From positions 1-64,000 of the forward strand of contig NZ_JACJKA010000001.1 in assembly GCF_016900355.1 (NCBI RefSeq): 64,000 nt of DNA. The letters run 5' to 3'. Origin of the DNA: Bacteroides mediterraneensis (GTDB lineage: Bacteria > Bacteroidota > Bacteroidia > Bacteroidales > Bacteroidaceae). The first letter of the stretch is position 1, and the number at the start of each line of letters is the position of its first letter. Made by a program: the position numbers and the translations under genes. Below, piece after piece: positions 1 to 64,000 of the stretch. The notes beneath the pieces are model-generated. The model was not told the origin of the DNA. It saw nothing but the letters and a program-made list of their open reading frames with translations, and did no database searches.

Positions 1-1
1 G

Positions 2-58
2 GAAATTGAATTTGGCCTGCTGGCCATAGCACATAATCTTGCAAAAGTAGCCTCTTAG
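2..58 (+). pseudogene. Transposase C-terminal tail (IS1182-like), cut by window edge
   Basis: The frame beginning at base 2 is open to a TAG at 56-58 and encodes a peptide containing EFGLLAIAHNLAK. This resembles the usual last residues of IS1182-type DDE transposases (a GLLA-AHNL motif just before the stop). Only 18 codons are visible, so it cannot be said whether the upstream transposase is intact; it is entered as partial. The family call rests on this one motif. Confidence 0.55.
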
Positions 59-170
59 GAGGCTTCTGACGGGGGAAAACGGTTTAAAATGATGAAATTT
101 GCAGGAGGAAACTTAGATACTCCTTTTGTGAGGAAAATCCAAACAACTTCAATCTGAGATGAAACGACAG

Positions 171-208
171 AGGCCATCTCAATTCATTTTGAGACGGCCT
201 CTTTTTTC
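171..208 (+). terminator. Rho-independent terminator after the transposase tail
   Basis: The arms GAGGCCATCTCAA and TTGAGACGGCCTC form a 13-bp stem with one mismatch around a TTCATT-type loop, followed by TTTTTT on the plus strand. It suits the plus-strand transposase transcript; it has no matching U-run for panD on the other strand. It may also lie at or near the right end of the insertion sequence. Confidence 0.7.
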
Positions 209-229
209 GTTCAATATCTCTACAAAAGA

Positions 230-583
230 TTACAGAAGACGGTTGGTAGCCGTATCCGGGAATACCACGGTCGGCTTGAAATGCTTGGCCTCCTCAAAGT
301 CCATGAGGGCATACGACATGATAATCACCACGTCGCCCACCTGTACCTTGCGGGCTGCTGCCCCGTTCAGGCAAATGCATCCGGTACCACGTTCTCCTTT
401 TATGATATAGGTTTCAAAACGCTCACCGTTGTTGTTGTCTACAATCTGCACCTTCTCACCGGCAATCAGGTTGGCCGCATCCATCAAATCTTCATCAATC
501 GTAATGCTGCCCATGTAATTCAGGTTTGCTTCTGTCACCGTTACGCAATGAAGTTTCGACTTCAACACTTCAATCATCATCAT
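230..583 (-). CDS. panD: Aspartate 1-decarboxylase (PanD)
   Basis: Pyruvoyl-dependent enzyme that converts L-aspartate to beta-alanine for pantothenate and CoA synthesis in the cytoplasm. The protein is 117 aa, normal for the family. The self-cleavage site that makes the pyruvoyl group is visible as Gly25-Ser26 (NYMGSITID), and the N-terminal EVLKSKLH motif carries the conserved Lys. Three Met codons open the frame, so the start is uncertain by one or two residues. It lies 3 bp downstream of panC on the same strand, so both beta-alanine-branch genes form one operon. Confidence 0.97.
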
Positions 584-586
584 CCG

Positions 587-1432
587 TTATCCTTTATATT
601 TAATGTTATCAATCAGACGTACATCGCCACAATAAGCAGCCATGCAACCTACAATATAATTGCTTTCATCCCATGCGTTCACCGGCTGCAGGGTATTGCC
701 GTCTACAATCTCGAAATATTCCAGTTCCAGCCCCGAAGCCCGACGGATACACTCTTCTACGTACTCCTTGGTTTCACGCAAGATGCGTGACCGGCCGAAA
801 TCCACGCTGGCAAACAAGGCTCTCGAAATCTGCAAGGCTTCTTTCCGTTGTTCCGGAGTGAGTCGGGCATTGCGGCTGCTCAAGGCCAAGCCGTCTTCCT
901 CGCGTACAATCGGACAACCCACAATCTGGATGTTGAAAGGATACTTCCGCACCATTTCACGGATGATGGCCAGTTGCTGGAAATCCTTTTCACCAAAGTA
1001 GGCACGGTCGGGTTCTACCATCAAGAACAGTTTGCTCACAATCTGGCAAACGCCATTGAAGTGTCCCGGACGAAACTTTCCTTCCATTACGGTATCCAAC
1101 GGAGGATAACTGAACTGACGGGTATCCGGTTCCGGATAGATTTCCTCTACAGAAGGGGCGAAAGCCAATGTCGCTCCACAAGACTCCAGCAAAGCGCAAT
1201 CTGCTTCCAGCGTACGCGGATACTTCAGAAGGTCATTCTGATCGTTAAACTGCGTAGGGTTTACAAAATCGCTGACTACTACTACATCATTCTCAGCCAC
1301 GGCACGTTTCACCAGTGAAGCGTGACCCGCATGCAAAGCTCCCATCGTCGGAACCAGTCCGATGGTCTTTCCTTCTTTGCGGAAAGCCTCCAGTTCGGTG
1401 CGAAGCTCACTGATAGTTTGAATTAACTTCAT
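587..1432 (-). CDS. panC: Pantothenate synthetase (PanC)
   Basis: ATP-dependent ligation of pantoate and beta-alanine, the last step of pantothenate synthesis. The 282-aa protein has the nucleotidyltransferase PTMGALHAGH motif (HAGH at residues 34-37), FVNPTQF and a C-terminal LSSRN segment. The frame extends 14 codons further upstream, but the ATG at 1432 is preceded by an AGGAAG-type ribosome site and is the usual family start, so the shorter form is chosen. First gene of the panC-panD operon. Confidence 0.97.
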   Translation of the reverse strand: MKLIQTISELRTELEAFRKEGKTIGLVPTMGALHAGHASLVKRAVAENDVVVVSDFVNPTQFNDQNDLLKYPRTLEADCALLESCGATLAFAPSVEEIYPEPDTRQFSYPPLDTVMEGKFRPGHFNGVCQIVSKLFLMVEPDRAYFGEKDFQQLAIIREMVRKYPFNIQIVGCPIVREEDGLALSSRNARLTPEQRKEALQISRALFASVDFGRSRILRETKEYVEECIRRASGLELEYFEIVDGNTLQPVNAWDESNYIVGCMAAYCGDVRLIDNIKYKG

Positions 1433-1652
1433 CTTCTTCCTGTTTTTAGTCGTAAATTCAGAAAACGGCTGCAAAGTAACTATTTATTTGCCACAAAAAG
1501 AAACGGAAATGAAAAATTCTTTCTTCACCAACCGAATTTACTACAGCTATCCTGTATAACAAACACTTATATAGCCTACTGTTTATCAATACATTAACAT
1601 ACTATAAGGATTTATAAACGCCCGCCTTTTCGCTTCATTGCCTTATTTTTTG

Positions 1653-1660
1653 TATCTTTG
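1653..1660 (+). promoter_or_regulatory. Bacteroidetes -7 box for the GT5-like gene
   Basis: TATCTTTG matches the TAnnTTTG -7 consensus and lies 28 bp before the ATG at 1688. It overlaps a TTG that would otherwise be an alternative start at 1658, which argues for the later ATG. No convincing -33 box is seen. Confidence 0.65.
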
Positions 1661-1687
1661 CACTCTGTTAAGAGCAACAATAATACA

Positions 1688-2506
1688 ATGAGCGCGAAAA
1701 AAGTTTTATTCATTACACAAGAAATTACTCCTTACGTACCCGAAAGTAACCTGGCACTGATTGGCCAGAAATTACCACAAGCCATACAAGACAAAGGGCG
1801 CGAAATCAGAACATTCATGCCTAAATGGGGCATCGTGAACGAACGCAGAAATCAGCTGCATGAAGTAATCCGTCTGTCTGGAATGAATTTAATTATCGAC
1901 GATACGGATCATCCGCTGATTATCAAAGTGGCATCTATCCAGGCTGCGCGCAGACAAGTGTACTTCATTGATAATGACGACTATTTCCAGCACCGTCTGA
2001 TGACATGCGACGAAAATGGAAACGACTATGAGGACAATGGTGAACGTGCCATTTTCTATGCCCGTGGCGTACTGGAGACCGTGAAGAAATTACGCTGGTG
2101 TCCGGATGTAATTCACTGCCACGGCTGGATGAGCGCAATGGTTCCACTCTATATCAAGAAGGCTTATTATGACGAACCTTCTTTCCGCGACTCAAAAGTG
2201 ATTTATTCTCTTTATCAGGAGGGCTTCAAATCCACTCTCGCTCCCAACTTTGCCGATCAGGCACTCTTCAAGGAAGTGACTCCGGAAGACCTCAGCATGC
2301 TGAAATCTCCGGCAAGCTATGAAGACCTCTGCAAACTGGCGGTAGCTTACTCCGACGGAGTGATTCAAAACGATGAGACTGTCAACCAGAATGTCATTGA
2401 CTACGCACACAGTCTGAACATTCCGGTGCTTGAATACGCTTCAGGCGATGCCTACGCAGATGCGTGTGACGCATTCTACGACAAGGTATTCGATGGGGCT
2501 GAATAA
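1688..2506 (+). CDS. Short GT5-type glycogen/starch synthase-like protein
   Basis: The 272-aa protein matches only the N-terminal half of GT5 glycogen synthases: KVLFITQEITPYV at the start, FMPKWG, and HCHGW at 143-147, equivalent to the GT5 H-x-HDW region. Full GlgA proteins are about 470 aa and have a second Rossmann domain that binds ADP-glucose; that half is missing. The N-terminal KxGGL motif that contacts ADP-glucose is also absent (VPESNLA at that place). Catalytic glycogen synthesis is therefore doubtful; a binding or regulatory role is possible. A -7 box at 1653 and a 24-bp gap to the DUF4270 gene suggest co-transcription. The ATG at 1688 is preferred over the TTG at 1658. Confidence 0.8.
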   Translation: MSAKKVLFITQEITPYVPESNLALIGQKLPQAIQDKGREIRTFMPKWGIVNERRNQLHEVIRLSGMNLIIDDTDHPLIIKVASIQAARRQVYFIDNDDYFQHRLMTCDENGNDYEDNGERAIFYARGVLETVKKLRWCPDVIHCHGWMSAMVPLYIKKAYYDEPSFRDSKVIYSLYQEGFKSTLAPNFADQALFKEVTPEDLSMLKSPASYEDLCKLAVAYSDGVIQNDETVNQNVIDYAHSLNIPVLEYASGDAYADACDAFYDKVFDGAE

Positions 2507-2530
2507 TAAATTAGATAAAAAAGTACAAAA

Positions 2531-3994
2531 ATGAGACTTAAGTTCTTGGCCGCAATCGCACTTGCAGCCACACTCTACAGCTGTGATGATACCACTACGG
2601 GTATCGGTGATTTTGTGGCAGACGCAGATGAAATCACCGCATCGGCCCAAACATTCGAAGCAACTACAAAGACACTGAAATATACAGACCTGAATCCGGA
2701 TGGCGTATTCTCCCGTACCAGCAATGCATATTTGGGGAAATTTACGGATCCGGACTTTGGAACCTATACCGCAGATTTCATCACACAAATCAATTGCACG
2801 GAAGATTTTGAATTTCCGGAAACCATGCAGGATATTGAATCTACGACTTTAGTCTTATATTATTCCAGTTTCTACGGCGATTCATTGGCCCCCATGCGCG
2901 TGAGAGTAGATATGCTGAATCAAGCCATTGATGATACAGGTGAAGACTTAAGCTTATATTATACGTCTTACAATCCGGAGAACTTTTACAATAAGAACGA
3001 AGCTCCCTTGGCAGAACAAGACTATGCCGCCCGTAATAACTTGTGGACCGATGCAGAAGTTGACTCTATAAAATCCAACAATGTGAATAAATACTATCCT
3101 CCTTTGATGATTGATTTGGATAAAGCCAGAAAAGAAAGAGGAGAAGAAACAATGAGTGCCTTCTTGAAAAGGAAATACCAGGAAAATAAGAACTATTTCA
3201 AGGATGCTTACTCCTTCATTCATAATGTGATACCTGGATTTTATATCCACAACACAAGTGGAGAAGGCTCTATTTTATATATCGGAGACATCTGGCTGCA
3301 AACAAAAGTCAGCTATTTGGTAGAAAGACCTTCTACCGGTAAAGTGGACTCTTTGGTTTATACTTACATTCCTTTTGCGGCTACCAACGAAGTATATATG
3401 TCTACGCGTTTGAACAACTCTGGAGACAACTTGGAAAGACTGGCGGCTGAAACGCACAACACGTATCTGAAAACGCCTGCCGGACTTTGCACGGAAGTAA
3501 AGCTCCCGCTGAAAGAAATGTATGAAGCCCTTGGCAATGATACACTGAACTCTGTATCCATGTCATTCACCAAGTACAAAAATGTCAGCGAGAACTCGGC
3601 AAACAATCCTTACAAAATGGGAACCCCACAGAACCTGTTGCTTATCCGGAAGAGTGAGGTAAAAGATTTCTTTGAACAGAAGAAAACTTACGACAGCAAG
3701 ACGTCTTTCCTCGGCACTTACAGCAGTACCACGAATTCTTATTACTTCTCACAGTTAAACCGTCTGATCAGTCAGATATTCAGCGACATGAGAACCAAAG
3801 AAGAACCTGCTGAAGGATGGGACGAATACAATACGTTGGTGTTGATTCCGGTGAAAACAGAAACAGACTCACAGGGAAATACAATCGGACTGTCGCACGA
3901 TTTGGAGGTGAACTCAGCCAAGTTAGTAGGAGGTGAAGACGGTGAAAAGATAAAAATGGAAGTTATCTATACCAAGCCAAAGTTCAATAAATAA
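2531..3994 (+). CDS. DUF4270 lipoprotein
   Basis: A 487-aa protein with a short signal peptide and a lipobox ending at Cys18 (LYSC), so it is probably anchored in the outer or inner membrane after lipidation. The body, with an early GKFTDPDFGTYTADF segment and repeated beta-rich stretches, is of the DUF4270 type found widely in Bacteroidetes; the function is not known. It follows the GT5-like gene by 24 bp and is closed by a strong terminator, so the two form a bicistronic unit. The pairing suggests a shared envelope or polysaccharide role, which is inference. Confidence 0.85.
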   Translation: MRLKFLAAIALAATLYSCDDTTTGIGDFVADADEITASAQTFEATTKTLKYTDLNPDGVFSRTSNAYLGKFTDPDFGTYTADFITQINCTEDFEFPETMQDIESTTLVLYYSSFYGDSLAPMRVRVDMLNQAIDDTGEDLSLYYTSYNPENFYNKNEAPLAEQDYAARNNLWTDAEVDSIKSNNVNKYYPPLMIDLDKARKERGEETMSAFLKRKYQENKNYFKDAYSFIHNVIPGFYIHNTSGEGSILYIGDIWLQTKVSYLVERPSTGKVDSLVYTYIPFAATNEVYMSTRLNNSGDNLERLAAETHNTYLKTPAGLCTEVKLPLKEMYEALGNDTLNSVSMSFTKYKNVSENSANNPYKMGTPQNLLLIRKSEVKDFFEQKKTYDSKTSFLGTYSSTTNSYYFSQLNRLISQIFSDMRTKEEPAEGWDEYNTLVLIPVKTETDSQGNTIGLSHDLEVNSAKLVGGEDGEKIKMEVIYTKPKFNK

Positions 3995-4023
3995 ACAAAG
4001 CATTTAATTTAATTCTATAGCAT

Positions 4024-4061
4024 AAAAAAATCCTGGAATCAATTGATTCCAGGATTTTTTT
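4024..4061. terminator. Bidirectional terminator between convergent genes
   Basis: A perfect palindrome (AATCCTGGAATC and its complement) flanked by A7 on the left and T7 on the right. It can end both the plus-strand DUF4270 transcript and the minus-strand GH57 operon transcript. Confidence 0.92.
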
Positions 4062-4080
4062 GTTCCGATACTTCGGAGAT

Positions 4081-5466
4081 TTATGCTTTCTTTGAAGTAG
4101 TCTTCTTAGTCGTAGAAGAAGCAGCCTTCTTGGCTGGAGCTTTCTTTGCGGGAGCCTTTTCCGCTTTCTGTTCTTTCTCCTTCAGCTCTTCCTGCAAATG
4201 TTTCACTTCATCATTCAACTGTACCAGTTCCTCTTCCTGGTTGCGGATAGTGGTCAACAAGGAATTCAATTCTTCATCTTCCATATCTACCGGATACAAG
4301 GCATTGACACGTCCGATAAAGTCACCTAAGATATTCATGTAATTGGTGAACGCATCATACGGAGAATCGTAAATACCACGGTCCAAAGACACGCCCATCT
4401 GTTTGGTGGTCATGAAACGGAAATTGTTGCTGGCCTGCAGGTAATCCCAGTCTTGCTTGATTCTACGGTCTGAGCACAAATATACACGTTCTGCCACGCT
4501 GTAAAGCTTGTCAAAAGCTTCACGCTGCATCACGTTACCCAACCACGGGCTGATATCGCGTTCTTCATCTACCCAAGATACCGGATAGGGCACATCAAGC
4601 ATGTCAACAGATTTCAACTTAGTTACAATCTCAGAAGGTGTAGAGAACGTAATGCCTTTCTGGCGGGCACATTCAGGCAGCGCCTTCAAGAATTCCAATA
4701 TATTGGATGACAACGGCTGGTAAATACCTAATGCAGAAAGTTCCATAAAGATATTGATGACCTGCTCGTTTTCAGGCAAAGAAGCAATCCAACCAATGTA
4801 TGTATCGGCAAACAACGGATATTCGCTCCATTCAGTATTAGAGAAACGCAAGCCGATATCGTCTGACAACTTATAGTCACGCAGCAGCAATTTCAGATTC
4901 GGATTCTCGGCACAATGATACAAATAGTGAGGACTCTTCCATCCCAATACGTGCTTTGCACCTTCTGCCAGCATTCCCTTGAAGCCCATATCGGCTACGA
5001 TACCTCCAATTTCATTATCATAAATTAAACTGGAATTACGGAATACCTTGGGTTCCTGACCGAAATAATCTTTAATCTTCACCCGCATACGTTCCACTTC
5101 TTCACGGAAGCAGGTTTCATTCTTCAATGAAGACAGACCGTGTGAATAAGGTTCGCAAAGGAATTCGCAACAACCGGTTGCATTCAACTCATGCAACAGT
5201 TCAATCACTGCAGGAGCATGAATTTCCAGCTGTTCCAAAGCCACTCCAGAGATGGACAATGCGACTTTAAACGCTCCATTCGAAGATTTAGCCATTTCAA
5301 TCAAGGTTTTCAATGCCGGAATATAAGAGCGTTCAGCCACTTCATTCATACCCTGCTCGTTGGCATAATCGTCGTAATAATAATGTTCCGAACCGATTTC
5401 AAAGAAACGATAGCGTTTCAGATGGATAATCTGGTGTATTTCAAAGTAAAGACAAATTGTTTTCAT
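4081..5466 (-). CDS. GH57 alpha-amylase-like protein, catalytic residues apparently lost
   Basis: The 461-aa protein has the GH57 fold signature: EIHQI near the N terminus, FRN-LIY-NEI at 142-152 and the region 238-263. In active GH57 alpha-amylases the motif is FRNTELIY with Glu as nucleophile; here it reads FRNSSLIY, so residue 146 is Ser. The proton-donor motif FMDYETFGEHQ corresponds to FMELSALGIYQ at 240-250. Both catalytic positions thus seem substituted, as in the known GH57 amylase-like group. Residues about 395-435 are a predicted coiled coil and the last 26 residues are a Lys/Ala/Pro/Thr tail. It is the last gene of an operon with GT4 and debranching enzyme, so it probably binds or organises glucan. 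Confidence 0.85.
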   Translation of the reverse strand: MKTICLYFEIHQIIHLKRYRFFEIGSEHYYYDDYANEQGMNEVAERSYIPALKTLIEMAKSSNGAFKVALSISGVALEQLEIHAPAVIELLHELNATGCCEFLCEPYSHGLSSLKNETCFREEVERMRVKIKDYFGQEPKVFRNSSLIYDNEIGGIVADMGFKGMLAEGAKHVLGWKSPHYLYHCAENPNLKLLLRDYKLSDDIGLRFSNTEWSEYPLFADTYIGWIASLPENEQVINIFMELSALGIYQPLSSNILEFLKALPECARQKGITFSTPSEIVTKLKSVDMLDVPYPVSWVDEERDISPWLGNVMQREAFDKLYSVAERVYLCSDRRIKQDWDYLQASNNFRFMTTKQMGVSLDRGIYDSPYDAFTNYMNILGDFIGRVNALYPVDMEDEELNSLLTTIRNQEEELVQLNDEVKHLQEELKEKEQKAEKAPAKKAPAKKAASSTTKKTTSKKA

Positions 5467-5480
5467 ATTGTATTGCTGTT

Positions 5481-6752
5481 TTATTTACCATAATTTTTTA
5501 AGACTTGCTCATAAAGTCCACGAATCTTTACGCCGACCTTTTCCCATACGATTCCGTCCACTTCTTTCTTCCCTTCGTCACGGAGATATTCATACAATGA
5601 ATGGTTCGTACAAATAGAATGGATAGCATCTGCCATGGCGTGTATATCCCAATAATCGGTCTTTATACACTTGGAAAGAATCTCCGCACATCCTGACTGT
5701 TTGGAAATAATTGTCGGCACGCTACACTGCATGGCCTCCAAAGGTGAAATACCAAACGGTTCAGAGACTGAAGGCATAATGTATACATCGCTCATTTTCA
5801 AGACTTCATATACCTGCTTGCCTTTCATGAATCCCGGGAAATGGAACCGGTCAGCAATGCCTCTTTCGGCCGCCAGCCGGATCATCGCATTCATCATATC
5901 TCCACTTCCAGCCATTACGAAACGTACATTGCGGGCACGCTTCAATACCATGGCTGCTGCTTCTACGAAATATTCCGGTCCCTTCTGCATTGTAATACGT
6001 CCCAGGAACGTCACAATCTTCTCTTTTGGATTCTTCTTGACCTGAATATCCTGAATCTCCTTGGAAAGCGGAGATACGGCATTGTGCACGGTAAATACTT
6101 TACGGGGATCCTGATAATACTTGTTGATTACGGTCTGACGCGTAAGCTCACTCACACACATAATGCAATCCGCATGATCCATACCGTTCTTTTCAATGGA
6201 ATAAACCGTAGGATTGACATTTCCTCTACTACGGTCAAAATCCGTGGCATGCACGTGAATTACCAATGGCTTTCCGGAAACCTGCTTTGCATGGATACCT
6301 GCCGGATAGGTCAGCCAGTCGTGTGAATGGATAATATCAAACTGCTGCTGACGGGCCACTACCCCTGCCACGATTGAATAGTTATTGATTTCTTCATGCA
6401 GATTGTCCGGATATCTTCCTGAGAACTCCAGACAGCCCAAATCGTTGGTGTGCATATAATTGAAATCCGCATAAATATGATCACGCAAATCATAATAAAG
6501 CTGCGGATCCATGTAGCTCCCTACTCTGTCTTTTACATAATCCCACTGTACATCACGCCATACAATGGGCACGCTGTTCATTCCTATAATACGCAAGAAA
6601 CTCTGGTCTTCATCCCCCCAAGGTTTCGGAATACAGAAAGTAATTTCCATATCCTCCTGCTGGGCAAGTCCATGAGTCAGTCCATAACTGGCTGTACCTA
6701 ATCCTCCTAAGATATGAGGAGGAAATTCCCAACCAAACATCAAAACTTTCAT
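5481..6752 (-). CDS. GT4 glycosyltransferase of the glycogen cluster
   Basis: A 423-aa GT-B glycosyltransferase. The N-terminal domain begins FGWEFPPHILGGLGTASYGL, with a glycine-rich loop like that of glycogen and sucrose synthases, and HSHDW follows near residue 145. The C-terminal domain has the nucleotide-sugar E-x7-E motif EPFGISPLE (Glu331 and Glu339). It probably transfers glucose from a nucleotide sugar to an alpha-glucan and, given the truncated GT5 protein nearby, is the better candidate for the actual glycogen synthase here; that is inference from context. It sits 17 bp downstream of the debranching gene and 14 bp upstream of the GH57-like gene. Confidence 0.88.
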   Translation of the reverse strand: MKVLMFGWEFPPHILGGLGTASYGLTHGLAQQEDMEITFCIPKPWGDEDQSFLRIIGMNSVPIVWRDVQWDYVKDRVGSYMDPQLYYDLRDHIYADFNYMHTNDLGCLEFSGRYPDNLHEEINNYSIVAGVVARQQQFDIIHSHDWLTYPAGIHAKQVSGKPLVIHVHATDFDRSRGNVNPTVYSIEKNGMDHADCIMCVSELTRQTVINKYYQDPRKVFTVHNAVSPLSKEIQDIQVKKNPKEKIVTFLGRITMQKGPEYFVEAAAMVLKRARNVRFVMAGSGDMMNAMIRLAAERGIADRFHFPGFMKGKQVYEVLKMSDVYIMPSVSEPFGISPLEAMQCSVPTIISKQSGCAEILSKCIKTDYWDIHAMADAIHSICTNHSLYEYLRDEGKKEVDGIVWEKVGVKIRGLYEQVLKNYGK

Positions 6753-6769
6753 ACAAACTCCTCCTCTTC

Positions 6770-8707
6770 TTATTGATTGTTATATTTCTCCAACAAATTC
6801 AATGTACGTAAAATTTCCGCCACATTCATGGTAAATGAAATGGCTCCTCTTCCCTGGAACGGTGGATTTCCATCAAACAATTCCGGAATGGAACCGATGC
6901 AGTGACAAGTCATCTGGTCTTCATAACTGATCATCTGACGTTCCGCAAACGAAATGGCGCTCCGCTTGTAAATGCGCAAATAAGCCTCCAAGTAGAATCC
7001 TTCCAACCACGGCCATGCAGTTCCCTGATGGTAGGCATAATCACGCTGCAATTGCGGTCCCACATAGTTCGGGTTATAACCGCCACTCTTCGGACTCAAA
7101 GAACGAAGGCCTTTCGGAGTCAGCAATTCCTTGGTCACAATGTCAATTACTCCCTTCTTCTGTTTAGAATCGAGCGGAGAATAATCGAATGCAGCGGCAA
7201 AGATCATGTTCGGACGCACACTCCAGTCCATCATGTTGCCGTCCACATAATCCAGCAGATAGCCATATTCATTCAAGAAAGTCTGGATGAAAGAAGGAGC
7301 CGCTTTTTCAGCAAACTGACGCAAATAAGCAGCAAAGCCCTCGTCTCCAGCCAGCAAATCGGCCACGAAACAGAGAGCATTATACCATAATGCATTGAAT
7401 TCTACGATATATCCCGTTCGGGCTACTACCGGTCGTCCGTTGACCGTAGAATTCATCCAAGTCACAGCTTTGTCTTTTCCGTTGGTATAAACCAGTCCAT
7501 TGTCATGCACCGCCAAATTAGGATGCTTACTACCTGCCAGGTATTCCATCACATCTTTCAGCAACTTGCCGTACTTCACTCTTGCCTCATCCCAGGAAAC
7601 CATCTTGGCGTACTGCTGTATGGTCCATACCATCCACAACAACACGTCCGGATGTTCGATTTCCGTCACTTTCAGATGACTATCCTTTCCTTCCATAAAG
7701 GCATACACCGCTTTTATGGCAGTGTCCATAATCATCTCAAACTTACCAACTTCTCCAATAGACAATGTCAGTCCCGGCAAAGAAATGAACATGTCGCGTG
7801 CCCGACATTTGAACCAAGGATATCCGGCCAAAATGTAAGATTCACCCTCCTGCTTGTTCAGGAACTGATGAGCGGAGTTAATCAGACAGTTCTTAAAGTT
7901 ATTACGTGGAGTACGCTGCTCTACTTCGGCAGCAAACAAAGCATTTAAAGACTGTGTTTCGATAGGGGAAACTCCTCCAGAAAATGTCACTGATTCTCCT
8001 TTCTTGATACTTACTTCAAAATAACCCGGAACGTACAAATCCTCATTGAAATCATATCCACGTTCACGTTCCTTTGGATATTCAATTCCCCTGTACCAGT
8101 CAGGATGGAAACAGAATTCATTTTCCTTACTCAACTGCATATAAAGCTCCGGATATCCCGGATACATGCAAGTTTTGATACCATTCTCCACAAGATCGTA
8201 ATGACGACTGGCCTGTGCATTTTCGTGAGTATACTGACGCACACTGCGGAAAGCCAAATAAGGACGAAGCCGGAGCGTAGTTTCTGAATGTGCATCCACC
8301 AACGTGTATCGAATCAAAATACGGTTTTCATGATGCACAAACACTTTTTCCTTCTTCAGTACGCATCCCCCGACACGATAAACTGTAGTCGGCACTTTCT
8401 CACATTCAAACTCACGGATGTACTTGTGTCCTCTCGGACTGAAATTATCACCTCCATACTTGTGCAGACCTAAATTGAATTCTGCGCCATGCTGGATGAC
8501 AGTCTCATCCAACGAAGAAAGCAACACGTGATTCTCATCATCCAGTTCCGGAACCGGTATTACCAACAAGCCATGATACTTGCGAGTATTACAATCCACA
8601 ATAGTCGAACAATGATAAGCCCCCGAGCGATTTGTACGAAGAATTTCTCTTGTCAGAGTTTCTTCCAGATTTGTCATTATCGTCTTATCAAATCGTAAAT
8701 AACTCAT
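6770..8707 (-). CDS. Amylo-alpha-1,6-glucosidase (glycogen debranching enzyme)
   Basis: A 645-aa cytoplasmic protein with the bacterial debranching N-terminal domain (SGAYHCSTIVDCNTRKYHGL near the start) and a C-terminal (alpha/alpha)6 amylo-1,6-glucosidase domain with GYPWFKCRARDMFISLPGL and DYAYHQGTAWPWLEGFYLEAY. It hydrolyses alpha-1,6 branch points of glycogen. The length suits the GH133-type family. No signal peptide is seen. First gene of the debranching-GT4-GH57 operon, with a promoter candidate at 8768-8797. The next Met at residue 11 is an alternative start. Confidence 0.92.
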   Translation of the reverse strand: MSYLRFDKTIMTNLEETLTREILRTNRSGAYHCSTIVDCNTRKYHGLLVIPVPELDDENHVLLSSLDETVIQHGAEFNLGLHKYGGDNFSPRGHKYIREFECEKVPTTVYRVGGCVLKKEKVFVHHENRILIRYTLVDAHSETTLRLRPYLAFRSVRQYTHENAQASRHYDLVENGIKTCMYPGYPELYMQLSKENEFCFHPDWYRGIEYPKERERGYDFNEDLYVPGYFEVSIKKGESVTFSGGVSPIETQSLNALFAAEVEQRTPRNNFKNCLINSAHQFLNKQEGESYILAGYPWFKCRARDMFISLPGLTLSIGEVGKFEMIMDTAIKAVYAFMEGKDSHLKVTEIEHPDVLLWMVWTIQQYAKMVSWDEARVKYGKLLKDVMEYLAGSKHPNLAVHDNGLVYTNGKDKAVTWMNSTVNGRPVVARTGYIVEFNALWYNALCFVADLLAGDEGFAAYLRQFAEKAAPSFIQTFLNEYGYLLDYVDGNMMDWSVRPNMIFAAAFDYSPLDSKQKKGVIDIVTKELLTPKGLRSLSPKSGGYNPNYVGPQLQRDYAYHQGTAWPWLEGFYLEAYLRIYKRSAISFAERQMISYEDQMTCHCIGSIPELFDGNPPFQGRGAISFTMNVAEILRTLNLLEKYNNQ

Positions 8708-8767
8708 AGTTGTATATTAAGGTTATAAATTAATATTCGTTCTAAAAAGATGTTATTTATTTTCCCT

Positions 8768-8797
8768 CAAAATTAATGATTAAAAACTAATAGCAAA
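8768..8797 (-). promoter_or_regulatory. Promoter of the glycogen operon
   Basis: Read on the minus strand, TTTG (8797-8794) lies 18 bp before TAATTTTG (8775-8768), matching the Bacteroidetes -33/-7 arrangement. It would give a leader of about 55 nt before the debranching ATG. Confidence 0.55.
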
Positions 8798-8874
8798 ACC
8801 AAAATCCCTTTTTTTTGGCCTCTAAGGCACATTTTTCCAAAAAGTATCATATCAGAGATAGCAATTCTTACATT

Positions 8875-8936
8875 AAAAAAAGTCGTCTGACAAATTTCTC
8901 TTATTTTATCTTAAAAAGAGATTTGTCAGACGACTA
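8875..8936 (-). terminator. serS terminator
   Basis: Arms at 8882-8902 and 8916-8935 (GTCGTCTGACAAAT and complement, nearly perfect over about 20 bp), followed on the minus strand by a run of seven T. It ends the serS transcript. Confidence 0.9.
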
Positions 8937-8968
8937 CAAATGGGGATAGGCAAAACGCCCTATGTTCC

Positions 8969-10243
8969 TTAATCTATGATATCAAATCCGCAGTAAGGTA
9001 CCAATACTTTCGGAATACGAATGCCTTCCGGAGTCTGATTGTTTTCAAGCAATGCAGCTACGATACGCGGCAAAGCCAATGCAGAACCATTCAAGGTGTG
9101 GCACAATTCTGTTTTCTTTTCTGCGGTACGATAGCGGCATTTCAAACGATTGGCCTGGTAAGTATCAAAGTTAGAAACAGAGCTAACTTCCAACCAGCGT
9201 TTCTGTGCTTCGGAATAAACTTCAAAATCGAAACAAAGAGCAGCTGTAAAGCTCATATCTCCACCACACAGACGAAGAATTCTGTAAGGAAGCTCCAACT
9301 TCTTCAACAAACCTTCTACATGATCCAACATTTCCTGATGAGACTGTTTGGAATGTTCCGGTTTATCAATACGTACCAACTCAATCTTAGAGAACTCGTG
9401 CAGACGGTTCAAACCACGTACATCTTTTCCATAAGAACCTGCTTCACGACGGAAACACTGTGTATACGCACAATTCTTGATCGGGAGCTGCTTCTCATCC
9501 AAAATCACGTCACGGTAAATATTCGTTACCGGAACTTCGGCCGTAGGAATCAGATACAAATCATCCAGTTCGCAGTGATACATCTGAGCTTCCTTGTCAG
9601 GCAACTGTCCCGTACCATATCCTGAGGCAGCGTTTACTACCGTAGGAGGCATAATTTCTTCATAACCTGCTGCACGAGCTTCATCCAGGAAGAAGTTGAT
9701 CAATGCACGCTGCAAACGAGCTCCTTTTCCTTTATATACCGGGAAACCTGCTCCTGTAATCTTCACACCCAGGTCAAAATCAATCAAGTCATATTTCTTT
9801 GCCAGTTCCCAGTGAGGCAGCGCGTTCTTAGGAAGTTCGGTTTCCATTCCACCCATCTTCTCTACCACATTGTCTTCCGCACCAAATCCTTCGGGTACAC
9901 ATTCGTAAGGCACATTCGGAATGGTGTAAAGCAAGTTCTGCATATCTTCTGCTGCCTTATCCATCTCGGCCTGCAAGCCTTTGCTGGCTTCCTTGATTTC
10001 TGCCACACGTGCCTTGGCAGCTTCAGCTTCTTCTTTCTTCCCTTCTTTCATCAAGACTCCAATCGCCTTTGAAGTAGAATTTACTTCTGAAAGATTTTTA
10101 TCTAATTGATTCTGTGCACTACGTCTTTTGTCGTTCAGTTCAAGCACTTTGGCAATTGTTTCTTTTGCATTGGCAAAATGCTTCTTTTCCAATCCACGAA
10201 TTACCTTGTCGGTATCTTCTGTAATTTGTTTAATGGTAAGCAT
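8969..10243 (-). CDS. serS: Seryl-tRNA synthetase
   Basis: Charges tRNA-Ser with serine. The 424-aa protein has the long N-terminal antiparallel coiled-coil arm (residues about 30-110, rich in Lys/Glu/Ala), then class II motifs: motif 2 CFRREAGSYGKDVRGL and motif 3 GSALALPRIVAALLENNQ. TAEVP is the serine-binding segment. Single-gene unit with a -7 box at 10285 and its own terminator. Confidence 0.98.
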   Translation of the reverse strand: MLTIKQITEDTDKVIRGLEKKHFANAKETIAKVLELNDKRRSAQNQLDKNLSEVNSTSKAIGVLMKEGKKEEAEAAKARVAEIKEASKGLQAEMDKAAEDMQNLLYTIPNVPYECVPEGFGAEDNVVEKMGGMETELPKNALPHWELAKKYDLIDFDLGVKITGAGFPVYKGKGARLQRALINFFLDEARAAGYEEIMPPTVVNAASGYGTGQLPDKEAQMYHCELDDLYLIPTAEVPVTNIYRDVILDEKQLPIKNCAYTQCFRREAGSYGKDVRGLNRLHEFSKIELVRIDKPEHSKQSHQEMLDHVEGLLKKLELPYRILRLCGGDMSFTAALCFDFEVYSEAQKRWLEVSSVSNFDTYQANRLKCRYRTAEKKTELCHTLNGSALALPRIVAALLENNQTPEGIRIPKVLVPYCGFDIID

Positions 10244-10284
10244 ATCTTTTTACTTTTTAGTATAATCCTCTCTGTTTCGTGCTG

Positions 10285-10292
10285 CAAAGATA
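10285..10292 (-). promoter_or_regulatory. -7 box of serS
   Basis: CAAAGATA on the plus strand, i.e. TATCTTTG on the minus strand, 42 bp before the serS ATG. Confidence 0.6.
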
Positions 10293-10344
10293 TAGTTTTT
10301 TATTGGAATACATAAACAGATGTCACGTATAAAATCTGTTCCGT

Positions 10345-11553
10345 TTAGAAAACAGGAAGGGTGTAAACCAATCCCAAAGAAATTCGCTGCTGGTTATAAC
10401 TTTCGGCTCCCCAGCGAGTGGCTCTTTCCGTGAGATGCACATTCTTATACAGCAAATGCAAATAGCATAACAGTTCACTGTTTTTCAATGGATAATATTC
10501 GGCACAAAGCTGGGCGTTCCATACCCTTCGATAGGTACCGGCAGTCACATCACCCGACGACTTGAACACATTTCCCTGCTCATACACTCCTTTCACATAA
10601 AGGTTCCAATGAGAAGCCACCCGATAGTCCAGGTTAAAAATAGTCGTGAAATAATCCACGTTCGACAAAGTCTTCCCGACTCCATCCTGTACGGTCACTC
10701 CGCTAATCAATCCTTTCGAATCGATTCCCTCACGAGAATACATGAAATCGATGTAACCCAAAAAAGGTTTCTTGTCCCATACATTACCGCAGGTAAAATA
10801 AAAGACATTCTTATTTTTGGCCAGTTGCCCATACGACAACGAATAACGGAGCTGCATGGCATGATCCACGAAATATCCGTCCCAGTTCACCGTAGCCAGC
10901 AAAGGAATCTTGGTGGCCTCCACTCCTTCCGGCAATCCATACATGAACTGGTCATTGCTGTCTCCATTCCGGTTGTTGGTCACCTGAAAATTGAATTCAT
11001 GGCTGTCATTCATCTTATATGCCACATTCAATCCGGCCTGATAGCAAGGTATCGTGTTGTTGAAATCAGAATAATGCCGTACTTTAATGGCATTCACCCA
11101 ACATTCATACCCACTGAACTGCACAGCCTGCTTTCCGGCGGTCAGCTTCCATCTGTCATTCAACTGCCAACCCACCATGGCCAGCTCCACCGAACCCGAA
11201 AGATTATCCAACGGAATATTGGGAGTAGTGTACTGATTCAATGATTGCCGAAAATGATAGGTAAACTTCTCATGAAAACCTCCCAACACCTCCAAACGGA
11301 TACGATGCACCTTGAAAGCCGCCTCATCCAATTGTCCGTTCTGGAAAGAGGCATCCACCGCCGAACAGAACTGGATATTCATATCAGCCCAGTCCACCTT
11401 GCGTTTTCCATCTGTCAAACGTTCCAGTAACGGCTGTTCCTGGGAAGAAATCATGGGCTCACTTTGTGCGGCTACTTTCAGGGTTAATCCCCACAGTATC
11501 CACAAAGTAACCTTCCATTTAAGTCCACACTTCACACCTAAGAATTGTTTCAT
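10345..11553 (-). CDS. Outer-membrane porin (phosphate-selective OprO/OprP type)
   Basis: A 402-aa beta-barrel protein. From the ATG at 11553 it starts with a basic, hydrophobic signal peptide ending near KVAAQ. The rest is alternating aromatic strands such as FTYHFRQSLN, WKLTAGKQAVQFSGYECW and a final strand ending in VYTLPVF, with a terminal Phe as expected for outer-membrane insertion. Similar to Bacteroidetes OprO/P-like porins; the substrate cannot be told. The frame runs 14 codons further up into kdsA, but the later Met gives the signal peptide. It lies 7 bp after kdsA, so it is the last gene of the miaA-kinase-kdsA-porin operon. No clear terminator is seen after it. Confidence 0.8.
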   Translation of the reverse strand: MKQFLGVKCGLKWKVTLWILWGLTLKVAAQSEPMISSQEQPLLERLTDGKRKVDWADMNIQFCSAVDASFQNGQLDEAAFKVHRIRLEVLGGFHEKFTYHFRQSLNQYTTPNIPLDNLSGSVELAMVGWQLNDRWKLTAGKQAVQFSGYECWVNAIKVRHYSDFNNTIPCYQAGLNVAYKMNDSHEFNFQVTNNRNGDSNDQFMYGLPEGVEATKIPLLATVNWDGYFVDHAMQLRYSLSYGQLAKNKNVFYFTCGNVWDKKPFLGYIDFMYSREGIDSKGLISGVTVQDGVGKTLSNVDYFTTIFNLDYRVASHWNLYVKGVYEQGNVFKSSGDVTAGTYRRVWNAQLCAEYYPLKNSELLCYLHLLYKNVHLTERATRWGAESYNQQRISLGLVYTLPVF

Positions 11554-11560
11554 CGGCAAA

Positions 11561-12370
11561 TCACAGACTTTGGCGAATACGTACCAGTTTGACAAGCAAG
11601 TCTTCCAGCAAATCCAGTTTCAGCATATTAGCCCCGTCACTCTTCGCTTTGGAAGGATCTTCATGCGTTTCCATAAACAGCCCATCCACGCCGACTGCCA
11701 CACCAGCTTTAGCCATCGTTTCAATCAGCTGCGGCATACCTCCGGTCACTCCAGAAGTCTGATTAGGCTGCTGCAAAGAATGGGTCACATCCAAAATTAC
11801 CGGATGGCCGAAAGACTGCATTTCCGGAATCCCCCTATAATCCACAATCAGGTCCTGATAACCAAAGGTCGTACCACGCTCCGTCAGCATCACTTGATCG
11901 TTTCCGGCTTCTACCACCTTATCTGCCGCAAATCGCATGGCAGCCGGTGAAAGGAACTGTCCCTTCTTGATATTGACTATCTTTCCTGTACGGGCTGCCG
12001 CTACCAGCAAATCCGTCTGACGGCAAAGAAAAGCCGGAATCTGCAAAATATCGACATATTCGGCAGCCATTTCAGCTTCGGGTGCCGTATGAATATCCGT
12101 CACTACAGGTACATCAAACGTACTCCGTACCTTTGCCAGAATCTTCAAAGCCTTTTCATCGCCAATGCCTGTAAAAGAATCCAAGCGCGAACGGTTCGCC
12201 TTCCGGTAAGACCCTTTGAACACATAAGGAATATGCAATTTATCCGTAATCTTCACTACCTTTTCTGCAATACGGAGCGCCATGTCTTCTCCTTCTATCA
12301 CACACGGTCCGGCCAAGAGGAAAAACATATCCTCCCGCTTCAAATCTGAAATGTTCTTTATCATAATCAA
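11561..12370 (-). CDS. kdsA: 3-deoxy-8-phosphooctulonate synthase (KDO-8-P synthase)
   Basis: Condenses arabinose-5-phosphate with phosphoenolpyruvate to KDO-8-P for the lipopolysaccharide core. The 269-aa protein shows AGPCVIEG, FKGSYRKANRSR, DSFTGIGD and DVTHSLQQPN, all typical. It overlaps the upstream lipid-kinase gene by 4 bp, which suggests translational coupling. The second Met (residue 3) is an alternative start. Confidence 0.98.
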   Translation of the reverse strand: MIMIKNISDLKREDMFFLLAGPCVIEGEDMALRIAEKVVKITDKLHIPYVFKGSYRKANRSRLDSFTGIGDEKALKILAKVRSTFDVPVVTDIHTAPEAEMAAEYVDILQIPAFLCRQTDLLVAAARTGKIVNIKKGQFLSPAAMRFAADKVVEAGNDQVMLTERGTTFGYQDLIVDYRGIPEMQSFGHPVILDVTHSLQQPNQTSGVTGGMPQLIETMAKAGVAVGVDGLFMETHEDPSKAKSDGANMLKLDLLEDLLVKLVRIRQSL

Positions 12371-13299
12371 TCAGGAATTATCAAAGTTATCGCTTCTGGG
12401 GCAATAGTTATCTCAATAGGGAAATGACGGTCCAGCCAAAGACGTCCATCCAGACTGACTTCCGCATTTTGAGCCCGTAATACTTTTACACAACGTGTCC
12501 GATAAGGCTTTACGATTTTATGGTTCAACAAACGTCCCTGTTGCAGCATCCACAATCCGGAAATCAATTCACGCAGTTCCGGACGGTATACAATCGATAC
12601 ATCCAGCCATCCATTATAAGGCACCGCACTCGGCGTAAGTCCATAGCCATAAGCGCTACCCACAGCCACCGCCATGATCCGCCCCCGGATATGCTCATCG
12701 TTCACCTTCAGATGCATCCGATACAATTTTCTTTCAAACGCCACCAAAAACAAAGAAGCCAGATAAGAAACCAACGGAATGCCCCAAAACCTTCGGGTTT
12801 CATTGGTAATCCGCACAATCCGCGCTCCCAGCCCCATGTAAACGGCATTCAGGAAATAACGGGTCTGATGCTGTTCTCCATCAAAATAAGAAAATACACC
12901 TGTGTCTATTTTCCGCAAACGACGGTTGATCAATACATCCACCGCCATCTTGTAATCATCCGAATTCAAGCCCCAATATTTGGCAAAATCATTGCCAATG
13001 CCATTGGGAATGATGCCCAACGCCACTTTCTGCTTGTCTTCTATATCGGAATTCATAATGCCATTCAACGCATCATTGATGGCTCCGTCACCTCCCACTA
13101 CAACAATGGTCAGGTATCCGTTGTTCACCATCGTTTTTGCCAGGCGCTCTACAGACCCAAATCCTTCCGACTGCACATAGTCATATTTCACCTTACATTC
13201 ATCCATGTAAGCGCGAATATTCCGCCAGCGTTTCTGCGCTTTGCGACTTCCGGCTTTAGGGTTGTAAATGACCCCCCATCTGTCTGGTTCTACTGCCAT
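12367..13299 (-). CDS. Diacylglycerol kinase-family lipid kinase
   Basis: A 310-aa protein with the DAGK catalytic domain: IYNPKAGS near the N terminus, the ATP loop VVVGGDGAINDALNGI, and GIIPNGIGNDFAKYWG. The C-terminal domain has SLDGRLW close to the end. It likely phosphorylates a lipid such as diacylglycerol at the membrane face; the exact substrate is unknown. The frame opens earlier, but Met at 13299 gives the normal family N terminus and sits 5 bp after miaA. It overlaps kdsA by 4 bp. Confidence 0.9.
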   Translation of the reverse strand: MAVEPDRWGVIYNPKAGSRKAQKRWRNIRAYMDECKVKYDYVQSEGFGSVERLAKTMVNNGYLTIVVVGGDGAINDALNGIMNSDIEDKQKVALGIIPNGIGNDFAKYWGLNSDDYKMAVDVLINRRLRKIDTGVFSYFDGEQHQTRYFLNAVYMGLGARIVRITNETRRFWGIPLVSYLASLFLVAFERKLYRMHLKVNDEHIRGRIMAVAVGSAYGYGLTPSAVPYNGWLDVSIVYRPELRELISGLWMLQQGRLLNHKIVKPYRTRCVKVLRAQNAEVSLDGRLWLDRHFPIEITIAPEAITLIIPD

Positions 13300-13304
13300 A
13301 TCGG

Positions 13305-14216
13305 TTAATTTATCAAGTCTACAATTAGTTTCACATTCTCCTCTATCGGCGATTCCGCATTGATCCAATGAATTTGGAATCCCCTCCTTTCCATGCCTCT
13401 AAACCAGGTCATCTGCCGTTTGGCAAACTGATGGATAGCGATTTCAAGCTGATGGAACATCTCCTCGTACGAAAGTTTTCCAATTGCATACAAAGTCAGG
13501 TATTTATATTCCAGTCCATAATAAATCAAGTCATCCGGATGGATCCCCTCTGCCAGCAAGGATTTCACTTCATCTACCATCCCTTCTTCCAGCCGTTTCT
13601 TCAACCGGCGGGTTATTTTTTCTCTCCGCAGTTCCCGGTTGATGTCTACGCCAATAATCAGACTGTGTATCTCCGGAAACGAACGGGCATTGACATCCTG
13701 TGTCAAGTAATATTCTTCGATTTCAATGGCACGAATCGCTCGTTTCACCGTATCCACGTCGGTGGAATTGTGCAATTTCTTATAATGACTCAGTATCTCT
13801 GTCAGTTCTGCCAGAGATTTGGAGGATAAGCGTTCACGCAATTCCTTGTTTTCAGGTACAGGCAGCAAACGGTAACCTTTCAAGATAGACTCCAGATACA
13901 TGCCTGTTCCTCCACACAAGATGGGAAGAAGCCCTCTGGATCTCATGTCTTCATACGCAGTCAGGAAATCCCGCTGATATTCAAAGACATTATACTTATA
14001 TCCCGGACCCACTATGTCAATCAGATGATAAGGAACTTGGTAACCATCTACCACATAATCCGACAAATCTTTCCCTGTTCCCAAATCCATTTTACGATAC
14101 ACCTGCCGGCTGTCACCGCTGATAATTTCTGTTTTCAGACGAGCTGCCAATGCGGCCGCCAAAGAAGTTTTTCCGGAAGCCGTAGGACCCAGTATCGTAA
14201 TCAAATCATACTTCAT
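13305..14216 (-). CDS. miaA: tRNA dimethylallyltransferase
   Basis: Adds the isopentenyl group to A37 of tRNAs reading UNN codons. The 303-aa protein has the P-loop GPTASGKT at 10-17, SGDSRQVYR, and YHLIDIV. The longer frame to 14285 is rejected because a -7 promoter box (14243-14250) lies inside that extension. First gene of the operon running through the lipid kinase and kdsA to the porin. Confidence 0.97.
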   Translation of the reverse strand: MKYDLITILGPTASGKTSLAAALAARLKTEIISGDSRQVYRKMDLGTGKDLSDYVVDGYQVPYHLIDIVGPGYKYNVFEYQRDFLTAYEDMRSRGLLPILCGGTGMYLESILKGYRLLPVPENKELRERLSSKSLAELTEILSHYKKLHNSTDVDTVKRAIRAIEIEEYYLTQDVNARSFPEIHSLIIGVDINRELRREKITRRLKKRLEEGMVDEVKSLLAEGIHPDDLIYYGLEYKYLTLYAIGKLSYEEMFHQLEIAIHQFAKRQMTWFRGMERRGFQIHWINAESPIEENVKLIVDLIN

Positions 14217-14242
14217 AAGAGCCAAATTGAGGAGTTCGGCAG

Positions 14243-14250
14243 CAAAGATA
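14243..14250 (-). promoter_or_regulatory. -7 box of the miaA operon
   Basis: TATCTTTG on the minus strand, 27 bp upstream of the chosen miaA ATG; it decides against the longer start. Confidence 0.65.
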
Positions 14251-14283
14251 ACCTTTTTCTGCACATCAAGCATGATTATGAGC

Positions 14284-14317
14284 AAAAAAAAGCCGCCAGG
14301 AAAATCCTGACGGCTTT
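14284..14317 (-). terminator. gapA terminator
   Basis: Arms AAAGCCGTCAGGA / TCCTGGCGGCTTT (one mismatch, minus strand) followed by T8. Ends the gapA transcript just upstream of the miaA promoter. Confidence 0.88.
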
Positions 14318-14337
14318 CGCTATATGGTTTAAACTAA

Positions 14338-15360
<1,023 letters not shown>

Positions 15361-15451
15361 TTAAAGGTTTTATAATTGCTTTATAAACACTCACTCTTTT
15401 CGTAATCACGAAGAACTATTAAAATGTCATCTCTTCTTCCTGATTGCGATG

Positions 15452-15480
15452 CAAAAATAAGTATTTCTTTTTAAAGTCAA
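15452..15480 (-). promoter_or_regulatory. Promoter of gapA
   Basis: TATTTTTG on the minus strand (15459-15452) with TTG about 18 bp further upstream (near 15480). It would give a 5' leader of roughly 100 nt. Confidence 0.5.
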
Positions 15481-15589
15481 TCAAGAATAGGAGAAAAAAT
15501 AATCAAAAAAAACCGGCTTTTTACACCTTATTTATATATAGGGCCTTATTTTATCTGATTTTTACTTCTCAAAAACGTAATTTGCAATC

Positions 15590-16543
15590 TCAATATACCA
15601 AATTGACATTATCAATCCATAACTTATTTCCAGGCGACCCGATAAAGGCACCTCCCATACTGGACGTAAACTGAAGAATCAGATGAGTAGGATGTTCATT
15701 TTCTCCAGCCCAACCCACTTCCTTAATCAGCTTGCTCTCTCCTTTACTATTTCGAGCATAATATCCACCTGTACCCAGTTGCATCAAATCTGCCACATAA
15801 CGTTTGTCATGCGTAATATCTCCATACATAATTTCATACGTAGCTCCATTATGCCATCCCTGAGTCTTGTTATATTTCACAGCCACCGTTCCCACACGTT
15901 TAGCAATGATATTCCCTTCCGCATCTTCCGTACGTTTCTGTAAAAGGCACACCATAATGGCGCAATCCTGCCCTGGAATGGTTGCCTTCTTGCTGAAACC
16001 TGTCTGACGGATACGATTGGGTTCACCCGACATCTGCACTTTATAGTCATAACGGATGGCTTTGGGACGTGAAGTGAAAGGAAGTCCTGAATTCAAAGCT
16101 TTCTCCCCATCCTTTGTGCTGGTAATAGGTTCTTTCATATCTCCAAGAAACATTGAACCGGAAGCCAATACCGTAATATTCACCAACCCCAGCACTTTCA
16201 CACTTTCAATATGGGTTTCCAGACGGGCGCAATAGCCGTTACCTCTCTTTTCAGGATATACACTGGTATTGGTCTTTACGATTCCCATCACTTTGGCCAT
16301 CACATTGGAGTTTCCCCATGGAGAACCGCCCTGATTCACATAAGCCACATTTCCATCTATTTCCTTCGTCGGTCCCAGTTCATACAACAATTTTGTATTT
16401 CCCCCGATAATTCCCGATTCATGAATCTTACGGGTTACCCACTGGTCCATATCACCATACTTAATGGGAACAACCTTTTCCTGCGCATGCATTACCAAAG
16501 GCATGCCAAGCAGGCACATACCAATAATCCTATATAACTTCAT
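15590..16543 (-). CDS. PCMD-domain secreted protein
   Basis: A 317-aa protein with a signal peptide (cleavage near MHAQ, residue 21). The body fits the PCMD (putative carbohydrate metabolism) domain of Bacteroidetes: an early QWVTRKIHESGIIGG segment, PWGNSNVMAKVMG, RPKAIRYDYKVQMSG and a C-terminal SPGNKLWIDNVNLVY. Members are thought to be beta-sandwich surface or periplasmic proteins; the ligand is unknown. Transcribed alone from a -7 box at 16567. Confidence 0.8.
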   Translation of the reverse strand: MKLYRIIGMCLLGMPLVMHAQEKVVPIKYGDMDQWVTRKIHESGIIGGNTKLLYELGPTKEIDGNVAYVNQGGSPWGNSNVMAKVMGIVKTNTSVYPEKRGNGYCARLETHIESVKVLGLVNITVLASGSMFLGDMKEPITSTKDGEKALNSGLPFTSRPKAIRYDYKVQMSGEPNRIRQTGFSKKATIPGQDCAIMVCLLQKRTEDAEGNIIAKRVGTVAVKYNKTQGWHNGATYEIMYGDITHDKRYVADLMQLGTGGYYARNSKGESKLIKEVGWAGENEHPTHLILQFTSSMGGAFIGSPGNKLWIDNVNLVY

Positions 16544-16566
16544 AAATACTAATTATTTTCAGGCGG

Positions 16567-16574
16567 CAAATATA
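16567..16574 (-). promoter_or_regulatory. -7 box of the PCMD gene
   Basis: TATATTTG on the minus strand, 24 bp before the ATG. The -33 region would overlap the SPOR gene terminator. Confidence 0.6.
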
Positions 16575-16575
16575 C

Positions 16576-16609
16576 AAAAAAAAGCGACCGTGTAAAAACA
16601 GTCGCTTTC
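16576..16609 (-). terminator. Terminator of the SPOR lipoprotein gene
   Basis: Arms AAAGCGAC and GTCGCTTT around a 12-nt loop, followed on the minus strand by a long T-run. Confidence 0.8.
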
Positions 16610-16650
16610 AATCCACCTATATGGACCAATAAATCTTATTTTATGTCAAA

Positions 16651-17145
16651 TTAATAGACACGATACAACAGCCAAGAGCCTTGGAAATCCTCCCGATTCG
16701 GATATTTGGCCTTGAATGCATCTCTTGCACGTGCAGCTTCATCTCTGGTATCGAATGATTCTACTACCACACGGTACATATTACGTTCCGCATTATATAC
16801 CACTTTGGCATTATATCCGTCACCATCGAGCATGGATTTCAGACCATCCGCATTGGCTTTCACTCCAAAGCTACCACAAACTACGCTGTAGGCTTTCAAT
16901 CCATCGCCAGAAACGAGTTCAACTTTTTCTTCACGCACTGGAGCTGTAGAAACGACGGGAGCCGGTGCCGGTGCAGCTTCTACTGCAGGTGCTTCTGCCG
17001 GAGCCTCTGTGGCAGCTGATGCTTCTGCCAGTTCTTGCTGTTTAGCCTTTTCATAAGCTTTCTTGTAAGCACTTTCACTTGATTTACAAGAAGAGAACGC
17101 CAATGCAGTGCACAATGCCATTCCCATTACAACTACTTTCTTCAT
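16651..17145 (-). CDS. SPOR-domain lipoprotein
   Basis: A 164-aa lipoprotein: lipobox FSSC with the lipidated Cys20, then a Lys/Glu segment, an Ala/Pro/Glu-rich linker (residues about 40-70) and a C-terminal SPOR domain (about 82-164; YSVVCGSFGVKANADGL and NMYRVVVESF). SPOR domains bind glycan strands without stem peptides at the division septum, so it probably acts in the periplasm at cell-wall constriction. Monocistronic, -7 box at 17186. Confidence 0.9.
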   Translation of the reverse strand: MKKVVVMGMALCTALAFSSCKSSESAYKKAYEKAKQQELAEASAATEAPAEAPAVEAAPAPAPVVSTAPVREEKVELVSGDGLKAYSVVCGSFGVKANADGLKSMLDGDGYNAKVVYNAERNMYRVVVESFDTRDEAARARDAFKAKYPNREDFQGSWLLYRVY

Positions 17146-17185
17146 GTTATCTATAAAATTAGATGAATATTCAGTTTAACTGTTG

Positions 17186-17193
17186 CAAAGGTA
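17186..17193 (-). promoter_or_regulatory. -7 box of the SPOR lipoprotein gene
   Basis: TACCTTTG on the minus strand, 41 bp before the ATG. Confidence 0.6.
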
Positions 17194-17298
17194 ACAATAT
17201 AAAATCTGCCTGACTATTAAAATCAGTTAATAATGCTCCTTACCTTACATAGATATGCATTTTTCAATAAAAAAAGAACAACATATCAGGATTATTAT

Positions 17299-17306
17299 TA
17301 GATTTG
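17299..17306 (+). promoter_or_regulatory. -7 box of the YtxH gene cluster
   Basis: TAGATTTG, 30 bp before the ATG at 17336, matches TAnnTTTG. Confidence 0.55.
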
Positions 17307-17335
17307 TGAAGTAATAACTTTAAAAAAGCAGATTT

Positions 17336-17539
17336 ATGAAAGCATTAAGTATCGTAGCAGCATTCTTGGGTGGTGTAACTTTAGGAGCTGCAGCAGGCAT
17401 TTTGTTTGCTCCGGAAAAAGGCGAAGAAACCCGTAGAAAAATCGCAGAAGTTCTTCGCAAGAAAGGCATTCGACTGAATCGTGCTGAAATGGAAGATTTG
17501 GTTGATCAGATTGCAGCAGAAGTAAAAGACGCTGAATAA
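17336..17539 (+). CDS. YtxH-domain small membrane protein
   Basis: A 67-aa protein with one N-terminal hydrophobic helix, the Gly/Ala-rich FLGGVTLGAAAGILFAPEKG that defines YtxH, followed by a charged amphipathic tail. The role is not known; YtxH proteins are associated with general stress in Firmicutes. It is followed by a hairpin at 17557 that may partly separate it from the holin-like gene, giving it higher expression than the rest of the cluster. Confidence 0.85.
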   Translation: MKALSIVAAFLGGVTLGAAAGILFAPEKGEETRRKIAEVLRKKGIRLNRAEMEDLVDQIAAEVKDAE

Positions 17540-17556
17540 TTTGTCGCAAGTATAAA

Positions 17557-17594
17557 GCAGGCTTTTCTCAGGAAAAGTCTGCTTTTATTTTTTC
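17557..17594 (+). terminator. Terminator or attenuating hairpin after the YtxH gene
   Basis: Arms AAAGCAGGCTTTTC / GAAAAGTCTGCTTT (one mismatch) followed by TATTTTTT on the plus strand. It lies 20 bp before the next gene, so it may be leaky. Confidence 0.7.
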
Positions 17595-17612
17595 ATCAAA
17601 GAATAACTGCTT

Positions 17613-17981
17613 ATGTTCGCAAACGATAAAAGCATTGACAACCTGGAAGCCCTTTTCAAAGAAGTCAAAAAATACATTGAACTCCAAGGACAGTACATAA
17701 AACTGGATTTAGTAGAAAAACTGACGATTCTTCTATCCACCCTTATTCTTATCTTCATACTTACCATCCTCGGCATGATGGCGCTTTTCTATTTCTCATT
17801 CATGCTGGTCTACGCCTTGGCTCCTCTTGTAGGAAGCCTGATTGGCGGATATGCCATTATCGGAGGAGTAGTACTCCTTTTGGCTATTCTTATCTACCGA
17901 ATGCGGAAACAATGGATTTTCCAACCTATGGTACATTTCCTGGCCCGGTTGTTTTTAAACGAATCTACCCCTAAAGAATAA
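17613..17981 (+). CDS. Phage-holin-like (DUF1469 type) membrane protein
   Basis: A 122-aa protein with an amphipathic N terminus and two long transmembrane helices (about residues 35-65 and 72-98) joined by a short loop with Gly-Gly. This is the Phage_holin_3_6/DUF1469 pattern, common in chromosomal clusters next to YtxH genes and not a sign of prophage. Function unknown. Only 4 bp separate it from the next gene. Confidence 0.8.
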   Translation: MFANDKSIDNLEALFKEVKKYIELQGQYIKLDLVEKLTILLSTLILIFILTILGMMALFYFSFMLVYALAPLVGSLIGGYAIIGGVVLLLAILIYRMRKQWIFQPMVHFLARLFLNESTPKE

Positions 17982-17985
17982 AATA

Positions 17986-18246
17986 ATGGACGAAATAAAA
18001 ACCCCTATCAATTATAGCGTGGAAATGATTTCCAAACTGAGAGACAAAAAGAAACAAGAACTCAGGAACTCGAAGGCACGCATACAGCAACTGACTGAAG
18101 ACTTATTTGCTCCACAGCAAAGCAAGAACAAGATGGAGAATCTCATGCAGCATGTCAATGCCGGAATTGCTGCTTACGACGGACTCCGGACGGGCATCAT
18201 GATTTTCCAACGCATTCACCGTTTTTTTAACCGAAAGAAAAAATAA
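17986..18246 (+). CDS. Conserved small protein of the YtxH/holin-like cluster
   Basis: An 86-aa basic protein with no signal peptide or clear membrane helix; a Lys/Arg/Glu-rich helix at about 17-45 and a C-terminal FQRIHRFFNRKKK. I do not recognise a named family. Its spacing (4 bp after the holin-like gene, 8 bp before the Tricorn-like gene) shows it is translated as part of this operon. It may be a partner of the two membrane proteins. Confidence 0.75.
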   Translation: MDEIKTPINYSVEMISKLRDKKKQELRNSKARIQQLTEDLFAPQQSKNKMENLMQHVNAGIAAYDGLRTGIMIFQRIHRFFNRKKK

Positions 18247-18254
18247 ATTCACGA

Positions 18255-21200
18255 ATGAAAACCCAATTGTTGATTGCAGCTCTTGCCACATGTACGATGG
18301 CCGGAGCGGCAGAAAATCCGTTATGGATGCGCTATTGCGCCATCTCTCCAGATGGAAGCACCATCGCATTCTGTTACAAAGGAGACATCTATACCGTAGC
18401 CTCTACGGGAGGAAATGCCAGACAACTGACTACAAACCAGGCTTTTGATACACATCCTATCTGGAATCCGGACGGACAGCAGATTGCCTTCGCGTCGTCC
18501 CGTCAGGGCAGCCAGGACATCTACATCGTATCCAAGGATGGAGGAACTCCCAAAAGACTGACTACCCATTCGGGCAACGAAACGCCTGTCACTTTCACAG
18601 ATGCCGGACACTTGCTGTTCAAGGCTACCTTAATGCCCGATGCAGCGGATATGGGCTTCCCAAGCGCACAATTCCCGCAAATCTATGAAATCAGTACCCA
18701 AGGAGGACGCCCCACGCTGTATTCATCACTCCCAATGGAGGACATCTGTGTAGGTAAAGACGGTACAACCCTGCTCTATCACGACCAGAAAGGATATGAA
18801 GACCCTTGGCGCAAACATCACACTTCTTCCATTACACGCGACATTTGGATCAGCAAGGAGGAGGCCAATCATAAACGCTCTTACCAGAAACTGACTTCCT
18901 TCAACGGAGAAGACCGCAGCCCGGTATGGAGTGCCGACAACCAGTCGTTCTACTACTTGAGTGAAAAAGGAGGTTCATTCAATGTATTCAAACGCAACCT
19001 GGATGGAAGCAACGAAATTCAATTGACCCACCACAAACAACACCCGGTACGTTTCCTGTCTGCCGCCCAGAACGGTTTGTTATGCTACGGCTACGACGGC
19101 GAAATCTATACGGTTAAAGAAGGACAGTCTCCACAGAAAGTCAACATCCGCATCGTGACAGACCAGACTGAAACGGAACTTGCACACCAAATCAGAACCT
19201 CTGGAGCTACGGAAATTGCCGTATCCCCTAACGGAAAAGAAGTGGCCTTCGTGCTTCACGGCGATGTCTTTGTCACTTCTACCGACTATAAAACCACCAA
19301 GCAAATCACAGATACTCCTGAACAGGAACGCACCATCGACTTCGCCCCCGATGGAAGAAGCATCGTATATGCTTCTGAACGCAACGGCATCTGGCAGATT
19401 TACCAGTCTACCCTTACTGAAAAGGAAGAAAAGCTGTTCACTTATGCCACCGGCATCAAGGAAGAGCGGCTCACACAGACACAAGTCACTTCTTTCCAGC
19501 CTCAATACAGCCCGGACGGAAAGAAAATCGCCTTCCTTGAGAACCGTACCACTTTACGCGTACTCAACCTGAAAGACAAATCCGTATGTACCGCCATGGA
19601 CGGGAAATACGAATACTCTTACAGCGACGGTGACCAGTGGTTCCAATGGAGTCCCGACAGCCGCTGGCTGCTTTGCGGCTACATCGGCACAGGAGGATGG
19701 AACAACAACGACGTTGCGTTGGTCAACGCTTCCGGCAACGGTGAAATCCATAACCTGACAGAAAGCGGCTACAACGATTCTAATGCCAAATGGGTGTTGG
19801 ATGGCAAAGCCATGATTTGGGAAAGCGACCGTGCCGGATACAGAAGTCATGGAAGCTGGGGAGCTGAAAGCGATGTCTACATCATGTTCTTCGACCTGGA
19901 CGCCTACGAACGTTTCCGCTTGAGCAAAGAAGAGCTGGCATTGGTAGAAGAAAAAGAGAAGAAAGATGAAGAAAAGGACAACAAGGACGACAAGAAAAAG
20001 GACAAAAAGAAAGACAAATCAGAGAAAGAGGATGAAGTTACTCCTCTGACCTTCGACTTGGAAAACTGTCGTGACCGCGTGATCCGACTGACAGTAAACT
20101 CTTCTTTCTTAGGCGATGCCGTACTTTCTCCCAAAGGTGACAAATTGTATTACCAGGCTTCTTTTGAAGATGGAGCCGACCTCTGGGTACACGACCTAAA
20201 GGAACAGAAGACCGAACTCCTACTTAAAGATATCGGATATGGTTCACTGATTTACAACAAAGAAAACAAACAGCTGTTCTTGTGCAGCAACGGAGCTATC
20301 AAGAAGATTGACACTGAGAAAAACGACATCAAAAACGTGAATTTCGAAGCCATCTTCAATTACCGTCCGTACAAGGAACGGGAATATATCTTCAACCACA
20401 TCTGGCAGCAAGTACTCGACAAGTTCTACGTGGCCGACTTACATGGAACCGATTGGAAATTCTACCGCGAAAGTTATGCCCGTTTCTTGCCGCACATCAA
20501 CAACAACTATGACTTCCAGGAAATGCTGAGTGAACTGCTGGGTGAACTGAACGGCTCCCATACCGGTGCCCGCTATTCTGCACCGGGAGCTACCCTGTCG
20601 ACCGCCTGCCTGGGTGTATTCTTCGACAACCAGTACGAAGGCGACGGCTTGAAGATTCAGGAAATCATCGCCAAAGGTCCGTTTGCCGTCAAGAAAACCG
20701 AGGTCACTCCGGGTTGCATCATTGAAAAAATCGACGGACAGGCCATACTGAAAGGTACTGACTATTTCCCGATGCTGGAAGGAAAAGCCGGAAAGAATGT
20801 ACAACTCAGTATCTACAACCCAACCAACGGCAAGCGCTTCCAGGTAAGCATCAAACCCATCAGTATAGGGGCACAGAACGAGCTTCTCTACAAGCGTTGG
20901 GTAAAACGGAATGAGCAGATGGTGGAAAAACTTTCCGGAGGACGTATTGCATACGTACACGTGAAAGGCATGGACAGCCCAAGCTTCCGCACCGTATATA
21001 GCGAATTGCTGAGCGACCGGAACCGCAACAAGGAAGCTGTCATCGTGGATACCCGTCACAACGGTGGAGGATGGCTGCACGACGACCTGGCCACTTTGCT
21101 GAGCGGCAAGGAATACCAGCGCTTCGTACCACGTGGACAATACATCGGCAGTGATCCGTTCAACAAATGGCTGAAACCTTCCTGCGTCATGGTTTGCGAA

Positions 21201-21515
21201 GATAACTATAGTAACGCACATGGTTTCCCTTGGGTATACAAAGAACTGAAAATCGGCAAACTGATTGGTGCTCCTGTGCCCGGCACGATGACCGCCGTTT
21301 GGTGGGAACGCCAGATAGACCCAACTATCGTGTTCGGTATCCCACAGGTAGGCTGTATGGATATGCGGGGCCAATACATGGAAAACCATCTGCTGGAACC
21401 TGACATCACCGTATACAACACACCTGAAAAATCGTTGAACGGCGAAGATGAACAATTGGAGGCAGCCGTAAAAGAAATGCTCAAAGAGGCCGATGCCGTA
21501 AAGAATAAAAAATAA
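18255..21515 (+). CDS. Tricorn-like S41 serine protease
   Basis: A 1086-aa exported protease. A signal peptide ends near GAA (residue 19). Residues about 25-540 hold WD40-like beta-propeller blades (repeated SPDG, NPDG and APDG motifs). A highly charged Lys/Asp/Glu insert lies at about 563-595. Then come the Tricorn C1 helical domain, a PDZ domain (about 795-875) and the S41 core: VIVDTRHNGGGWLHDD and the probable nucleophile Ser986 in NYSNAHG. Such proteins degrade peptides in the periplasm. Last gene of the cluster beginning at 17336, followed by a strong terminator. Confidence 0.9.
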   Translation: MKTQLLIAALATCTMAGAAENPLWMRYCAISPDGSTIAFCYKGDIYTVASTGGNARQLTTNQAFDTHPIWNPDGQQIAFASSRQGSQDIYIVSKDGGTPKRLTTHSGNETPVTFTDAGHLLFKATLMPDAADMGFPSAQFPQIYEISTQGGRPTLYSSLPMEDICVGKDGTTLLYHDQKGYEDPWRKHHTSSITRDIWISKEEANHKRSYQKLTSFNGEDRSPVWSADNQSFYYLSEKGGSFNVFKRNLDGSNEIQLTHHKQHPVRFLSAAQNGLLCYGYDGEIYTVKEGQSPQKVNIRIVTDQTETELAHQIRTSGATEIAVSPNGKEVAFVLHGDVFVTSTDYKTTKQITDTPEQERTIDFAPDGRSIVYASERNGIWQIYQSTLTEKEEKLFTYATGIKEERLTQTQVTSFQPQYSPDGKKIAFLENRTTLRVLNLKDKSVCTAMDGKYEYSYSDGDQWFQWSPDSRWLLCGYIGTGGWNNNDVALVNASGNGEIHNLTESGYNDSNAKWVLDGKAMIWESDRAGYRSHGSWGAESDVYIMFFDLDAYERFRLSKEELALVEEKEKKDEEKDNKDDKKKDKKKDKSEKEDEVTPLTFDLENCRDRVIRLTVNSSFLGDAVLSPKGDKLYYQASFEDGADLWVHDLKEQKTELLLKDIGYGSLIYNKENKQLFLCSNGAIKKIDTEKNDIKNVNFEAIFNYRPYKEREYIFNHIWQQVLDKFYVADLHGTDWKFYRESYARFLPHINNNYDFQEMLSELLGELNGSHTGARYSAPGATLSTACLGVFFDNQYEGDGLKIQEIIAKGPFAVKKTEVTPGCIIEKIDGQAILKGTDYFPMLEGKAGKNVQLSIYNPTNGKRFQVSIKPISIGAQNELLYKRWVKRNEQMVEKLSGGRIAYVHVKGMDSPSFRTVYSELLSDRNRNKEAVIVDTRHNGGGWLHDDLATLLSGKEYQRFVPRGQYIGSDPFNKWLKPSCVMVCEDNYSNAHGFPWVYKELKIGKLIGAPVPGTMTAVWWERQIDPTIVFGIPQVGCMDMRGQYMENHLLEPDITVYNTPEKSLNGEDEQLEAAVKEMLKEADAVKNKK

Positions 21516-21536
21516 AAGGACAAACCTCTAAAAATC

Positions 21537-21580
21537 AGGCGGGGAAAGATGGAAAAACAATCCTCTTTCCCCGCCTTTTT
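21537..21580 (+). terminator. Terminator of the Tricorn-like gene
   Basis: Arms AGGCGGGGAAAG and CTTTCCCCGCCT with a loop of about 16 nt and a following TTTT run. Confidence 0.9.
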
Positions 21581-21620
21581 AATTATGTAGTCAGGTCATT
21601 GACGTATATTTCTATGAGAA

Positions 21621-24119
21621 CTATTCAGCCTTCTCCGTCAACAGCTGTTGCCGTAATGACTGGCGGTCATAATTCCGCTGATGCGCTTTCCAGTATTTCT
21701 CCAGGTTATCCGCCTCTTCTTTGGTTAGATGAATCACAGCTCCATGCTTGGGAGAAGTGTAGTTCGTGGTTTTCATCACGCCCTCATTGAAATGACCCAA
21801 ATTCTTGAAATGCACAAAATCGGTGGTTTCTGCAAAACCGAAGTTATGAGGAGTGATGCTGAAAATGTCATACATCAGCACCCACTTGTTCTCTCCAATC
21901 CGTTTCCATACATTGGGGGCCTCACAGGCTTTCGGCTCAAAGTCATACCAACGGGCATCGTACACATAGCCTCCGTCCATCCGATTGGACACGGCCTGCT
22001 TGATACCGCCCACGCCATCGTGTGCCACATAAAACAAATGGTACTTGTCGCCTACTTTCGTGATGTCGCCATCAATGGCCGACACCCCGTCCATCGGATA
22101 CTCAAACAAAATTTGTGGAGTGCTTTCTATCTTGTTGAAATCATCATTCACATACACATAATACAATTTGTTGGCCTCATTCTTGAAACGCATGGTATAA
22201 TAAATCATCAGACGTCCTTTCTGGTCGTCGTAAGCCACCTCAGGTGCCCACGCGCAACCAATTTCGCTCAATCCGGCAGAAAGCCGGTCAAAACGGATAT
22301 TCGCCCGGTTCCAGTGAATCAAATCCCACGACTTCATCAGCACCAGCCCCCGGTTGTTTCCCCATCCGTATTCCGCTCCTCGTTCCCATTCCGTAGTACG
22401 ATAACCGTCACGCACACCAAATACGTGTAAATCGGTCATTGCCAGATAAAAGGCTCCGTCCGGTCCGCGGAAAATGTGAGGGTCACGAATTCCATGCTGA
22501 TAAGCTATCGTATCGCCGGCCAGCACAGGTTCCCCGTTATTGACAGCAGTAAAGGTATATCCGTCACGGCTTATCGCCATATACAGTCCATGCGTTTCAT
22601 CCCGATGGAAGACCATGAGGTAAGCAGCCATATCTTTTTCTTCCGGTATGGCATTACGATAGCGGAAATCACGGAACCCTACCTTTCCTTTTCCGGCAGC
22701 AAAGAGTGCCGGACGCAAGGCATAGAAACCTTTATATACATTATGGTTCAAGCGGGATACATCCACATTCTCGGCCAGTACCTCCCAAGCCTTTCCATCC
22801 GCACTGACCGACATTTTCACGCGGTTGCCCTGATTCAACAGTTTTACCCGGAAGTGTTTTCCCATCCGGTTGGGCAGCGTCAAAGGCTTTTCCTCTCCTC
22901 GGTAAACCATGAAATTCTTTCCATCGGATATCACACCGGCATAGGCTTCCTCATTGTAGAAAAGCAACAGTCCTCCCGTGTTGCCACTGCCCAATGCAAT
23001 TTCCACTTCCGTTTCATAACATTTATCCACGGCCGTAGTCAAAAGCAAACGACCATCTGCCGGAGTATGTCCCTTGGCTTTTACCTGCATTTCTCCATCG
23101 GCGAATGTCAGTGCTTTCGGCGCATATTCTCTCCAGAAGGTCCACTGCAATCCCAGTTCAGGCCTGCTGAAATCATCCGAAATCTTCATCTTCCACTCCG
23201 GTTGTCTACTTTTGCCCAACCAGTCAGCTTCCTGCGTCGTACGACACCATCCGTCGGAAGTCCATTCTATCGGTTCCAGCAAGGTAGAGCGCCCCAACGT
23301 ATGATATCCGTTGGCGTACGCATGATATACCACCCACCAGTTACCGTTCACATCATCGATAAGTGTCCCATGTCCCTTTGACCACCAGTTCTCGCTGGCA
23401 CTATATGTATGCACAATTGGATTATACGGGGAATTTTCCCAAGGACCGAAGACCGATTTGGAACGGGCCACCACACACATGTGGCTGGTGGCTGGACCAG
23501 CGGTCCCCCCCTCTGCCGACATCATGTAATAGTACCCGTCTTTACGAATCAGTTTAGGAGACTCCAGATACCTATCCTTTCCTTCCGTAACCCAGTTGGC
23601 CGGATATTCCCATCCATCGTACACTTTGCGGCTCGGACCGGTGACTTTCAAGCCGTCTTCACTCAAAGGAGTAATCCATCCGTTGTTGGTAAACAGATAA
23701 CGTTTCCCGTCCTCTCCCACCACATGGCCGGGGTCTATTCCTTTTAATGCCAGTTTCACCGGCTTACTCCACGGGCCACGGATATCGTCCGCATAAATCA
23801 CATAAATCTCTCCCGCAGACGTAGGATAATAAATATAATATCGATTCTGATATTTCAACAAATCAGGAGCCATCGCAGAGCCCTCATACTCCGGCAAAGC
23901 CCGACATACCGGCTCCCAGTTCATCAAATCGGTGGAATGCCAAATCAGGAAACCCGGCGCATAATAAAAAGGTGAATGCGTAATGTAATAATCCTTACCA
24001 TCACGCAGGATGGACGGATCCGGATAGTCTCCGGGAAAAATCACTTTTGGAAGATTCTGTGCCCCTATTCCAGTCCCCACAGAAATGAAAAGCACAATCA
24101 ACAAGAATAGTTTTTTCAT
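21621..24119 (-). CDS. Two-module GH43 glycoside hydrolase
   Basis: An 832-aa secreted enzyme. A signal peptide ends near GAQ (residue 21). The N-terminal five-bladed GH43 module (about 25-310) has the catalytic Asp in DYPDPSILRDG and acid candidate Glu in RYLESPKLIRKDGYYY. A concanavalin-like beta-sandwich follows (about 320-505, starting FSRPELGLQWTFWRE). A second GH43-like module (about 515-800) has GIRDPHIFRG and ACEAPNVWK. The family removes arabinose or xylose from plant glycans; substrate not assignable. It stands alone, without SusC/SusD neighbours. Its promoter is probably at 24152, just below the repeat array. Confidence 0.9.
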   Translation of the reverse strand: MKKLFLLIVLFISVGTGIGAQNLPKVIFPGDYPDPSILRDGKDYYITHSPFYYAPGFLIWHSTDLMNWEPVCRALPEYEGSAMAPDLLKYQNRYYIYYPTSAGEIYVIYADDIRGPWSKPVKLALKGIDPGHVVGEDGKRYLFTNNGWITPLSEDGLKVTGPSRKVYDGWEYPANWVTEGKDRYLESPKLIRKDGYYYMMSAEGGTAGPATSHMCVVARSKSVFGPWENSPYNPIVHTYSASENWWSKGHGTLIDDVNGNWWVVYHAYANGYHTLGRSTLLEPIEWTSDGWCRTTQEADWLGKSRQPEWKMKISDDFSRPELGLQWTFWREYAPKALTFADGEMQVKAKGHTPADGRLLLTTAVDKCYETEVEIALGSGNTGGLLLFYNEEAYAGVISDGKNFMVYRGEEKPLTLPNRMGKHFRVKLLNQGNRVKMSVSADGKAWEVLAENVDVSRLNHNVYKGFYALRPALFAAGKGKVGFRDFRYRNAIPEEKDMAAYLMVFHRDETHGLYMAISRDGYTFTAVNNGEPVLAGDTIAYQHGIRDPHIFRGPDGAFYLAMTDLHVFGVRDGYRTTEWERGAEYGWGNNRGLVLMKSWDLIHWNRANIRFDRLSAGLSEIGCAWAPEVAYDDQKGRLMIYYTMRFKNEANKLYYVYVNDDFNKIESTPQILFEYPMDGVSAIDGDITKVGDKYHLFYVAHDGVGGIKQAVSNRMDGGYVYDARWYDFEPKACEAPNVWKRIGENKWVLMYDIFSITPHNFGFAETTDFVHFKNLGHFNEGVMKTTNYTSPKHGAVIHLTKEEADNLEKYWKAHQRNYDRQSLRQQLLTEKAE

Positions 24120-24151
24120 GAGATTTACAAGATGCTAAATTATACAATGCA

Positions 24152-24159
24152 CAAAAATA
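24152..24159 (-). promoter_or_regulatory. -7 box candidate of the GH43 gene
   Basis: TATTTTTG on the minus strand, 33 bp before the GH43 ATG. The dyad array at 24235-24338 begins about 75 bp further upstream. Confidence 0.5.
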
Positions 24160-24233
24160 GCAAGTAAATTCTGAAAAAACGGAGAAAAAAGGACACAAAA
24201 GGTAGAGAAATGCAACTGTTAAAAGGCTTCTCC

Positions 24234-24340
24234 AAAACGCAAGTGCGTTTGGAGTAAAACGTAAGTGCGTTTAAGTCAAAACGCTTTGACGTTTTGATTC
24301 AAACGCTTAGGCGTTTTAGTTGAAACGCAAGTGCGTTTTT
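24234..24340. repeat. Array of five 16-bp dyads with exact 22-bp period
   Basis: Five units begin at 24235, 24257, 24279, 24301 and 24323, each AAACG(C/T)-N4-(G/A)CGTTT, separated by 6-bp linkers of unrelated sequence (GGAGTA, AAGTCA, TGATTC, TAGTTG). Units 1 and 5 are identical; units 1, 4 and 5 are perfect palindromic arms; AAACG and CGTTT are invariant. The array lies between the cydB terminator and the GH43 promoter. It could be a multi-site operator, a set of small hairpins or a protein-DNA boundary element. I do not recognise it as a named repeat. Confidence 0.9.
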
Positions 24341-24344
24341 CCAA

Positions 24345-24387
24345 TAAAAAAACCGTTGCCTGAGAATAAACAATCAGACAACGGTTT
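24345..24387 (-). terminator. Terminator of the cytochrome bd operon
   Basis: Arms AAACCGTTGTCTGA / TCAGGCAACGGTTT (minus strand, one mismatch) followed by a run of T. Immediately abuts the dyad array. Confidence 0.88.
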
Positions 24388-24414
24388 CTATCAAAAAAAT
24401 AGTCAGCCAACAGA

Positions 24415-25566
24415 TCAATAGCTATGATCGTCTTCCTTCACTTCCTTCATGGTCAACGGCTTGCGGTCGATAGCCCGCCATGCATAGATGATATAAGCCA
24501 GTACAAACGGAACCAAGATAGACACATAGGCCATGGTTTTCAACGTAAACTGGCTGGAGCAGCTGTTGGCAATAGTCAATGAACTCTGCAAGTCGGCAGT
24601 AGACGGATAATAAGCCGTATGGTTATAGCCAACCACTAACAGCAAGGCCAAAACGGTCAATACCGTACCGATTCCGGCAAACCAGATGCCGCGAGTATAG
24701 GTTTTGCAGAAAATGCTCTTGCCGATTCCATACAAAACACCTACCACTCCTATCAGGAACAGGACGAGCAGATACGGCATTTCTATCAGATTATGGAAAT
24801 ACTTAAACGGTTCCATCACAATCAGTCCGTTGTCCGGGTTCACCGCAAAGCCGTCTTTCAACAGCGTACGGATGACAAATGCCAGGAAAAATACCAGGAA
24901 AGGCACTACATCCGCAATCAGCTGCCGGCGGAATCGGGCATTCAGTTCTTCATGACGGATATTGTTGATGAAATACAGGTTCCCCAACAAACGGGCAAGG
25001 AACAGCACGGCAAATCCCAGCACCAGATTCCAAGGGTCGCCAAAAGCATCCAGTCCATGCCAACCGTTTCCCCAATGACTGATAACCGGCATCATCTCGT
25101 CGGTCAGGTTGCCCTTGCTCACCACGAAATTGGAGCCGTTAAAGAAAGTTGCTACGGCTGCCCCCAGCAACAGCGGACCGACTACTCCGTTCAACACCAG
25201 GAAGAACTGATAAGTGCGTTTGCCCAACCAGTTGCCCAGTTTCGACTGAAACTCATAAGACACCGCCTGAAGCACAAAGCTGAAAAGGATGATCATCCAC
25301 AACCAGTACGCCCCTCCGAAGCTGGTACTGTAGAACAAAGGGAAAGAAGCAAAGAAGGCTCCTCCAAAAGTAACCAGTGTCGTGAAGGTAAATTCCCATT
25401 TACGGCCCGTGGAGTTCACAAGCAAAGTACGTTCGTCTTCTGTACGTCCCAGGCAATACAACAAAGAGTTTCCTCCCTGCACAAACAGCAAAAATACCAG
25501 CAAGGCACCCAGCAGAGAGACCAGGAACCACCAGTAATGCTGCAAGAATATATAAGTTGAATCCAT
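24415..25566 (-). CDS. cydB: Cytochrome bd oxidase subunit II
   Basis: A 383-aa polytopic membrane protein, partner of CydA in the high-affinity quinol oxidase that lets these anaerobes consume traces of oxygen. Multiple hydrophobic helices, an early WWFLVSLLGALLVFLLFVQGG segment and GRTEDERTLLVNSTGRKWEFTFTTL fit the family. It follows cydA by 34 bp and is last in the operon. Confidence 0.95.
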   Translation of the reverse strand: MDSTYIFLQHYWWFLVSLLGALLVFLLFVQGGNSLLYCLGRTEDERTLLVNSTGRKWEFTFTTLVTFGGAFFASFPLFYSTSFGGAYWLWMIILFSFVLQAVSYEFQSKLGNWLGKRTYQFFLVLNGVVGPLLLGAAVATFFNGSNFVVSKGNLTDEMMPVISHWGNGWHGLDAFGDPWNLVLGFAVLFLARLLGNLYFINNIRHEELNARFRRQLIADVVPFLVFFLAFVIRTLLKDGFAVNPDNGLIVMEPFKYFHNLIEMPYLLVLFLIGVVGVLYGIGKSIFCKTYTRGIWFAGIGTVLTVLALLLVVGYNHTAYYPSTADLQSSLTIANSCSSQFTLKTMAYVSILVPFVLAYIIYAWRAIDRKPLTMKEVKEDDHSY

Positions 25567-25600
25567 ATTTTTTCGGTTTTAAGATAATGTATCGGTTAGT

Positions 25601-27097
25601 TTATTTTTCATCCGGTCCTTTACGGATGGCTTTTACCATGATGCCGATTTCCGCAATCAGCAGTACGGTAAACATCACAAGGAAAATAAAGAATGTGGTC
25701 TGTACGGAACCTGTTTCCAGTTTTGAAACGGCCGCATTGACGGGCAACAAGTCCTGAATGGTCCAGGGCTGACGTCCCATCTCGGCCACAATCCATCCGG
25801 CCTGACTGGCAATGTAAGCCAACGGAATGCTCCACAAGGCAATCCAATGCAACCAGTTCAGCTTAGCCAACTGTTTCTTCCAAACCAAGATCAGGATTAC
25901 CAGGAAGAACAGGATGAAATACATTCCCAAGCCGACCATCACCCGGAATGACCAGAACAACAGTCCAACATGAGGAACCAAAGTATCCTTATCCTGAATA
26001 TATCCGTAACCGAAATAAGGCATGTATTCATCCAACGCGCTGCGGGCAATCTGCATGGCCGATTCATCGCCTTGCTGTTTTGCTCTGCGAAAATCCGCCA
26101 AAGCTGTAATGGCTTTCTTACCGTTGGCCATTTTCTCTTCAGCCGAAAGTGCGGTAGAGCCGTCCGGCAACGTATAACCACCGTTCTGTAAATCATTGAT
26201 ACCCGGCACATAGCCCGAAGTGCTGTGGGTAGCCAGGAAAGAAAGCATTTCCGGTATTTTGATGGCACCTACCACCGTAAGCGGTTCGTGCGTACCTCCT
26301 TCATAGAGTGCCTCCATGGCAGCCAGTTTCATTGGCTGTACCTGTGCCACCTGATAAGCAGACTTGTCACCCGTTCCGGCAGTCACCAAAGCGGCAAACA
26401 GTCCAATAGCAGCCGCCACCTTCATGCTGGCCAAGGCAAACTCCTTTTCACGCTTACGAATCAGATACCAGGCACTGATACCGATGACAAAAGCCGCTCC
26501 TACCATCCAGCTGCTCAACACGGTATGGAAGAATTTCACGACAGCCACCGGAGAGAACGCCACAGCCATGAAATCGACCATTTCATTACGCATGGTTTCT
26601 GGATTGAATTCCATTCCCACGGGATATTGCATCCAGGAATTGGCTACCAGAATCCACCAGGCAGAAATTGTGGCTCCTAATCCGGTCAGCCAAGTAGATG
26701 CCAAATGGAATCCTTTGCTCACCTTGTGCCAGCCAAAGAACATCACAGCCACAAAGGTAGCTTCCATAAAGAAGGCCAGAATACCTTCAATGGCCAGCGG
26801 GGCTCCGAAAATATCCCCCACAAACCAGGAATAATTACTCCAGTTGGTACCAAACTGGAATTCCAGAATCAAGCCGGTAGCCACACCGATGGCAAAATTA
26901 ATTCCAAAAAGTTTCATCCAAAACTTTGCAGTGCGTTTCCAGAATTCATTACCCGTACGCACATACAGTGTCTCCATAGTTGCCATAATCACGGCCAAGC
27001 CCAATGTCAATGGCACAAACAACCAATGGTAAATGGCCGTCAAGGCAAATTGTGCCCTCGACCAGTCAATCATCGAAGTGTCGATTGTTTCAAGCAT
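25601..27097 (-). CDS. cydA: Cytochrome bd oxidase subunit I
   Basis: The 498-aa haem-bearing subunit of quinol:O2 oxidoreductase. It has the early SRAQFALTAIYHWLFVPLTLG helix with the conserved haem His, the GWIVAEMGRQPW motif near the C-terminal side, and about nine membrane helices. The Q-loop is short. Middle gene of DUF4492-cydA-cydB. Confidence 0.97.
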   Translation of the reverse strand: MLETIDTSMIDWSRAQFALTAIYHWLFVPLTLGLAVIMATMETLYVRTGNEFWKRTAKFWMKLFGINFAIGVATGLILEFQFGTNWSNYSWFVGDIFGAPLAIEGILAFFMEATFVAVMFFGWHKVSKGFHLASTWLTGLGATISAWWILVANSWMQYPVGMEFNPETMRNEMVDFMAVAFSPVAVVKFFHTVLSSWMVGAAFVIGISAWYLIRKREKEFALASMKVAAAIGLFAALVTAGTGDKSAYQVAQVQPMKLAAMEALYEGGTHEPLTVVGAIKIPEMLSFLATHSTSGYVPGINDLQNGGYTLPDGSTALSAEEKMANGKKAITALADFRRAKQQGDESAMQIARSALDEYMPYFGYGYIQDKDTLVPHVGLLFWSFRVMVGLGMYFILFFLVILILVWKKQLAKLNWLHWIALWSIPLAYIASQAGWIVAEMGRQPWTIQDLLPVNAAVSKLETGSVQTTFFIFLVMFTVLLIAEIGIMVKAIRKGPDEK

Positions 27098-27134
27098 AAA
27101 AAATCACTTTATCGGTTAATATAATAAGGTATAA

Positions 27135-27353
27135 TTATTCTGCCATCCGGTCGGTCAGTTCCACTCCCACATAGTCCTGCTTTTCCGTCTCACTCTTTCC
27201 ACTCAGGAACGAAGGAAAGAAAAACAACTTCAAGATGAAGAACATGACAAACAGTTTAATCAGGATAATGGCCCACAACGTACGGCCGATAGTCATCTCC
27301 CGAAAACCGTCACGGTAAAAATGAAAAATTCGAATGATAGTGTTTTTAATCAT
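27135..27353 (-). CDS. DUF4492 small membrane protein of the cyd operon
   Basis: A 72-aa protein with one hydrophobic helix (about residues 24-47) and a polar tail. DUF4492 proteins precede cydA in Bacteroidetes and are presumed to help or accompany the bd oxidase, perhaps like the small CydX subunit elsewhere; that analogy is inference. The gene lies 37 bp upstream of cydA. Confidence 0.85.
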   Translation of the reverse strand: MIKNTIIRIFHFYRDGFREMTIGRTLWAIILIKLFVMFFILKLFFFPSFLSGKSETEKQDYVGVELTDRMAE

Positions 27354-27374
27354 AATGTAGTTTTATAATGATTA

Positions 27375-27382
27375 CAAAGTAA
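27375..27382 (-). promoter_or_regulatory. -7 box candidate of the cyd operon
   Basis: TTACTTTG on the minus strand, one base off TAnnTTTG, 21 bp before the DUF4492 ATG. Confidence 0.4.
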
Positions 27383-27441
27383 ATGCTTTATCGGGAAAAA
27401 ACAAGAGTTTATCGAGATATTCTGTGGAAAAATCTATCTGT

Positions 27442-27473
27442 TTTGCGCTTCTATATATAAAGGAATACATTTG
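27442..27473 (+). promoter_or_regulatory. Promoter of the TolC-MacAB operon
   Basis: TTTG at 27442-27445, a 20-bp spacer, then TACATTTG at 27466-27473: a full -33/-7 match. The ATG at 27496 follows 22 bp later; the promoter lies inside the longer possible frame starting at 27424 and so excludes it. Confidence 0.75.
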
Positions 27474-27495
27474 CAATGTAAAAATTCAACGAAAT

Positions 27496-28839
27496 ATGAA
27501 AAAAAGAGAACTCATTTTCTTCGCCGCATTCGCGACTTTTCTATCAGCCAATGCGCAGGAAAAACAAACTTGGTCGCTCGAAGACTGCATAAATTATGCA
27601 CTGGAGAAAAACATCCAACTGCAGCAAAATAAAATTTCCTTACAGGAAAGCGAAGTGGATGTGAAAACAGCAAAGGCTGCACTTTTCCCGAGCCTTTCAT
27701 TCAACACCGGACAGAATGTGGTGAACCGTCCTTACCAGCAGAACAGTGCCACTGTAAGTGGAACGGAAATTATCAGCAGTAACAATAAAACTACTTATAA
27801 CGGCAGTTACAGCTTGTCGGCACAATGGACTCTCTGGAATGGTGGACAGCGCCTGAACAACATCAAACAGCAAAAGAAAAATCAGGAAATAGCTGAACTG
27901 AGTGTGGCAGAAACCGAAAATACTCTCAAAGAAGAGATTACGAAACTCTTCCTTCAAATTCTTTATGCAGACGAATCAGTAAACATCAATAAAGGAACAT
28001 TGGAAGTAAGCAAAGCTACTTACGAGCGGGCCAAGGAGCTGTTCAACCAGGGCAGCATCTCCAAAGCAGATCTGGCACAGCTGGAATCACAGGTTGGAAA
28101 CGACGAGTATCAGCTGATAACTTCCGAAAGTTCACTCAGAAACTACAAGCTTCAGCTGAAACAGATGCTGGAACTGGACGGTACCGCCGAAATGGAACTG
28201 GAACTTCCGGTACTGGATGATGCCAAAGTAATGCTGCTGCTTCCAAGTCAGGAGGATGTATACCAAACGGCCCTGGCCAACCGCCCGGAAATACAGAGCA
28301 GCAAACTGAGCATTGACAATGCCAAGCTGGCCATTTCTTCTGCCAAAAGCGGCTACTTCCCGACTATCAGCCTGTCGGCCTCTACCTCCAGTATGACCAA
28401 CAACTCCAGCCAGAACAACTGGGTACAGCAAATGAAATATGGCTGGAACAACATGATTGGATTGAATATCAGCGTACCGATTTTCAACAATCGCCAAACC
28501 AAAAGTGCGGTAGAAAAAGCACAGTTCCAATACAATTCCTCCTTACTGAATCTTCAGGATAAGCAGAAAAGATTGTACACAGACATTGAAACCATCTGGC
28601 TGGACGCACTAAATGCACAGCAGCAGTATGCCGCAGCCGAAGTCAAGCTGAAAAGCAGCCAAACCAGCTTTGATATGGTCAACGAACAGTTCAAACTGGG
28701 TATGAAGAATACCGTAGAACTACTGACAGAAAAAAATAACCTGCTCAGCGCACAGCAGCAGCGGATTCAAGCCAAATATATGGCTATATTGAATCGTACA
28801 CTACTTGATTTTTATGCAGGAAAAGACATTGAATTATAA
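27496..28839 (+). CDS. TolC-family outer-membrane efflux protein
   Basis: A 447-aa protein with a signal peptide (FLSANAQ end) and two repeats of the outer-membrane efflux domain: SLEDCINYALEKNIQLQQNKISL at the start and the matching VAxANRPEIQSSKLSIDNAKLAI region in the middle, plus long coiled-coil hairpins. It forms the trimeric exit channel of a tripartite pump. First gene of an operon with the adaptor and ABC subunits, 12 bp before the adaptor gene. Confidence 0.93.
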   Translation: MKKRELIFFAAFATFLSANAQEKQTWSLEDCINYALEKNIQLQQNKISLQESEVDVKTAKAALFPSLSFNTGQNVVNRPYQQNSATVSGTEIISSNNKTTYNGSYSLSAQWTLWNGGQRLNNIKQQKKNQEIAELSVAETENTLKEEITKLFLQILYADESVNINKGTLEVSKATYERAKELFNQGSISKADLAQLESQVGNDEYQLITSESSLRNYKLQLKQMLELDGTAEMELELPVLDDAKVMLLLPSQEDVYQTALANRPEIQSSKLSIDNAKLAISSAKSGYFPTISLSASTSSMTNNSSQNNWVQQMKYGWNNMIGLNISVPIFNNRQTKSAVEKAQFQYNSSLLNLQDKQKRLYTDIETIWLDALNAQQQYAAAEVKLKSSQTSFDMVNEQFKLGMKNTVELLTEKNNLLSAQQQRIQAKYMAILNRTLLDFYAGKDIEL

Positions 28840-28851
28840 TAACCTAACAAT

Positions 28852-30072
28852 ATGAACAAGAAAAAAATAATTATCACAGCTGGCGTCGTAATTGTACTGG
28901 CTGTGGCAGGATACTGGATTTTTGGCAAGAAGAGCGCACAAGGCAAAGTAGACTTCGTCACCGAAACAGTAGCAAAAGGTAATATCAGCAACTCCATTAC
29001 AGCTACAGGAACCATCGAACCTGTAACTGAAGTGGAGGTCGGTACACAGGTATCAGGTATCATTGATAAAATATACGTAGATTATAATTCGGTAGTAAAA
29101 GAAGGGGAAGTGATAGCCGAGATGGATAGAGTGACCCTGCTCAGTGATTTACAATCAGCGCAAGCTACATACGACGGTGCAAAAGCCGAATACGATTACC
29201 AAAAGAAACTATACGAGAGAAACAAAAAGCTACATGAAAAGCAACTGATCAGTGAAACCGACTACGAGCAAAGTACCTATGACTACGAACGTGCCAAGAG
29301 TACATTCGAACAAAGTCAGGCCGCTCTTTCAAAGGCAGAACGAAACCTTTCTTACGCTACCATCACCTCTCCTATCAATGGTATCGTTACCAGTAAGGAC
29401 GTAGAAGAAGGACAGACCGTAGCATCTGGTTTCGAAACACCGACCCTGTTTACCATCGCTGCCGATTTGACCAAGATGCAGGTAGTGGCCGATGTGGACG
29501 AAGCCGATATTGCGGGAGTGAAAGACAGTGCCAGAGTGACCTTCACTGTAGATGCCTATCCAAATGATGTGTTTGAAGGACGAGTTCACCAAATCCGACT
29601 GGGCAGTGCCAACAGCAGCAGCTCCAGCAGTACCAGTACCAGCAGTGAAACGGTAGTCACTTATGAGGTAGTTATTACTGCCGACAATCCGGACCTGAAG
29701 CTGAAACCAAGACTGACCGCCAATGTAACCATCTATACGGATACACGTGACAATGTACTCGTGGTTCCCAACAAAGCATTGCGCTTCACTCCAGAAAAAA
29801 ATCTAATCGGCAAAAAGACCATCACTGACTGTGAAGGTGAACACAAAGTATGGACCATGGATGCTAACGGTTTCACAGCACACCCTGTAAAAATCGGTCT
29901 GAGCGACGGAAGCCACACGGAAATCCTGGAAGGTATCAGCGAAGGCACTCCGATTGTCACAGAAACGGTATTGAAAGGATTTGCAAATGCAGCACCTGAA
30001 GCTTCTGCCGACGGAGAAAGAAGCCCGTTCATGCCAGGCCCTCCGGGAAGCGACAAGAAGAAACAAAAATAA
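28852..30072 (+). CDS. MacA-like periplasmic adaptor protein
   Basis: A 406-aa membrane-fusion protein: N-terminal signal anchor, lipoyl halves around SITATGTIEPVTEVEVGTQVSG and SPINGIVTSKDVEEGQTV, a coiled-coil hairpin at about 100-165, then beta-barrel domains. A Ser/Thr-rich stretch at about 255-265 interrupts the barrel. It links the ABC transporter to the TolC-like channel. Similar to MacA, although the substrate (antibiotic, peptide or lipid) is unknown. Confidence 0.92.
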   Translation: MNKKKIIITAGVVIVLAVAGYWIFGKKSAQGKVDFVTETVAKGNISNSITATGTIEPVTEVEVGTQVSGIIDKIYVDYNSVVKEGEVIAEMDRVTLLSDLQSAQATYDGAKAEYDYQKKLYERNKKLHEKQLISETDYEQSTYDYERAKSTFEQSQAALSKAERNLSYATITSPINGIVTSKDVEEGQTVASGFETPTLFTIAADLTKMQVVADVDEADIAGVKDSARVTFTVDAYPNDVFEGRVHQIRLGSANSSSSSSTSTSSETVVTYEVVITADNPDLKLKPRLTANVTIYTDTRDNVLVVPNKALRFTPEKNLIGKKTITDCEGEHKVWTMDANGFTAHPVKIGLSDGSHTEILEGISEGTPIVTETVLKGFANAAPEASADGERSPFMPGPPGSDKKKQK

Positions 30073-30084
30073 GGAGATACTGTC

Positions 30085-30831
30085 ATGAAAAAGACTGTCA
30101 TAGAATTACAAAATATCAAACGAAATTTCCAAGTGGGCGATGAAACGGTACATGCGTTACGTGGCATCTCGTTCAGCATCCAGGAAGGAGAGTTCGTGAC
30201 CATCATGGGTACATCCGGTTCCGGTAAGTCCACCCTCCTGAACACATTGGGATGCCTGGACACGCCGACCAGTGGGGAATACCTTCTTGACGGGGTATCC
30301 GTACGCACGATGAGCAAACCGCAAAGAGCGGTACTGCGAAACCGGAAAATCGGATTCGTCTTCCAGAACTACAACCTGCTGCCAAAAACGACAGCCGTAG
30401 AGAATGTAGAACTCCCGCTGATGTACAACAGTGCTGTCAGCGCCGCTGAACGTCGCCGCCGAGCCATTGAAGCCTTGAAGGCTGTCGGACTGGCCGACCG
30501 TCTGGAGCATAAATCCAACCAGATGTCCGGTGGACAGATGCAACGTGTGGCCATTGCACGTGCACTGGTCAACAATCCGGCAGTTATCCTGGCCGATGAA
30601 GCGACCGGTAACCTGGACACACGTACTTCTTTCGAGATTCTGGTCCTTTTCCAGAAGCTACACAAGGAAGGACGTACCATCATCTTCGTGACACATAATC
30701 CGGATTTGTCACAATACAGCAGCCGCAATATCCGACTGCGCGACGGACATGTCATTGAAGACGTAACGAACCCCCATATTCTTTCGGCTGCGGAAGCACT
30801 GGCTGCCCTGCCGAAAAATGATGATGATTGA
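30085..30831 (+). CDS. MacB-type ABC transporter ATPase
   Basis: A 248-aa nucleotide-binding protein with Walker A GTSGSGKST, ABC signature MSGGQMQRVAIARAL and Walker B VILADEATGNLDT. It is of the LolD/MacB class and is separate from the permease, unlike E. coli MacB where both are fused. 12 bp after the adaptor gene. Confidence 0.95.
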   Translation: MKKTVIELQNIKRNFQVGDETVHALRGISFSIQEGEFVTIMGTSGSGKSTLLNTLGCLDTPTSGEYLLDGVSVRTMSKPQRAVLRNRKIGFVFQNYNLLPKTTAVENVELPLMYNSAVSAAERRRRAIEALKAVGLADRLEHKSNQMSGGQMQRVAIARALVNNPAVILADEATGNLDTRTSFEILVLFQKLHKEGRTIIFVTHNPDLSQYSSRNIRLRDGHVIEDVTNPHILSAAEALAALPKNDDD

Positions 30832-30850
30832 TAATTTATCGAGATGACTT

Positions 30851-32071
30851 ATGAATGGAACAAACCTTTTTAAAATAGCCTTCCGGGCATTGGCCAACAA
30901 CAAGCTCCGTGCTTTCCTGACCATGCTGGGAATCATTATCGGAGTAGCTTCCGTCATTGCCATGCTGGCCATCGGACAGGGCTCCAAACGGAGCATCCAA
31001 AAACAAATCTCCGAAATGGGCTCCAATATGATCATGATTCATCCGGGAGCCGAGATGCGAGGAGGTGTCCGTCAGGACCCGTCGAGCATGCAAACGCTGA
31101 AACTGGAGAATTATGAGACTTTACGTGATGAATGTATGTACTTGTCGGCTATCAGCCCGGATGTTTCGGCTTCCGGTCAGCTGATTTCCGGCTCCAACAA
31201 CTACCCTTCTTCGGTGAGCGGAGTAAGCCTTGGCTATCTGACCATCCGTCAGCTGACTGTAGAACAAGGGGATATGTTTACAGAAGAAGATATCCGCACG
31301 GCAGCAAAAGTGTGTGTCATTGGTAAAACCATTGTAGACAACCTGTTCCCCGACGGACAAGACCCGATTGGAAAGATTATCCGCTGCAACCAGGTTCCCC
31401 TCCGCGTAATCGGGGTGCTCAAATCAAAAGGATACAACTCCATGGGTATGGACCAGGATGACGTGGTACTGGCTCCTTACAGCACGGTAATGAAACGTCT
31501 GCTGGCACAGACCTACCTGAGTGGTATCTTTGCCTCCGCTCTGACGGAAGACATGACGGAAGAAGCCGTTGACGAAATCACGAATATCCTCAGAAGAGAA
31601 CATAAACTGAAAGAAACAGACGATGATGATTTCACTATACGTACGCAGCAGGAACTGAGTTCCATGCTGAATACCACTACCGACTTGATGACCACCTTGC
31701 TGGCCTGCATCGCAGGAATCTCTTTGGTAGTAGGAGGTATCGGTATCATGAACATCATGTATGTCAGTGTCACCGAACGTACCCGTGAAATTGGCCTTCG
31801 TATGTCTGTGGGTGCAAGGGGAATAGATATTCTGTCACAATTCCTGATAGAATCCATCCTTATCAGTATTACTGGAGGATTGATTGGAGTGATTCTGGGC
31901 TGTGGAGCCAGCTTCGTCATCAAGACGGTTGCCCATTGGCCTGTATTCATCCAGCCATGGAGTGTATTGCTGTCATTCGCCGTATGTACCCTTACCGGTG
32001 TGTTCTTCGGATGGTATCCGGCCAAGAAAGCCGCCGACTTGGATCCGATTGAAGCATTACGCTATGAATAA
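30851..32071 (+). CDS. MacB-type ABC transporter permease
   Basis: A 406-aa FtsX-fold permease: one N-terminal helix (LTMLGIIIGVASVIAMLAIGQG), a large periplasmic MacB_PCD domain (about 50-250), and three C-terminal helices with the conserved GIMNIMYVSVTERTREIGLR segment. It works with the ATPase upstream to push substrate through the TolC-like channel. Confidence 0.95.
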   Translation: MNGTNLFKIAFRALANNKLRAFLTMLGIIIGVASVIAMLAIGQGSKRSIQKQISEMGSNMIMIHPGAEMRGGVRQDPSSMQTLKLENYETLRDECMYLSAISPDVSASGQLISGSNNYPSSVSGVSLGYLTIRQLTVEQGDMFTEEDIRTAAKVCVIGKTIVDNLFPDGQDPIGKIIRCNQVPLRVIGVLKSKGYNSMGMDQDDVVLAPYSTVMKRLLAQTYLSGIFASALTEDMTEEAVDEITNILRREHKLKETDDDDFTIRTQQELSSMLNTTTDLMTTLLACIAGISLVVGGIGIMNIMYVSVTERTREIGLRMSVGARGIDILSQFLIESILISITGGLIGVILGCGASFVIKTVAHWPVFIQPWSVLLSFAVCTLTGVFFGWYPAKKAADLDPIEALRYE

Positions 32072-32113
32072 AACATAATGAAACTACTTTGTTCTTCATA
32101 ACTTTGGTTTCCT

Positions 32114-32181
32114 GTCCGGCCGTCTATCTCTGCAATAAATAATTCAACGTATTTACTGCATGCGACGGCCGGACTTTTCTT
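32114..32181 (+). terminator. Terminator of the efflux operon
   Basis: Two-stage stem: GTCCGGCCGTC (32114) with GACGGCCGGAC (ending 32174), and inside it TGCAATAAATA with TATTTACTGCA (one mismatch); then TTTTCTT. Lies between the permease and the histidine-kinase promoter. Confidence 0.8.
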
Positions 32182-32191
32182 AAAAAAATCG

Positions 32192-32199
32192 TATCTTTG
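32192..32199 (+). promoter_or_regulatory. -7 box of the two-component system
   Basis: TATCTTTG, 17 bp before the histidine-kinase ATG. Confidence 0.65.
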
Positions 32200-32215
32200 C
32201 TTTAAACCTATCTGT

Positions 32216-33295
32216 ATGACACACCTCACTCATAACAAACAATACCTGTTGGAACTGACCATCCACACCATATGCTGGGGATTATTTTTCGGATTTCCGT
32301 TATTTTTTACGCAGCACGACAATGGAAACATTAACTGGAAGGAATTCATCAATCATTCTGGAGTCTCTCTTTCCTTCTTTGTCATTTTCTATATCAACTA
32401 TTTGATTTTAATTCCCACCATACTTTTTAAAGAACATATCGGACGGTTCATTCTACTGAACATTGCACTCATTTTTATAGTTTCCATTGGATTGCGCTAC
32501 TGGCACAACATGATGGCATTTCCCCCACCCGTACGCCCTCGTCCTTATCTGCCACCTCAATACATCTTTTATATAAGAGACATCACCAGCATGATCTTTA
32601 TGGTAGGACTGAGTGTAGCCATCCGAATGAGTCTTCGCTGGAGTGCCACAGAACTGGCACGCCGTGAAGCCGTAAAAAGCCGTACGGAGGCCGAGCTCAA
32701 GAATCTGCGTAACCAGTTGAATCCTCATTTCCTGCTGAATACCTTGAATAATATCTATGCGCTTACTGCATTCGACACAGAAAAAGCCCAACAAGCCATT
32801 CAAGAACTCAGCAAATTATTACGCTATGTACTGTATGACAACCAGGAAACATTTGTTCCCTTGAACAAAGAGGTAGACTTCATACGGAACTACATCGAAC
32901 TGATGCGCATCCGAGTTTCCTCGCAAGTGAAAATCAGTACCCATTTCCAAATTCGTCCGGACAGTCAGAGCCCGGTAGCCCCCTTGCTGTTCATTTCACT
33001 GATTGAGAATGCCTTTAAGCATGGAGTATCTCCCACCAGCCCAAGTTTCATTGACATTACCCTGGTGGAAAAAGAAAATAAAATCCACTGCATAATACGC
33101 AACAGCAACTATCCTAAAAACGCTACCGACAAAAGTGGATCGGGTATTGGATTGGAACAAGTACGCAAAAGGCTGGAATTGCTGTACGCCGGTCATTATG
33201 AATGGCAGCACCAAGTCAGTCCCGACCAAAAAGAATACAGTTCAATACTCATCATTGACATTCCTGACACTAACAATAAACCAATCATACCATGA
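32216..33295 (+). CDS. LytS-type sensor histidine kinase
   Basis: A 359-aa membrane kinase with about four helices in residues 10-135, then a His_kinase domain whose phospho-acceptor is His171 in LNPHFLLN, and an ATPase domain with LIENAFKHG and GIGLEQVRKRL. There is no large periplasmic sensor, so the membrane helices probably sense the signal. It overlaps the response-regulator gene by 4 bp. Its position right after the efflux operon suggests that it controls that pump, which is inference. Confidence 0.92.
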   Translation: MTHLTHNKQYLLELTIHTICWGLFFGFPLFFTQHDNGNINWKEFINHSGVSLSFFVIFYINYLILIPTILFKEHIGRFILLNIALIFIVSIGLRYWHNMMAFPPPVRPRPYLPPQYIFYIRDITSMIFMVGLSVAIRMSLRWSATELARREAVKSRTEAELKNLRNQLNPHFLLNTLNNIYALTAFDTEKAQQAIQELSKLLRYVLYDNQETFVPLNKEVDFIRNYIELMRIRVSSQVKISTHFQIRPDSQSPVAPLLFISLIENAFKHGVSPTSPSFIDITLVEKENKIHCIIRNSNYPKNATDKSGSGIGLEQVRKRLELLYAGHYEWQHQVSPDQKEYSSILIIDIPDTNNKPIIP

Positions 33296-34023
33296 CAATC
33301 AAATGCGCCATTATAGATGATGAGCCGCTGGCTCTCGGATTGCTGGAAAGCTATGTAAAGAAAACCCCCTCACTGGAACTGTGTGGAGCATACTCCAGCG
33401 CCATTCAGGCCATGGAACTTCTGACTGAACATCCGGTAGACCTCATCTTTCTGGATATTCAGATGCCGGAACTGAACGGACTTGAATTTTCTAAAATCAT
33501 TCCGAATACCACCCGCATCATATTTACAACCGCTTTCGGACAGTATGCCTTGGACGGCTATAAAGTCAATGCACTCGACTATCTGCTCAAACCCATCAGC
33601 TACACGGATTTCATGACAGCCGTCAACAAAGCCGTGCAATGGTTTGAACTTTGCCAGAAAGCAGAAAACGCTTCCAACGATGTGCAATCATCCGACGACC
33701 AGAAATACATCTATGTAAAGAGTGACTATAAGCTGATTCAAATTGAGCTGGATAAGATTCTCTATATTGAAGGGCTGAAAGATTACATAAAGATTCATCT
33801 CGAAGACAACCCACGCCCCATTCTTTCATTGGTCAGCATGAAAATGATGGAAGACAAACTGCCTGCCAACCGGTTTATCCGCATACACCGGTCTTTCATC
33901 GTACAAAAACAAAAAATAAAAATTATAGAAAAAGGAAGAATTGTTTTTGGGAAAGACTACATTCCGATATCGGACAGCTACAAGCAGGACCTCCAAAATT
34001 ATGTTAATAAACATACTATTTGA
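33292..34023 (+). CDS. LytTR-family response regulator
   Basis: A 243-aa regulator with a receiver domain (acidic DDEP at 9-12, phospho-Asp55 in LDIQMPELNG, conserved Lys in LLKPI) and a C-terminal LytTR DNA-binding domain (about 140-240; IYVKSDYKLIQIELDKILYIEGLKDY split across the start). Coupled to the kinase by the ATGA-type overlap. Confidence 0.94.
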   Translation: MTIKCAIIDDEPLALGLLESYVKKTPSLELCGAYSSAIQAMELLTEHPVDLIFLDIQMPELNGLEFSKIIPNTTRIIFTTAFGQYALDGYKVNALDYLLKPISYTDFMTAVNKAVQWFELCQKAENASNDVQSSDDQKYIYVKSDYKLIQIELDKILYIEGLKDYIKIHLEDNPRPILSLVSMKMMEDKLPANRFIRIHRSFIVQKQKIKIIEKGRIVFGKDYIPISDSYKQDLQNYVNKHTI

Positions 34024-34081
34024 GAATTTGTTGTATTTCCAACATTTTTTTCTGAAACAATTCAATTTTTTATCGATTTTC

Positions 34082-34113
34082 TTTGGTTACAACAAATCTA
34101 AATCCTATATTTG
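34082..34113 (+). promoter_or_regulatory. Promoter of a short gene-less transcript
   Basis: TTTG at 34082-34085, 20-bp spacer, TATATTTG at 34106-34113: a full Bacteroidetes promoter. The transcript would run into the terminator at 34193-34232. Confidence 0.7.
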
Positions 34114-34119
34114 TAGCGT

Positions 34120-34232
34120 ACATAATAAAAGCGGAAGTTGTGAAACTTCCTTTAGAATAGTTTAGTTAAGTCTAGTTTAGTTTTTGTGTTGTGATACTCC
34201 TGCTAATAGTGATTAGCAGGAGTATCTTTTTT
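34120..34232 (+). ncRNA. Small RNA candidate
   Basis: An interval of about 110 nt between a full promoter and a strong terminator, with no credible reading frame. It holds hairpin GGAAGTT/AACTTCC (34133-34150), a linker with repeated TAGTTTAG, and the terminator stem. It occupies the 329-bp gap between the LytTR gene and queE. It could instead be the 3' UTR of the regulator gene; the separate promoter speaks against that. Confidence 0.5.
34193..34232 (+). terminator. Strong terminator of the small RNA candidate
   Basis: A perfect 15-bp stem (GATACTCCTGCTAAT at 34193-34207, complement at 34212-34226) with AGTG loop and TTTTTT. Confidence 0.93.
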
Positions 34233-34352
34233 ATTGTTCAAAAGCATCTCAAGCCATTTGAAAAATAGATTTATTAACAAATCTCTTTGAGAAAGTTATT
34301 AAAAAACGTCAACAAGACAAAACTGCATATTCTTACATTTTGCATGAATATA

Positions 34353-34898
34353 TTAAGGAATCGCAATCAATTTATGAATCTGCAAGCTCAAACGCCAAAC
34401 GGGATGTAACTTAATGTAATCCACCACTTCCAAGGTATTCGTGCATGAACAAGGCTGCAAAAAATAGGCAGAAGCCGGAATCTGCAAATAAGACTCTACC
34501 TCCTGACCTTGATAAACAATCTTTATCTCATCCACCCGTTCCACTCGCAACTTAGTCCCTTGTTTAGGCGAACAAGTCACCCAGTCAATCGCCTTAGGAA
34601 GCACACAAGTGCCGTTGGTTTCAATGCAAACATATTTACCGGCTTCGTGCAACGCCTCCACGAAACAATCATCAATCCATAAGCCTGGCTCTCCCCCTGT
34701 CAAAATCACCATCCGACAAGGATAACGTCTTACTTCCGCCAAAATATCTTCGTCCGACATCAGGACACCTTGCTCATGCTGTGTATCGCAAAAATCACAT
34801 TTCAAATTACACCCGGAAAAACGGATAAACACGGCTGGAGTACCCGCATGAAAACCTTCCCCTTGAAGACTGTAGAAAATCTCATTAATCTTTCTCAT
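34353..34898 (-). CDS. queE: 7-carboxy-7-deazaguanine synthase
   Basis: Radical-SAM enzyme that turns 6-carboxytetrahydropterin into 7-carboxy-7-deazaguanine on the way to queuosine. The 181-aa protein has YSLQGEG, the iron-sulfur cysteines Cys30, Cys34 and Cys37 in CNLKCDFC, and VILTGGEPGL. It overlaps queD by 14 bp and is the second gene of the pair. Confidence 0.96.
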   Translation of the reverse strand: MRKINEIFYSLQGEGFHAGTPAVFIRFSGCNLKCDFCDTQHEQGVLMSDEDILAEVRRYPCRMVILTGGEPGLWIDDCFVEALHEAGKYVCIETNGTCVLPKAIDWVTCSPKQGTKLRVERVDEIKIVYQGQEVESYLQIPASAYFLQPCSCTNTLEVVDYIKLHPVWRLSLQIHKLIAIP

Positions 34899-35217
34899 AA
34901 ATCACAGTATTTCCTTCCGATTCGCAGACTTCTACTTTCACACAATGAGGCACTTGTGCACAAATCCATCGGGCAATATTCTCAGCAGTCGGATTGCAAG
35001 GCAGCACATCATTCAAGTTTTTATGGTCTAACTGCCCTTTCACCACATTCTTAATATGCGTAAAGTCAACTACCATCCCGTCTTCATTTAACTGTTCCGA
35101 CTGACAATAGACGGTGATAATCCAATTGTGACCATGCAAGTTCTCACACTTGCTTTCGTAAGAAAGTTCCAAACGATGCGAGGCAGAAATCTCCATCCGC
35201 TTAATAACAGTATACAT
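34885..35217 (-). CDS. queD: 6-carboxytetrahydropterin synthase
   Basis: Converts dihydroneopterin triphosphate to 6-carboxytetrahydropterin for queuosine. The 110-aa protein has zinc ligands His14, His28 and His30 (SASHR, LHGHNW) and catalytic Cys24 (SKCENLHGH). The C-terminal E of VEVCESEGN is conserved too. No preQ1 riboswitch is seen upstream. Confidence 0.96.
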   Translation of the reverse strand: MYTVIKRMEISASHRLELSYESKCENLHGHNWIITVYCQSEQLNEDGMVVDFTHIKNVVKGQLDHKNLNDVLPCNPTAENIARWICAQVPHCVKVEVCESEGNTVIYEKD

Positions 35218-35276
35218 AACAATTTAATTTTTAAAAGATTAAAAACTCCGCATCTAATGTCACCTCAATGCAATCA

Positions 35277-35284
35277 CAAAGGTA
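35277..35284 (-). promoter_or_regulatory. -7 box of queD-queE
   Basis: TACCTTTG on the minus strand, 59 bp before the queD ATG. Confidence 0.5.
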
Positions 35285-35375
35285 AAAAGAATTATCAGAC
35301 AGAAAAAAAATCGCATGCAAAGATTTGTGTAACCACTCAATCTCACAAATTTTAATAAAATCCGCAACAAATATT

Positions 35376-35405
35376 TTTGAAATTCCAACCAATACAGTAT
35401 ATTTG
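35376..35405 (+). promoter_or_regulatory. Promoter of the zap operon
   Basis: TTTG at 35376-35379, an 18-bp spacer, TATATTTG at 35398-35405; 22 bp before the ATG at 35428. It lies inside the longer possible frame that starts at 35377 and so excludes it. Confidence 0.7.
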
Positions 35406-35427
35406 TATATACTTTTTTGATATACGG

Positions 35428-35721
35428 ATGACGGAAGAGGACAAAAAACTGTTGCATACTTTCGAAGGCAAGCTACGACAATTGCTGTTTCTTCACGAAG
35501 GATTGGAAAAAGAAAATCTTTCATTAAGGAAAGAGCTTGATGCGAAAAATGCTGAAATAAACGAATTGAAGGACAGTTTAAAAGAATTGGAAACTAAGTA
35601 TATCAATTTGAAAAATGCCCGTATTCTCAGTATCAACGACAATGACCTCCGAGATACCAAACAAAGACTGGCAAAACTTGTGCGTGAAGTCGATAAATGC
35701 ATCGCTTTGCTGAATGAATAA
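35428..35721 (+). CDS. ZapB-like coiled-coil protein
   Basis: A 97-aa, almost wholly coiled-coil protein (heptad-rich residues about 5-70, then ARILSINDNDLRDTKQRLAKLVREVDKCI). It is next to zapA, where Bacteroidetes carry a ZapB-like partner, so a role bridging ZapA and the division apparatus is likely; the assignment is from context and composition only. Start chosen at ATG 35428 because of the promoter. Confidence 0.75.
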   Translation: MTEEDKKLLHTFEGKLRQLLFLHEGLEKENLSLRKELDAKNAEINELKDSLKELETKYINLKNARILSINDNDLRDTKQRLAKLVREVDKCIALLNE

Positions 35722-35747
35722 GACAAAACGGTGAAGTATATACTTTT

Positions 35748-36053
35748 ATGGACGAAAAAAAGAGATTTAATCTACTAATTGACAACGAACGTTATCCCGT
35801 CTCTATATTCCCGTCGGAAGAGGAAGGATATCGAGAAGCTGCCAGACAGATTAACTATAAACTGAATAAATACCGCAGTGCATTTCCTGAATTCAACAGT
35901 ATACAACACTGGAAGATGGTGGCACTCGATTTAGCGTATGAAAATACTTCCATGAAAGACCGGAATGATACCCGTCCGTATATGGAAAAAATAAAAGAAC
36001 TGAACGAGGATATCGAACGATGCATCCAACAAAGTCAGGACAAAGGTTTATAG
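35748..36053 (+). CDS. zapA: Cell division protein ZapA
   Basis: Crosslinks FtsZ filaments at the division ring. The 101-aa protein has the ZapA globular head ([30 protein letters not shown]) and a helical tail ([15 protein letters not shown]). 26 bp after the coiled-coil gene; upstream of the structured RNA and rny. Confidence 0.92.
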
Positions 36054-36058
36054 AGAGA

Positions 36059-36148
36059 TAGATATATTTTTAGAGCTAATTTCACGCATAAGCTTGTACC
36101 GAAGGAATTCCAACGGAAAAGTTTATGCGTTTTTTATTTATATATTTA
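36059..36148 (+). ncRNA. Structured RNA between zapA and rny (6S-like candidate or terminator)
   Basis: A 12-bp stem (ACGCATAAGCTT at 36084-36095 with AAGTTTATGCGT at 36119-36130, one G-U pair) topped by an inner CCG/CGG hairpin and followed by TTTTTT. An outer stem of TAGATATAT (36059) with ATATATTTA (36140-36148) would enclose an internal loop, giving a closing stem, bubble and terminal stem as in 6S RNA. 6S lies downstream of zapA in Gammaproteobacteria. The stem plus U-run may be just the zapA terminator. The longer rny frame starting at 36094 would run through it and is rejected. Confidence 0.4.
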
Positions 36149-36159
36149 AATTAATTATA

Positions 36160-37695
36160 ATGTTGACGACAGTAATACTAGCGATTGTGGCCTTCCTGGT
36201 GGGGGGTGCATTGTCGTATGGATTCTTTAAGTACGGCTTGAAGACGAAATATGACACCATTATTAAGGAAGCCGAAACAGAGGCTGAGGTAATCAAGAAA
36301 AACAAGCTTCTGGAAGTGAAAGAGAAATTCTTGAATAAAAAAGCGGATCTGGAAAAAGAAGTTGCTCAGCGGAACCAAAAAATCCAACAGGCAGAAAATA
36401 AGCTGAAACAACGTGAAATGGTGCTCAACCAGAAAAACGAGGAACTCCAGCGTAAACGTAACGAAACAGAAGCCATTAAAGAAAATCTCGACGCACAGCT
36501 GGTAATCATTGAAAAGAAAAAAGAAGAACTGGACAACCTGCAGTCTCAAGAAAGAGAAAAACTGGAAACGATTTCCGGACTCTCTGCAGAAGAAGCAAAG
36601 GAACGTTTGGTAGAATCATTGAAAGAAGAAGCCAAGACACAGGCCCAGTCTTATATTAATGATATCATGGACGACGCCAAACTGACCGCTAACCGTGAAG
36701 CGAAACGTATCGTAATTCAGTCTATCCAGCGAGTAGCTACTGAAACTGCCATTGAAAATTCTGTCACAGTATTCCATATAGAATCAGATGAAATCAAAGG
36801 ACGTATTATCGGACGTGAAGGCCGTAACATCCGTGCATTGGAAGCTGCAACCGGTGTGGAAATCGTAGTGGATGATACTCCGGAAGCCATCGTACTTTCT
36901 GCCTTCGACCCAGTCCGCCGTGAAATTGCCCGTCTGGCTTTGCACCAGCTGGTAACTGACGGACGTATCCACCCGGCACGTATCGAAGAAGTAGTAGCTA
37001 AAGTACGCAAGCAAGTAGAAGACGAAATTATTGAAACAGGTAAACGTACTACCATCGACTTAGGTATCCACGGTCTGCATCCGGAACTGATTCGTATCAT
37101 CGGTAAGATGAAATACCGTTCTTCTTACGGACAAAACTTGTTGCAACATGCCCGTGAAACGGCCAACTTGTGTGCGGTAATGGCCTCAGAACTGGGATTG
37201 AACCCGAAGAAAGCAAAACGCGCCGGTCTGTTGCATGATATTGGTAAGGTACCTGATGAAGAACCTGAATTGCCACACGCACTGTTAGGTATGAAACTGG
37301 CAGAAAAATACAAAGAAAAACCCGATATCTGTAACGCCATCGGAGCTCACCACGATGAAGTGGAAATGACTAGTCTGCTGGCTCCTATCGTACAAGTCTG
37401 CGATGCCATCTCCGGAGCCCGTCCAGGTGCACGCCGTGAAATTGTAGAAGCTTATATTAAACGTTTGAACGATCTTGAACAACTTGCCATGTCTTATCCG
37501 GGAGTTACCAAAACTTATGCCATCCAAGCCGGTCGTGAACTCCGTGTCATTGTAGGAGCTGACAAGATTGACGACAAACAGACAGAAAGCCTGTCCACTG
37601 AAATAGCCAAGAAGATTCAAGACGAAATGACTTATCCGGGACAAGTAAAAATCACGGTTATCCGTGAAACCCGTGCGGTCAGCTTCGCCAAATAA
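36160..37695 (+). CDS. rny: Ribonuclease Y
   Basis: Membrane-anchored endoribonuclease that starts mRNA decay. The 511-aa protein has an N-terminal helix ([15 protein letters not shown]), a long coiled coil (about 25-180), a KH domain ([17 protein letters not shown]) and an HD domain with catalytic HDIGKVPDE plus HHDEVE. ATG at 36160 gives the normal N terminus. Confidence 0.97.
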
Positions 37696-37705
37696 TATCC
37701 ACAAT

Positions 37706-37737
37706 AAAAAACCGGAATCAGAAGATTCCGGTTTTTT
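37706..37737. terminator. Bidirectional terminator between rny and the patatin gene
   Basis: AAAAAACCGGAATC / GATTCCGGTTTTTT with AGAA loop; U-run in both directions for the two convergent genes. Confidence 0.9.
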
Positions 37738-37755
37738 ATTTCATCCCAACACTCT

Positions 37756-38622
37756 TTATTTCTTTTCTTCCTCCAAGAAAGGCAGCAGCACTTTTTCTGC
37801 ACACGCATAACCTTCTTCATACAAATCAGATAATTTTTTCACATCTTTCTCTATCCGGTTTACCACCACTTTCTTCTCTGGACGAATGACGATGATACGT
37901 CCTTCATCCTCCAGTTTTTCAACTAAGTCCAACTGTTCATTGTATGCAGCACACCGTTTGCTGAGCACCAGACGCAACCGAGGATAACGACGATAGATGA
38001 AACGAGGCACACGAATGTCTTTCTCTGACTTTCGGTATCCTCTGTTACGAGTCAGCACCACCACATTCTGTTCAAACCCTTGTGAAATCGCACGCAACAC
38101 CGGAATAGAATCGACAATTCCCCCATCCAACATCGGCCGACCGTCTACATAGGCAATAGGACACACATAGGGCAAACTGCTGGAAGCTTTGGCGATATCT
38201 ACCAACCGCACCCTGTCGCGCCCTTTTTTTTCTTCCAAATAACAAGCCCTTCCCGTCACACAATTGGTGGTAACCATCTCAAACCGCGCCGGATTATTGA
38301 AATAGGCCTCATAGTCAAAAGGTGCAATCTGGCTGGGAAATAAATCATAAAGCAAGTGCTGATCCAGTATACTATGCTGATACCATAAATATTTCAGCCC
38401 AATATAATGATATTGTGCCATCATATCAATATTACTGAACTTGGCTCGCCCACGCTGATGTGACATGTAAGATAAACCATTACACGCCCCAGCAGAAACA
38501 CCAATCACATAGGGAAATTCCAAATGATGATCCATCATGAAATCCAGCACTCCGCACGTGAACACACCACGCATGCCTCCACCCTCTAAAACCAATCCTG
38601 TTTTTTCAAAGTCTAGTTTCAT
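37756..38622 (-). CDS. Patatin-like phospholipase
   Basis: A 288-aa acyl hydrolase with a Ser-Asp dyad: oxyanion loop EGGGMRG (13-19), nucleophile Ser43 in GVSAGA, and Asp166 in LDGGIVDS. No signal peptide, so probably cytoplasmic or membrane-associated lipid hydrolysis. The RYPRLRLVLSKRCAAYNEQL segment fits the bacterial YjjU-type subfamily. Monocistronic. Confidence 0.92.
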   Translation of the reverse strand: MKLDFEKTGLVLEGGGMRGVFTCGVLDFMMDHHLEFPYVIGVSAGACNGLSYMSHQRGRAKFSNIDMMAQYHYIGLKYLWYQHSILDQHLLYDLFPSQIAPFDYEAYFNNPARFEMVTTNCVTGRACYLEEKKGRDRVRLVDIAKASSSLPYVCPIAYVDGRPMLDGGIVDSIPVLRAISQGFEQNVVVLTRNRGYRKSEKDIRVPRFIYRRYPRLRLVLSKRCAAYNEQLDLVEKLEDEGRIIVIRPEKKVVVNRIEKDVKKLSDLYEEGYACAEKVLLPFLEEEKK

Positions 38623-38653
38623 ACGTCGCTTTTTTAAAGTAACCTTGGATTTG

Positions 38654-38661
38654 CAAATATA
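38654..38661 (-). promoter_or_regulatory. -7 box of the patatin gene
   Basis: TATATTTG on the minus strand, 31 bp before the ATG, back to back with the plus-strand box at 38705. Confidence 0.5.
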
Positions 38662-38704
38662 TGTTTTTCCAATACATTTACGCTATTTTTTCTATTTTAT
38701 TTAC

Positions 38705-38712
38705 TACATTTG
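38705..38712 (+). promoter_or_regulatory. -7 box of the aminopeptidase P gene
   Basis: TACATTTG, 35 bp before the ATG at 38748. Confidence 0.55.
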
Positions 38713-38747
38713 CAACATAATTTTCACAGATGTGATATTAAAATGAA

Positions 38748-40145
38748 ATGAATATGTTTGATTCGCTTACTTATCAGAAACGCCGGAAGGCTCTAAGAGA
38801 CAAAATGAGCAACGGCATCATCCTCATTCTTGGGAACAACGAAGCACCCGCCAATTATCCAGACAATACATATAAATTCCGTCAAGACAGCTCGTTCGTC
38901 TACTTTTTTGGACATTCTCATCCGGGCTATGCAGGCATCATTGACATCGACAACGGAACGGAATACTTTTTTGGCAATGATGTGGACATGGACGACATCA
39001 TCTGGATGGGTCCCCAGCCCAGTGTACAGGAACTGGCAGCGCAGGTAGGAGTTGAAAAAAGCTTCCCGTTCGACAAACTGAGAGATTTTGTGGGAAAAGC
39101 CATCGCCCAAAAAAGAGCCATTCATTTTCTCCCGCCTTACCGCTACGACAACATGCTGCTGTTGGAAGAGTTGACGGGTATCAAAGCTTCCATGACCAAA
39201 CATCATGCGTCGCTCGAGCTCATCAAGGCAGTTATCTCACTGCGAGCTGCAAAGGAAGATTGCGAAATTGCAGAAATCGACAAAGCCTGCAACGTGGGAT
39301 ATGAAATGCATACAGCAGCCATGCGCCTGTGCAAACCTGGGGTATCAGAACAATACATCGCCGGTGTACTCGACGGAATTGCTTCGTCTTACGGACGTAT
39401 GGTATCTTTCGCTACCATATTGACCCAAAACGGACAAACACTCCACAACCATGACCACAGTCATATTTTGCAGGAAGGTCGGATGATGCTGACCGATGCC
39501 GGAGCCGAACTGATGAACTATTATTGCTCCGACCACACACGTACCATCCCAGTAGGCGGAAAATTCACCAGCCGCCAGCGAGATGTGTATGGCATCGTAT
39601 TAGCTTGCCACGACAAGGCACTGGAATTGGCTCGTCCGGGAGTAACTTACAAATCTGTACACCTGGAAGTTTGCAAGGTACTGGCCAACGGTTTAAAAGA
39701 ACTGGGTCTGATGAAAGGAAATGTGGAAGATGCCGTAGCCGCAGGAGCGCATGCCTTGTTCCTTCCCCACGGATTGGGACACATGATGGGACTGGACGTA
39801 CACGACATGGAAGATTTGGGTCAGTGCTACGTGGGCTATGACGATGAAGTTCAACCTTCCACTCAATTCGGACTGGCTTCTCTCCGTATGGGACGACGTT
39901 TGCAAAAAGGATTTGTCATCACCGACGAGCCCGGATGCTATTTTATTCCGGCCCTCATTGACAAGTGGAAAGCAGAAAAACTGCATACCGACTTCCTGAA
40001 CTTCGAAGCCATCGAGAAATACAAAGATTTTGGTGGTATCCGTCTGGAAGACGATATTCTGATTACAGATAACGGTTCTAGATTCTTAGGCGAAAAGCAT
40101 ATTCCTATCACCTTTGAGGAAGTGGAAGCGATAATGAATGAATAA
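38748..40145 (+). CDS. Aminopeptidase P family (Xaa-Pro aminopeptidase, M24B)
   Basis: A 465-aa cytoplasmic metallopeptidase removing N-terminal residues before proline. The creatinase-like N-terminal domain (about 1-170) is followed by the pita-bread domain with two-metal ligands: Asp in TDAGAEL and SDHTRT, His in HGLGHMMGLDVHD, Glu in TDEPGCYF and GGIRLEDDIL. The second Met (residue 3) may be the true start. A separate gap of 33 bp leads to the C1 peptidase gene. Confidence 0.93.
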   Translation: MNMFDSLTYQKRRKALRDKMSNGIILILGNNEAPANYPDNTYKFRQDSSFVYFFGHSHPGYAGIIDIDNGTEYFFGNDVDMDDIIWMGPQPSVQELAAQVGVEKSFPFDKLRDFVGKAIAQKRAIHFLPPYRYDNMLLLEELTGIKASMTKHHASLELIKAVISLRAAKEDCEIAEIDKACNVGYEMHTAAMRLCKPGVSEQYIAGVLDGIASSYGRMVSFATILTQNGQTLHNHDHSHILQEGRMMLTDAGAELMNYYCSDHTRTIPVGGKFTSRQRDVYGIVLACHDKALELARPGVTYKSVHLEVCKVLANGLKELGLMKGNVEDAVAAGAHALFLPHGLGHMMGLDVHDMEDLGQCYVGYDDEVQPSTQFGLASLRMGRRLQKGFVITDEPGCYFIPALIDKWKAEKLHTDFLNFEAIEKYKDFGGIRLEDDILITDNGSRFLGEKHIPITFEEVEAIMNE

Positions 40146-40178
40146 ATGTTTTATTAACCTATAATATTTTATCAAACA

Positions 40179-41372
40179 ATGAACAAACTAATTTTATTGG
40201 CCGCAGCAGGACTCTGCTTCGGAAGCATGTATGCCAAGATTCCTAAGAAAGACAAGGCAGAAGAAGGATTCACTTTCACCACAGTAAAAGAAAACCCTAT
40301 CACTTCTATAAAGAACCAGAATCAGTCAGGTACTTGCTGGTCATTCTCCAGCATCGGTTTCCTGGAATCTGAACTCCTCCGCACTGGAAAGGGAGAATTC
40401 GACCTGTCTGAAATGTTTGTGGTACACAAAACAATGGAAGACCGTGCCGTAAACTATGTACGTTATCACGGTGACGCTTCATTCTCTCCGGGCGGAAGCT
40501 TTGAAGACATCGTATATTGCTACAAAAACTATGGTATGGTACCACAGGATGTTATGCCGGGTATCCAATACGGAGATTCTCTTCCTAACCACAACGAACT
40601 GGATGCAGTAGCAGGTGCTTACGTTGAAGCTATCGGAAAAGGAAAACAAAGAAAACTGACTCCAGTATGGAAAAAAGGTGTAACCGCCATTTATGATACT
40701 TACTTGGGAGAATGCCCGAAAGAATTTACTTACAAAGGCAAAACTTATACTCCGAGAACATTTGCCGATGAAGTATTAGGATTGAACATGGACGACTATG
40801 TATCACTGACTTCATATACACATCATCCTTTCTACCAACCGTTCAGCATCGAGGTACAGGACAACTGGCGCAACGCTTTGTCATATAACCTTCCGATCGA
40901 CGAACTGATGGAAGTAATGGACAACGCCATTAACAACGGATACACTTTTGCCTGGGGTGCAGACGTCAGTGAAGAAGGATTCACTCGTGACGGTGTAGCT
41001 GTATGCCCGGACGTAGCAAAAGGTGCAGAACTGACTGGTTCCGACATGGCACGCTGGCTGGGACTGAGTAAATCAGACAGACGCAAAGAGCTAACCAGCA
41101 AACCTCTTCCTGAAATCAATGTCACTCAGGAAATGCGTCAGACTGCCTTCGACAACTGGGAAACTACAGACGACCACGGTATGCTTATCTACGGTATCGC
41201 AAAAGACCAGAACGGCAAAGAATACTATATGGTAAAGAACTCATGGGGCTTGAGCGGAAAATACAAAGGTATCTGGTACGCTTCTAAAGCATTTGTCAAA
41301 TACAAAACCATGAACATCTTGGTCCACAAGAAAGCCATCCCGGCAGACATCGCTAAGAAATTAGGATTATAA
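40179..41372 (+). CDS. C1B cysteine aminopeptidase (bleomycin hydrolase type), exported
   Basis: A 397-aa papain-like peptidase with a signal peptide (residues 1-19, AAAGLCFGSMYA). Catalytic Cys53 in NQSGTCWSF, His in TTDDHGMLIYG and Asn in VKNSWG are all present. The bleomycin-hydrolase family is mostly cytoplasmic; Bacteroidetes versions like this carry signal peptides and probably work in the periplasm. Likely co-transcribed with the aminopeptidase P gene, giving a peptide-degradation unit. Confidence 0.92.
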   Translation: MNKLILLAAAGLCFGSMYAKIPKKDKAEEGFTFTTVKENPITSIKNQNQSGTCWSFSSIGFLESELLRTGKGEFDLSEMFVVHKTMEDRAVNYVRYHGDASFSPGGSFEDIVYCYKNYGMVPQDVMPGIQYGDSLPNHNELDAVAGAYVEAIGKGKQRKLTPVWKKGVTAIYDTYLGECPKEFTYKGKTYTPRTFADEVLGLNMDDYVSLTSYTHHPFYQPFSIEVQDNWRNALSYNLPIDELMEVMDNAINNGYTFAWGADVSEEGFTRDGVAVCPDVAKGAELTGSDMARWLGLSKSDRRKELTSKPLPEINVTQEMRQTAFDNWETTDDHGMLIYGIAKDQNGKEYYMVKNSWGLSGKYKGIWYASKAFVKYKTMNILVHKKAIPADIAKKLGL

Positions 41373-41404
41373 GATATTAGTATATAGACTAATTATAAAT
41401 AATA

Positions 41405-41450
41405 AGCGACTCATTCCATAAATTTAAGAAGGAATGAGCCGCTTTTTTTC
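41405..41450 (+). terminator. Terminator after the C1B peptidase
   Basis: AGCGACTCATTCC / GGAATGAGCCGCT (one mismatch), loop of about 13 nt, T7 run. Confidence 0.88.
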
Positions 41451-41605
41451 TTTCTTTTTACTAATTTTACGGATTGAAGTCGAGAAAGCTGATTTTCCCG
41501 ACAAAAGGCTTTGCCAATAAAAATCCGACAGCAAGCATACTCGTATCCTTTGCCGGGAACAACGCAAGGTCTTGGTTAGCAGAAAAAAAGAAAAAACATA
41601 TATAA

Positions 41606-43327
41606 ATGAACTACAAATGGAACTATCAACCTCCTACACTTCAAGAAAGAGAAGCAGCTAGAGCCCTCGCCAAAGAAATAGGAATCAGTCCTATCTTGTG
41701 CAAGTTGCTGCAAGAAAGAGGCATACACACAGCTGCCGAGGCCAAACGGTTCTTTCGCCCGCAACTGAATGACCTGCACGACCCCTTCCTGATGAAAGAC
41801 ATGGATGTGGCCGTGGAAAGGCTGAATCAGGCGATGGGGAGAAAGGAGCGAATCTTAGTGTATGGAGATTATGACGTCGACGGAACAACCGCCGTCGCCC
41901 TTGTTTTCAAGTTTCTACAACAGTTCTATTCGAACATAGACTACTATATTCCCGACCGATACAACGAAGGATATGGTGTGTCAAAAAAAGGAGTAGACTA
42001 TGCGTATGAAACAGGTGTCAAACTTGTCATTGTATTGGATTGCGGAATCAAGGCAGTCGAGGAAATCACTTATGCCAAAGAAAAAGGCATTGATTTCATC
42101 ATCTGCGACCATCACGTACCCGATGAAGTACTTCCTCCAGCCGTAGCCATCCTGAATGCCAAACGCTTTGATTCTACTTACCCGTACGAGCATCTTTCCG
42201 GATGTGGAGTAGGCTTCAAGTTCATGCAGGCCTTTGCCCAGAACAACGGCATTGAATTCCATCAGCTGACTCCCCTCCTCGACTTGGTAGCGGTGAGTAT
42301 TGCTTCTGATATTGTACCCATTATGGGAGAAAACCGTATTCTGGCCTATCACGGGCTACGACAACTCAACGCCAATCCGAGCATCGGATTGAAGGCCATT
42401 ATTGACGTATGCGGACTGGCCGAAAGAGAACTCACCATCAGCGACATTGTCTTCAAAATCGGACCACGCATCAATGCATCGGGACGAATCCAAAACGGAA
42501 AAGAAGCCGTAGATCTGTTGATTGAAAAAGATTTTGCTGCCGCACTGAAGAAAGCCAACCGCATCAACAGCTACAATGAAACCCGAAAGGATTTGGATAA
42601 GAGCATGACGGAAGAGGCCAACAAGATTGTCGACAACTTGTCTGACTTATCCGAAAGACGTTCTATTGTCATCTTCAATGAAGACTGGCACAAAGGAGTC
42701 ATCGGCATCGTGGCTTCCCGACTGACGGAAATCTACTACCGCCCAGCCGTTGTACTGACACGTACCGACAACTTGGCGACTGGTTCTGCCCGGTCTGTAT
42801 CCGGTTTCGACGTGTACAAAGCCATTGAGTATTGCCGCGACCTGTTGGAAAACTTTGGCGGTCATACCTATGCGGCCGGCCTCTCCATGAAAGTGGAAAA
42901 CGTGCCGGAATTCACCCGTCGGTTTGAAGAGTACGTCACCAACCACATTCTTCCGGAACAGACCAATGCTACCATTCAGATTGATGCACAGCTGGATTTC
43001 AGGGACATCACGCCGAAATTCTTCTTCGACTTGAAGAAGTTCAATCCGTTTGGGCCGGAAAATCATAAGCCGATCTTTGCCACGCTGAATGTCTACGACT
43101 ACGGTACCAGCAAGGTAGTGGGTCGGGACCAGGAGCATATCAAACTGGAGCTGGTAGACAACAAATCGAACAACGTCATGAACGGAATTGCTTTCGGACA
43201 AAGTTCGCAAGTCCGCTACATCAAAACCAAACAGTCGTTCAATATCTGCTACACGATTGAAGAAAATACCCACAAGCGAGGGGAGATTCAGTTGCAGATA
43301 GAAGACATCAAGCCCAGCCGCAGTTGA
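41606..43327 (+). CDS. recJ: Single-strand DNA exonuclease RecJ
   Basis: 5'-3' exonuclease of the RecF repair pathway. The 573-aa protein has the DHH phosphoesterase motifs YGDYDVDGTTA, LDCGIK and CDHHVPDE, then DHHA1 (SGRIQNGKEA; GGHTYAAGLSM) and an OB-fold C terminus. It lies 6 bp upstream of recQ, so the nuclease and helicase that work together are co-transcribed. Confidence 0.97.
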   Translation: MNYKWNYQPPTLQEREAARALAKEIGISPILCKLLQERGIHTAAEAKRFFRPQLNDLHDPFLMKDMDVAVERLNQAMGRKERILVYGDYDVDGTTAVALVFKFLQQFYSNIDYYIPDRYNEGYGVSKKGVDYAYETGVKLVIVLDCGIKAVEEITYAKEKGIDFIICDHHVPDEVLPPAVAILNAKRFDSTYPYEHLSGCGVGFKFMQAFAQNNGIEFHQLTPLLDLVAVSIASDIVPIMGENRILAYHGLRQLNANPSIGLKAIIDVCGLAERELTISDIVFKIGPRINASGRIQNGKEAVDLLIEKDFAAALKKANRINSYNETRKDLDKSMTEEANKIVDNLSDLSERRSIVIFNEDWHKGVIGIVASRLTEIYYRPAVVLTRTDNLATGSARSVSGFDVYKAIEYCRDLLENFGGHTYAAGLSMKVENVPEFTRRFEEYVTNHILPEQTNATIQIDAQLDFRDITPKFFFDLKKFNPFGPENHKPIFATLNVYDYGTSKVVGRDQEHIKLELVDNKSNNVMNGIAFGQSSQVRYIKTKQSFNICYTIEENTHKRGEIQLQIEDIKPSRS

Positions 43328-43333
43328 TTCCGC

Positions 43334-45232
43334 ATGCCTGACTATCTGAAAATCCTGAAACAATACTGGGGATATGATCACTTCCGTGGAATACAGGAAG
43401 ACATTATCCGCAGCGTCGGTGAAGGCCGTGACACCTTGGGACTCATGCCCACAGGAGGAGGTAAATCCATTACTTTCCAGGTACCGGCCCTCGCACAGGA
43501 GGGATTGTGCCTGGTCATTACCCCCCTGATTGCCCTGATGAAAGACCAAGTACGCAACTTGCGCGAACGAGGAATCAAGGCCACGGCTGTCTATTCCGGT
43601 ATGACGCGTGAAGAGATTCTGATTGCCTTGGAAAACTGCATTTTCGGTAATTACAAGTTTCTCTATATCTCTCCGGAAAGATTGGGTACGGAAATCTTTC
43701 AGATGAAACTCCGCAGCATGCAGGTAAGCCTCATCACGGTCGACGAGTCACATTGTATTTCTCAATGGGGGTACGATTTCCGACCGGCATACCTGAAAAT
43801 CGCGGAGATACGACAATTGCTTCCAGGAGTTCCCGTCATTGCCCTGACGGCTACTGCCACTCCGGAAGTGGTCAAGGACATTCAGGAACGCCTTCAGTTC
43901 CGGCAGGAGAATGTGTTCCGCATGAGTTTTGAACGGAAAAACCTGGCCTATATTGTCCGACACACCGAAGACAAAGACGGCGAGATGTTACATATCCTAC
44001 AACGGGTCAATGGCTCGAGTATCGTATACACCCGCAACCGAAGAAAAACCAAGGAAATTGCCCAATTCCTCAACCGGAATCACATCACGGCTACTTTCTA
44101 CCATGCCGGACTCAGTGACAAGACCAAAGATTTACGGCAAAAGGCCTGGCTGAAAGGAGAATATCGCGTGATGGTAGCCACCAACGCTTTCGGTATGGGG
44201 ATTGACAAACCTGATGTACGTCTGGTGATTCATGCCGACGTACCTGATTCTCCCGAAGCCTATTTTCAGGAGGCCGGAAGAGCTGGACGCGACGGCTTGA
44301 AAGCTTACGCAGTATTACTGTTCTGTCCCCGCGACAAAATCACACTCAAACAGCGAATCAGTGATACTTTTCCCGAGAAAGACTATATCCGAAAAGTGTA
44401 CGAAGATATCAATTTCTACTACCAGATGGCCATGGGAGACGGATTGGGATGTACCTTTGCCTTTAACTTGGATGAATTCTGCCACAACTTCAAGCATTTT
44501 CCCGTACAAACCGACAGTGCCTTGAAAATCCTGACCCGCGCTGGCTACCTGGAATACACGGACGAACAGGACAACGCTTCCCGAATCATGTTCACCATCA
44601 CCAAAGAAGAATTGTACCGCATCCATGAACAGAATGAAGATACGGAAAAACTCATCCGCATCCTGTTGCGAACATACACCGGACTGTTTACCGACTATGC
44701 CTACATTAATGAGGAACTTCTGTCTAACCGTTCAGGATTGAGCCGGCAACAAATTTACGAAACCCTTCTCTTTCTCACCAGGCAGCACATTCTCCACTAT
44801 ATTCCCGGGAAAAAGACACCTTATATTATCTACACTCGTGAACGGCAGGAAACCGACCGTATCTACCTGAGCAGAGAAGTATACGAAGATCGAAAAGAAA
44901 GTTATCGCCGGCGCATCGAAGCCATGATTGAATATGCAGAAAGCGAAAACAAATGCCGGAGCCGCATGCTGCTGCATTATTTTGGAGAAAAGAATGAGCA
45001 CAATTGCGGACAATGTGATGTATGCCTCCAGCACCACCATTCCGGATTACGACAAAGCCAGTTTGACGAAATCAGTCGCCAGATACGCTCGCTGCTGGAA
45101 ATGGAATCTCTTTCCTTGCAAGAACTGAAGATCCGAATGGTAGATGTACCAGAAGAACAACTCACCAAAGTAGTTTCTTACCTACTGTCAGAAGAAATCA
45201 TCCGGCAGGAGAACGGGCGATTACAATGCTAA
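43334..45232 (+). CDS. recQ: RecQ-family ATP-dependent DNA helicase
   Basis: A 632-aa 3'-5' helicase. Walker A GLMPTGGGKS, motif II VDESHCISQWG (DESH variant), ARGININE finger region QEAGRAGRDG. The zinc-binding cysteines (CRSRMLLHYFGE; CGQCDVC) follow, then a short winged-helix-like end; there is no clear HRDC domain. Partner of recJ in the same operon. Confidence 0.95.
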   Translation: MPDYLKILKQYWGYDHFRGIQEDIIRSVGEGRDTLGLMPTGGGKSITFQVPALAQEGLCLVITPLIALMKDQVRNLRERGIKATAVYSGMTREEILIALENCIFGNYKFLYISPERLGTEIFQMKLRSMQVSLITVDESHCISQWGYDFRPAYLKIAEIRQLLPGVPVIALTATATPEVVKDIQERLQFRQENVFRMSFERKNLAYIVRHTEDKDGEMLHILQRVNGSSIVYTRNRRKTKEIAQFLNRNHITATFYHAGLSDKTKDLRQKAWLKGEYRVMVATNAFGMGIDKPDVRLVIHADVPDSPEAYFQEAGRAGRDGLKAYAVLLFCPRDKITLKQRISDTFPEKDYIRKVYEDINFYYQMAMGDGLGCTFAFNLDEFCHNFKHFPVQTDSALKILTRAGYLEYTDEQDNASRIMFTITKEELYRIHEQNEDTEKLIRILLRTYTGLFTDYAYINEELLSNRSGLSRQQIYETLLFLTRQHILHYIPGKKTPYIIYTRERQETDRIYLSREVYEDRKESYRRRIEAMIEYAESENKCRSRMLLHYFGEKNEHNCGQCDVCLQHHHSGLRQSQFDEISRQIRSLLEMESLSLQELKIRMVDVPEEQLTKVVSYLLSEEIIRQENGRLQC

Positions 45233-45344
45233 ACCTTATCAACGCTAACCACCCTCCTTAAAAGAAAAATTACCAGACTGACAATCCTTCCCTTTCATGA
45301 GGGTGAGACTCCACCCACCATAAACAAATCTCTAAGAGGAAAAC

Positions 45345-45385
45345 ATAAAAAAACGGCGGAAAGGAAAACCCTTCCGCCGTTTTTA
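45345..45385. terminator. Bidirectional terminator
   Basis: ACGGCGGAAAGG / CCTTCCGCCGT stem with A-run on the left and T5 on the right; serves recQ and the small minus-strand gene. Confidence 0.88.
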
Positions 45386-45396
45386 TGAAAATTTCA

Positions 45397-45648
45397 TTAG
45401 AATTCAATAATCAATGATCTGCGAGGAGAAACTACGAGATTCTTTGTCAAATCGATTCTCTCTCCGCTCGATACATCTCTACCTTCTTTAGAATCCTTAG
45501 TCAAGACACCATAGTACTCAGCAGCTAGTGTCTGCTCATCACTCGTACTATTCAGCACAATCATTTCAGTTTTTCCGTCATGTACATGAGAATACATATA
45601 TATTCCTCGCTGAGGAATATGATACTTCACTGTTTTGCTTTCTGCCAT
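45397..45648 (-). CDS. Free-standing C-terminal domain of a GH13 neopullulanase/amylase
   Basis: An 83-aa protein. Its sequence (GIYMYSHVHDGKTEMIVLN, GRDVSSGERIDL, VVSPRRSLIIEF) matches the C-terminal beta-sandwich of Bacteroides SusA-type neopullulanases, where it ends a protein of about 600 aa. There is no catalytic barrel upstream. It is not obviously decay: it has its own ATG, a -7 box at 45678 and a terminator. It has no signal peptide, so it would stay in the cytoplasm, perhaps binding alpha-glucan. Confidence 0.7.
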   Translation of the reverse strand: MAESKTVKYHIPQRGIYMYSHVHDGKTEMIVLNSTSDEQTLAAEYYGVLTKDSKEGRDVSSGERIDLTKNLVVSPRRSLIIEF

Positions 45649-45677
45649 ATACGTTGTTTAGTTTAATTTTGCGGGGA

Positions 45678-45685
45678 CAAATATA
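45678..45685 (-). promoter_or_regulatory. -7 box of the small amylase-domain gene
   Basis: TATATTTG on the minus strand, 30 bp before the ATG. Confidence 0.6.
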
Positions 45686-45765
45686 TGCATTTCACGCATA
45701 AGTTATAAACCAAACAGTAAAGAAATTCGTGTATTTATTCACTTTTCATGACATAAATCAACTGC

Positions 45766-46935
45766 TTAGTACACTTCTACCTTAGCAGCCAGTGACTTAC
45801 ACTTGTCACGAAGCGCATCCAAATCGCCATCGTTCTTATCGTAGCATACCACTACTCCCATACGGCGGTTCAGACGGGTGGTCGGTTTACCAAAGATACG
45901 GAGGTAAGTATTTGGCTGAGAACAAACCAGTTCCTCGCCTCTGTACTGCGGAGCCTTCTGGCTGGCAATCGGAGAAAGAATGACTGCACTTGCACCGATA
46001 TGTTCCTGCGTAATACCCGGAATAGGCAATCCCAGTACAGCATACAGATGCAACTCAAACTCGTTCAAGTTCTGTGTATTGGCCAAAGTCACCATACCCG
46101 TGTCGTGCGGACGCGGAGAAAGTTCAGAGAAATATACTCCGTTTTCATGGCTCAGGAAGAATTCCACTCCCCACAAACCATATCCTGTCAGTGCTTTTGT
46201 CACTTTGTCAGCCATACGCTGTGCCTCAGCCAGATGTTCGGGTGCGATGTGAGCCGGCTGGAAACTTTCACGATAGTCTCCTCCCTTCTGTACGTGACCG
46301 ATAGGAGGACAGAACAACGTCGGTCCGTTCTTCTGGGTCACTGTCAGCAAAGTGATTTCACTGTCAAAATGAATGAATTCCTCTACAATCAGTTCCTTGA
46401 TATCGCCACGGCTACCGTTGCATCCATATTCCCATGAATACTTCAAATCTTCTTCAGATTTGGCTACTGACTGGCCTTTGCCGGAAGATGACATCAACGG
46501 TTTGATGACACACGGATAACCAATCTTATTGGCAGCCTCTTTCAGCTCCTCATAAGAGGAAGCGTAAAAATACTTCGCTGTTTTCAGGCCCAGTTCCTTG
46601 GCAGCCAAATCACGGATAGCCTTACGGTTCATGGTAAAATTCACCGCACGCGCACTCGGCACCACCTGTATGCCTTCTTTTTCCAAGTGATACAACCGTT
46701 CAGTACGTATCGCTTCTATTTCAGGAACAATGATATCCGGATGATACTTTTCTACCACACGGTCCAAAGCCTCTCCATCCAACATACTGAATACCTCGCA
46801 CGCATCTGCCACCTGCATAGCCGGTGCACCTGCATAAGAGTCACACGCAATCACATACTGGCCCAAGCGCTGGGCTGCAATGGTAAATTCCTTACCAAGT
46901 TCTCCGGAACCTAACAAAAGTATTTTTTTAGTCAT
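45766..46935 (-). CDS. purT: Formate-dependent phosphoribosylglycinamide formyltransferase
   Basis: Uses formate and ATP to formylate GAR in purine synthesis, which suits a fermenter with intracellular formate. The 389-aa ATP-grasp protein has [11 protein letters not shown] at the start, [11 protein letters not shown], and [16 protein letters not shown]. Monocistronic, -7 box at 46964. Confidence 0.97.
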
Positions 46936-46963
46936 ATATTATAAGGTTTATGCTTCTTTCCTG

Positions 46964-46971
46964 CAAAGATA
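46964..46971 (-). promoter_or_regulatory. -7 box of purT
   Basis: TATCTTTG on the minus strand, 29 bp before the ATG. Confidence 0.6.
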
Positions 46972-47011
46972 ATATTTTTCTTCGGACCTTATACCATGAC
47001 CTGCCGATTTA

Positions 47012-47809
47012 TCAAGCCTCAGTTTCCGTCTCAACCAGCTTCTTCAAGGTCAGTAATTCAGTACCGTCCTCGCCCAACAGGCTCACTGTACCATCTTCTT
47101 TTACCTCAAAGCTGCGCACCTTGTTCAATGCATCCAGAATATTTCTTTCCGTTTCCATATCCGGACAAGCCATCATGGTAGAAATCATCTGAGTGAACTG
47201 CAAAGAAGAAGACTTTCCTTCTTCCTGAGAGAATCCGCCATTGATCGTATTGCAGCTGGCATTTCCATATACTTTTTTCTCTGCCAAGTCGAAAGTCAGC
47301 TGAGGTGTTTTCTCCGTTTTGCCGATTTCTGTTCCATTCACGGTCATAATCTGCCATGTACCGTCCAAATCATTTATAGAAACTTCCTTTACTTCCCGTT
47401 TCTGCAAAAGAATGAGCGATTTTCCATCGGCATCGTTCAAGGATACGCCTTCACCTACTTCTTCATATCCGGCCACCTTATTCAAGGCTTCCAACACACT
47501 CTGTTCTACCTTCATATCCGGACACATCATCCGGGTAGCTCCCACTTGTCCAAAGGAAATTTTCCCTGCATTCAGCGTGTCCAAGTTGAAGGTTCCCACC
47601 AGACGGTTGCAACCCGCATTTCCATACAAGCGGTGTTCAGCGTTGTCAAACCCCAGAAAAGGCGTATTTTCTGCACTTACTTTTTCCCCGTTTACTTCTA
47701 CAATGTTCCATTCCCCTGAAAAATCAACTACGGCTACCGAATTCTTTCCAGAACCGCAGCTCATCAGCAGGCAAGCAAAAGCCGCTGCTGCAAAATACTT
47801 CTTATTCAT
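47012..47809 (-). CDS. Lipoprotein with two META domains
   Basis: A 265-aa lipoprotein, lipobox LMSC with Cys18. Two META (HslJ-like) domains in tandem: FSGEWNIVEVNGEKV...LYGNAGCNRLVGTF...RMMCPDM (about 30-130) and LDGTWQIMTVNGTEI...VYGNASCNTINGGF...MMACPDM (about 145-250). META proteins are linked to heat or drug stress and to the envelope; no precise role is known. Upstream promoter candidate TATTTTTG at 47877-47884. Confidence 0.9.
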   Translation of the reverse strand: MNKKYFAAAAFACLLMSCGSGKNSVAVVDFSGEWNIVEVNGEKVSAENTPFLGFDNAEHRLYGNAGCNRLVGTFNLDTLNAGKISFGQVGATRMMCPDMKVEQSVLEALNKVAGYEEVGEGVSLNDADGKSLILLQKREVKEVSINDLDGTWQIMTVNGTEIGKTEKTPQLTFDLAEKKVYGNASCNTINGGFSQEEGKSSSLQFTQMISTMMACPDMETERNILDALNKVRSFEVKEDGTVSLLGEDGTELLTLKKLVETETEA

Positions 47810-47876
47810 AACTTGTTTCTCTTTTAATCGTAATCACATTTTCACAAACAATCCATTTTTAAGAATTGTTCATTTA

Positions 47877-47934
47877 CAAAAATACGGATATCCCTTGAAT
47901 ACTGCACCATGTTTGGATTTATTTTCTATCTTTG
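47877..47934. promoter_or_regulatory. Divergent promoter region
   Basis: Minus-strand TATTTTTG (47884-47877) for the META lipoprotein and plus-strand TATCTTTG (47927-47934) for the dehydrogenase gene, about 42 bp apart. Confidence 0.55.
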
Positions 47935-47983
47935 CATATTGAACGGTAACGTTTACCGGGCATTTAAAGTATCAAATTAATAA

Positions 47984-49177
47984 ATGAGTAAAGTATTGAT
48001 TATCGGTGCAGGCGGTGTAGGTACCGTTGTTGCACACAAAGTGGCTCAGCATCCGGAAGTCTTCTCCGAAGTCATGATTGCAAGCCGCACACAGTCAAAA
48101 TGTGATGCCATTGTCAAAGCAATTGGTAACCCCCACATCAAAACCGCTAAGGTAGATGCCGACAATGTGGATGAACTTGTGGCTTTATTCAACAGTTTTA
48201 AACCCGAAATCGTTATTAACGTAGCACTCCCCTACCAGGATTTAACGATTATGGAAGCATGTCTGCAAACGGGAGTAAACTACTTGGATACCGCAAACTA
48301 CGAGCCGAAAGACGAGGCTCACTTTGAATACAGCTGGCAATGGGCTTACAAGAAACGCTTTGAGGAAGCCGGACTGACCGCCATTTTAGGCTGTGGATTC
48401 GACCCGGGAGTAAGTGGGGTATATACTGCATACGCTGCCAAACACCATTTCGATGAAATCCAATACCTGGACATCGTAGACTGCAACGCCGGAAACCACC
48501 ACAAGGCTTTTGCCACCAACTTCAACCCGGAAATCAACATCCGCGAAATCACACAGAACGGACGTTACTACGAAAACGGCAAATGGATTACGACCAAACC
48601 GCTGGAATTCCATAAAGACCTGACTTATCCGAACATCGGCCCGCGCGATTCTTACCTTCTATATCACGAAGAACTGGAATCACTGGTCAAGAACTTCCCG
48701 ACCATCAAGCGTGCCCGTTTCTGGATGACTTTCGGCCAGGAATACCTGACCCACCTGCGCGTAATTCAGGACATCGGTATGGCCAGCATCGAGCCTATCA
48801 ACTACAACGGCATGCAGATTGTTCCATTGCAGTTCCTGAAAGCCGTATTGCCTAACCCACAGGATTTGGGCGAGAACTACGAAGGCGAGACTTCTATCGG
48901 ATGCCGTATTCGGGGTATCAAGGACGGAAAAGAACATACTTATTATGTATACAACAACTGCTCTCACCAGGCTGCGTACAAAGAAACAGGCATGCAGGGT
49001 GTAAGCTACACCACCGGTGTACCGGCCATGATTGGTGCCATGATGTTCCTGAAAGGCCTGTGGAAACGCCCGGGTGTATGGAACGTGGAAGAATTCGACC
49101 CGGATCCATTCATGGACGCGCTGAACAAATACGGACTGCCTTGGCATGAAGTATTCGACGGCGACCTGGAACTGTAA
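47984..49177 (+). CDS. Saccharopine dehydrogenase family, probably carboxynorspermidine synthase
   Basis: A 397-aa NAD(P)-binding protein: Rossmann loop VLIIGAGGVGTVVAHK at the start, then GCGFDPGVSGVYTAYAAKH and a C-terminal catalytic domain. It fits carboxynorspermidine dehydrogenase, which makes carboxyspermidine from putrescine and aspartate semialdehyde in Bacteroidetes polyamine synthesis. A lysine-pathway saccharopine dehydrogenase is less likely in this group. Codon use suggests high expression. Monocistronic. Confidence 0.88.
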   Translation: MSKVLIIGAGGVGTVVAHKVAQHPEVFSEVMIASRTQSKCDAIVKAIGNPHIKTAKVDADNVDELVALFNSFKPEIVINVALPYQDLTIMEACLQTGVNYLDTANYEPKDEAHFEYSWQWAYKKRFEEAGLTAILGCGFDPGVSGVYTAYAAKHHFDEIQYLDIVDCNAGNHHKAFATNFNPEINIREITQNGRYYENGKWITTKPLEFHKDLTYPNIGPRDSYLLYHEELESLVKNFPTIKRARFWMTFGQEYLTHLRVIQDIGMASIEPINYNGMQIVPLQFLKAVLPNPQDLGENYEGETSIGCRIRGIKDGKEHTYYVYNNCSHQAAYKETGMQGVSYTTGVPAMIGAMMFLKGLWKRPGVWNVEEFDPDPFMDALNKYGLPWHEVFDGDLEL

Positions 49178-49200
49178 TTGACTGAAAGATTACCTATATA

Positions 49201-49253
49201 AAGAATCAAGAATGGAGAACCGAAGCACTCATTCTTCATTCTTGGTTCTTTTC
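49201..49253 (+). terminator. Terminator after the carboxynorspermidine gene
   Basis: AAGAATCAAGAATG pairs with CATTCTTGGTTCTT (G-U tolerant), then TTTTC and further Ts. Moderately strong. Confidence 0.65.
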
Positions 49254-49282
49254 TTTTTTCTAACTTTTTCCAACAAACAATT

Positions 49283-49732
49283 ATGAACATAGGAGACAAA
49301 GCTCCCGAAATACTGGGAGTCAACGAAAAAGGTGAAGAAGTTCGCCTGAGCGACTACGCGGGCAAGAAAATCGTCCTCTATTTCTATCCCAAGGATATGA
49401 CTTCAGGCTGTACGGCACAAGCCTGCAACCTCCGCGACAACTATGCCGAACTCCAGAAAGCCGGCTACGAAGTCATCGGTGTGAGCATCAACGACGAGAA
49501 ATCACACCAGAAATTCATCGAGAAGAACCAGCTTCCGTTTACACTGATTGCCGATACCGACCACAAGCTGGTGGAAACTTTCGGTGTATGGGGAGAAAAA
49601 AGCATGTACGGACGCAAATACATGGGCACTTTCCGTACCACTTTCATCATTAACGAACAAGGCATCATCGAACGGATTATTTCACCCAAGGAAGTGAAGA
49701 CCAAAGACCATGCCGCACAAATCCTACAATAA
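49283..49732 (+). CDS. bcp: Thiol peroxidase Bcp (peroxiredoxin Q)
   Basis: Reduces peroxides using thioredoxin. The 149-aa protein has [17 protein letters not shown] with peroxidatic Cys43 and resolving Cys48 five residues later. The C-terminal [13 protein letters not shown] strand is typical. It ends 2 bp before recA, an arrangement that couples oxidative defence and DNA repair in one transcript. Confidence 0.97.
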
Positions 49733-49734
49733 TT

Positions 49735-50787
49735 ATGGCCAAGAAAGACGAATTAGAATTTGAAGGAGGCATCGAAAACAACGCCCCCAAACCCGATAAC
49801 AGTGAGAAACTGAAAGCCCTGCAGGCCGCCATGGACAAAATTGAGAAGAGCTTCGGAAAAGGCTCTATCATGAAAATGGGCGACGACCACGTGCAGGAAG
49901 TAGAAGTCATCCCGACCGGCTCCATTGCCCTGAATGCAGCACTTGGTGTAGGTGGTTACCCGAAAGGACGTATCATCGAAATCTATGGCCCGGAATCCTC
50001 CGGTAAGACCACGCTGGCCATCCATGCCATTGCTGAAGCACAGAAAGCAGGCGGTATTGCGGCCTTCATCGATGCAGAACATGCTTTCGACCGTTTCTAT
50101 GCAGCCAAGTTAGGAGTGGACATCGACAACTTGTGGATTTCACAGCCCGACAACGGCGAGCAGGCATTGGAAATTGCCGAACAGCTGATTCGTTCCTCTG
50201 CCATCGACATCATTGTCATCGACTCTGTAGCGGCTCTGACTCCAAAGGCTGAAATTGAAGGCGACATGGGCGACAACAAAGTTGGTCTGCAAGCCCGACT
50301 GATGTCACAAGCTCTGCGCAAGCTGACTTCTGCCATCAGCAAGACCAACACCACTTGTATCTTCATTAACCAGCTGCGTGAGAAAATCGGTGTCATGTTC
50401 GGCAACCCGGAAACTACCACCGGTGGTAACGCGCTGAAATTCTATGCGTCTGTCCGCCTGGACATCCGCCGTGCCGCTCAGTTGAAAGACGGCGATGAAG
50501 TCATCGGTAACCAGGTACGTGTGAAAGTCGTAAAGAACAAGGTGGCTCCTCCTTTCCGCAAAGCCGAATTCGACATCATGTTCGGTGAAGGTATTTCCCG
50601 CAGCGGAGAAATCATCGACTTGGGTGCCGAACTGGGCATCATCAAGAAAAGCGGTTCATGGTACAGCTACAACGACACCAAGTTAGGACAGGGCCGTGAT
50701 GCCGCCAAACAGTGCATCCAAGACAATCCAGAACTGGCCGACGAACTGGAAAAACTGATTTTCGATGCGTTGAAAGACAAGGAATAA
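49735..50787 (+). CDS. recA: Recombinase A
   Basis: DNA strand exchange and SOS co-protease. The 350-aa protein has Walker [13 protein letters not shown]-like [14 protein letters not shown], loop L2 region [20 protein letters not shown] and [11 protein letters not shown]. The C terminus is shorter and less acidic than in E. coli. Co-transcribed with bcp; no LexA-like box was recognised. Confidence 0.99.
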
Positions 50788-50812
50788 CTTCATTCTTTTC
50801 TATAATTTAAGA

Positions 50813-50857
50813 ACGGATTCACTTTGCTGAGGTTCAGCGGGTGAATCCGTATTTTTT
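50813..50857 (+). terminator. recA terminator
   Basis: ACGGATTCAC / GTGAATCCGT stem with a 17-nt loop, then ATTTTTT. Confidence 0.9.
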
Positions 50858-50947
50858 ATGTCTTCTCCTTCCACCTAATACTTTCACCTACCTATTAAAT
50901 GACAAACTCCTATCCCGTTTCTTCCAAATCCCAGGACAAATTCTCTG

Positions 50948-51025
50948 TTTCACACTGTGGGATACAAAAACCACAGTGTGGGATATATATTTCACAGTGT
51001 GGGACACAAATCCCGCACTGTGAAA
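50948..51025. repeat. Array of four dyads with exact 21-bp period
   Basis: Four 15-bp units begin at 50948, 50969, 50990 and 51011. Each is centred on (CACA or CGCA)-N-TGTG; units 1 to 3 read TTTCACA/AACCACA then TGTGGGA, and the fourth is turned round as TCCCGCA-C-TGTGAAA. The gap from the recA terminator to the next gene (50858-51250) holds little else: no frame of good quality and a weak AT-rich promoter zone near 51200. Confidence 0.85.
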
Positions 51026-51250
51026 CAGAACTGTCGTCCCTTCAAAAAACAAGATGGATGCCTGCATTTTACCTTTTCCAGACACCCGCATCGCACAACA
51101 TGCTTGAGCTCCTCCCGCCCACCGTCTACGCACACAATCATTCTATTTTTCTCTTTATACGTTTTTCTTGACAAAAATCAGCGAAAGAAACAAAAAAATA
51201 CGCTATATTTACCACGATGAATTATTGTGAACCACTAAAAAAACGAGACT

Positions 51251-52222
51251 ATGACCTTAAAGCATCAATTTCTTTTCATATTCTGCCTGACTCTTTCCAC
51301 AGTTGCTGCGTGGGCACAAAGTAATAAATTTGCCAATTCGGCTTTCCGGTTTGCTACCCGTGCCGAGGCACAAATGCTGATTACAGAACTGGACGACTAT
51401 ACCCGCAATTGGAACCAGTTTGACATTGACGTCCGCTTACAGAAGCCTCAGGGACGTAAATCTGAACTCCTGCAATTCGCCATGGACCAGACACTCAACT
51501 GGAGCGATGAAGAAAAAGCACGTATCAGCAAAACCATGAAAAGCCTGGATGCAGAAATCAAGAAACAAAAATATCATTTGGAATTTCCGAAAGAAATTAT
51601 TTTCGTGAAGACCACTCAAAAGGAAGAGGGTAACGCACAGGCCTACACCCGTATGAACTGGATTGCCATTGGAGAGGAAGCTCTGAAAAGTGCCTCCGAG
51701 GAAGACTTTAAATACCTGATTGCCCATGAGTTGTTCCACCTGCTGACCCGACAGAATGCCGACTTCAAGAAAGACATATATCAGGTTATCGGATTTGATA
51801 CCACCGAAAAAGAGATCCTTTTCCCGTCCGACTTGGCAGAGATGCGCATCTCCAATCCCGACATCAGCCGCTACGACAGCTACGGCACATTCACGATCGG
51901 AGGACAGAAGCAATATTGCACCATGGTGATCTATACCGACAAGCCTTACGACGGAAAGACCTTGTTTGAGTACCTGAAAATCGGACTGGTTCCGCTGAAT
52001 GGGGAATTTATCCCCGTCCAAAAATCCGGTAAAACCATTATTTACTCATTGGACGATGCAACAGATTTCTACACACAGGTCGGAAAGAACACCAGTTATG
52101 TAATCAACCCGGAGGAAATCATGGCCGACAATTTTGCCTTCACCCTGATTGGCAAAAAGGACTTGCCCAATCCGGAAATCATTCAGAATACACAAAAGGT
52201 ACTAAAAGCCAATAACCGATAA
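51251..52222 (+). CDS. Secreted putative zinc metalloprotein, unknown family
   Basis: A 323-aa protein with a signal peptide (cleavage near AAWAQ, residue 23). It has HELFH at 159-163 (the HExxH zinc motif) in LIAHELFHLLTRQ and an EIMAD segment at 289-293 (ExxxD) that could give the third zinc ligand, as in gluzincins. A peptidase role is therefore likely but the family is not recognised. No operon partner; the gene stands between array and terminator. Confidence 0.7.
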   Translation: MTLKHQFLFIFCLTLSTVAAWAQSNKFANSAFRFATRAEAQMLITELDDYTRNWNQFDIDVRLQKPQGRKSELLQFAMDQTLNWSDEEKARISKTMKSLDAEIKKQKYHLEFPKEIIFVKTTQKEEGNAQAYTRMNWIAIGEEALKSASEEDFKYLIAHELFHLLTRQNADFKKDIYQVIGFDTTEKEILFPSDLAEMRISNPDISRYDSYGTFTIGGQKQYCTMVIYTDKPYDGKTLFEYLKIGLVPLNGEFIPVQKSGKTIIYSLDDATDFYTQVGKNTSYVINPEEIMADNFAFTLIGKKDLPNPEIIQNTQKVLKANNR

Positions 52223-52240
52223 AAAATTTCATATTCCTAC

Positions 52241-52282
52241 AAAAAAGTCAGGTTGCCTTAGAAAGGTGCCTGACTTTTTTTG
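52241..52282. terminator. Bidirectional terminator
   Basis: AAAAAAGTCAGG and CCTGACTTTTTT with inner TGCCT/AGGTG pairing; serves the metalloprotein gene and the minus-strand amidase operon. Confidence 0.88.
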
Positions 52283-52301
52283 TGATCACTTTATCTTATT
52301 C

Positions 52302-53102
52302 TTATTTCTTCCGAAAATCCTTTTCCAATGCCAACGTAATCCAGTTAGCCAATGCCTGCCGGTTGTCGGCAATAACCAGACGTTTCTGGTCTTGTGCATT
52401 CTGGATGTTTCCTACTTCCAGGAATACGCCTACCGGATTGGTCTTGCGAAGCACAAACAGGTTGCGTTCACTTACCGTACCATCGAATCCGCGATTAGGC
52501 TGATGGCGGTCGTATTTGGCACGGAACGTACGCTGCACCTCTTTTGCCAGCCGTTTTCCTTTTGAACTGCCCGGAGCATGATAAAAGTACACGTCGGTCT
52601 GGTTATGGCGTGCCCGACTGTCCACATGAATGAACACCGCCCGCTTGTAACGGCTCTTGTCCTGCCGATAGAGCCGATTGATGGCATCACAACGCTGCTG
52701 CAGACGGGCCACCTGATTCAGCGGTATTTCCTTGCCCATACAAGTCTCACGTTTGCTGTTGTTCAACACTGCCTGGTTACGGATGCCGTCTTTCTTGTCC
52801 TGAATAATGAAATACACTTTTGCTCCCCGCTTCAACAGTTCGCGGCCAAGACGAAGAATGATGTCATAGGCATACTCGTCTTCATGCAGTTCTTTCCCTT
52901 GATATTTGCCAATACAACCAGGGTCTGGACCACCGTGTCCGCTCACCAGATAAAAAACGGCTCCTTTCAAGGAACTGGAGATCACGGCATACGAAGCATA
53001 TTTCTTTCCTAACAGAGGTTCGTAGTGGCCTTTTTTCCTTGCGTACATTCCCAAGGGGAGACACAGCAAAAAGGCCAACAACATACAGCCATACTTCTTC
53101 AT
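52302..53102 (-). CDS. N-acetylmuramoyl-L-alanine amidase
   Basis: A 266-aa exported Amidase_3 enzyme that cuts peptide stems from peptidoglycan. Signal peptide to about MYARKKG; SGHGGPDPGC holds the zinc His, DEYAYDIILRLG the Glu, HVDSRA the second His, and VFLEVGNIQN the catalytic Glu. The ATG at 53102 overlaps the TGA of the upstream thioredoxin gene by one base, so the two are translationally coupled. The earlier in-frame Met is rejected for this reason. Confidence 0.92.
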   Translation of the reverse strand: MKKYGCMLLAFLLCLPLGMYARKKGHYEPLLGKKYASYAVISSSLKGAVFYLVSGHGGPDPGCIGKYQGKELHEDEYAYDIILRLGRELLKRGAKVYFIIQDKKDGIRNQAVLNNSKRETCMGKEIPLNQVARLQQRCDAINRLYRQDKSRYKRAVFIHVDSRARHNQTDVYFYHAPGSSKGKRLAKEVQRTFRAKYDRHQPNRGFDGTVSERNLFVLRKTNPVGVFLEVGNIQNAQDQKRLVIADNRQALANWITLALEKDFRKK

Positions 53103-53644
53103 CACTTCAGCAACTCCTCTATTTTCCGGCAAAGAGAAGCAAATTCCTCTTCATTATACAAACGCGTCATCATGACAATCTTTCCATCCTTCCCTATCAG
53201 GACGTTCCGGGTGATTCCGGCATTGCGCTCCGCATACTTGGCAAAGATATCTGCTCCCGGATCAAGGCCCAACGGATAGGTCACCCCTGTCTGCTTGGCA
53301 AAAGCCTTCACGCGTTCCAGCGGTTCATCACGATCTACCCCGTAGAGCACAAATGACGCATTGTCTTTATGTTTCTGCCAGATGTCTTTTTCGATAAAAG
53401 GCATTTCCTTGCGGCAGACCCCACACCAGCTGGCCGTGAACTGCAACATCACCACCTTGCCTTTCAGGTCGGACAGTTTCACCTTGCTGCCATCCGTCAG
53501 CGTCATCTCAAAATCGGGTGCCTCATCGCCCACCTTTACAATATATCCAGCCGCATCGGGAACCGGCTGGCTGGCCTGAAGAGGGGCATGGCTCCCCATA
53601 CATCCCATCAAAGCCAATGCTAAAAACAGCTTCTTCATATTCAT
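53102..53644 (-). CDS. TlpA-family thioredoxin-like protein
   Basis: A 180-aa envelope thioredoxin: a hydrophobic signal with a lipobox-like LMGC (Cys15), then the AhpC/TSA-thioredoxin fold with active-site Cys74 and Cys77 in WCGVC and FTASW before it. It reduces disulfides in the periplasm. Paired with the amidase, it may keep cysteine-bearing cell-wall enzymes reduced, which is inference. -7 box TATCTTTG at 53664. Confidence 0.9.
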   Translation of the reverse strand: MNMKKLFLALALMGCMGSHAPLQASQPVPDAAGYIVKVGDEAPDFEMTLTDGSKVKLSDLKGKVVMLQFTASWCGVCRKEMPFIEKDIWQKHKDNASFVLYGVDRDEPLERVKAFAKQTGVTYPLGLDPGADIFAKYAERNAGITRNVLIGKDGKIVMMTRLYNEEEFASLCRKIEELLK

Positions 53645-53663
53645 TCTAAATTATAATCCGGGC

Positions 53664-53671
53664 CAAAGATA
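53664..53671 (-). promoter_or_regulatory. -7 box of the TlpA-amidase operon
   Basis: TATCTTTG on the minus strand, 20 bp before the ATG. Confidence 0.6.
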
Positions 53672-53754
53672 ACACAAAAAAGTGAAAAACAGGCATATCG
53701 GAAGAGAAACACGTATTTTATCCACTGCACCGGATGTTTATACGGAAACTTTAT

Positions 53755-53762
53755 TACCTTTG
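53755..53762 (+). promoter_or_regulatory. -7 box of the XRE-cupin gene
   Basis: TACCTTTG, 33 bp before the ATG at 53795. Confidence 0.6.
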
Positions 53763-53794
53763 CGAAACATGAAAAACTCAAAACAACCCGACCT

Positions 53795-54373
53795 ATGGAC
53801 TGCACAAACATTATCGGAGAAAAAATCAAAGCGCTCCGAAGCAATCAGGAAATAAGTATTCAGGAACTGGCCGAACGTGCCGGCCTGACCGTGGAACAGG
53901 TGAGCCGCATCGAAGAAAACATCGACATTCCTTCGCTTGCCCCACTAATAAAAATCGCCCGTGTACTAGGGGTACGGCTGGGTACTTTTCTGGACGACCA
54001 GCCCAATGAAACGGGACCAGTGGTCTGCCGGAAGGGAGAAGCAGACGATACCATCGGCTTTTCCAACAATGCGACACAGGCACGGCAGCACATGCACTAC
54101 CACTCACTGGCAAGAAGCAAGGCCGACCGTCACATGGACCCGTTTATCATCGATATCGAAGCCGACAGCGAAAAGGATTTCTTCCTTTCCGGACATGAAG
54201 GAGAAGAGTTCATTATGGTGCTGAAAGGGGAACTGGAAATCAGCTACGGGAAAAGTACTTACCGACTGAAGGAAGGGGACACCATCTATTACGATTCCAT
54301 CGTGCCGCACCACGTACACGCTGCCGAAGGACAAGCCGCACAAATTCTGGCCGTGGTCTACACTCCGGCCTAA
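53795..54373 (+). CDS. XRE-cupin transcriptional regulator
   Basis: A 192-aa regulator: an HTH_3 domain (residues 5-66; [19 protein letters not shown]) and a C-terminal cupin (about 120-190; [20 protein letters not shown] and [14 protein letters not shown]). Such fusions sense a small ligand in the cupin barrel. It is 23 bp before the acyl-CoA ligase gene and likely regulates that gene and itself. Confidence 0.92.
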
Positions 54374-54396
54374 GTCTTACTCAAACCTCCAACGAC

Positions 54397-56049
54397 ATGT
54401 TACAACTATCTGAAAGAACCTTGGGCGACTGGCTGGAGCACTGGGCGGAAGTGACTCCCGACAAAGAATACATCGTATATTCCGACCGCAACCTGCGTTT
54501 CACCTGGAAACAGTTCAACGAGCGGGTGGACCGTATGGCTAAAGGCTTGCTGGCCATCGGAGTGCAAAAAGACACGCACGTGGGCATCTGGGCCCGCAAC
54601 GTACCCGACTGGCTGACTTTTCTGTATGCCTGTGCCAAAATCGGGGCCGTGGCGGTCACCGTCAACACGAACTACAAGCAGGCGGAACTGGAGTATCTTT
54701 GTGAGAACTCCGACATGCATACGCTGTGTATCGTCGACGGGGAAAAGGACAGCAACTTCGTGGAAATGACCTACACCATGCTGCCCGAACTGAAACTCTT
54801 TGAACGGGGACACATGAAAAGCAAGCGCTTCCCCCACATGCGCAACGTGATTTACATCGGACAGGAAAAATACCGAGGGATGTACAACACGGCAGAGATT
54901 CTGCTGCTGGGACATAACGTGGACGACGAAGAACTGACACGGGCCAAAAAGCAGGTAAACAGCCACGACACCGTGAACATGCAGTACACCTCGGGCACTA
55001 CGGGATTCCCCAAAGGCGTCATGCTGACCCACTACAACATCGCCAACAACGGATTCCTGACGGGCGAACACATGAAATTCACCCCCGACGACAAACTGTG
55101 TGTCTGCGTACCGCTGTTCCATTGTTTCGGAGTGGTACTGGCCACCATGAACTGCCTGACACATGGCTGTACACAGGTGATGATTGAGCGTTTTGACCCG
55201 TTGCTGGTCCTGGCTTCCGTCCACAAGGAACGGTGTACGGCCCTCTATGGCGTACCGACGATGTTTATTGCCGAACTGAATCATCCGATGTTCAGCCTGT
55301 TCGACCTGTCAAGCCTGCGCACCGGTATCATGGCTGGCTCCCTCTGTCCGGTGGAGCTCATGAAACAGGTGGAAGAAAAGATGTTCATGCGCGTCACCAG
55401 CGTGTACGGACTGACGGAAACCTCACCGGGCATGACGCACAGCCGCATCGACGATGATTCGGAAGTGAGATACCACACCGTAGGACACGACTTTGAATTT
55501 ACCGAAGTGAAGGTGCTCGACCCGGAAACCGGCGAGGAATGTCCGATAGGGGTACAGGGAGAGATGTGCAACCGGGGCTACAACAACATGAAAGGATATT
55601 ACAAGAATCCGGAGGCTACGGCTGAGGTCATCGATGCCCAGGGATTCCTCCATTCGGGCGACTTGGGAGTGAAGGATGAAAACGGGAACTACCGCATCAC
55701 GGGCCGCATCAAGGACATGATTATCCGTGGCGGTGAAAACATCTACCCGCGTGAAATAGAGGAATTTCTCTACAAGATGCCGGGCATCAAGGATGTACAG
55801 GTGGCCGGCGTGCCTTCCAAGAAATACGGAGAAGCCGTAGGGGCCTTCATCATCCTGCACGAGGGATACACCATGAACGAGTTCGATGTCAGGGAGTTCT
55901 GCCAGGGGAAAATCGCCCGCTACAAAATTCCCAAATACATCTTCTTCGTCAAGGAGTTCCCGATGACAGGAAGCGGAAAGATCCAGAAATTCAAGCTGAA
56001 AGAACTGAGCGTAAAACTCTGTGCCGAACGAGGCATCGAGATTATATAA
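54397..56049 (+). CDS. AMP-binding acyl-CoA synthetase
   Basis: A 550-aa acyl-adenylating ligase: P-loop [21 protein letters not shown], the hinge [22 protein letters not shown] and the C-terminal catalytic Lys in GSGKIQK. Probably activates a fatty or aromatic acid with CoA; the substrate is not known. Operon with the XRE-cupin gene. GC content and codon use look richer than in flanking genes. Confidence 0.92.
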
Positions 56050-56070
56050 ACTTTCAAACAACCAAAAGAA

Positions 56071-56118
56071 ATGGCTCCCCGGACGGATAAATCCATCTTG
56101 GGGAGCCATTCATTTTTA
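56071..56118. terminator. Terminator between convergent genes
   Basis: ATGGCTCCCC / GGGGAGCCAT with an inner GGAC-type loop, followed by TCATTTTTA; the other strand has TTTCTTTTG. Confidence 0.75.
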
Positions 56119-56137
56119 TTCTTTCCAATAATACACG

Positions 56138-57898
56138 TCAGGCAAGCTGTTGCAGAATGTCGGCGGCAATCTGCGGAGCAGTGAGATGGTTCTTTTCCAG
56201 GAATTCCTGCACATCGAAACGGTCTACAAATTCCTTCTGGGCACCGAAATTGAGCACCTTTATCGGACTGCAACCGAAATAGCGGGCAATCTTCTCACCG
56301 AATCCGCCGTCCAGTACCCCGTCTTCCAAGGTTACCACCAGTTCGTGGTCGGCCTTCAGTTCTTCCATCAGGGCCTCATCCACTCCCGTAATGTAACGCG
56401 GATTGATCAGAGTAGCTTCTATTCCTTTCTGTTCCTTGAGCAAAGCGGCTGTCTCTTCTGCCAGCCCGAAGAAAGAACCCAGTCCCAAAATGGCTACGCG
56501 GCTCCCCTTCCGGACAGTCTGATAACGGTTCAACCGGCTATAATCTGCATCCACCGGACGATACCCGTAAGCCAGTTCCGTGGCCGGCACACGGATAGCC
56601 ACCGGATGTTCGTTCTGCCGGATACTCCACTCCAGCATGGCCATGTATTCTTCCCGGCAAGTGGGAGCCAAATACACCAGATTCGGAATGTTGCTGAGCA
56701 GCGGAATGTCGAAGAAGCAAAGATGCGTCACATCATTCATGGCCGAGAGTGAACCCCAGAACACTAACAGTACGGCCGGATTGCGGTTGATACACAAGTC
56801 CTGTGAAATCTGGTCGTACGCACGCTGGATAAACGTACTATATACGCCAAACAAAGGCTTTCCTCCATTCTTGGCAATGCCGGAAGCCAGCGCCACGGCA
56901 TGTTCCTCTGCAATGCCCACATCCACGAACTGCTTCCCGGCAGCTTTCCGACGGTCGGGAGTGAATCCCATCACGGTAGGCGTACCGGCTGAAATAGCTA
57001 CAATACGACGGTCTTCCTGCATGCGGCGCAACAGGTAGCAGGCAGTCAGGTCGGCATAGTCCTGCGGCTCTTCGCTCGGGTGGAACACCACTCCTGTTTC
57101 TGGGTTGAACGGCATGGTCCAGTGATAGGTTTCCTTGTCTTTTTCGGCAGGAGCATATCCCTTCCCTTTCAGTGTATTGATGTGTACCACAACCGGATGG
57201 TCAATGTCCTTTACCTGCTGGAAGGCCTTGATCAGTGCCTCCACATTGTTTCCTTCGTTCACGTAAAGATAATCCAATCCCATCGCCCGGAAAAGATTGC
57301 AAGGACACTGCCCGTTGCTTTCACGCAGTTCCTGCAGATTGCGGTACAGTCCTCCATGATTCTCGGCAATCGACATCTGGTTGTCGTTGACTATTATGAT
57401 AAAATTCGTACCTAATTCAGCTGCATAATCGAGTCCTTCCAAGGCTTCTCCCCCGCTGAGTGAGCCGTCTCCGATGACTGCAATCACGTTGCCACCCTTC
57501 CCCGTCAGGTCTCGTCCTTTCACCAGTCCGCCCGCCAGGCTGACAGAAGTAGAAGTATGTCCCATCACAAAATGGTCGTGCACACTTTCCATCGGTTCCG
57601 AATAACCAGACACCTCGTCATACTGTTCCGCATGCAGGAAGGCATCTTTACGTCCGGTCAACATTTTATGGACATAACTTTGATGTGAGACATCGAACAC
57701 AATCTTATCTTCCGGCGAGTGGAACACGTAATGCAAGGCAATCGTCGCTTCCACCATTCCGAAATTGGGACCGAAATGTCCTCCGTGTGCGCTCAGTTTC
57801 TGCAACAGAACCTGGCGTATTTCATGGCTTAATTCATTCATCTCTGCTACCGACAGTTTTTTGACGTCGGCCGGTGAATTGATTTTTTCCAGATACAT
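56138..57898 (-). CDS. 1-deoxy-D-xylulose-5-phosphate synthase-like enzyme
   Basis: A 586-aa thiamine-diphosphate enzyme of the DXS/transketolase group: HFGPNFGMVEATIALHYVF, GHTSTSVS, and the thiamine motif GDGSLSGGEA (143-152) with NDNQMSIAEN. It is shorter than typical DXS (about 620-640 aa) and departs in the substrate region: DRAGLVGADGPTHHG of DXS corresponds to FWGSLSAMNDVTHLC. The conserved Arg and Asp seem lost, so it may be a paralogue with another function. Start at ATG 57898 chosen for the family N terminus. Confidence 0.75.
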   Translation of the reverse strand: MYLEKINSPADVKKLSVAEMNELSHEIRQVLLQKLSAHGGHFGPNFGMVEATIALHYVFHSPEDKIVFDVSHQSYVHKMLTGRKDAFLHAEQYDEVSGYSEPMESVHDHFVMGHTSTSVSLAGGLVKGRDLTGKGGNVIAVIGDGSLSGGEALEGLDYAAELGTNFIIIVNDNQMSIAENHGGLYRNLQELRESNGQCPCNLFRAMGLDYLYVNEGNNVEALIKAFQQVKDIDHPVVVHINTLKGKGYAPAEKDKETYHWTMPFNPETGVVFHPSEEPQDYADLTACYLLRRMQEDRRIVAISAGTPTVMGFTPDRRKAAGKQFVDVGIAEEHAVALASGIAKNGGKPLFGVYSTFIQRAYDQISQDLCINRNPAVLLVFWGSLSAMNDVTHLCFFDIPLLSNIPNLVYLAPTCREEYMAMLEWSIRQNEHPVAIRVPATELAYGYRPVDADYSRLNRYQTVRKGSRVAILGLGSFFGLAEETAALLKEQKGIEATLINPRYITGVDEALMEELKADHELVVTLEDGVLDGGFGEKIARYFGCSPIKVLNFGAQKEFVDRFDVQEFLEKNHLTAPQIAADILQQLA

Positions 57899-57946
57899 AA
57901 AATAATATTTAAACAAGTTACACATTAAAGACGCAAATTCACGAAG

Positions 57947-57954
57947 CAAAAATA
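57947..57954 (-). promoter_or_regulatory. -7 box of the DXS-like gene
   Basis: TATTTTTG on the minus strand, 49 bp before the ATG. Confidence 0.5.
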
Positions 57955-58028
57955 GCGTTTCTTCCGCCCGATGAAGGTATATAAATTACGGCTTTTTATA
58001 CCCGAATTCCCGACTATCCCGACAAAAC

Positions 58029-58068
58029 AAAAGAGACCGCTTCATCCTTTCGGTGAAACAGTCTCTTT
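58029..58068 (-). terminator. Terminator after the TapB-like gene
   Basis: AAAGAGACTGTTTCA / TGAAGCGGTCTCTTT (minus strand, two mismatches), then a TTTTGTTTTG tract. Confidence 0.75.
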
Positions 58069-58090
58069 GTAGCAATATAGTATCTGCCAT

Positions 58091-58798
58091 TTACTTATTC
58101 ACAATCTTGACCAGCAAAGTCTTGCTGTCCAACTTGCCCTTGGTATCGTATGCCTCTGATTTTACCAGTCCGACTCCTTCTGCATACCACTCTGTCACGC
58201 GGAGCGTAGTGGTTTTCAATACGATTTTCGTACGTTGCAAATAAGAAATCTTCACACAATCGAACTTTCCGGCAGTGGTGCTGATGGTTTCATTTCCCAT
58301 ATAAGCCGCACCGGAAATATTCACTTCATTCTTCAGCATGTTACGTACCACCTGATACGAGCGGTCAGGAATGCTCTCGCCTCCTTTAGCCTCATCTTTG
58401 ATAGTAAACGAATTGTCTCCTTTGAACTTCAGTTTCTCCAATAAGCCTAAACGGGCTGCCTCGTTGTATTTTTCCGGATCGGAATCAGAATCGATATACG
58501 GACCATACATCAAATCTTCGGTACAAACCGTGTTTGTTCCATCATAACTCCAATTGAACAACGTATAGCTGGTATTGTTTTTTGCCTTCGTCGTGACAAT
58601 CTTGTCATAATAGGAAGCCTGCACCTTCCCGTCGGCCTTTGCCACCTTGCTCACCGTCATGGTTTCATTAGAGGTGCTTTGACCGATTTCATCATAATTT
58701 ACATAGTGCAATTCTGTTCCTTCTGTCGTACAGAAATATTGTGCCTGCATAGAATGGCAGCCTAAAATGGCCGCAACCAAAAACATAAGCCTCTTCAT
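58091..58798 (-). CDS. DUF3108/TapB-like exported protein
   Basis: A 235-aa protein with a signal peptide (ILGCHSMQAQ end). The body has GTELHYVNYDEIG near the start and AGKFDCVKISY...VTEWYAEGVGLVKSEAYDTKGKL near the end, like the DUF3108/TapB group of periplasmic proteins. Role unknown. The ATG at 58798 gives a good signal peptide; the longer frame does not. Confidence 0.75.
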   Translation of the reverse strand: MKRLMFLVAAILGCHSMQAQYFCTTEGTELHYVNYDEIGQSTSNETMTVSKVAKADGKVQASYYDKIVTTKAKNNTSYTLFNWSYDGTNTVCTEDLMYGPYIDSDSDPEKYNEAARLGLLEKLKFKGDNSFTIKDEAKGGESIPDRSYQVVRNMLKNEVNISGAAYMGNETISTTAGKFDCVKISYLQRTKIVLKTTTLRVTEWYAEGVGLVKSEAYDTKGKLDSKTLLVKIVNK

Positions 58799-58826
58799 AG
58801 TTTCCTTTTTTAAACAAAATACGGTG

Positions 58827-58865
58827 CAAACATACAAATTTCTTTCTTTTTTCTGTCTATCTTTG
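58827..58865. promoter_or_regulatory. Divergent promoters
   Basis: Minus-strand TATGTTTG (58834-58827) for the TapB-like gene, and plus-strand TATCTTTG (58858-58865) for the TPR gene at 58895. Confidence 0.55.
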
Positions 58866-58894
58866 CCACTGAAAAAACATTAAATCAACTATAC

Positions 58895-59848
58895 ATGGGA
58901 TTATTATCATCTTTATTCGGAAAAAACCAATCCGATGAAAACGAACAGGAAAAGCAAGACAAGAAAAACTTCGACATTCTGAAATACGACGGCATCCGGG
59001 CCCGCAATATGGGAAAACTGGACTACGCCATCAAATGTTTTGAAGAGGCTGTAGCACTCAACGATGAAAACGAAACACTGGGACTGCTGGCCAGTGCCTA
59101 TCTTCAGGCCAACCGCACAGACGATGCACGTATCACTCTCGACCGACTCGTGGCAAAAGATGAAACCAACATACAGGCCTTGCTGTCACTGGCCAGCGTA
59201 TGCTTCTTGCAGGAAGATTATGACGGCATGAACAATGCTTGCCAGAAAGCCATCGCCATAGATGATAAAAACGCACAAGCCTATTATCTGGCTGGAAAAG
59301 CGGCGCATGGCATGAAAAACGGAATACAGGCCATTGTGATGCTGACCAAAGCCCTCGCCCAAAACGAGAGTTACACCGAAGCGTACCTGCTACGGGCCGA
59401 AATATTGTGGGAAATGCGTCAGGCTAAAGATGCGTTGGACGACTTGGAACAAGTGCTGAAACTTAATCCGGAACAGGAAGAAGCCTTGCTACTGAAAGCG
59501 ACTATCCACATCCAGCTCGGACAGACGGAAGAAGGCGAAAAATGTCTGGATCAGGTAATCTCTCTGAACCCCTTCCACGTGAAGGCCTACCTGCTGAAAG
59601 GGAGTCTGCTGACAGAAGAGAAGAAACTGGACCAAGCTCTGGAAAACTATCAGGAAGCCATCGAACTGATTCCGCAGGATGCCCAGCTGTATCAGGAAAG
59701 AGGACGGGTACGCCTGCTGATGGGCGACAAGGACGGAGCTACGGAAGACATGAAAAAAGCCATCGAACTGGCTCCCGAAAAAGAAAACCTGATTTCCGGT
59801 CATTTCGATAATTTTGAAAAGAATAACTTGCAGACGGGAATTTACTAA
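58895..59848 (+). CDS. Tetratricopeptide-repeat protein
   Basis: A 317-aa protein with about eight TPR repeats (for example GKLDYAIKCFEEAVALNDEN, KLDQALENYQEAIELIPQD, DKDGATEDMKKAIELAPEK). No signal peptide or extra domain, so a cytoplasmic scaffold is likely. Partner unknown. Confidence 0.88.
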   Translation: MGLLSSLFGKNQSDENEQEKQDKKNFDILKYDGIRARNMGKLDYAIKCFEEAVALNDENETLGLLASAYLQANRTDDARITLDRLVAKDETNIQALLSLASVCFLQEDYDGMNNACQKAIAIDDKNAQAYYLAGKAAHGMKNGIQAIVMLTKALAQNESYTEAYLLRAEILWEMRQAKDALDDLEQVLKLNPEQEEALLLKATIHIQLGQTEEGEKCLDQVISLNPFHVKAYLLKGSLLTEEKKLDQALENYQEAIELIPQDAQLYQERGRVRLLMGDKDGATEDMKKAIELAPEKENLISGHFDNFEKNNLQTGIY

Positions 59849-59863
59849 TCTATACTATATAAT

Positions 59864-59925
59864 ATATAAGAGAAACGGCTGTGGAAACCTCTTCAAAGAA
59901 GCATTCCACAGCCGTTTTCTTATAT
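59864..59925. terminator. Long bidirectional terminator
   Basis: A stem of about 20 bp joins TATATAAGAGAAACGGCTG with its near complement ending in CTTATATA; U-rich on both sides. Serves the TPR gene and the minus-strand aminotransferase. Confidence 0.85.
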
Positions 59926-59935
59926 ATTCTCTTTA

Positions 59936-61105
59936 TCAAAGCGTGTCGTAAGCCGCCTTCAACTGCTGCAAGGCCTTTTCCACGGTAACCCGCGGACATC
60001 CCACGTTCATGCGCATAAAACCGGCTCCTTCCTTACCAAACATCTCTCCATCGTTCAAGGCCAGTCCGGCTTTGTCCACAAAGAAAGCGTTCAGTGCCTC
60101 GTGCGAAAGTCCCAGTTCCCGACAATCCAACCAAATCAGGTAAGAAGCCTGCGGACGCATCACCTTCATCTTAGGCATGTGAGTCTCTATATAGTCTGCC
60201 ACATAATCAATATTCCCCTGAATATAGGCCAGACACTGTGCCAACCATTCCTCTCCTTCTGTATAAGCAGCTGTCACGGCAGGCCAGGCAAACACATGAC
60301 CGGCATTCAATTCGCCGGCATCCAGATACGTTTCAAAGCGTTCCCGGAGTACCTCATTATAAATAAAGGTATGCGAAGCAGCTACTCCCGGCATATTGAA
60401 GGTCTTACTGGGCGCCATAAAGGTAACAGAGTTATTGCGTGCCTTTTCTGAAACCATGGCAAACGGCGTATGCTGGAAAGGAGGCAAGGTCAAATCAGCA
60501 TGAATCTCATCGGAGAATACAATCACATTGTCATCGGCACAAATTTCTGCCAGTTCCTGCAATTCTTCCTTCTTCCATACTACCCCACCCGGATTATGAG
60601 GATTACAGAGAATCAACACCCGTATACCTTTGATGGAACGGCGAATCAAATCCAAGTCCATGCGATAGTGTCCGTCCACCTCTTTCAGCGGACATTCCAC
60701 CAGCCGACGATTGTTGCGCGTTACCAGCCAGGCAAACGGATGATACACCGGCGGCATAATCATAATTTTATCGCCCGGTTCCGTAAAACAATTGATGGCC
60801 ATCCCCAGTCCGGGCACAATGCCGGGTACAAAATTAATCTCCTCTTTCTTCACCGTCATACCATAGCGCTTCTTCACCCAGTCGATAATGGACTGGAAAT
60901 AACTGTCCGGACGGAAAGTATATCCCAGCACCGGATGTTCGCAACGCTTACGGATAGCGTCCAATATAAACGGAGGAGTCGCAAAATCCATGTCAGCTAC
61001 CCACATGGGAATCAAATCTGAACGTCCCCATACATTCACCATACCGTCTACTTTTTCGCAGCAAGTGCCCCGACGGTCTATCACTTCATCAAAATTATAG
61101 TTCAT
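59936..61105 (-). CDS. PatB/MalY-type PLP aminotransferase
   Basis: A 389-aa PLP enzyme of the cystathionine beta-lyase (PatB/MalY) subfamily of aminotransferases. It has WVADMDFATPPFI near the N terminus, CNPHNPGG, and the PLP Lys in APSKTFNMPG. It probably splits C-S bonds of cystathionine or similar. The ATG at 61105 is chosen: the longer frame crosses the promoter box at 61153. Confidence 0.92.
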   Translation of the reverse strand: MNYNFDEVIDRRGTCCEKVDGMVNVWGRSDLIPMWVADMDFATPPFILDAIRKRCEHPVLGYTFRPDSYFQSIIDWVKKRYGMTVKKEEINFVPGIVPGLGMAINCFTEPGDKIMIMPPVYHPFAWLVTRNNRRLVECPLKEVDGHYRMDLDLIRRSIKGIRVLILCNPHNPGGVVWKKEELQELAEICADDNVIVFSDEIHADLTLPPFQHTPFAMVSEKARNNSVTFMAPSKTFNMPGVAASHTFIYNEVLRERFETYLDAGELNAGHVFAWPAVTAAYTEGEEWLAQCLAYIQGNIDYVADYIETHMPKMKVMRPQASYLIWLDCRELGLSHEALNAFFVDKAGLALNDGEMFGKEGAGFMRMNVGCPRVTVEKALQQLKAAYDTL

Positions 61106-61152
61106 GTCTTTTATCTGTTTGGCTGTTTTATAAATGAAATATCTCTTTACAA

Positions 61153-61160
61153 CAAAGGTA
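61153..61160 (-). promoter_or_regulatory. -7 box of the PatB/MalY gene
   Basis: TACCTTTG on the minus strand, 48 bp before the ATG. Confidence 0.55.
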
Positions 61161-61230
61161 AGAAAATACATTCACATCCGGCATTATGAACGTATTTTTT
61201 AAAAATGAGAAGAAAAATTTTGATGTAATA

Positions 61231-61260
61231 TTTGTTTTTTAAAGAAAAGTATTACTTTTG
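61231..61260 (+). promoter_or_regulatory. Promoter of the aromatic amino-acid operon
   Basis: TTTG at 61231-61234, an 18-bp spacer, TACTTTTG at 61253-61260. Transcription would start near 61267 and give a leader of about 190 nt before pheA. Confidence 0.7.
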
Positions 61261-61290
61261 CAGCAGAAATAACAACAAAATAACAAGAAC

Positions 61291-61380
61291 ATGAGAACAT
61301 TTGCATCTTACTTCTTCTTTTACTTTTATTTCTTTTACTTTAGCAATGAAGTGAAGCGGGAGTTTGCATGCATACGGTAA
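61291..61380 (+). CDS. Phe/Tyr attenuator leader peptide (pheL-like)
   Basis: A 29-codon frame from ATG 61291 to TAA 61380. Residues 7-17 are all aromatic (seven Phe, four Tyr), and two more Phe codons occur at 4 and 25. It lies between the operon promoter and a terminator, with pheA directly after. It is an attenuation leader peptide: ribosomes stall on the aromatic codons when Phe- or Tyr-tRNA is scarce. Too short for normal gene finders. Confidence 0.9.
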   Translation: MRTFASYFFFYFYFFYFSNEVKREFACIR

Positions 61381-61441
61381 AAAGAAAATTAATTGAAATG
61401 ATAATACAAAGTCCCGCTTCTATGGAGCGGGACTTTTTTTA
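61353..61441 (+). promoter_or_regulatory. Attenuator: antiterminator and terminator
   Basis: Terminator arms AAGTCCCGCT (61409-61418) and AGCGGGACTT (61426-61435) with a T8 tail. GAAGCGGGA at 61353-61361, inside leader codons 21-24, is exactly complementary to TCCCGCTTC at 61412-61420, so pairing there would destroy the terminator. A stall in the aromatic run leaves 61353-61361 free and lets pheA be transcribed. Confidence 0.85.
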
Positions 61442-61459
61442 TAGTTAGAGTTATACAAC

Positions 61460-62302
61460 ATGAAGAAGATAGCCATACAAGGAGTTCCGGGCTCGTACCA
61501 TGACATTGCAGCCCACAAATTTTTCAAGGACGAAGAAATCGAACTGATTTGCTGCAACACGTTCGAAGAAGTGTTCGACAACCTTCGGAAAGACAGCAGC
61601 ATTATCGGAATGATTGCCATTGAAAATACGATTGCCGGAAGCCTCCTTCACAATTACGAATTGCTCAGAGACAGCGGGGCAACGATTATCGGAGAACATA
61701 AGCTGCGCATCAGCCACAGCATCATGTGTCTGCCCGGAGAAGACTGGAGCACACTGACCGAAGTCAACTCCCATCCGGTGGCACTGGCACAATGCCGGGA
61801 TTTCCTGCAACATCACCCACAACTGAAAGTGGTAGAAACAGAAGACACCGCAGGCAGCGCCCGCGACATCAAGGAAAAGGGACTGAAAGGACATGCCGCC
61901 ATCTGCTCCAAATACGCCGCCGAACTTTACGGCATGAAAATCCTGCAGGAAGGCATCGAAACCAACAAGCACAATTTCACCCGTTTCTTAGTAATATGTG
62001 ACCCCTGGATGGCCGATGAACTGAAAGACCGTTCAAAAATCAACAAAGCCAACATCGTCTTTTCACTGCCCCATAGCGAAGGGAGTCTCTCACAAGTTTT
62101 GTCCATCTTCTCATTCTATCACATCAACCTGACCAAAATACAGTCGTTGCCCATCATCGGACGCGAATGGGAATACCTGTTCTACGTGGATGTCTTGTTC
62201 AACGACTACCTGAGATACAAACAATCAATCGACGCAGTCATGCCATTAACCAAAGCACTTAAAATTTTAGGAGAATATGCAGAAGGAGAATCAACCTTAT
62301 AA
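61460..62302 (+). CDS. pheA: Prephenate dehydratase
   Basis: Converts prephenate to phenylpyruvate. The 280-aa protein has the catalytic domain (IAIQGVPGSYHDIAAHKF start; ENTIAGSLLHNYELL; NFTRFLVI) and a C-terminal ACT domain (about 195-275, EGSLSQVLSIFSFYHINLTKI) that binds phenylalanine for feedback control. No chorismate mutase part. First structural gene behind the attenuator; its end overlaps the next gene by 26 bp. Confidence 0.96.
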   Translation: MKKIAIQGVPGSYHDIAAHKFFKDEEIELICCNTFEEVFDNLRKDSSIIGMIAIENTIAGSLLHNYELLRDSGATIIGEHKLRISHSIMCLPGEDWSTLTEVNSHPVALAQCRDFLQHHPQLKVVETEDTAGSARDIKEKGLKGHAAICSKYAAELYGMKILQEGIETNKHNFTRFLVICDPWMADELKDRSKINKANIVFSLPHSEGSLSQVLSIFSFYHINLTKIQSLPIIGREWEYLFYVDVLFNDYLRYKQSIDAVMPLTKALKILGEYAEGESTL

Positions 62303-63467
62303 AATAGCACCGGCCGACCGGTTAAGCAGTGTCAGCGAATATTACTTCAGCCGAAAACTGAAGGAAGTGGCACAAATGAATGCAGAAGGAAAGAACGTCA
62401 TCAGCCTGGGAATCGGAAGTCCCGACATGCCGCCTTCTGAAGAAACCATCAACGTGTTGTGCGAAAATGCCCGCAAGCCGGACGCACACGGCTACCAGCC
62501 TACGGTAGGAATACCGGAACTTCGCAAGGCCATGGCCGACTGGTACAAGAGATGGTATAACGTAGACTTGGACCCGGCTACGGAAATCCAGCCGCTCATC
62601 GGTTCCAAGGAAGGAATCCTGCATGTCACCTTGGCACTGGTCAATCCGGGCGACCAGGTACTGGTTCCGAATCCGGGATACCCTACCTACACTTCCCTGA
62701 ACAAGATCTTAGGCAGTGAAATCGTGAACTACAACCTGCGGGAAGACAATCATTGGCAACCCGACTTCGACGAACTGGAGAAGATGGATTTGAGCCGGGT
62801 GAAAATCATGTGGACCAACTATCCAAATATGCCGACCGGTGCCAATGCCACACTGGAACTCTATCAGAAGTTAGTCGACTTTGCCCGCCGTCACCAACTG
62901 GTGGTGGTGAACGACAACCCTTACAGCTTCATCCTGAACCGCAAGCCTCTCAGCATCTTGAACATTCCGGGAGCCAAGGACTGCTGCATCGAGTTCAACT
63001 CCATGAGCAAAAGCCACAACATGCCGGGCTGGCGCGTGGGAATGCTGGCAACCAATGCCACTTTCGTACAGTGGATTCTGAAGATAAAAAGCAACATCGA
63101 CTCCGGAACCTTCCGTCCCTTGCAGCTGGCGGCCGCTCAAGCCTACCGCAACAGTGCAGAATGGCACGAAGAAGCCAACATCCGTACCTATGCACGCCGC
63201 CGGAAACTGGCCGAAGAAATTATGCATACCTTAGGATGTACCTTCGACCCGGAACAAGTAGGTATGTTCCTGTGGGGCCGTATCCCCGATTCTTATGCCG
63301 ATGTAGAAGACCTGACCGAGAAAATCCTTCACGAAGCCCGTGTTTTCATCACTCCAGGATTCATTTTCGGCAGCAACGGAAAGCGCTACATCCGCATTTC
63401 GCTTTGTGCCAAGGAACCCCAACTGGAAGAAGCGCTGAAACGCATTCAAGCAGTTATGAACAAATAA
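62277..63467 (+). CDS. Class I PLP aminotransferase of the aromatic operon
   Basis: A 396-aa fold-type I aminotransferase with SLGIGSPDMPP, the PLP Lys in SMSKSHNMPGWRVG and the C-terminal RISLC Arg. From its place between pheA and the DAHP synthase gene it probably makes Phe and Tyr from their keto acids, although the sequence also resembles aspartate/LL-diaminopimelate-type enzymes. Overlap of 26 bp with pheA suggests coupling. Confidence 0.88.
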   Translation: MQKENQPYKIAPADRLSSVSEYYFSRKLKEVAQMNAEGKNVISLGIGSPDMPPSEETINVLCENARKPDAHGYQPTVGIPELRKAMADWYKRWYNVDLDPATEIQPLIGSKEGILHVTLALVNPGDQVLVPNPGYPTYTSLNKILGSEIVNYNLREDNHWQPDFDELEKMDLSRVKIMWTNYPNMPTGANATLELYQKLVDFARRHQLVVVNDNPYSFILNRKPLSILNIPGAKDCCIEFNSMSKSHNMPGWRVGMLATNATFVQWILKIKSNIDSGTFRPLQLAAAQAYRNSAEWHEEANIRTYARRRKLAEEIMHTLGCTFDPEQVGMFLWGRIPDSYADVEDLTEKILHEARVFITPGFIFGSNGKRYIRISLCAKEPQLEEALKRIQAVMNK

Positions 63468-63491
63468 ACATTACAAAAATCAAATACTACC

Positions 63492-64000
63492 ATGGAACAA
63501 TTGGATTTATTACCCATCGAACTGGAAGGTGTTTCTCAGGAACGCCCTCTGATCATTGCAGGTCCCTGCAGTGCCGAGACAGAAGAACAAGTCATGACCA
63601 CGGCCAGAGCCTTGGCCGACAAAGGCATCAAGATTTTCCGTGCCGGAATCTGGAAACCCCGTACCAAACCGGGAGGCTTTGAAGGTATCGGTGTGGAAGG
63701 ACTTTCCTGGCTGAAAGAAGTGAAGAAAGAAACCGGTATGTACGTGGCTACCGAAGTCGCTACCGCCAAACATGTGTACGAATGCCTGAAAGCCGACGTA
63801 GACATCGTATGGATTGGTGCTCGTACCACTGCCAACCCGTTCGCCGTACAGGAGATTGCCGATGCCTTGAAAGGCGTAGACATTCCGGTCTATGTAAAGA
63901 ATCCGGTCAATCCGGATCTGGAACTCTGGATTGGTGCCTTGGAACGTATCAACAATGCCGGACTGAAACGTATCGGAGCCATCCATCGCGGATTCTCTTC
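63492..64000 (+). CDS. DAHP synthase (with probable chorismate mutase), cut by window end
   Basis: First step of the shikimate route: erythrose-4-phosphate plus phosphoenolpyruvate to DAHP. The visible 169 residues have AGPCSAET, KIFRAGIWKPRTKPGGFEGIG and ATEVATAKHVYE, the type I-beta (KDO8P-synthase-like) DAHP synthase pattern. In Bacteroidetes the same gene often continues into a C-terminal chorismate mutase domain; that part is beyond the window. 24 bp after the aminotransferase. Confidence 0.92.
   Translation, partial: MEQLDLLPIELEGVSQERPLIIAGPCSAETEEQVMTTARALADKGIKIFRAGIWKPRTKPGGFEGIGVEGLSWLKEVKKETGMYVATEVATAKHVYECLKADVDIVWIGARTTANPFAVQEIADALKGVDIPVYVKNPVNPDLELWIGALERINNAGLKRIGAIHRGFS

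Follow-up and report, generated by a model that had tools for sequence, protein, structure and literature searches.

The leader and the operon behind it

The window, meaning the whole 64,000-nucleotide stretch of Bacteroides mediterraneensis DNA analysed here, ends within an operon for aromatic amino acid synthesis, whose features are collected in Table 1. Pfam confirmed the three genes that the initial annotation had placed there, namely pheA, an aminotransferase gene and a DAHP synthase gene. The expectation that this operon supplies both phenylalanine and tyrosine is also borne out, pheA (for Phe) being joined by tyrA (for Tyr), which lies beyond the window on the contig. The same four-gene order is found in 18 of 20 longer loci (our own and 17 from other genera or species, with ORFs matched by eye). 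At the other two there is no such leader: G040 has pheA by itself, and G104 carries a distant pheA.

Table 1. Features of the leader region and of the operon that follows it. Positions are those of the window unless stated otherwise.
Feature	Position	Strand	Basis
Bacteroidota-type promoter, -33 TTTG and -7 TACTTTTG	61231..61260	+	TAnnTTTG kept before 97/98 family leaders
Leader peptide ORF, 29 codons, MRTFASYFFFYFYFFYFSNEVKREFACIR	61291..61380	+	sequence read, family comparison
Segment 1, 5' arm of predicted protector hairpin, overlapping most of the run	61302..61333	+	single-sequence fold, swap test
Control codons Y F F F Y F Y F F Y F	61309..61341	+	uninterrupted run
3' arm of predicted protector hairpin (segment 2 in the wide sense)	61342..61372	+	single-sequence fold
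Segment 2 core, antiterminator 5' strand, GAAGCGGGA	61353..61361	+	complementarity, covariation
Intrinsic terminator (segments 3:4), 13-pair stem	61408..61436	+	T tract 61434-61440
Segment 3, antiterminator 3' strand and terminator 5' arm, TCCCGCTTC	61412..61420	+	complementarity, covariation
pheA, prephenate dehydratase (regulated, predicted)	61460..62302	+	Pfam
Class I/II aminotransferase (regulated, predicted)	62277..63467	+	Pfam
DAHP synthase and chorismate mutase, cut by window end	63492..64000	+	Pfam
tyrA, prephenate dehydrogenase, beyond the window	L102:3582-4355 on the contig		Pfam

The region upstream of pheA has the anatomy of an amino acid attenuator: a short leader ORF with codons for the products of the operon, and an intrinsic terminator between this leader and the first gene. 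The promoter can be read directly as TTTG-N18-TACTTTTG. The 29-codon frame holds eleven consecutive Phe/Tyr codons (F7 Y4), as had been claimed, and GAAGCGGGA within it is the exact reverse complement of the terminator 5' arm. All the coordinates given in the initial annotation are right. The terminator also stands, with 13 pairs, and the single correction needed is to its T tract, which is T7 and not T8. A divergent class I/II aminotransferase gene (59936-61171, minus strand) shares its intergenic region with the attenuator promoter.

The run is exceptional in the window: of the 732 short ATG ORFs there, none but this one exceeds 5 F/Y in a stretch of 11 residues. Among 60 simulated 64-kb sequences (first-order Markov), no ORF had at least 10 F/Y in 11 residues, the maximum being 7. 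A covariance-model scan of the same genome found no second copy of the attenuator. There was one strong match (E 8.5e-18); next came the opposite strand of the attenuator's own terminator (E 0.106), and then matches at E 5.9 and 7.8. Runs of His codons, also sought in this genome, gave 40 scattered matches.

Conservation and RNA folding

PheA was searched for in 151 genomes of the family and matched in 138, with 122 strong matches and 16 at 31-33% identity. The upstream DNA was read at 101 of the 122 strong loci (our own and 100 of the other 121), and a leader was called where an ORF had at least 6 F/Y in 11 residues. Such a leader lies upstream of pheA at 98 of these 101 loci, and a terminator-like hairpin follows it in all 98, counts that are not independent because the family sequences are related. 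The three loci without a call are L073 (in G040, where pheA stands without the operon), L079, which has no leader, and L077, where run and terminator are visible but there is no intact ORF. In 97 of the 98 the promoter motif TAnnTTTG is found no more than 90 nt ahead of the leader ATG, as against 5 of 98 for a control piece 300 nt further upstream.

Phe and Tyr each appear two or more times in the best 11-residue window of every one of the 98 leaders (mean 5.1 F and 4.2 Y), so that neither these leaders nor our own run are of the Phe-only type found in pheL. Among 59 distinct runs, codon position 2 has an A in 217 cases, compared with 17 for position 1 and 15 for position 3. This codon-phase signature is the one expected if F/Y codons, rather than a plain pyrimidine tract, are being kept.

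Outside the family, the covariance model R1 found 27 of 109 genomes of the order at E at most 0.001 (including our own and one genome of the same family). In a draw of 109 genomes from the phylum it found 8, including our own, and the other seven are all from the same class. A search of the order anchored on PheA gave matches in 48 of 109 genomes, and all 46 loci from other families were taken. There is a leader at 41 of these 46. The loci without a call are G247 and G214 (pheA alone), G232 and G192 (combined operons, G192 having a shorter F/Y leader below the cut-off) and G156 (contig end). Finally, among the matches listed for a named set of 80 PheA loci, which overlaps the other locus sets so that the counts are not additive, a leader is present at 70 and missing from 7, the upstream DNA being cut off at the other 3. 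This set includes Phocaeicola vulgatus ATCC 8482, P. massiliensis, Bacteroides fragilis, Alistipes, Parabacteroides and Muribaculaceae. A search of a plasmid collection was of no use for comparison, giving just two records, OY726023.1 and NZ_OY725947.1, which are entered as Phocaeicola massiliensis and Bacteroides finegoldii plasmids. They carry a similar leader and may be chromosomal pieces.

The pairing of segments 2 and 3 was analysed in an alignment (A1) of 81 of the 98 leaders, near-identical ones having been removed. In this alignment 89.3% of the cells of the 2:3 helix are paired, and sliding the partners by 1-3 columns reduces this to at most 52%. Changes on both sides are seen in 6 of the 9 pairs (shuffle mean 2.6), and the covariation score is 0.135 (shuffle mean 0.089), with none of 500 shuffles as high on any of these measures, the share of paired cells included. 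Of the five covariation measures one, the number of further pair types, does not exceed the shuffles (276/500). Judged by energies, the native pairing is better than that with segments from other genera in 86 of 98 leaders for 1:2, 83 for 2:3 and 91 for 3:4, the difference for 2:3 being reversed in genera g2, g11 and g21. The initial annotation had predicted that the aromatic run and its complementary pair would be kept in relatives, with compensatory changes. Both are kept, and the changes are there. The comparison supports the attenuator interpretation made there, with a conserved and covarying antiterminator that would compete with the terminator.

The segment 2 core lies in one reading frame in 61 of the 98 leaders, in another frame in 10 and after the stop codon in 22, the motif being absent from 5. 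It is therefore conserved as RNA, since it is kept whether it is translated in either frame or not at all.

One element that was missed in the initial annotation is a predicted protector hairpin (1:2), in which the Phe/Tyr codons themselves would pair with the antiterminator strand and which would account for the ribosome-release segment sought there. Single-sequence folds of our own leader and of many relatives give a long hairpin with the codon run as its 5' arm and segment 2 within its 3' arm, and our own folded stretch with this hairpin has an energy of -20.4 kcal/mol. The RNAalifold consensus of the 81 leaders retains just the innermost 5 pairs of 1:2, and was rejected as proof of the long hairpin.

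Folding was also modelled in different ribosome states for 94 of the 98 leaders; the four left out, all of them g11 loci, lack a perfect 6-bp core. With segment 3 just transcribed and no ribosome present, the equilibrium probability of 2:3 has a mean of 0.71 (0.90 in our own leader) and is below 0.5 in 25 of 94. With a stalled ribosome the mean is 0.95, and with the ribosome at the stop codon it is 0.36 (own 0.67). The stalled state exceeds the at-stop state in 94 of 94 leaders and the state without ribosome in 85 of 94. In the 20 leaders whose stop is at segment 2 the at-stop probability of 2:3 is 0.00, and in the 74 with the stop after segment 2 it is 0.45. Because the equilibrium already favours 2:3, the protector would have to form first in order to win, or else is weaker than drawn. 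Equilibrium folding was accordingly rejected as proof of the switch. The segment 2 core starts 8-14 nt past the run (12 nt in 39 of 94, 11 nt in 28 of 94), which in this model is about where a stalled ribosome would end.

Codon content and the proposed mechanism

We consider it highly probable, at roughly 90%, that this is a classical ribosome-mediated transcription attenuator, responding to how much charged Phe-tRNA and how much charged Tyr-tRNA is available. The speed of leader translation would then very probably decide whether the operon is transcribed. A ribosome starting on the leader would encounter the Phe/Tyr run and, should either charged tRNA be scarce, would stall there and cover segment 1, so that a lack of one of the two amino acids would probably suffice. 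This would leave segment 2 free to pair with segment 3, block the terminator 3:4, and allow transcription of pheA, the aminotransferase gene, the DAHP synthase/chorismate mutase gene and tyrA. With both charged tRNAs plentiful, the ribosome would get to the stop codon. In lineages with the stop at segment 2 it would cover segment 2 there, and in the present window segment 2 would re-pair with segment 1 behind it. In either case 3:4 would form and terminate transcription.

Leaders with different genes behind them can also be compared. Six of the 46 order loci (G164, G174, G184, G238, G247 and G214) have pheA without downstream homologues of the aminotransferase, DAHP synthase or tyrA, G214 having only a 25% aminotransferase match. 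A combined locus is one with at least one of these three behind pheA. In the four pheA-alone loci with a leader, the Phe/Tyr counts in the densest 11-residue window are 7/0, 9/0, 6/0 and 5/1. A Tyr-free run is thus found in three of four pheA-alone leaders, the fourth having a single Tyr, and in none of the 37 combined ones (Fisher p about 4e-4, for one genome per family label and not corrected for the tree). The Tyr share in the 37 combined leaders has a mean of 0.43 and a range of 0.12 to 0.62. At loci with two leaders the one nearest pheA was used, and the G238 peptide was cut to an internal Met rather than to its GTG start. Separate operons without pheA in G164, G174 and G247 have leaders with F4 Y6, F4 Y5 and F3 Y4.

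The pattern is replicated within two of these family groups. In the G184 group a Phe run without Tyr is found at 9 of 13 PheA loci (one of them below the cut-off), and the other 4 have no leader. In the G174 group there is a Tyr-free Phe leader at 2 of 8 PheA loci, and 6 have no leader. In the G164 group the other 16 PheA loci all have tyrA or an aminotransferase gene nearby, and all have mixed leaders. This natural experiment supports the view that the attenuator would sense the products of its own operon.

Three details of these groups are worth adding. In six of the eight G174-group genomes (L310-L315) pheA stands alone without a leader and adjoins the upstream gene, the attenuator apparently having been lost. 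In L333-L341 of the G184 group the Phe-only leader and pheA are followed by an unusual neighbour, an ORF resembling dihydroxy-acid dehydratase (ilvD) as judged by eye. Five PheA matches in the same group (L336-L340) contain one in-frame stop within the alignment, perhaps because the query begins upstream of the true start codon.

The best of the alternatives is that the leader senses Phe only, as enterobacterial pheL does, and that the Tyr codons persist to fit the base pairing of the protector. In the predicted 1:2 hairpin the run does form the 5' arm, with UAC codons in it, and synonymous codon choice is mildly biased towards pairing. Shuffling the segment 1 codons synonymously weakens 1:2 on average (mean z -1.29), z being below 0 in 90 of 98 leaders and p at most 0.05 in 31 of 98, although our own leader taken alone is not significant (z -1.35, p 0.095). 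However, pairing to a protector does not account for the near-absence of Tyr from the pheA-alone leaders and its presence in 37 of 37 combined ones, nor for the three partner operons lacking pheA in which Tyr exceeds Phe. We therefore regard sensing of Phe only as improbable.

It is more improbable still that the leader encodes a small protein with a function of its own, the hairpin being no more than a terminator or processing signal. Family-wide conservation of the peptide, in which endings such as SNKVKREFVC recur, would fit this. In other genera, however, the C-terminal stretch is translated in a different frame (NCEAGSCV) or is untranslated while the RNA stays, and neither the covariation of segments 2 and 3 nor the way in which the run tracks operon content fits a protein-level role. 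A riboswitch or protein-bound antiterminator with an incidental ORF is very unlikely too. The conserved alternative 2:3 and 3:4 structures speak for it, as they would for any attenuator, but no Rfam family reaches its threshold (Phe_leader, RF01859, scores 31.2 bits against a gathering cut-off of 55), and the codon-phase signature and composition shifts are accounted for by translation.

Tandem leaders and known systems

The series form was analysed at eleven loci with two F/Y leaders before pheA (L170, L171, L176, L200, L211, L212, L206, L219, L220, L289 and L292), and seven of the 46 order loci belong to this set. Each leader has its own terminator in ten of the eleven, the contig ending in the eleventh, and the first terminator of L206 is weak. 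Eight of the 11 have a -7 box before the first leader and none has one between the leaders, which leaves the second gate without an evident promoter. Judged by eye, the antiterminators of the two gates differ in sequence, as in L170, L171 and L176, where the first gate has CGGGA and the second AGGTGG. We lean slightly towards a wider reading, in which this is an ancient attenuator family found throughout the class Bacteroidia, with Phe and Tyr codons swapped as the genes change, and in which several lineages have two gates with different antiterminators in series behind one promoter, multiplying the response to a shortage of Phe or Tyr.

Ribosome-mediated attenuation is already well known as a class of mechanism. 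In enterobacteria the control codons of pheL are for Phe only, and pheA is not known to share an operon with tyrA. The pheL-pheA system resembles the present one in having a leader peptide rich in control codons and alternative protector, antiterminator and terminator structures upstream of pheA. It differs in that the Bacteroidales run mixes Phe and Tyr and heads an operon for both. Leaders for several amino acids are also known from E. coli, that of thr having Thr and Ile codons and that of ilvGMEDA having Ile, Val and Leu codons. Both operons are named as attenuated in PMC1183508. As in those operons, one attenuator would here answer to several products, but the amino acids and the phylum are different, and in the Bacteroidales the codon make-up changes with operon content across lineages.

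Within the phylum, the accessible portions of two papers describe clues for leader-peptide attenuation at amino acid operons of Flavobacterium psychrophilum (PMC9723704), where the same class of mechanism is suspected, and long 5' UTRs of B. thetaiotaomicron with short ORFs reminiscent of leader peptides (PMC7366714). The word phenylalanine is absent from the main text of both, and those portions give no structure or covariation for this element. Salmonella mgtCBR is reported to have tandem attenuators (PMC3641672), a single leader region of that operon containing two short leader ORFs. In contrast to that arrangement, the successive Bacteroidales leaders share the same kind of control codon and each has its own terminator.

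NCBIfam gave no match for the leader peptide. No description of this element was found in the literature searched, subscription papers lying mostly outside its coverage. A comparative survey of amino acid attenuators by Lopatovskaya, Seliverstov and Lyubetsky in 2010 may include predictions for Bacteroidetes. The combined Phe and Tyr readout, the way it is rewritten as operon content changes, and the arrangement in series all seem to be new, although that survey may predict a part of this.

For an abundant gut order, the element would provide a defined switch for the synthesis of Phe and Tyr, one that neither Rfam nor NCBIfam contains at threshold. With codons swapped between operons of pheA alone and combined ones, nature has set up a test of whether attenuators sense exactly the products of their operon. 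Because attenuation needs coupling between ribosome and RNA polymerase, the element could also be used to probe this coupling in Bacteroidota, and with the series form one could study how two attenuators act together.
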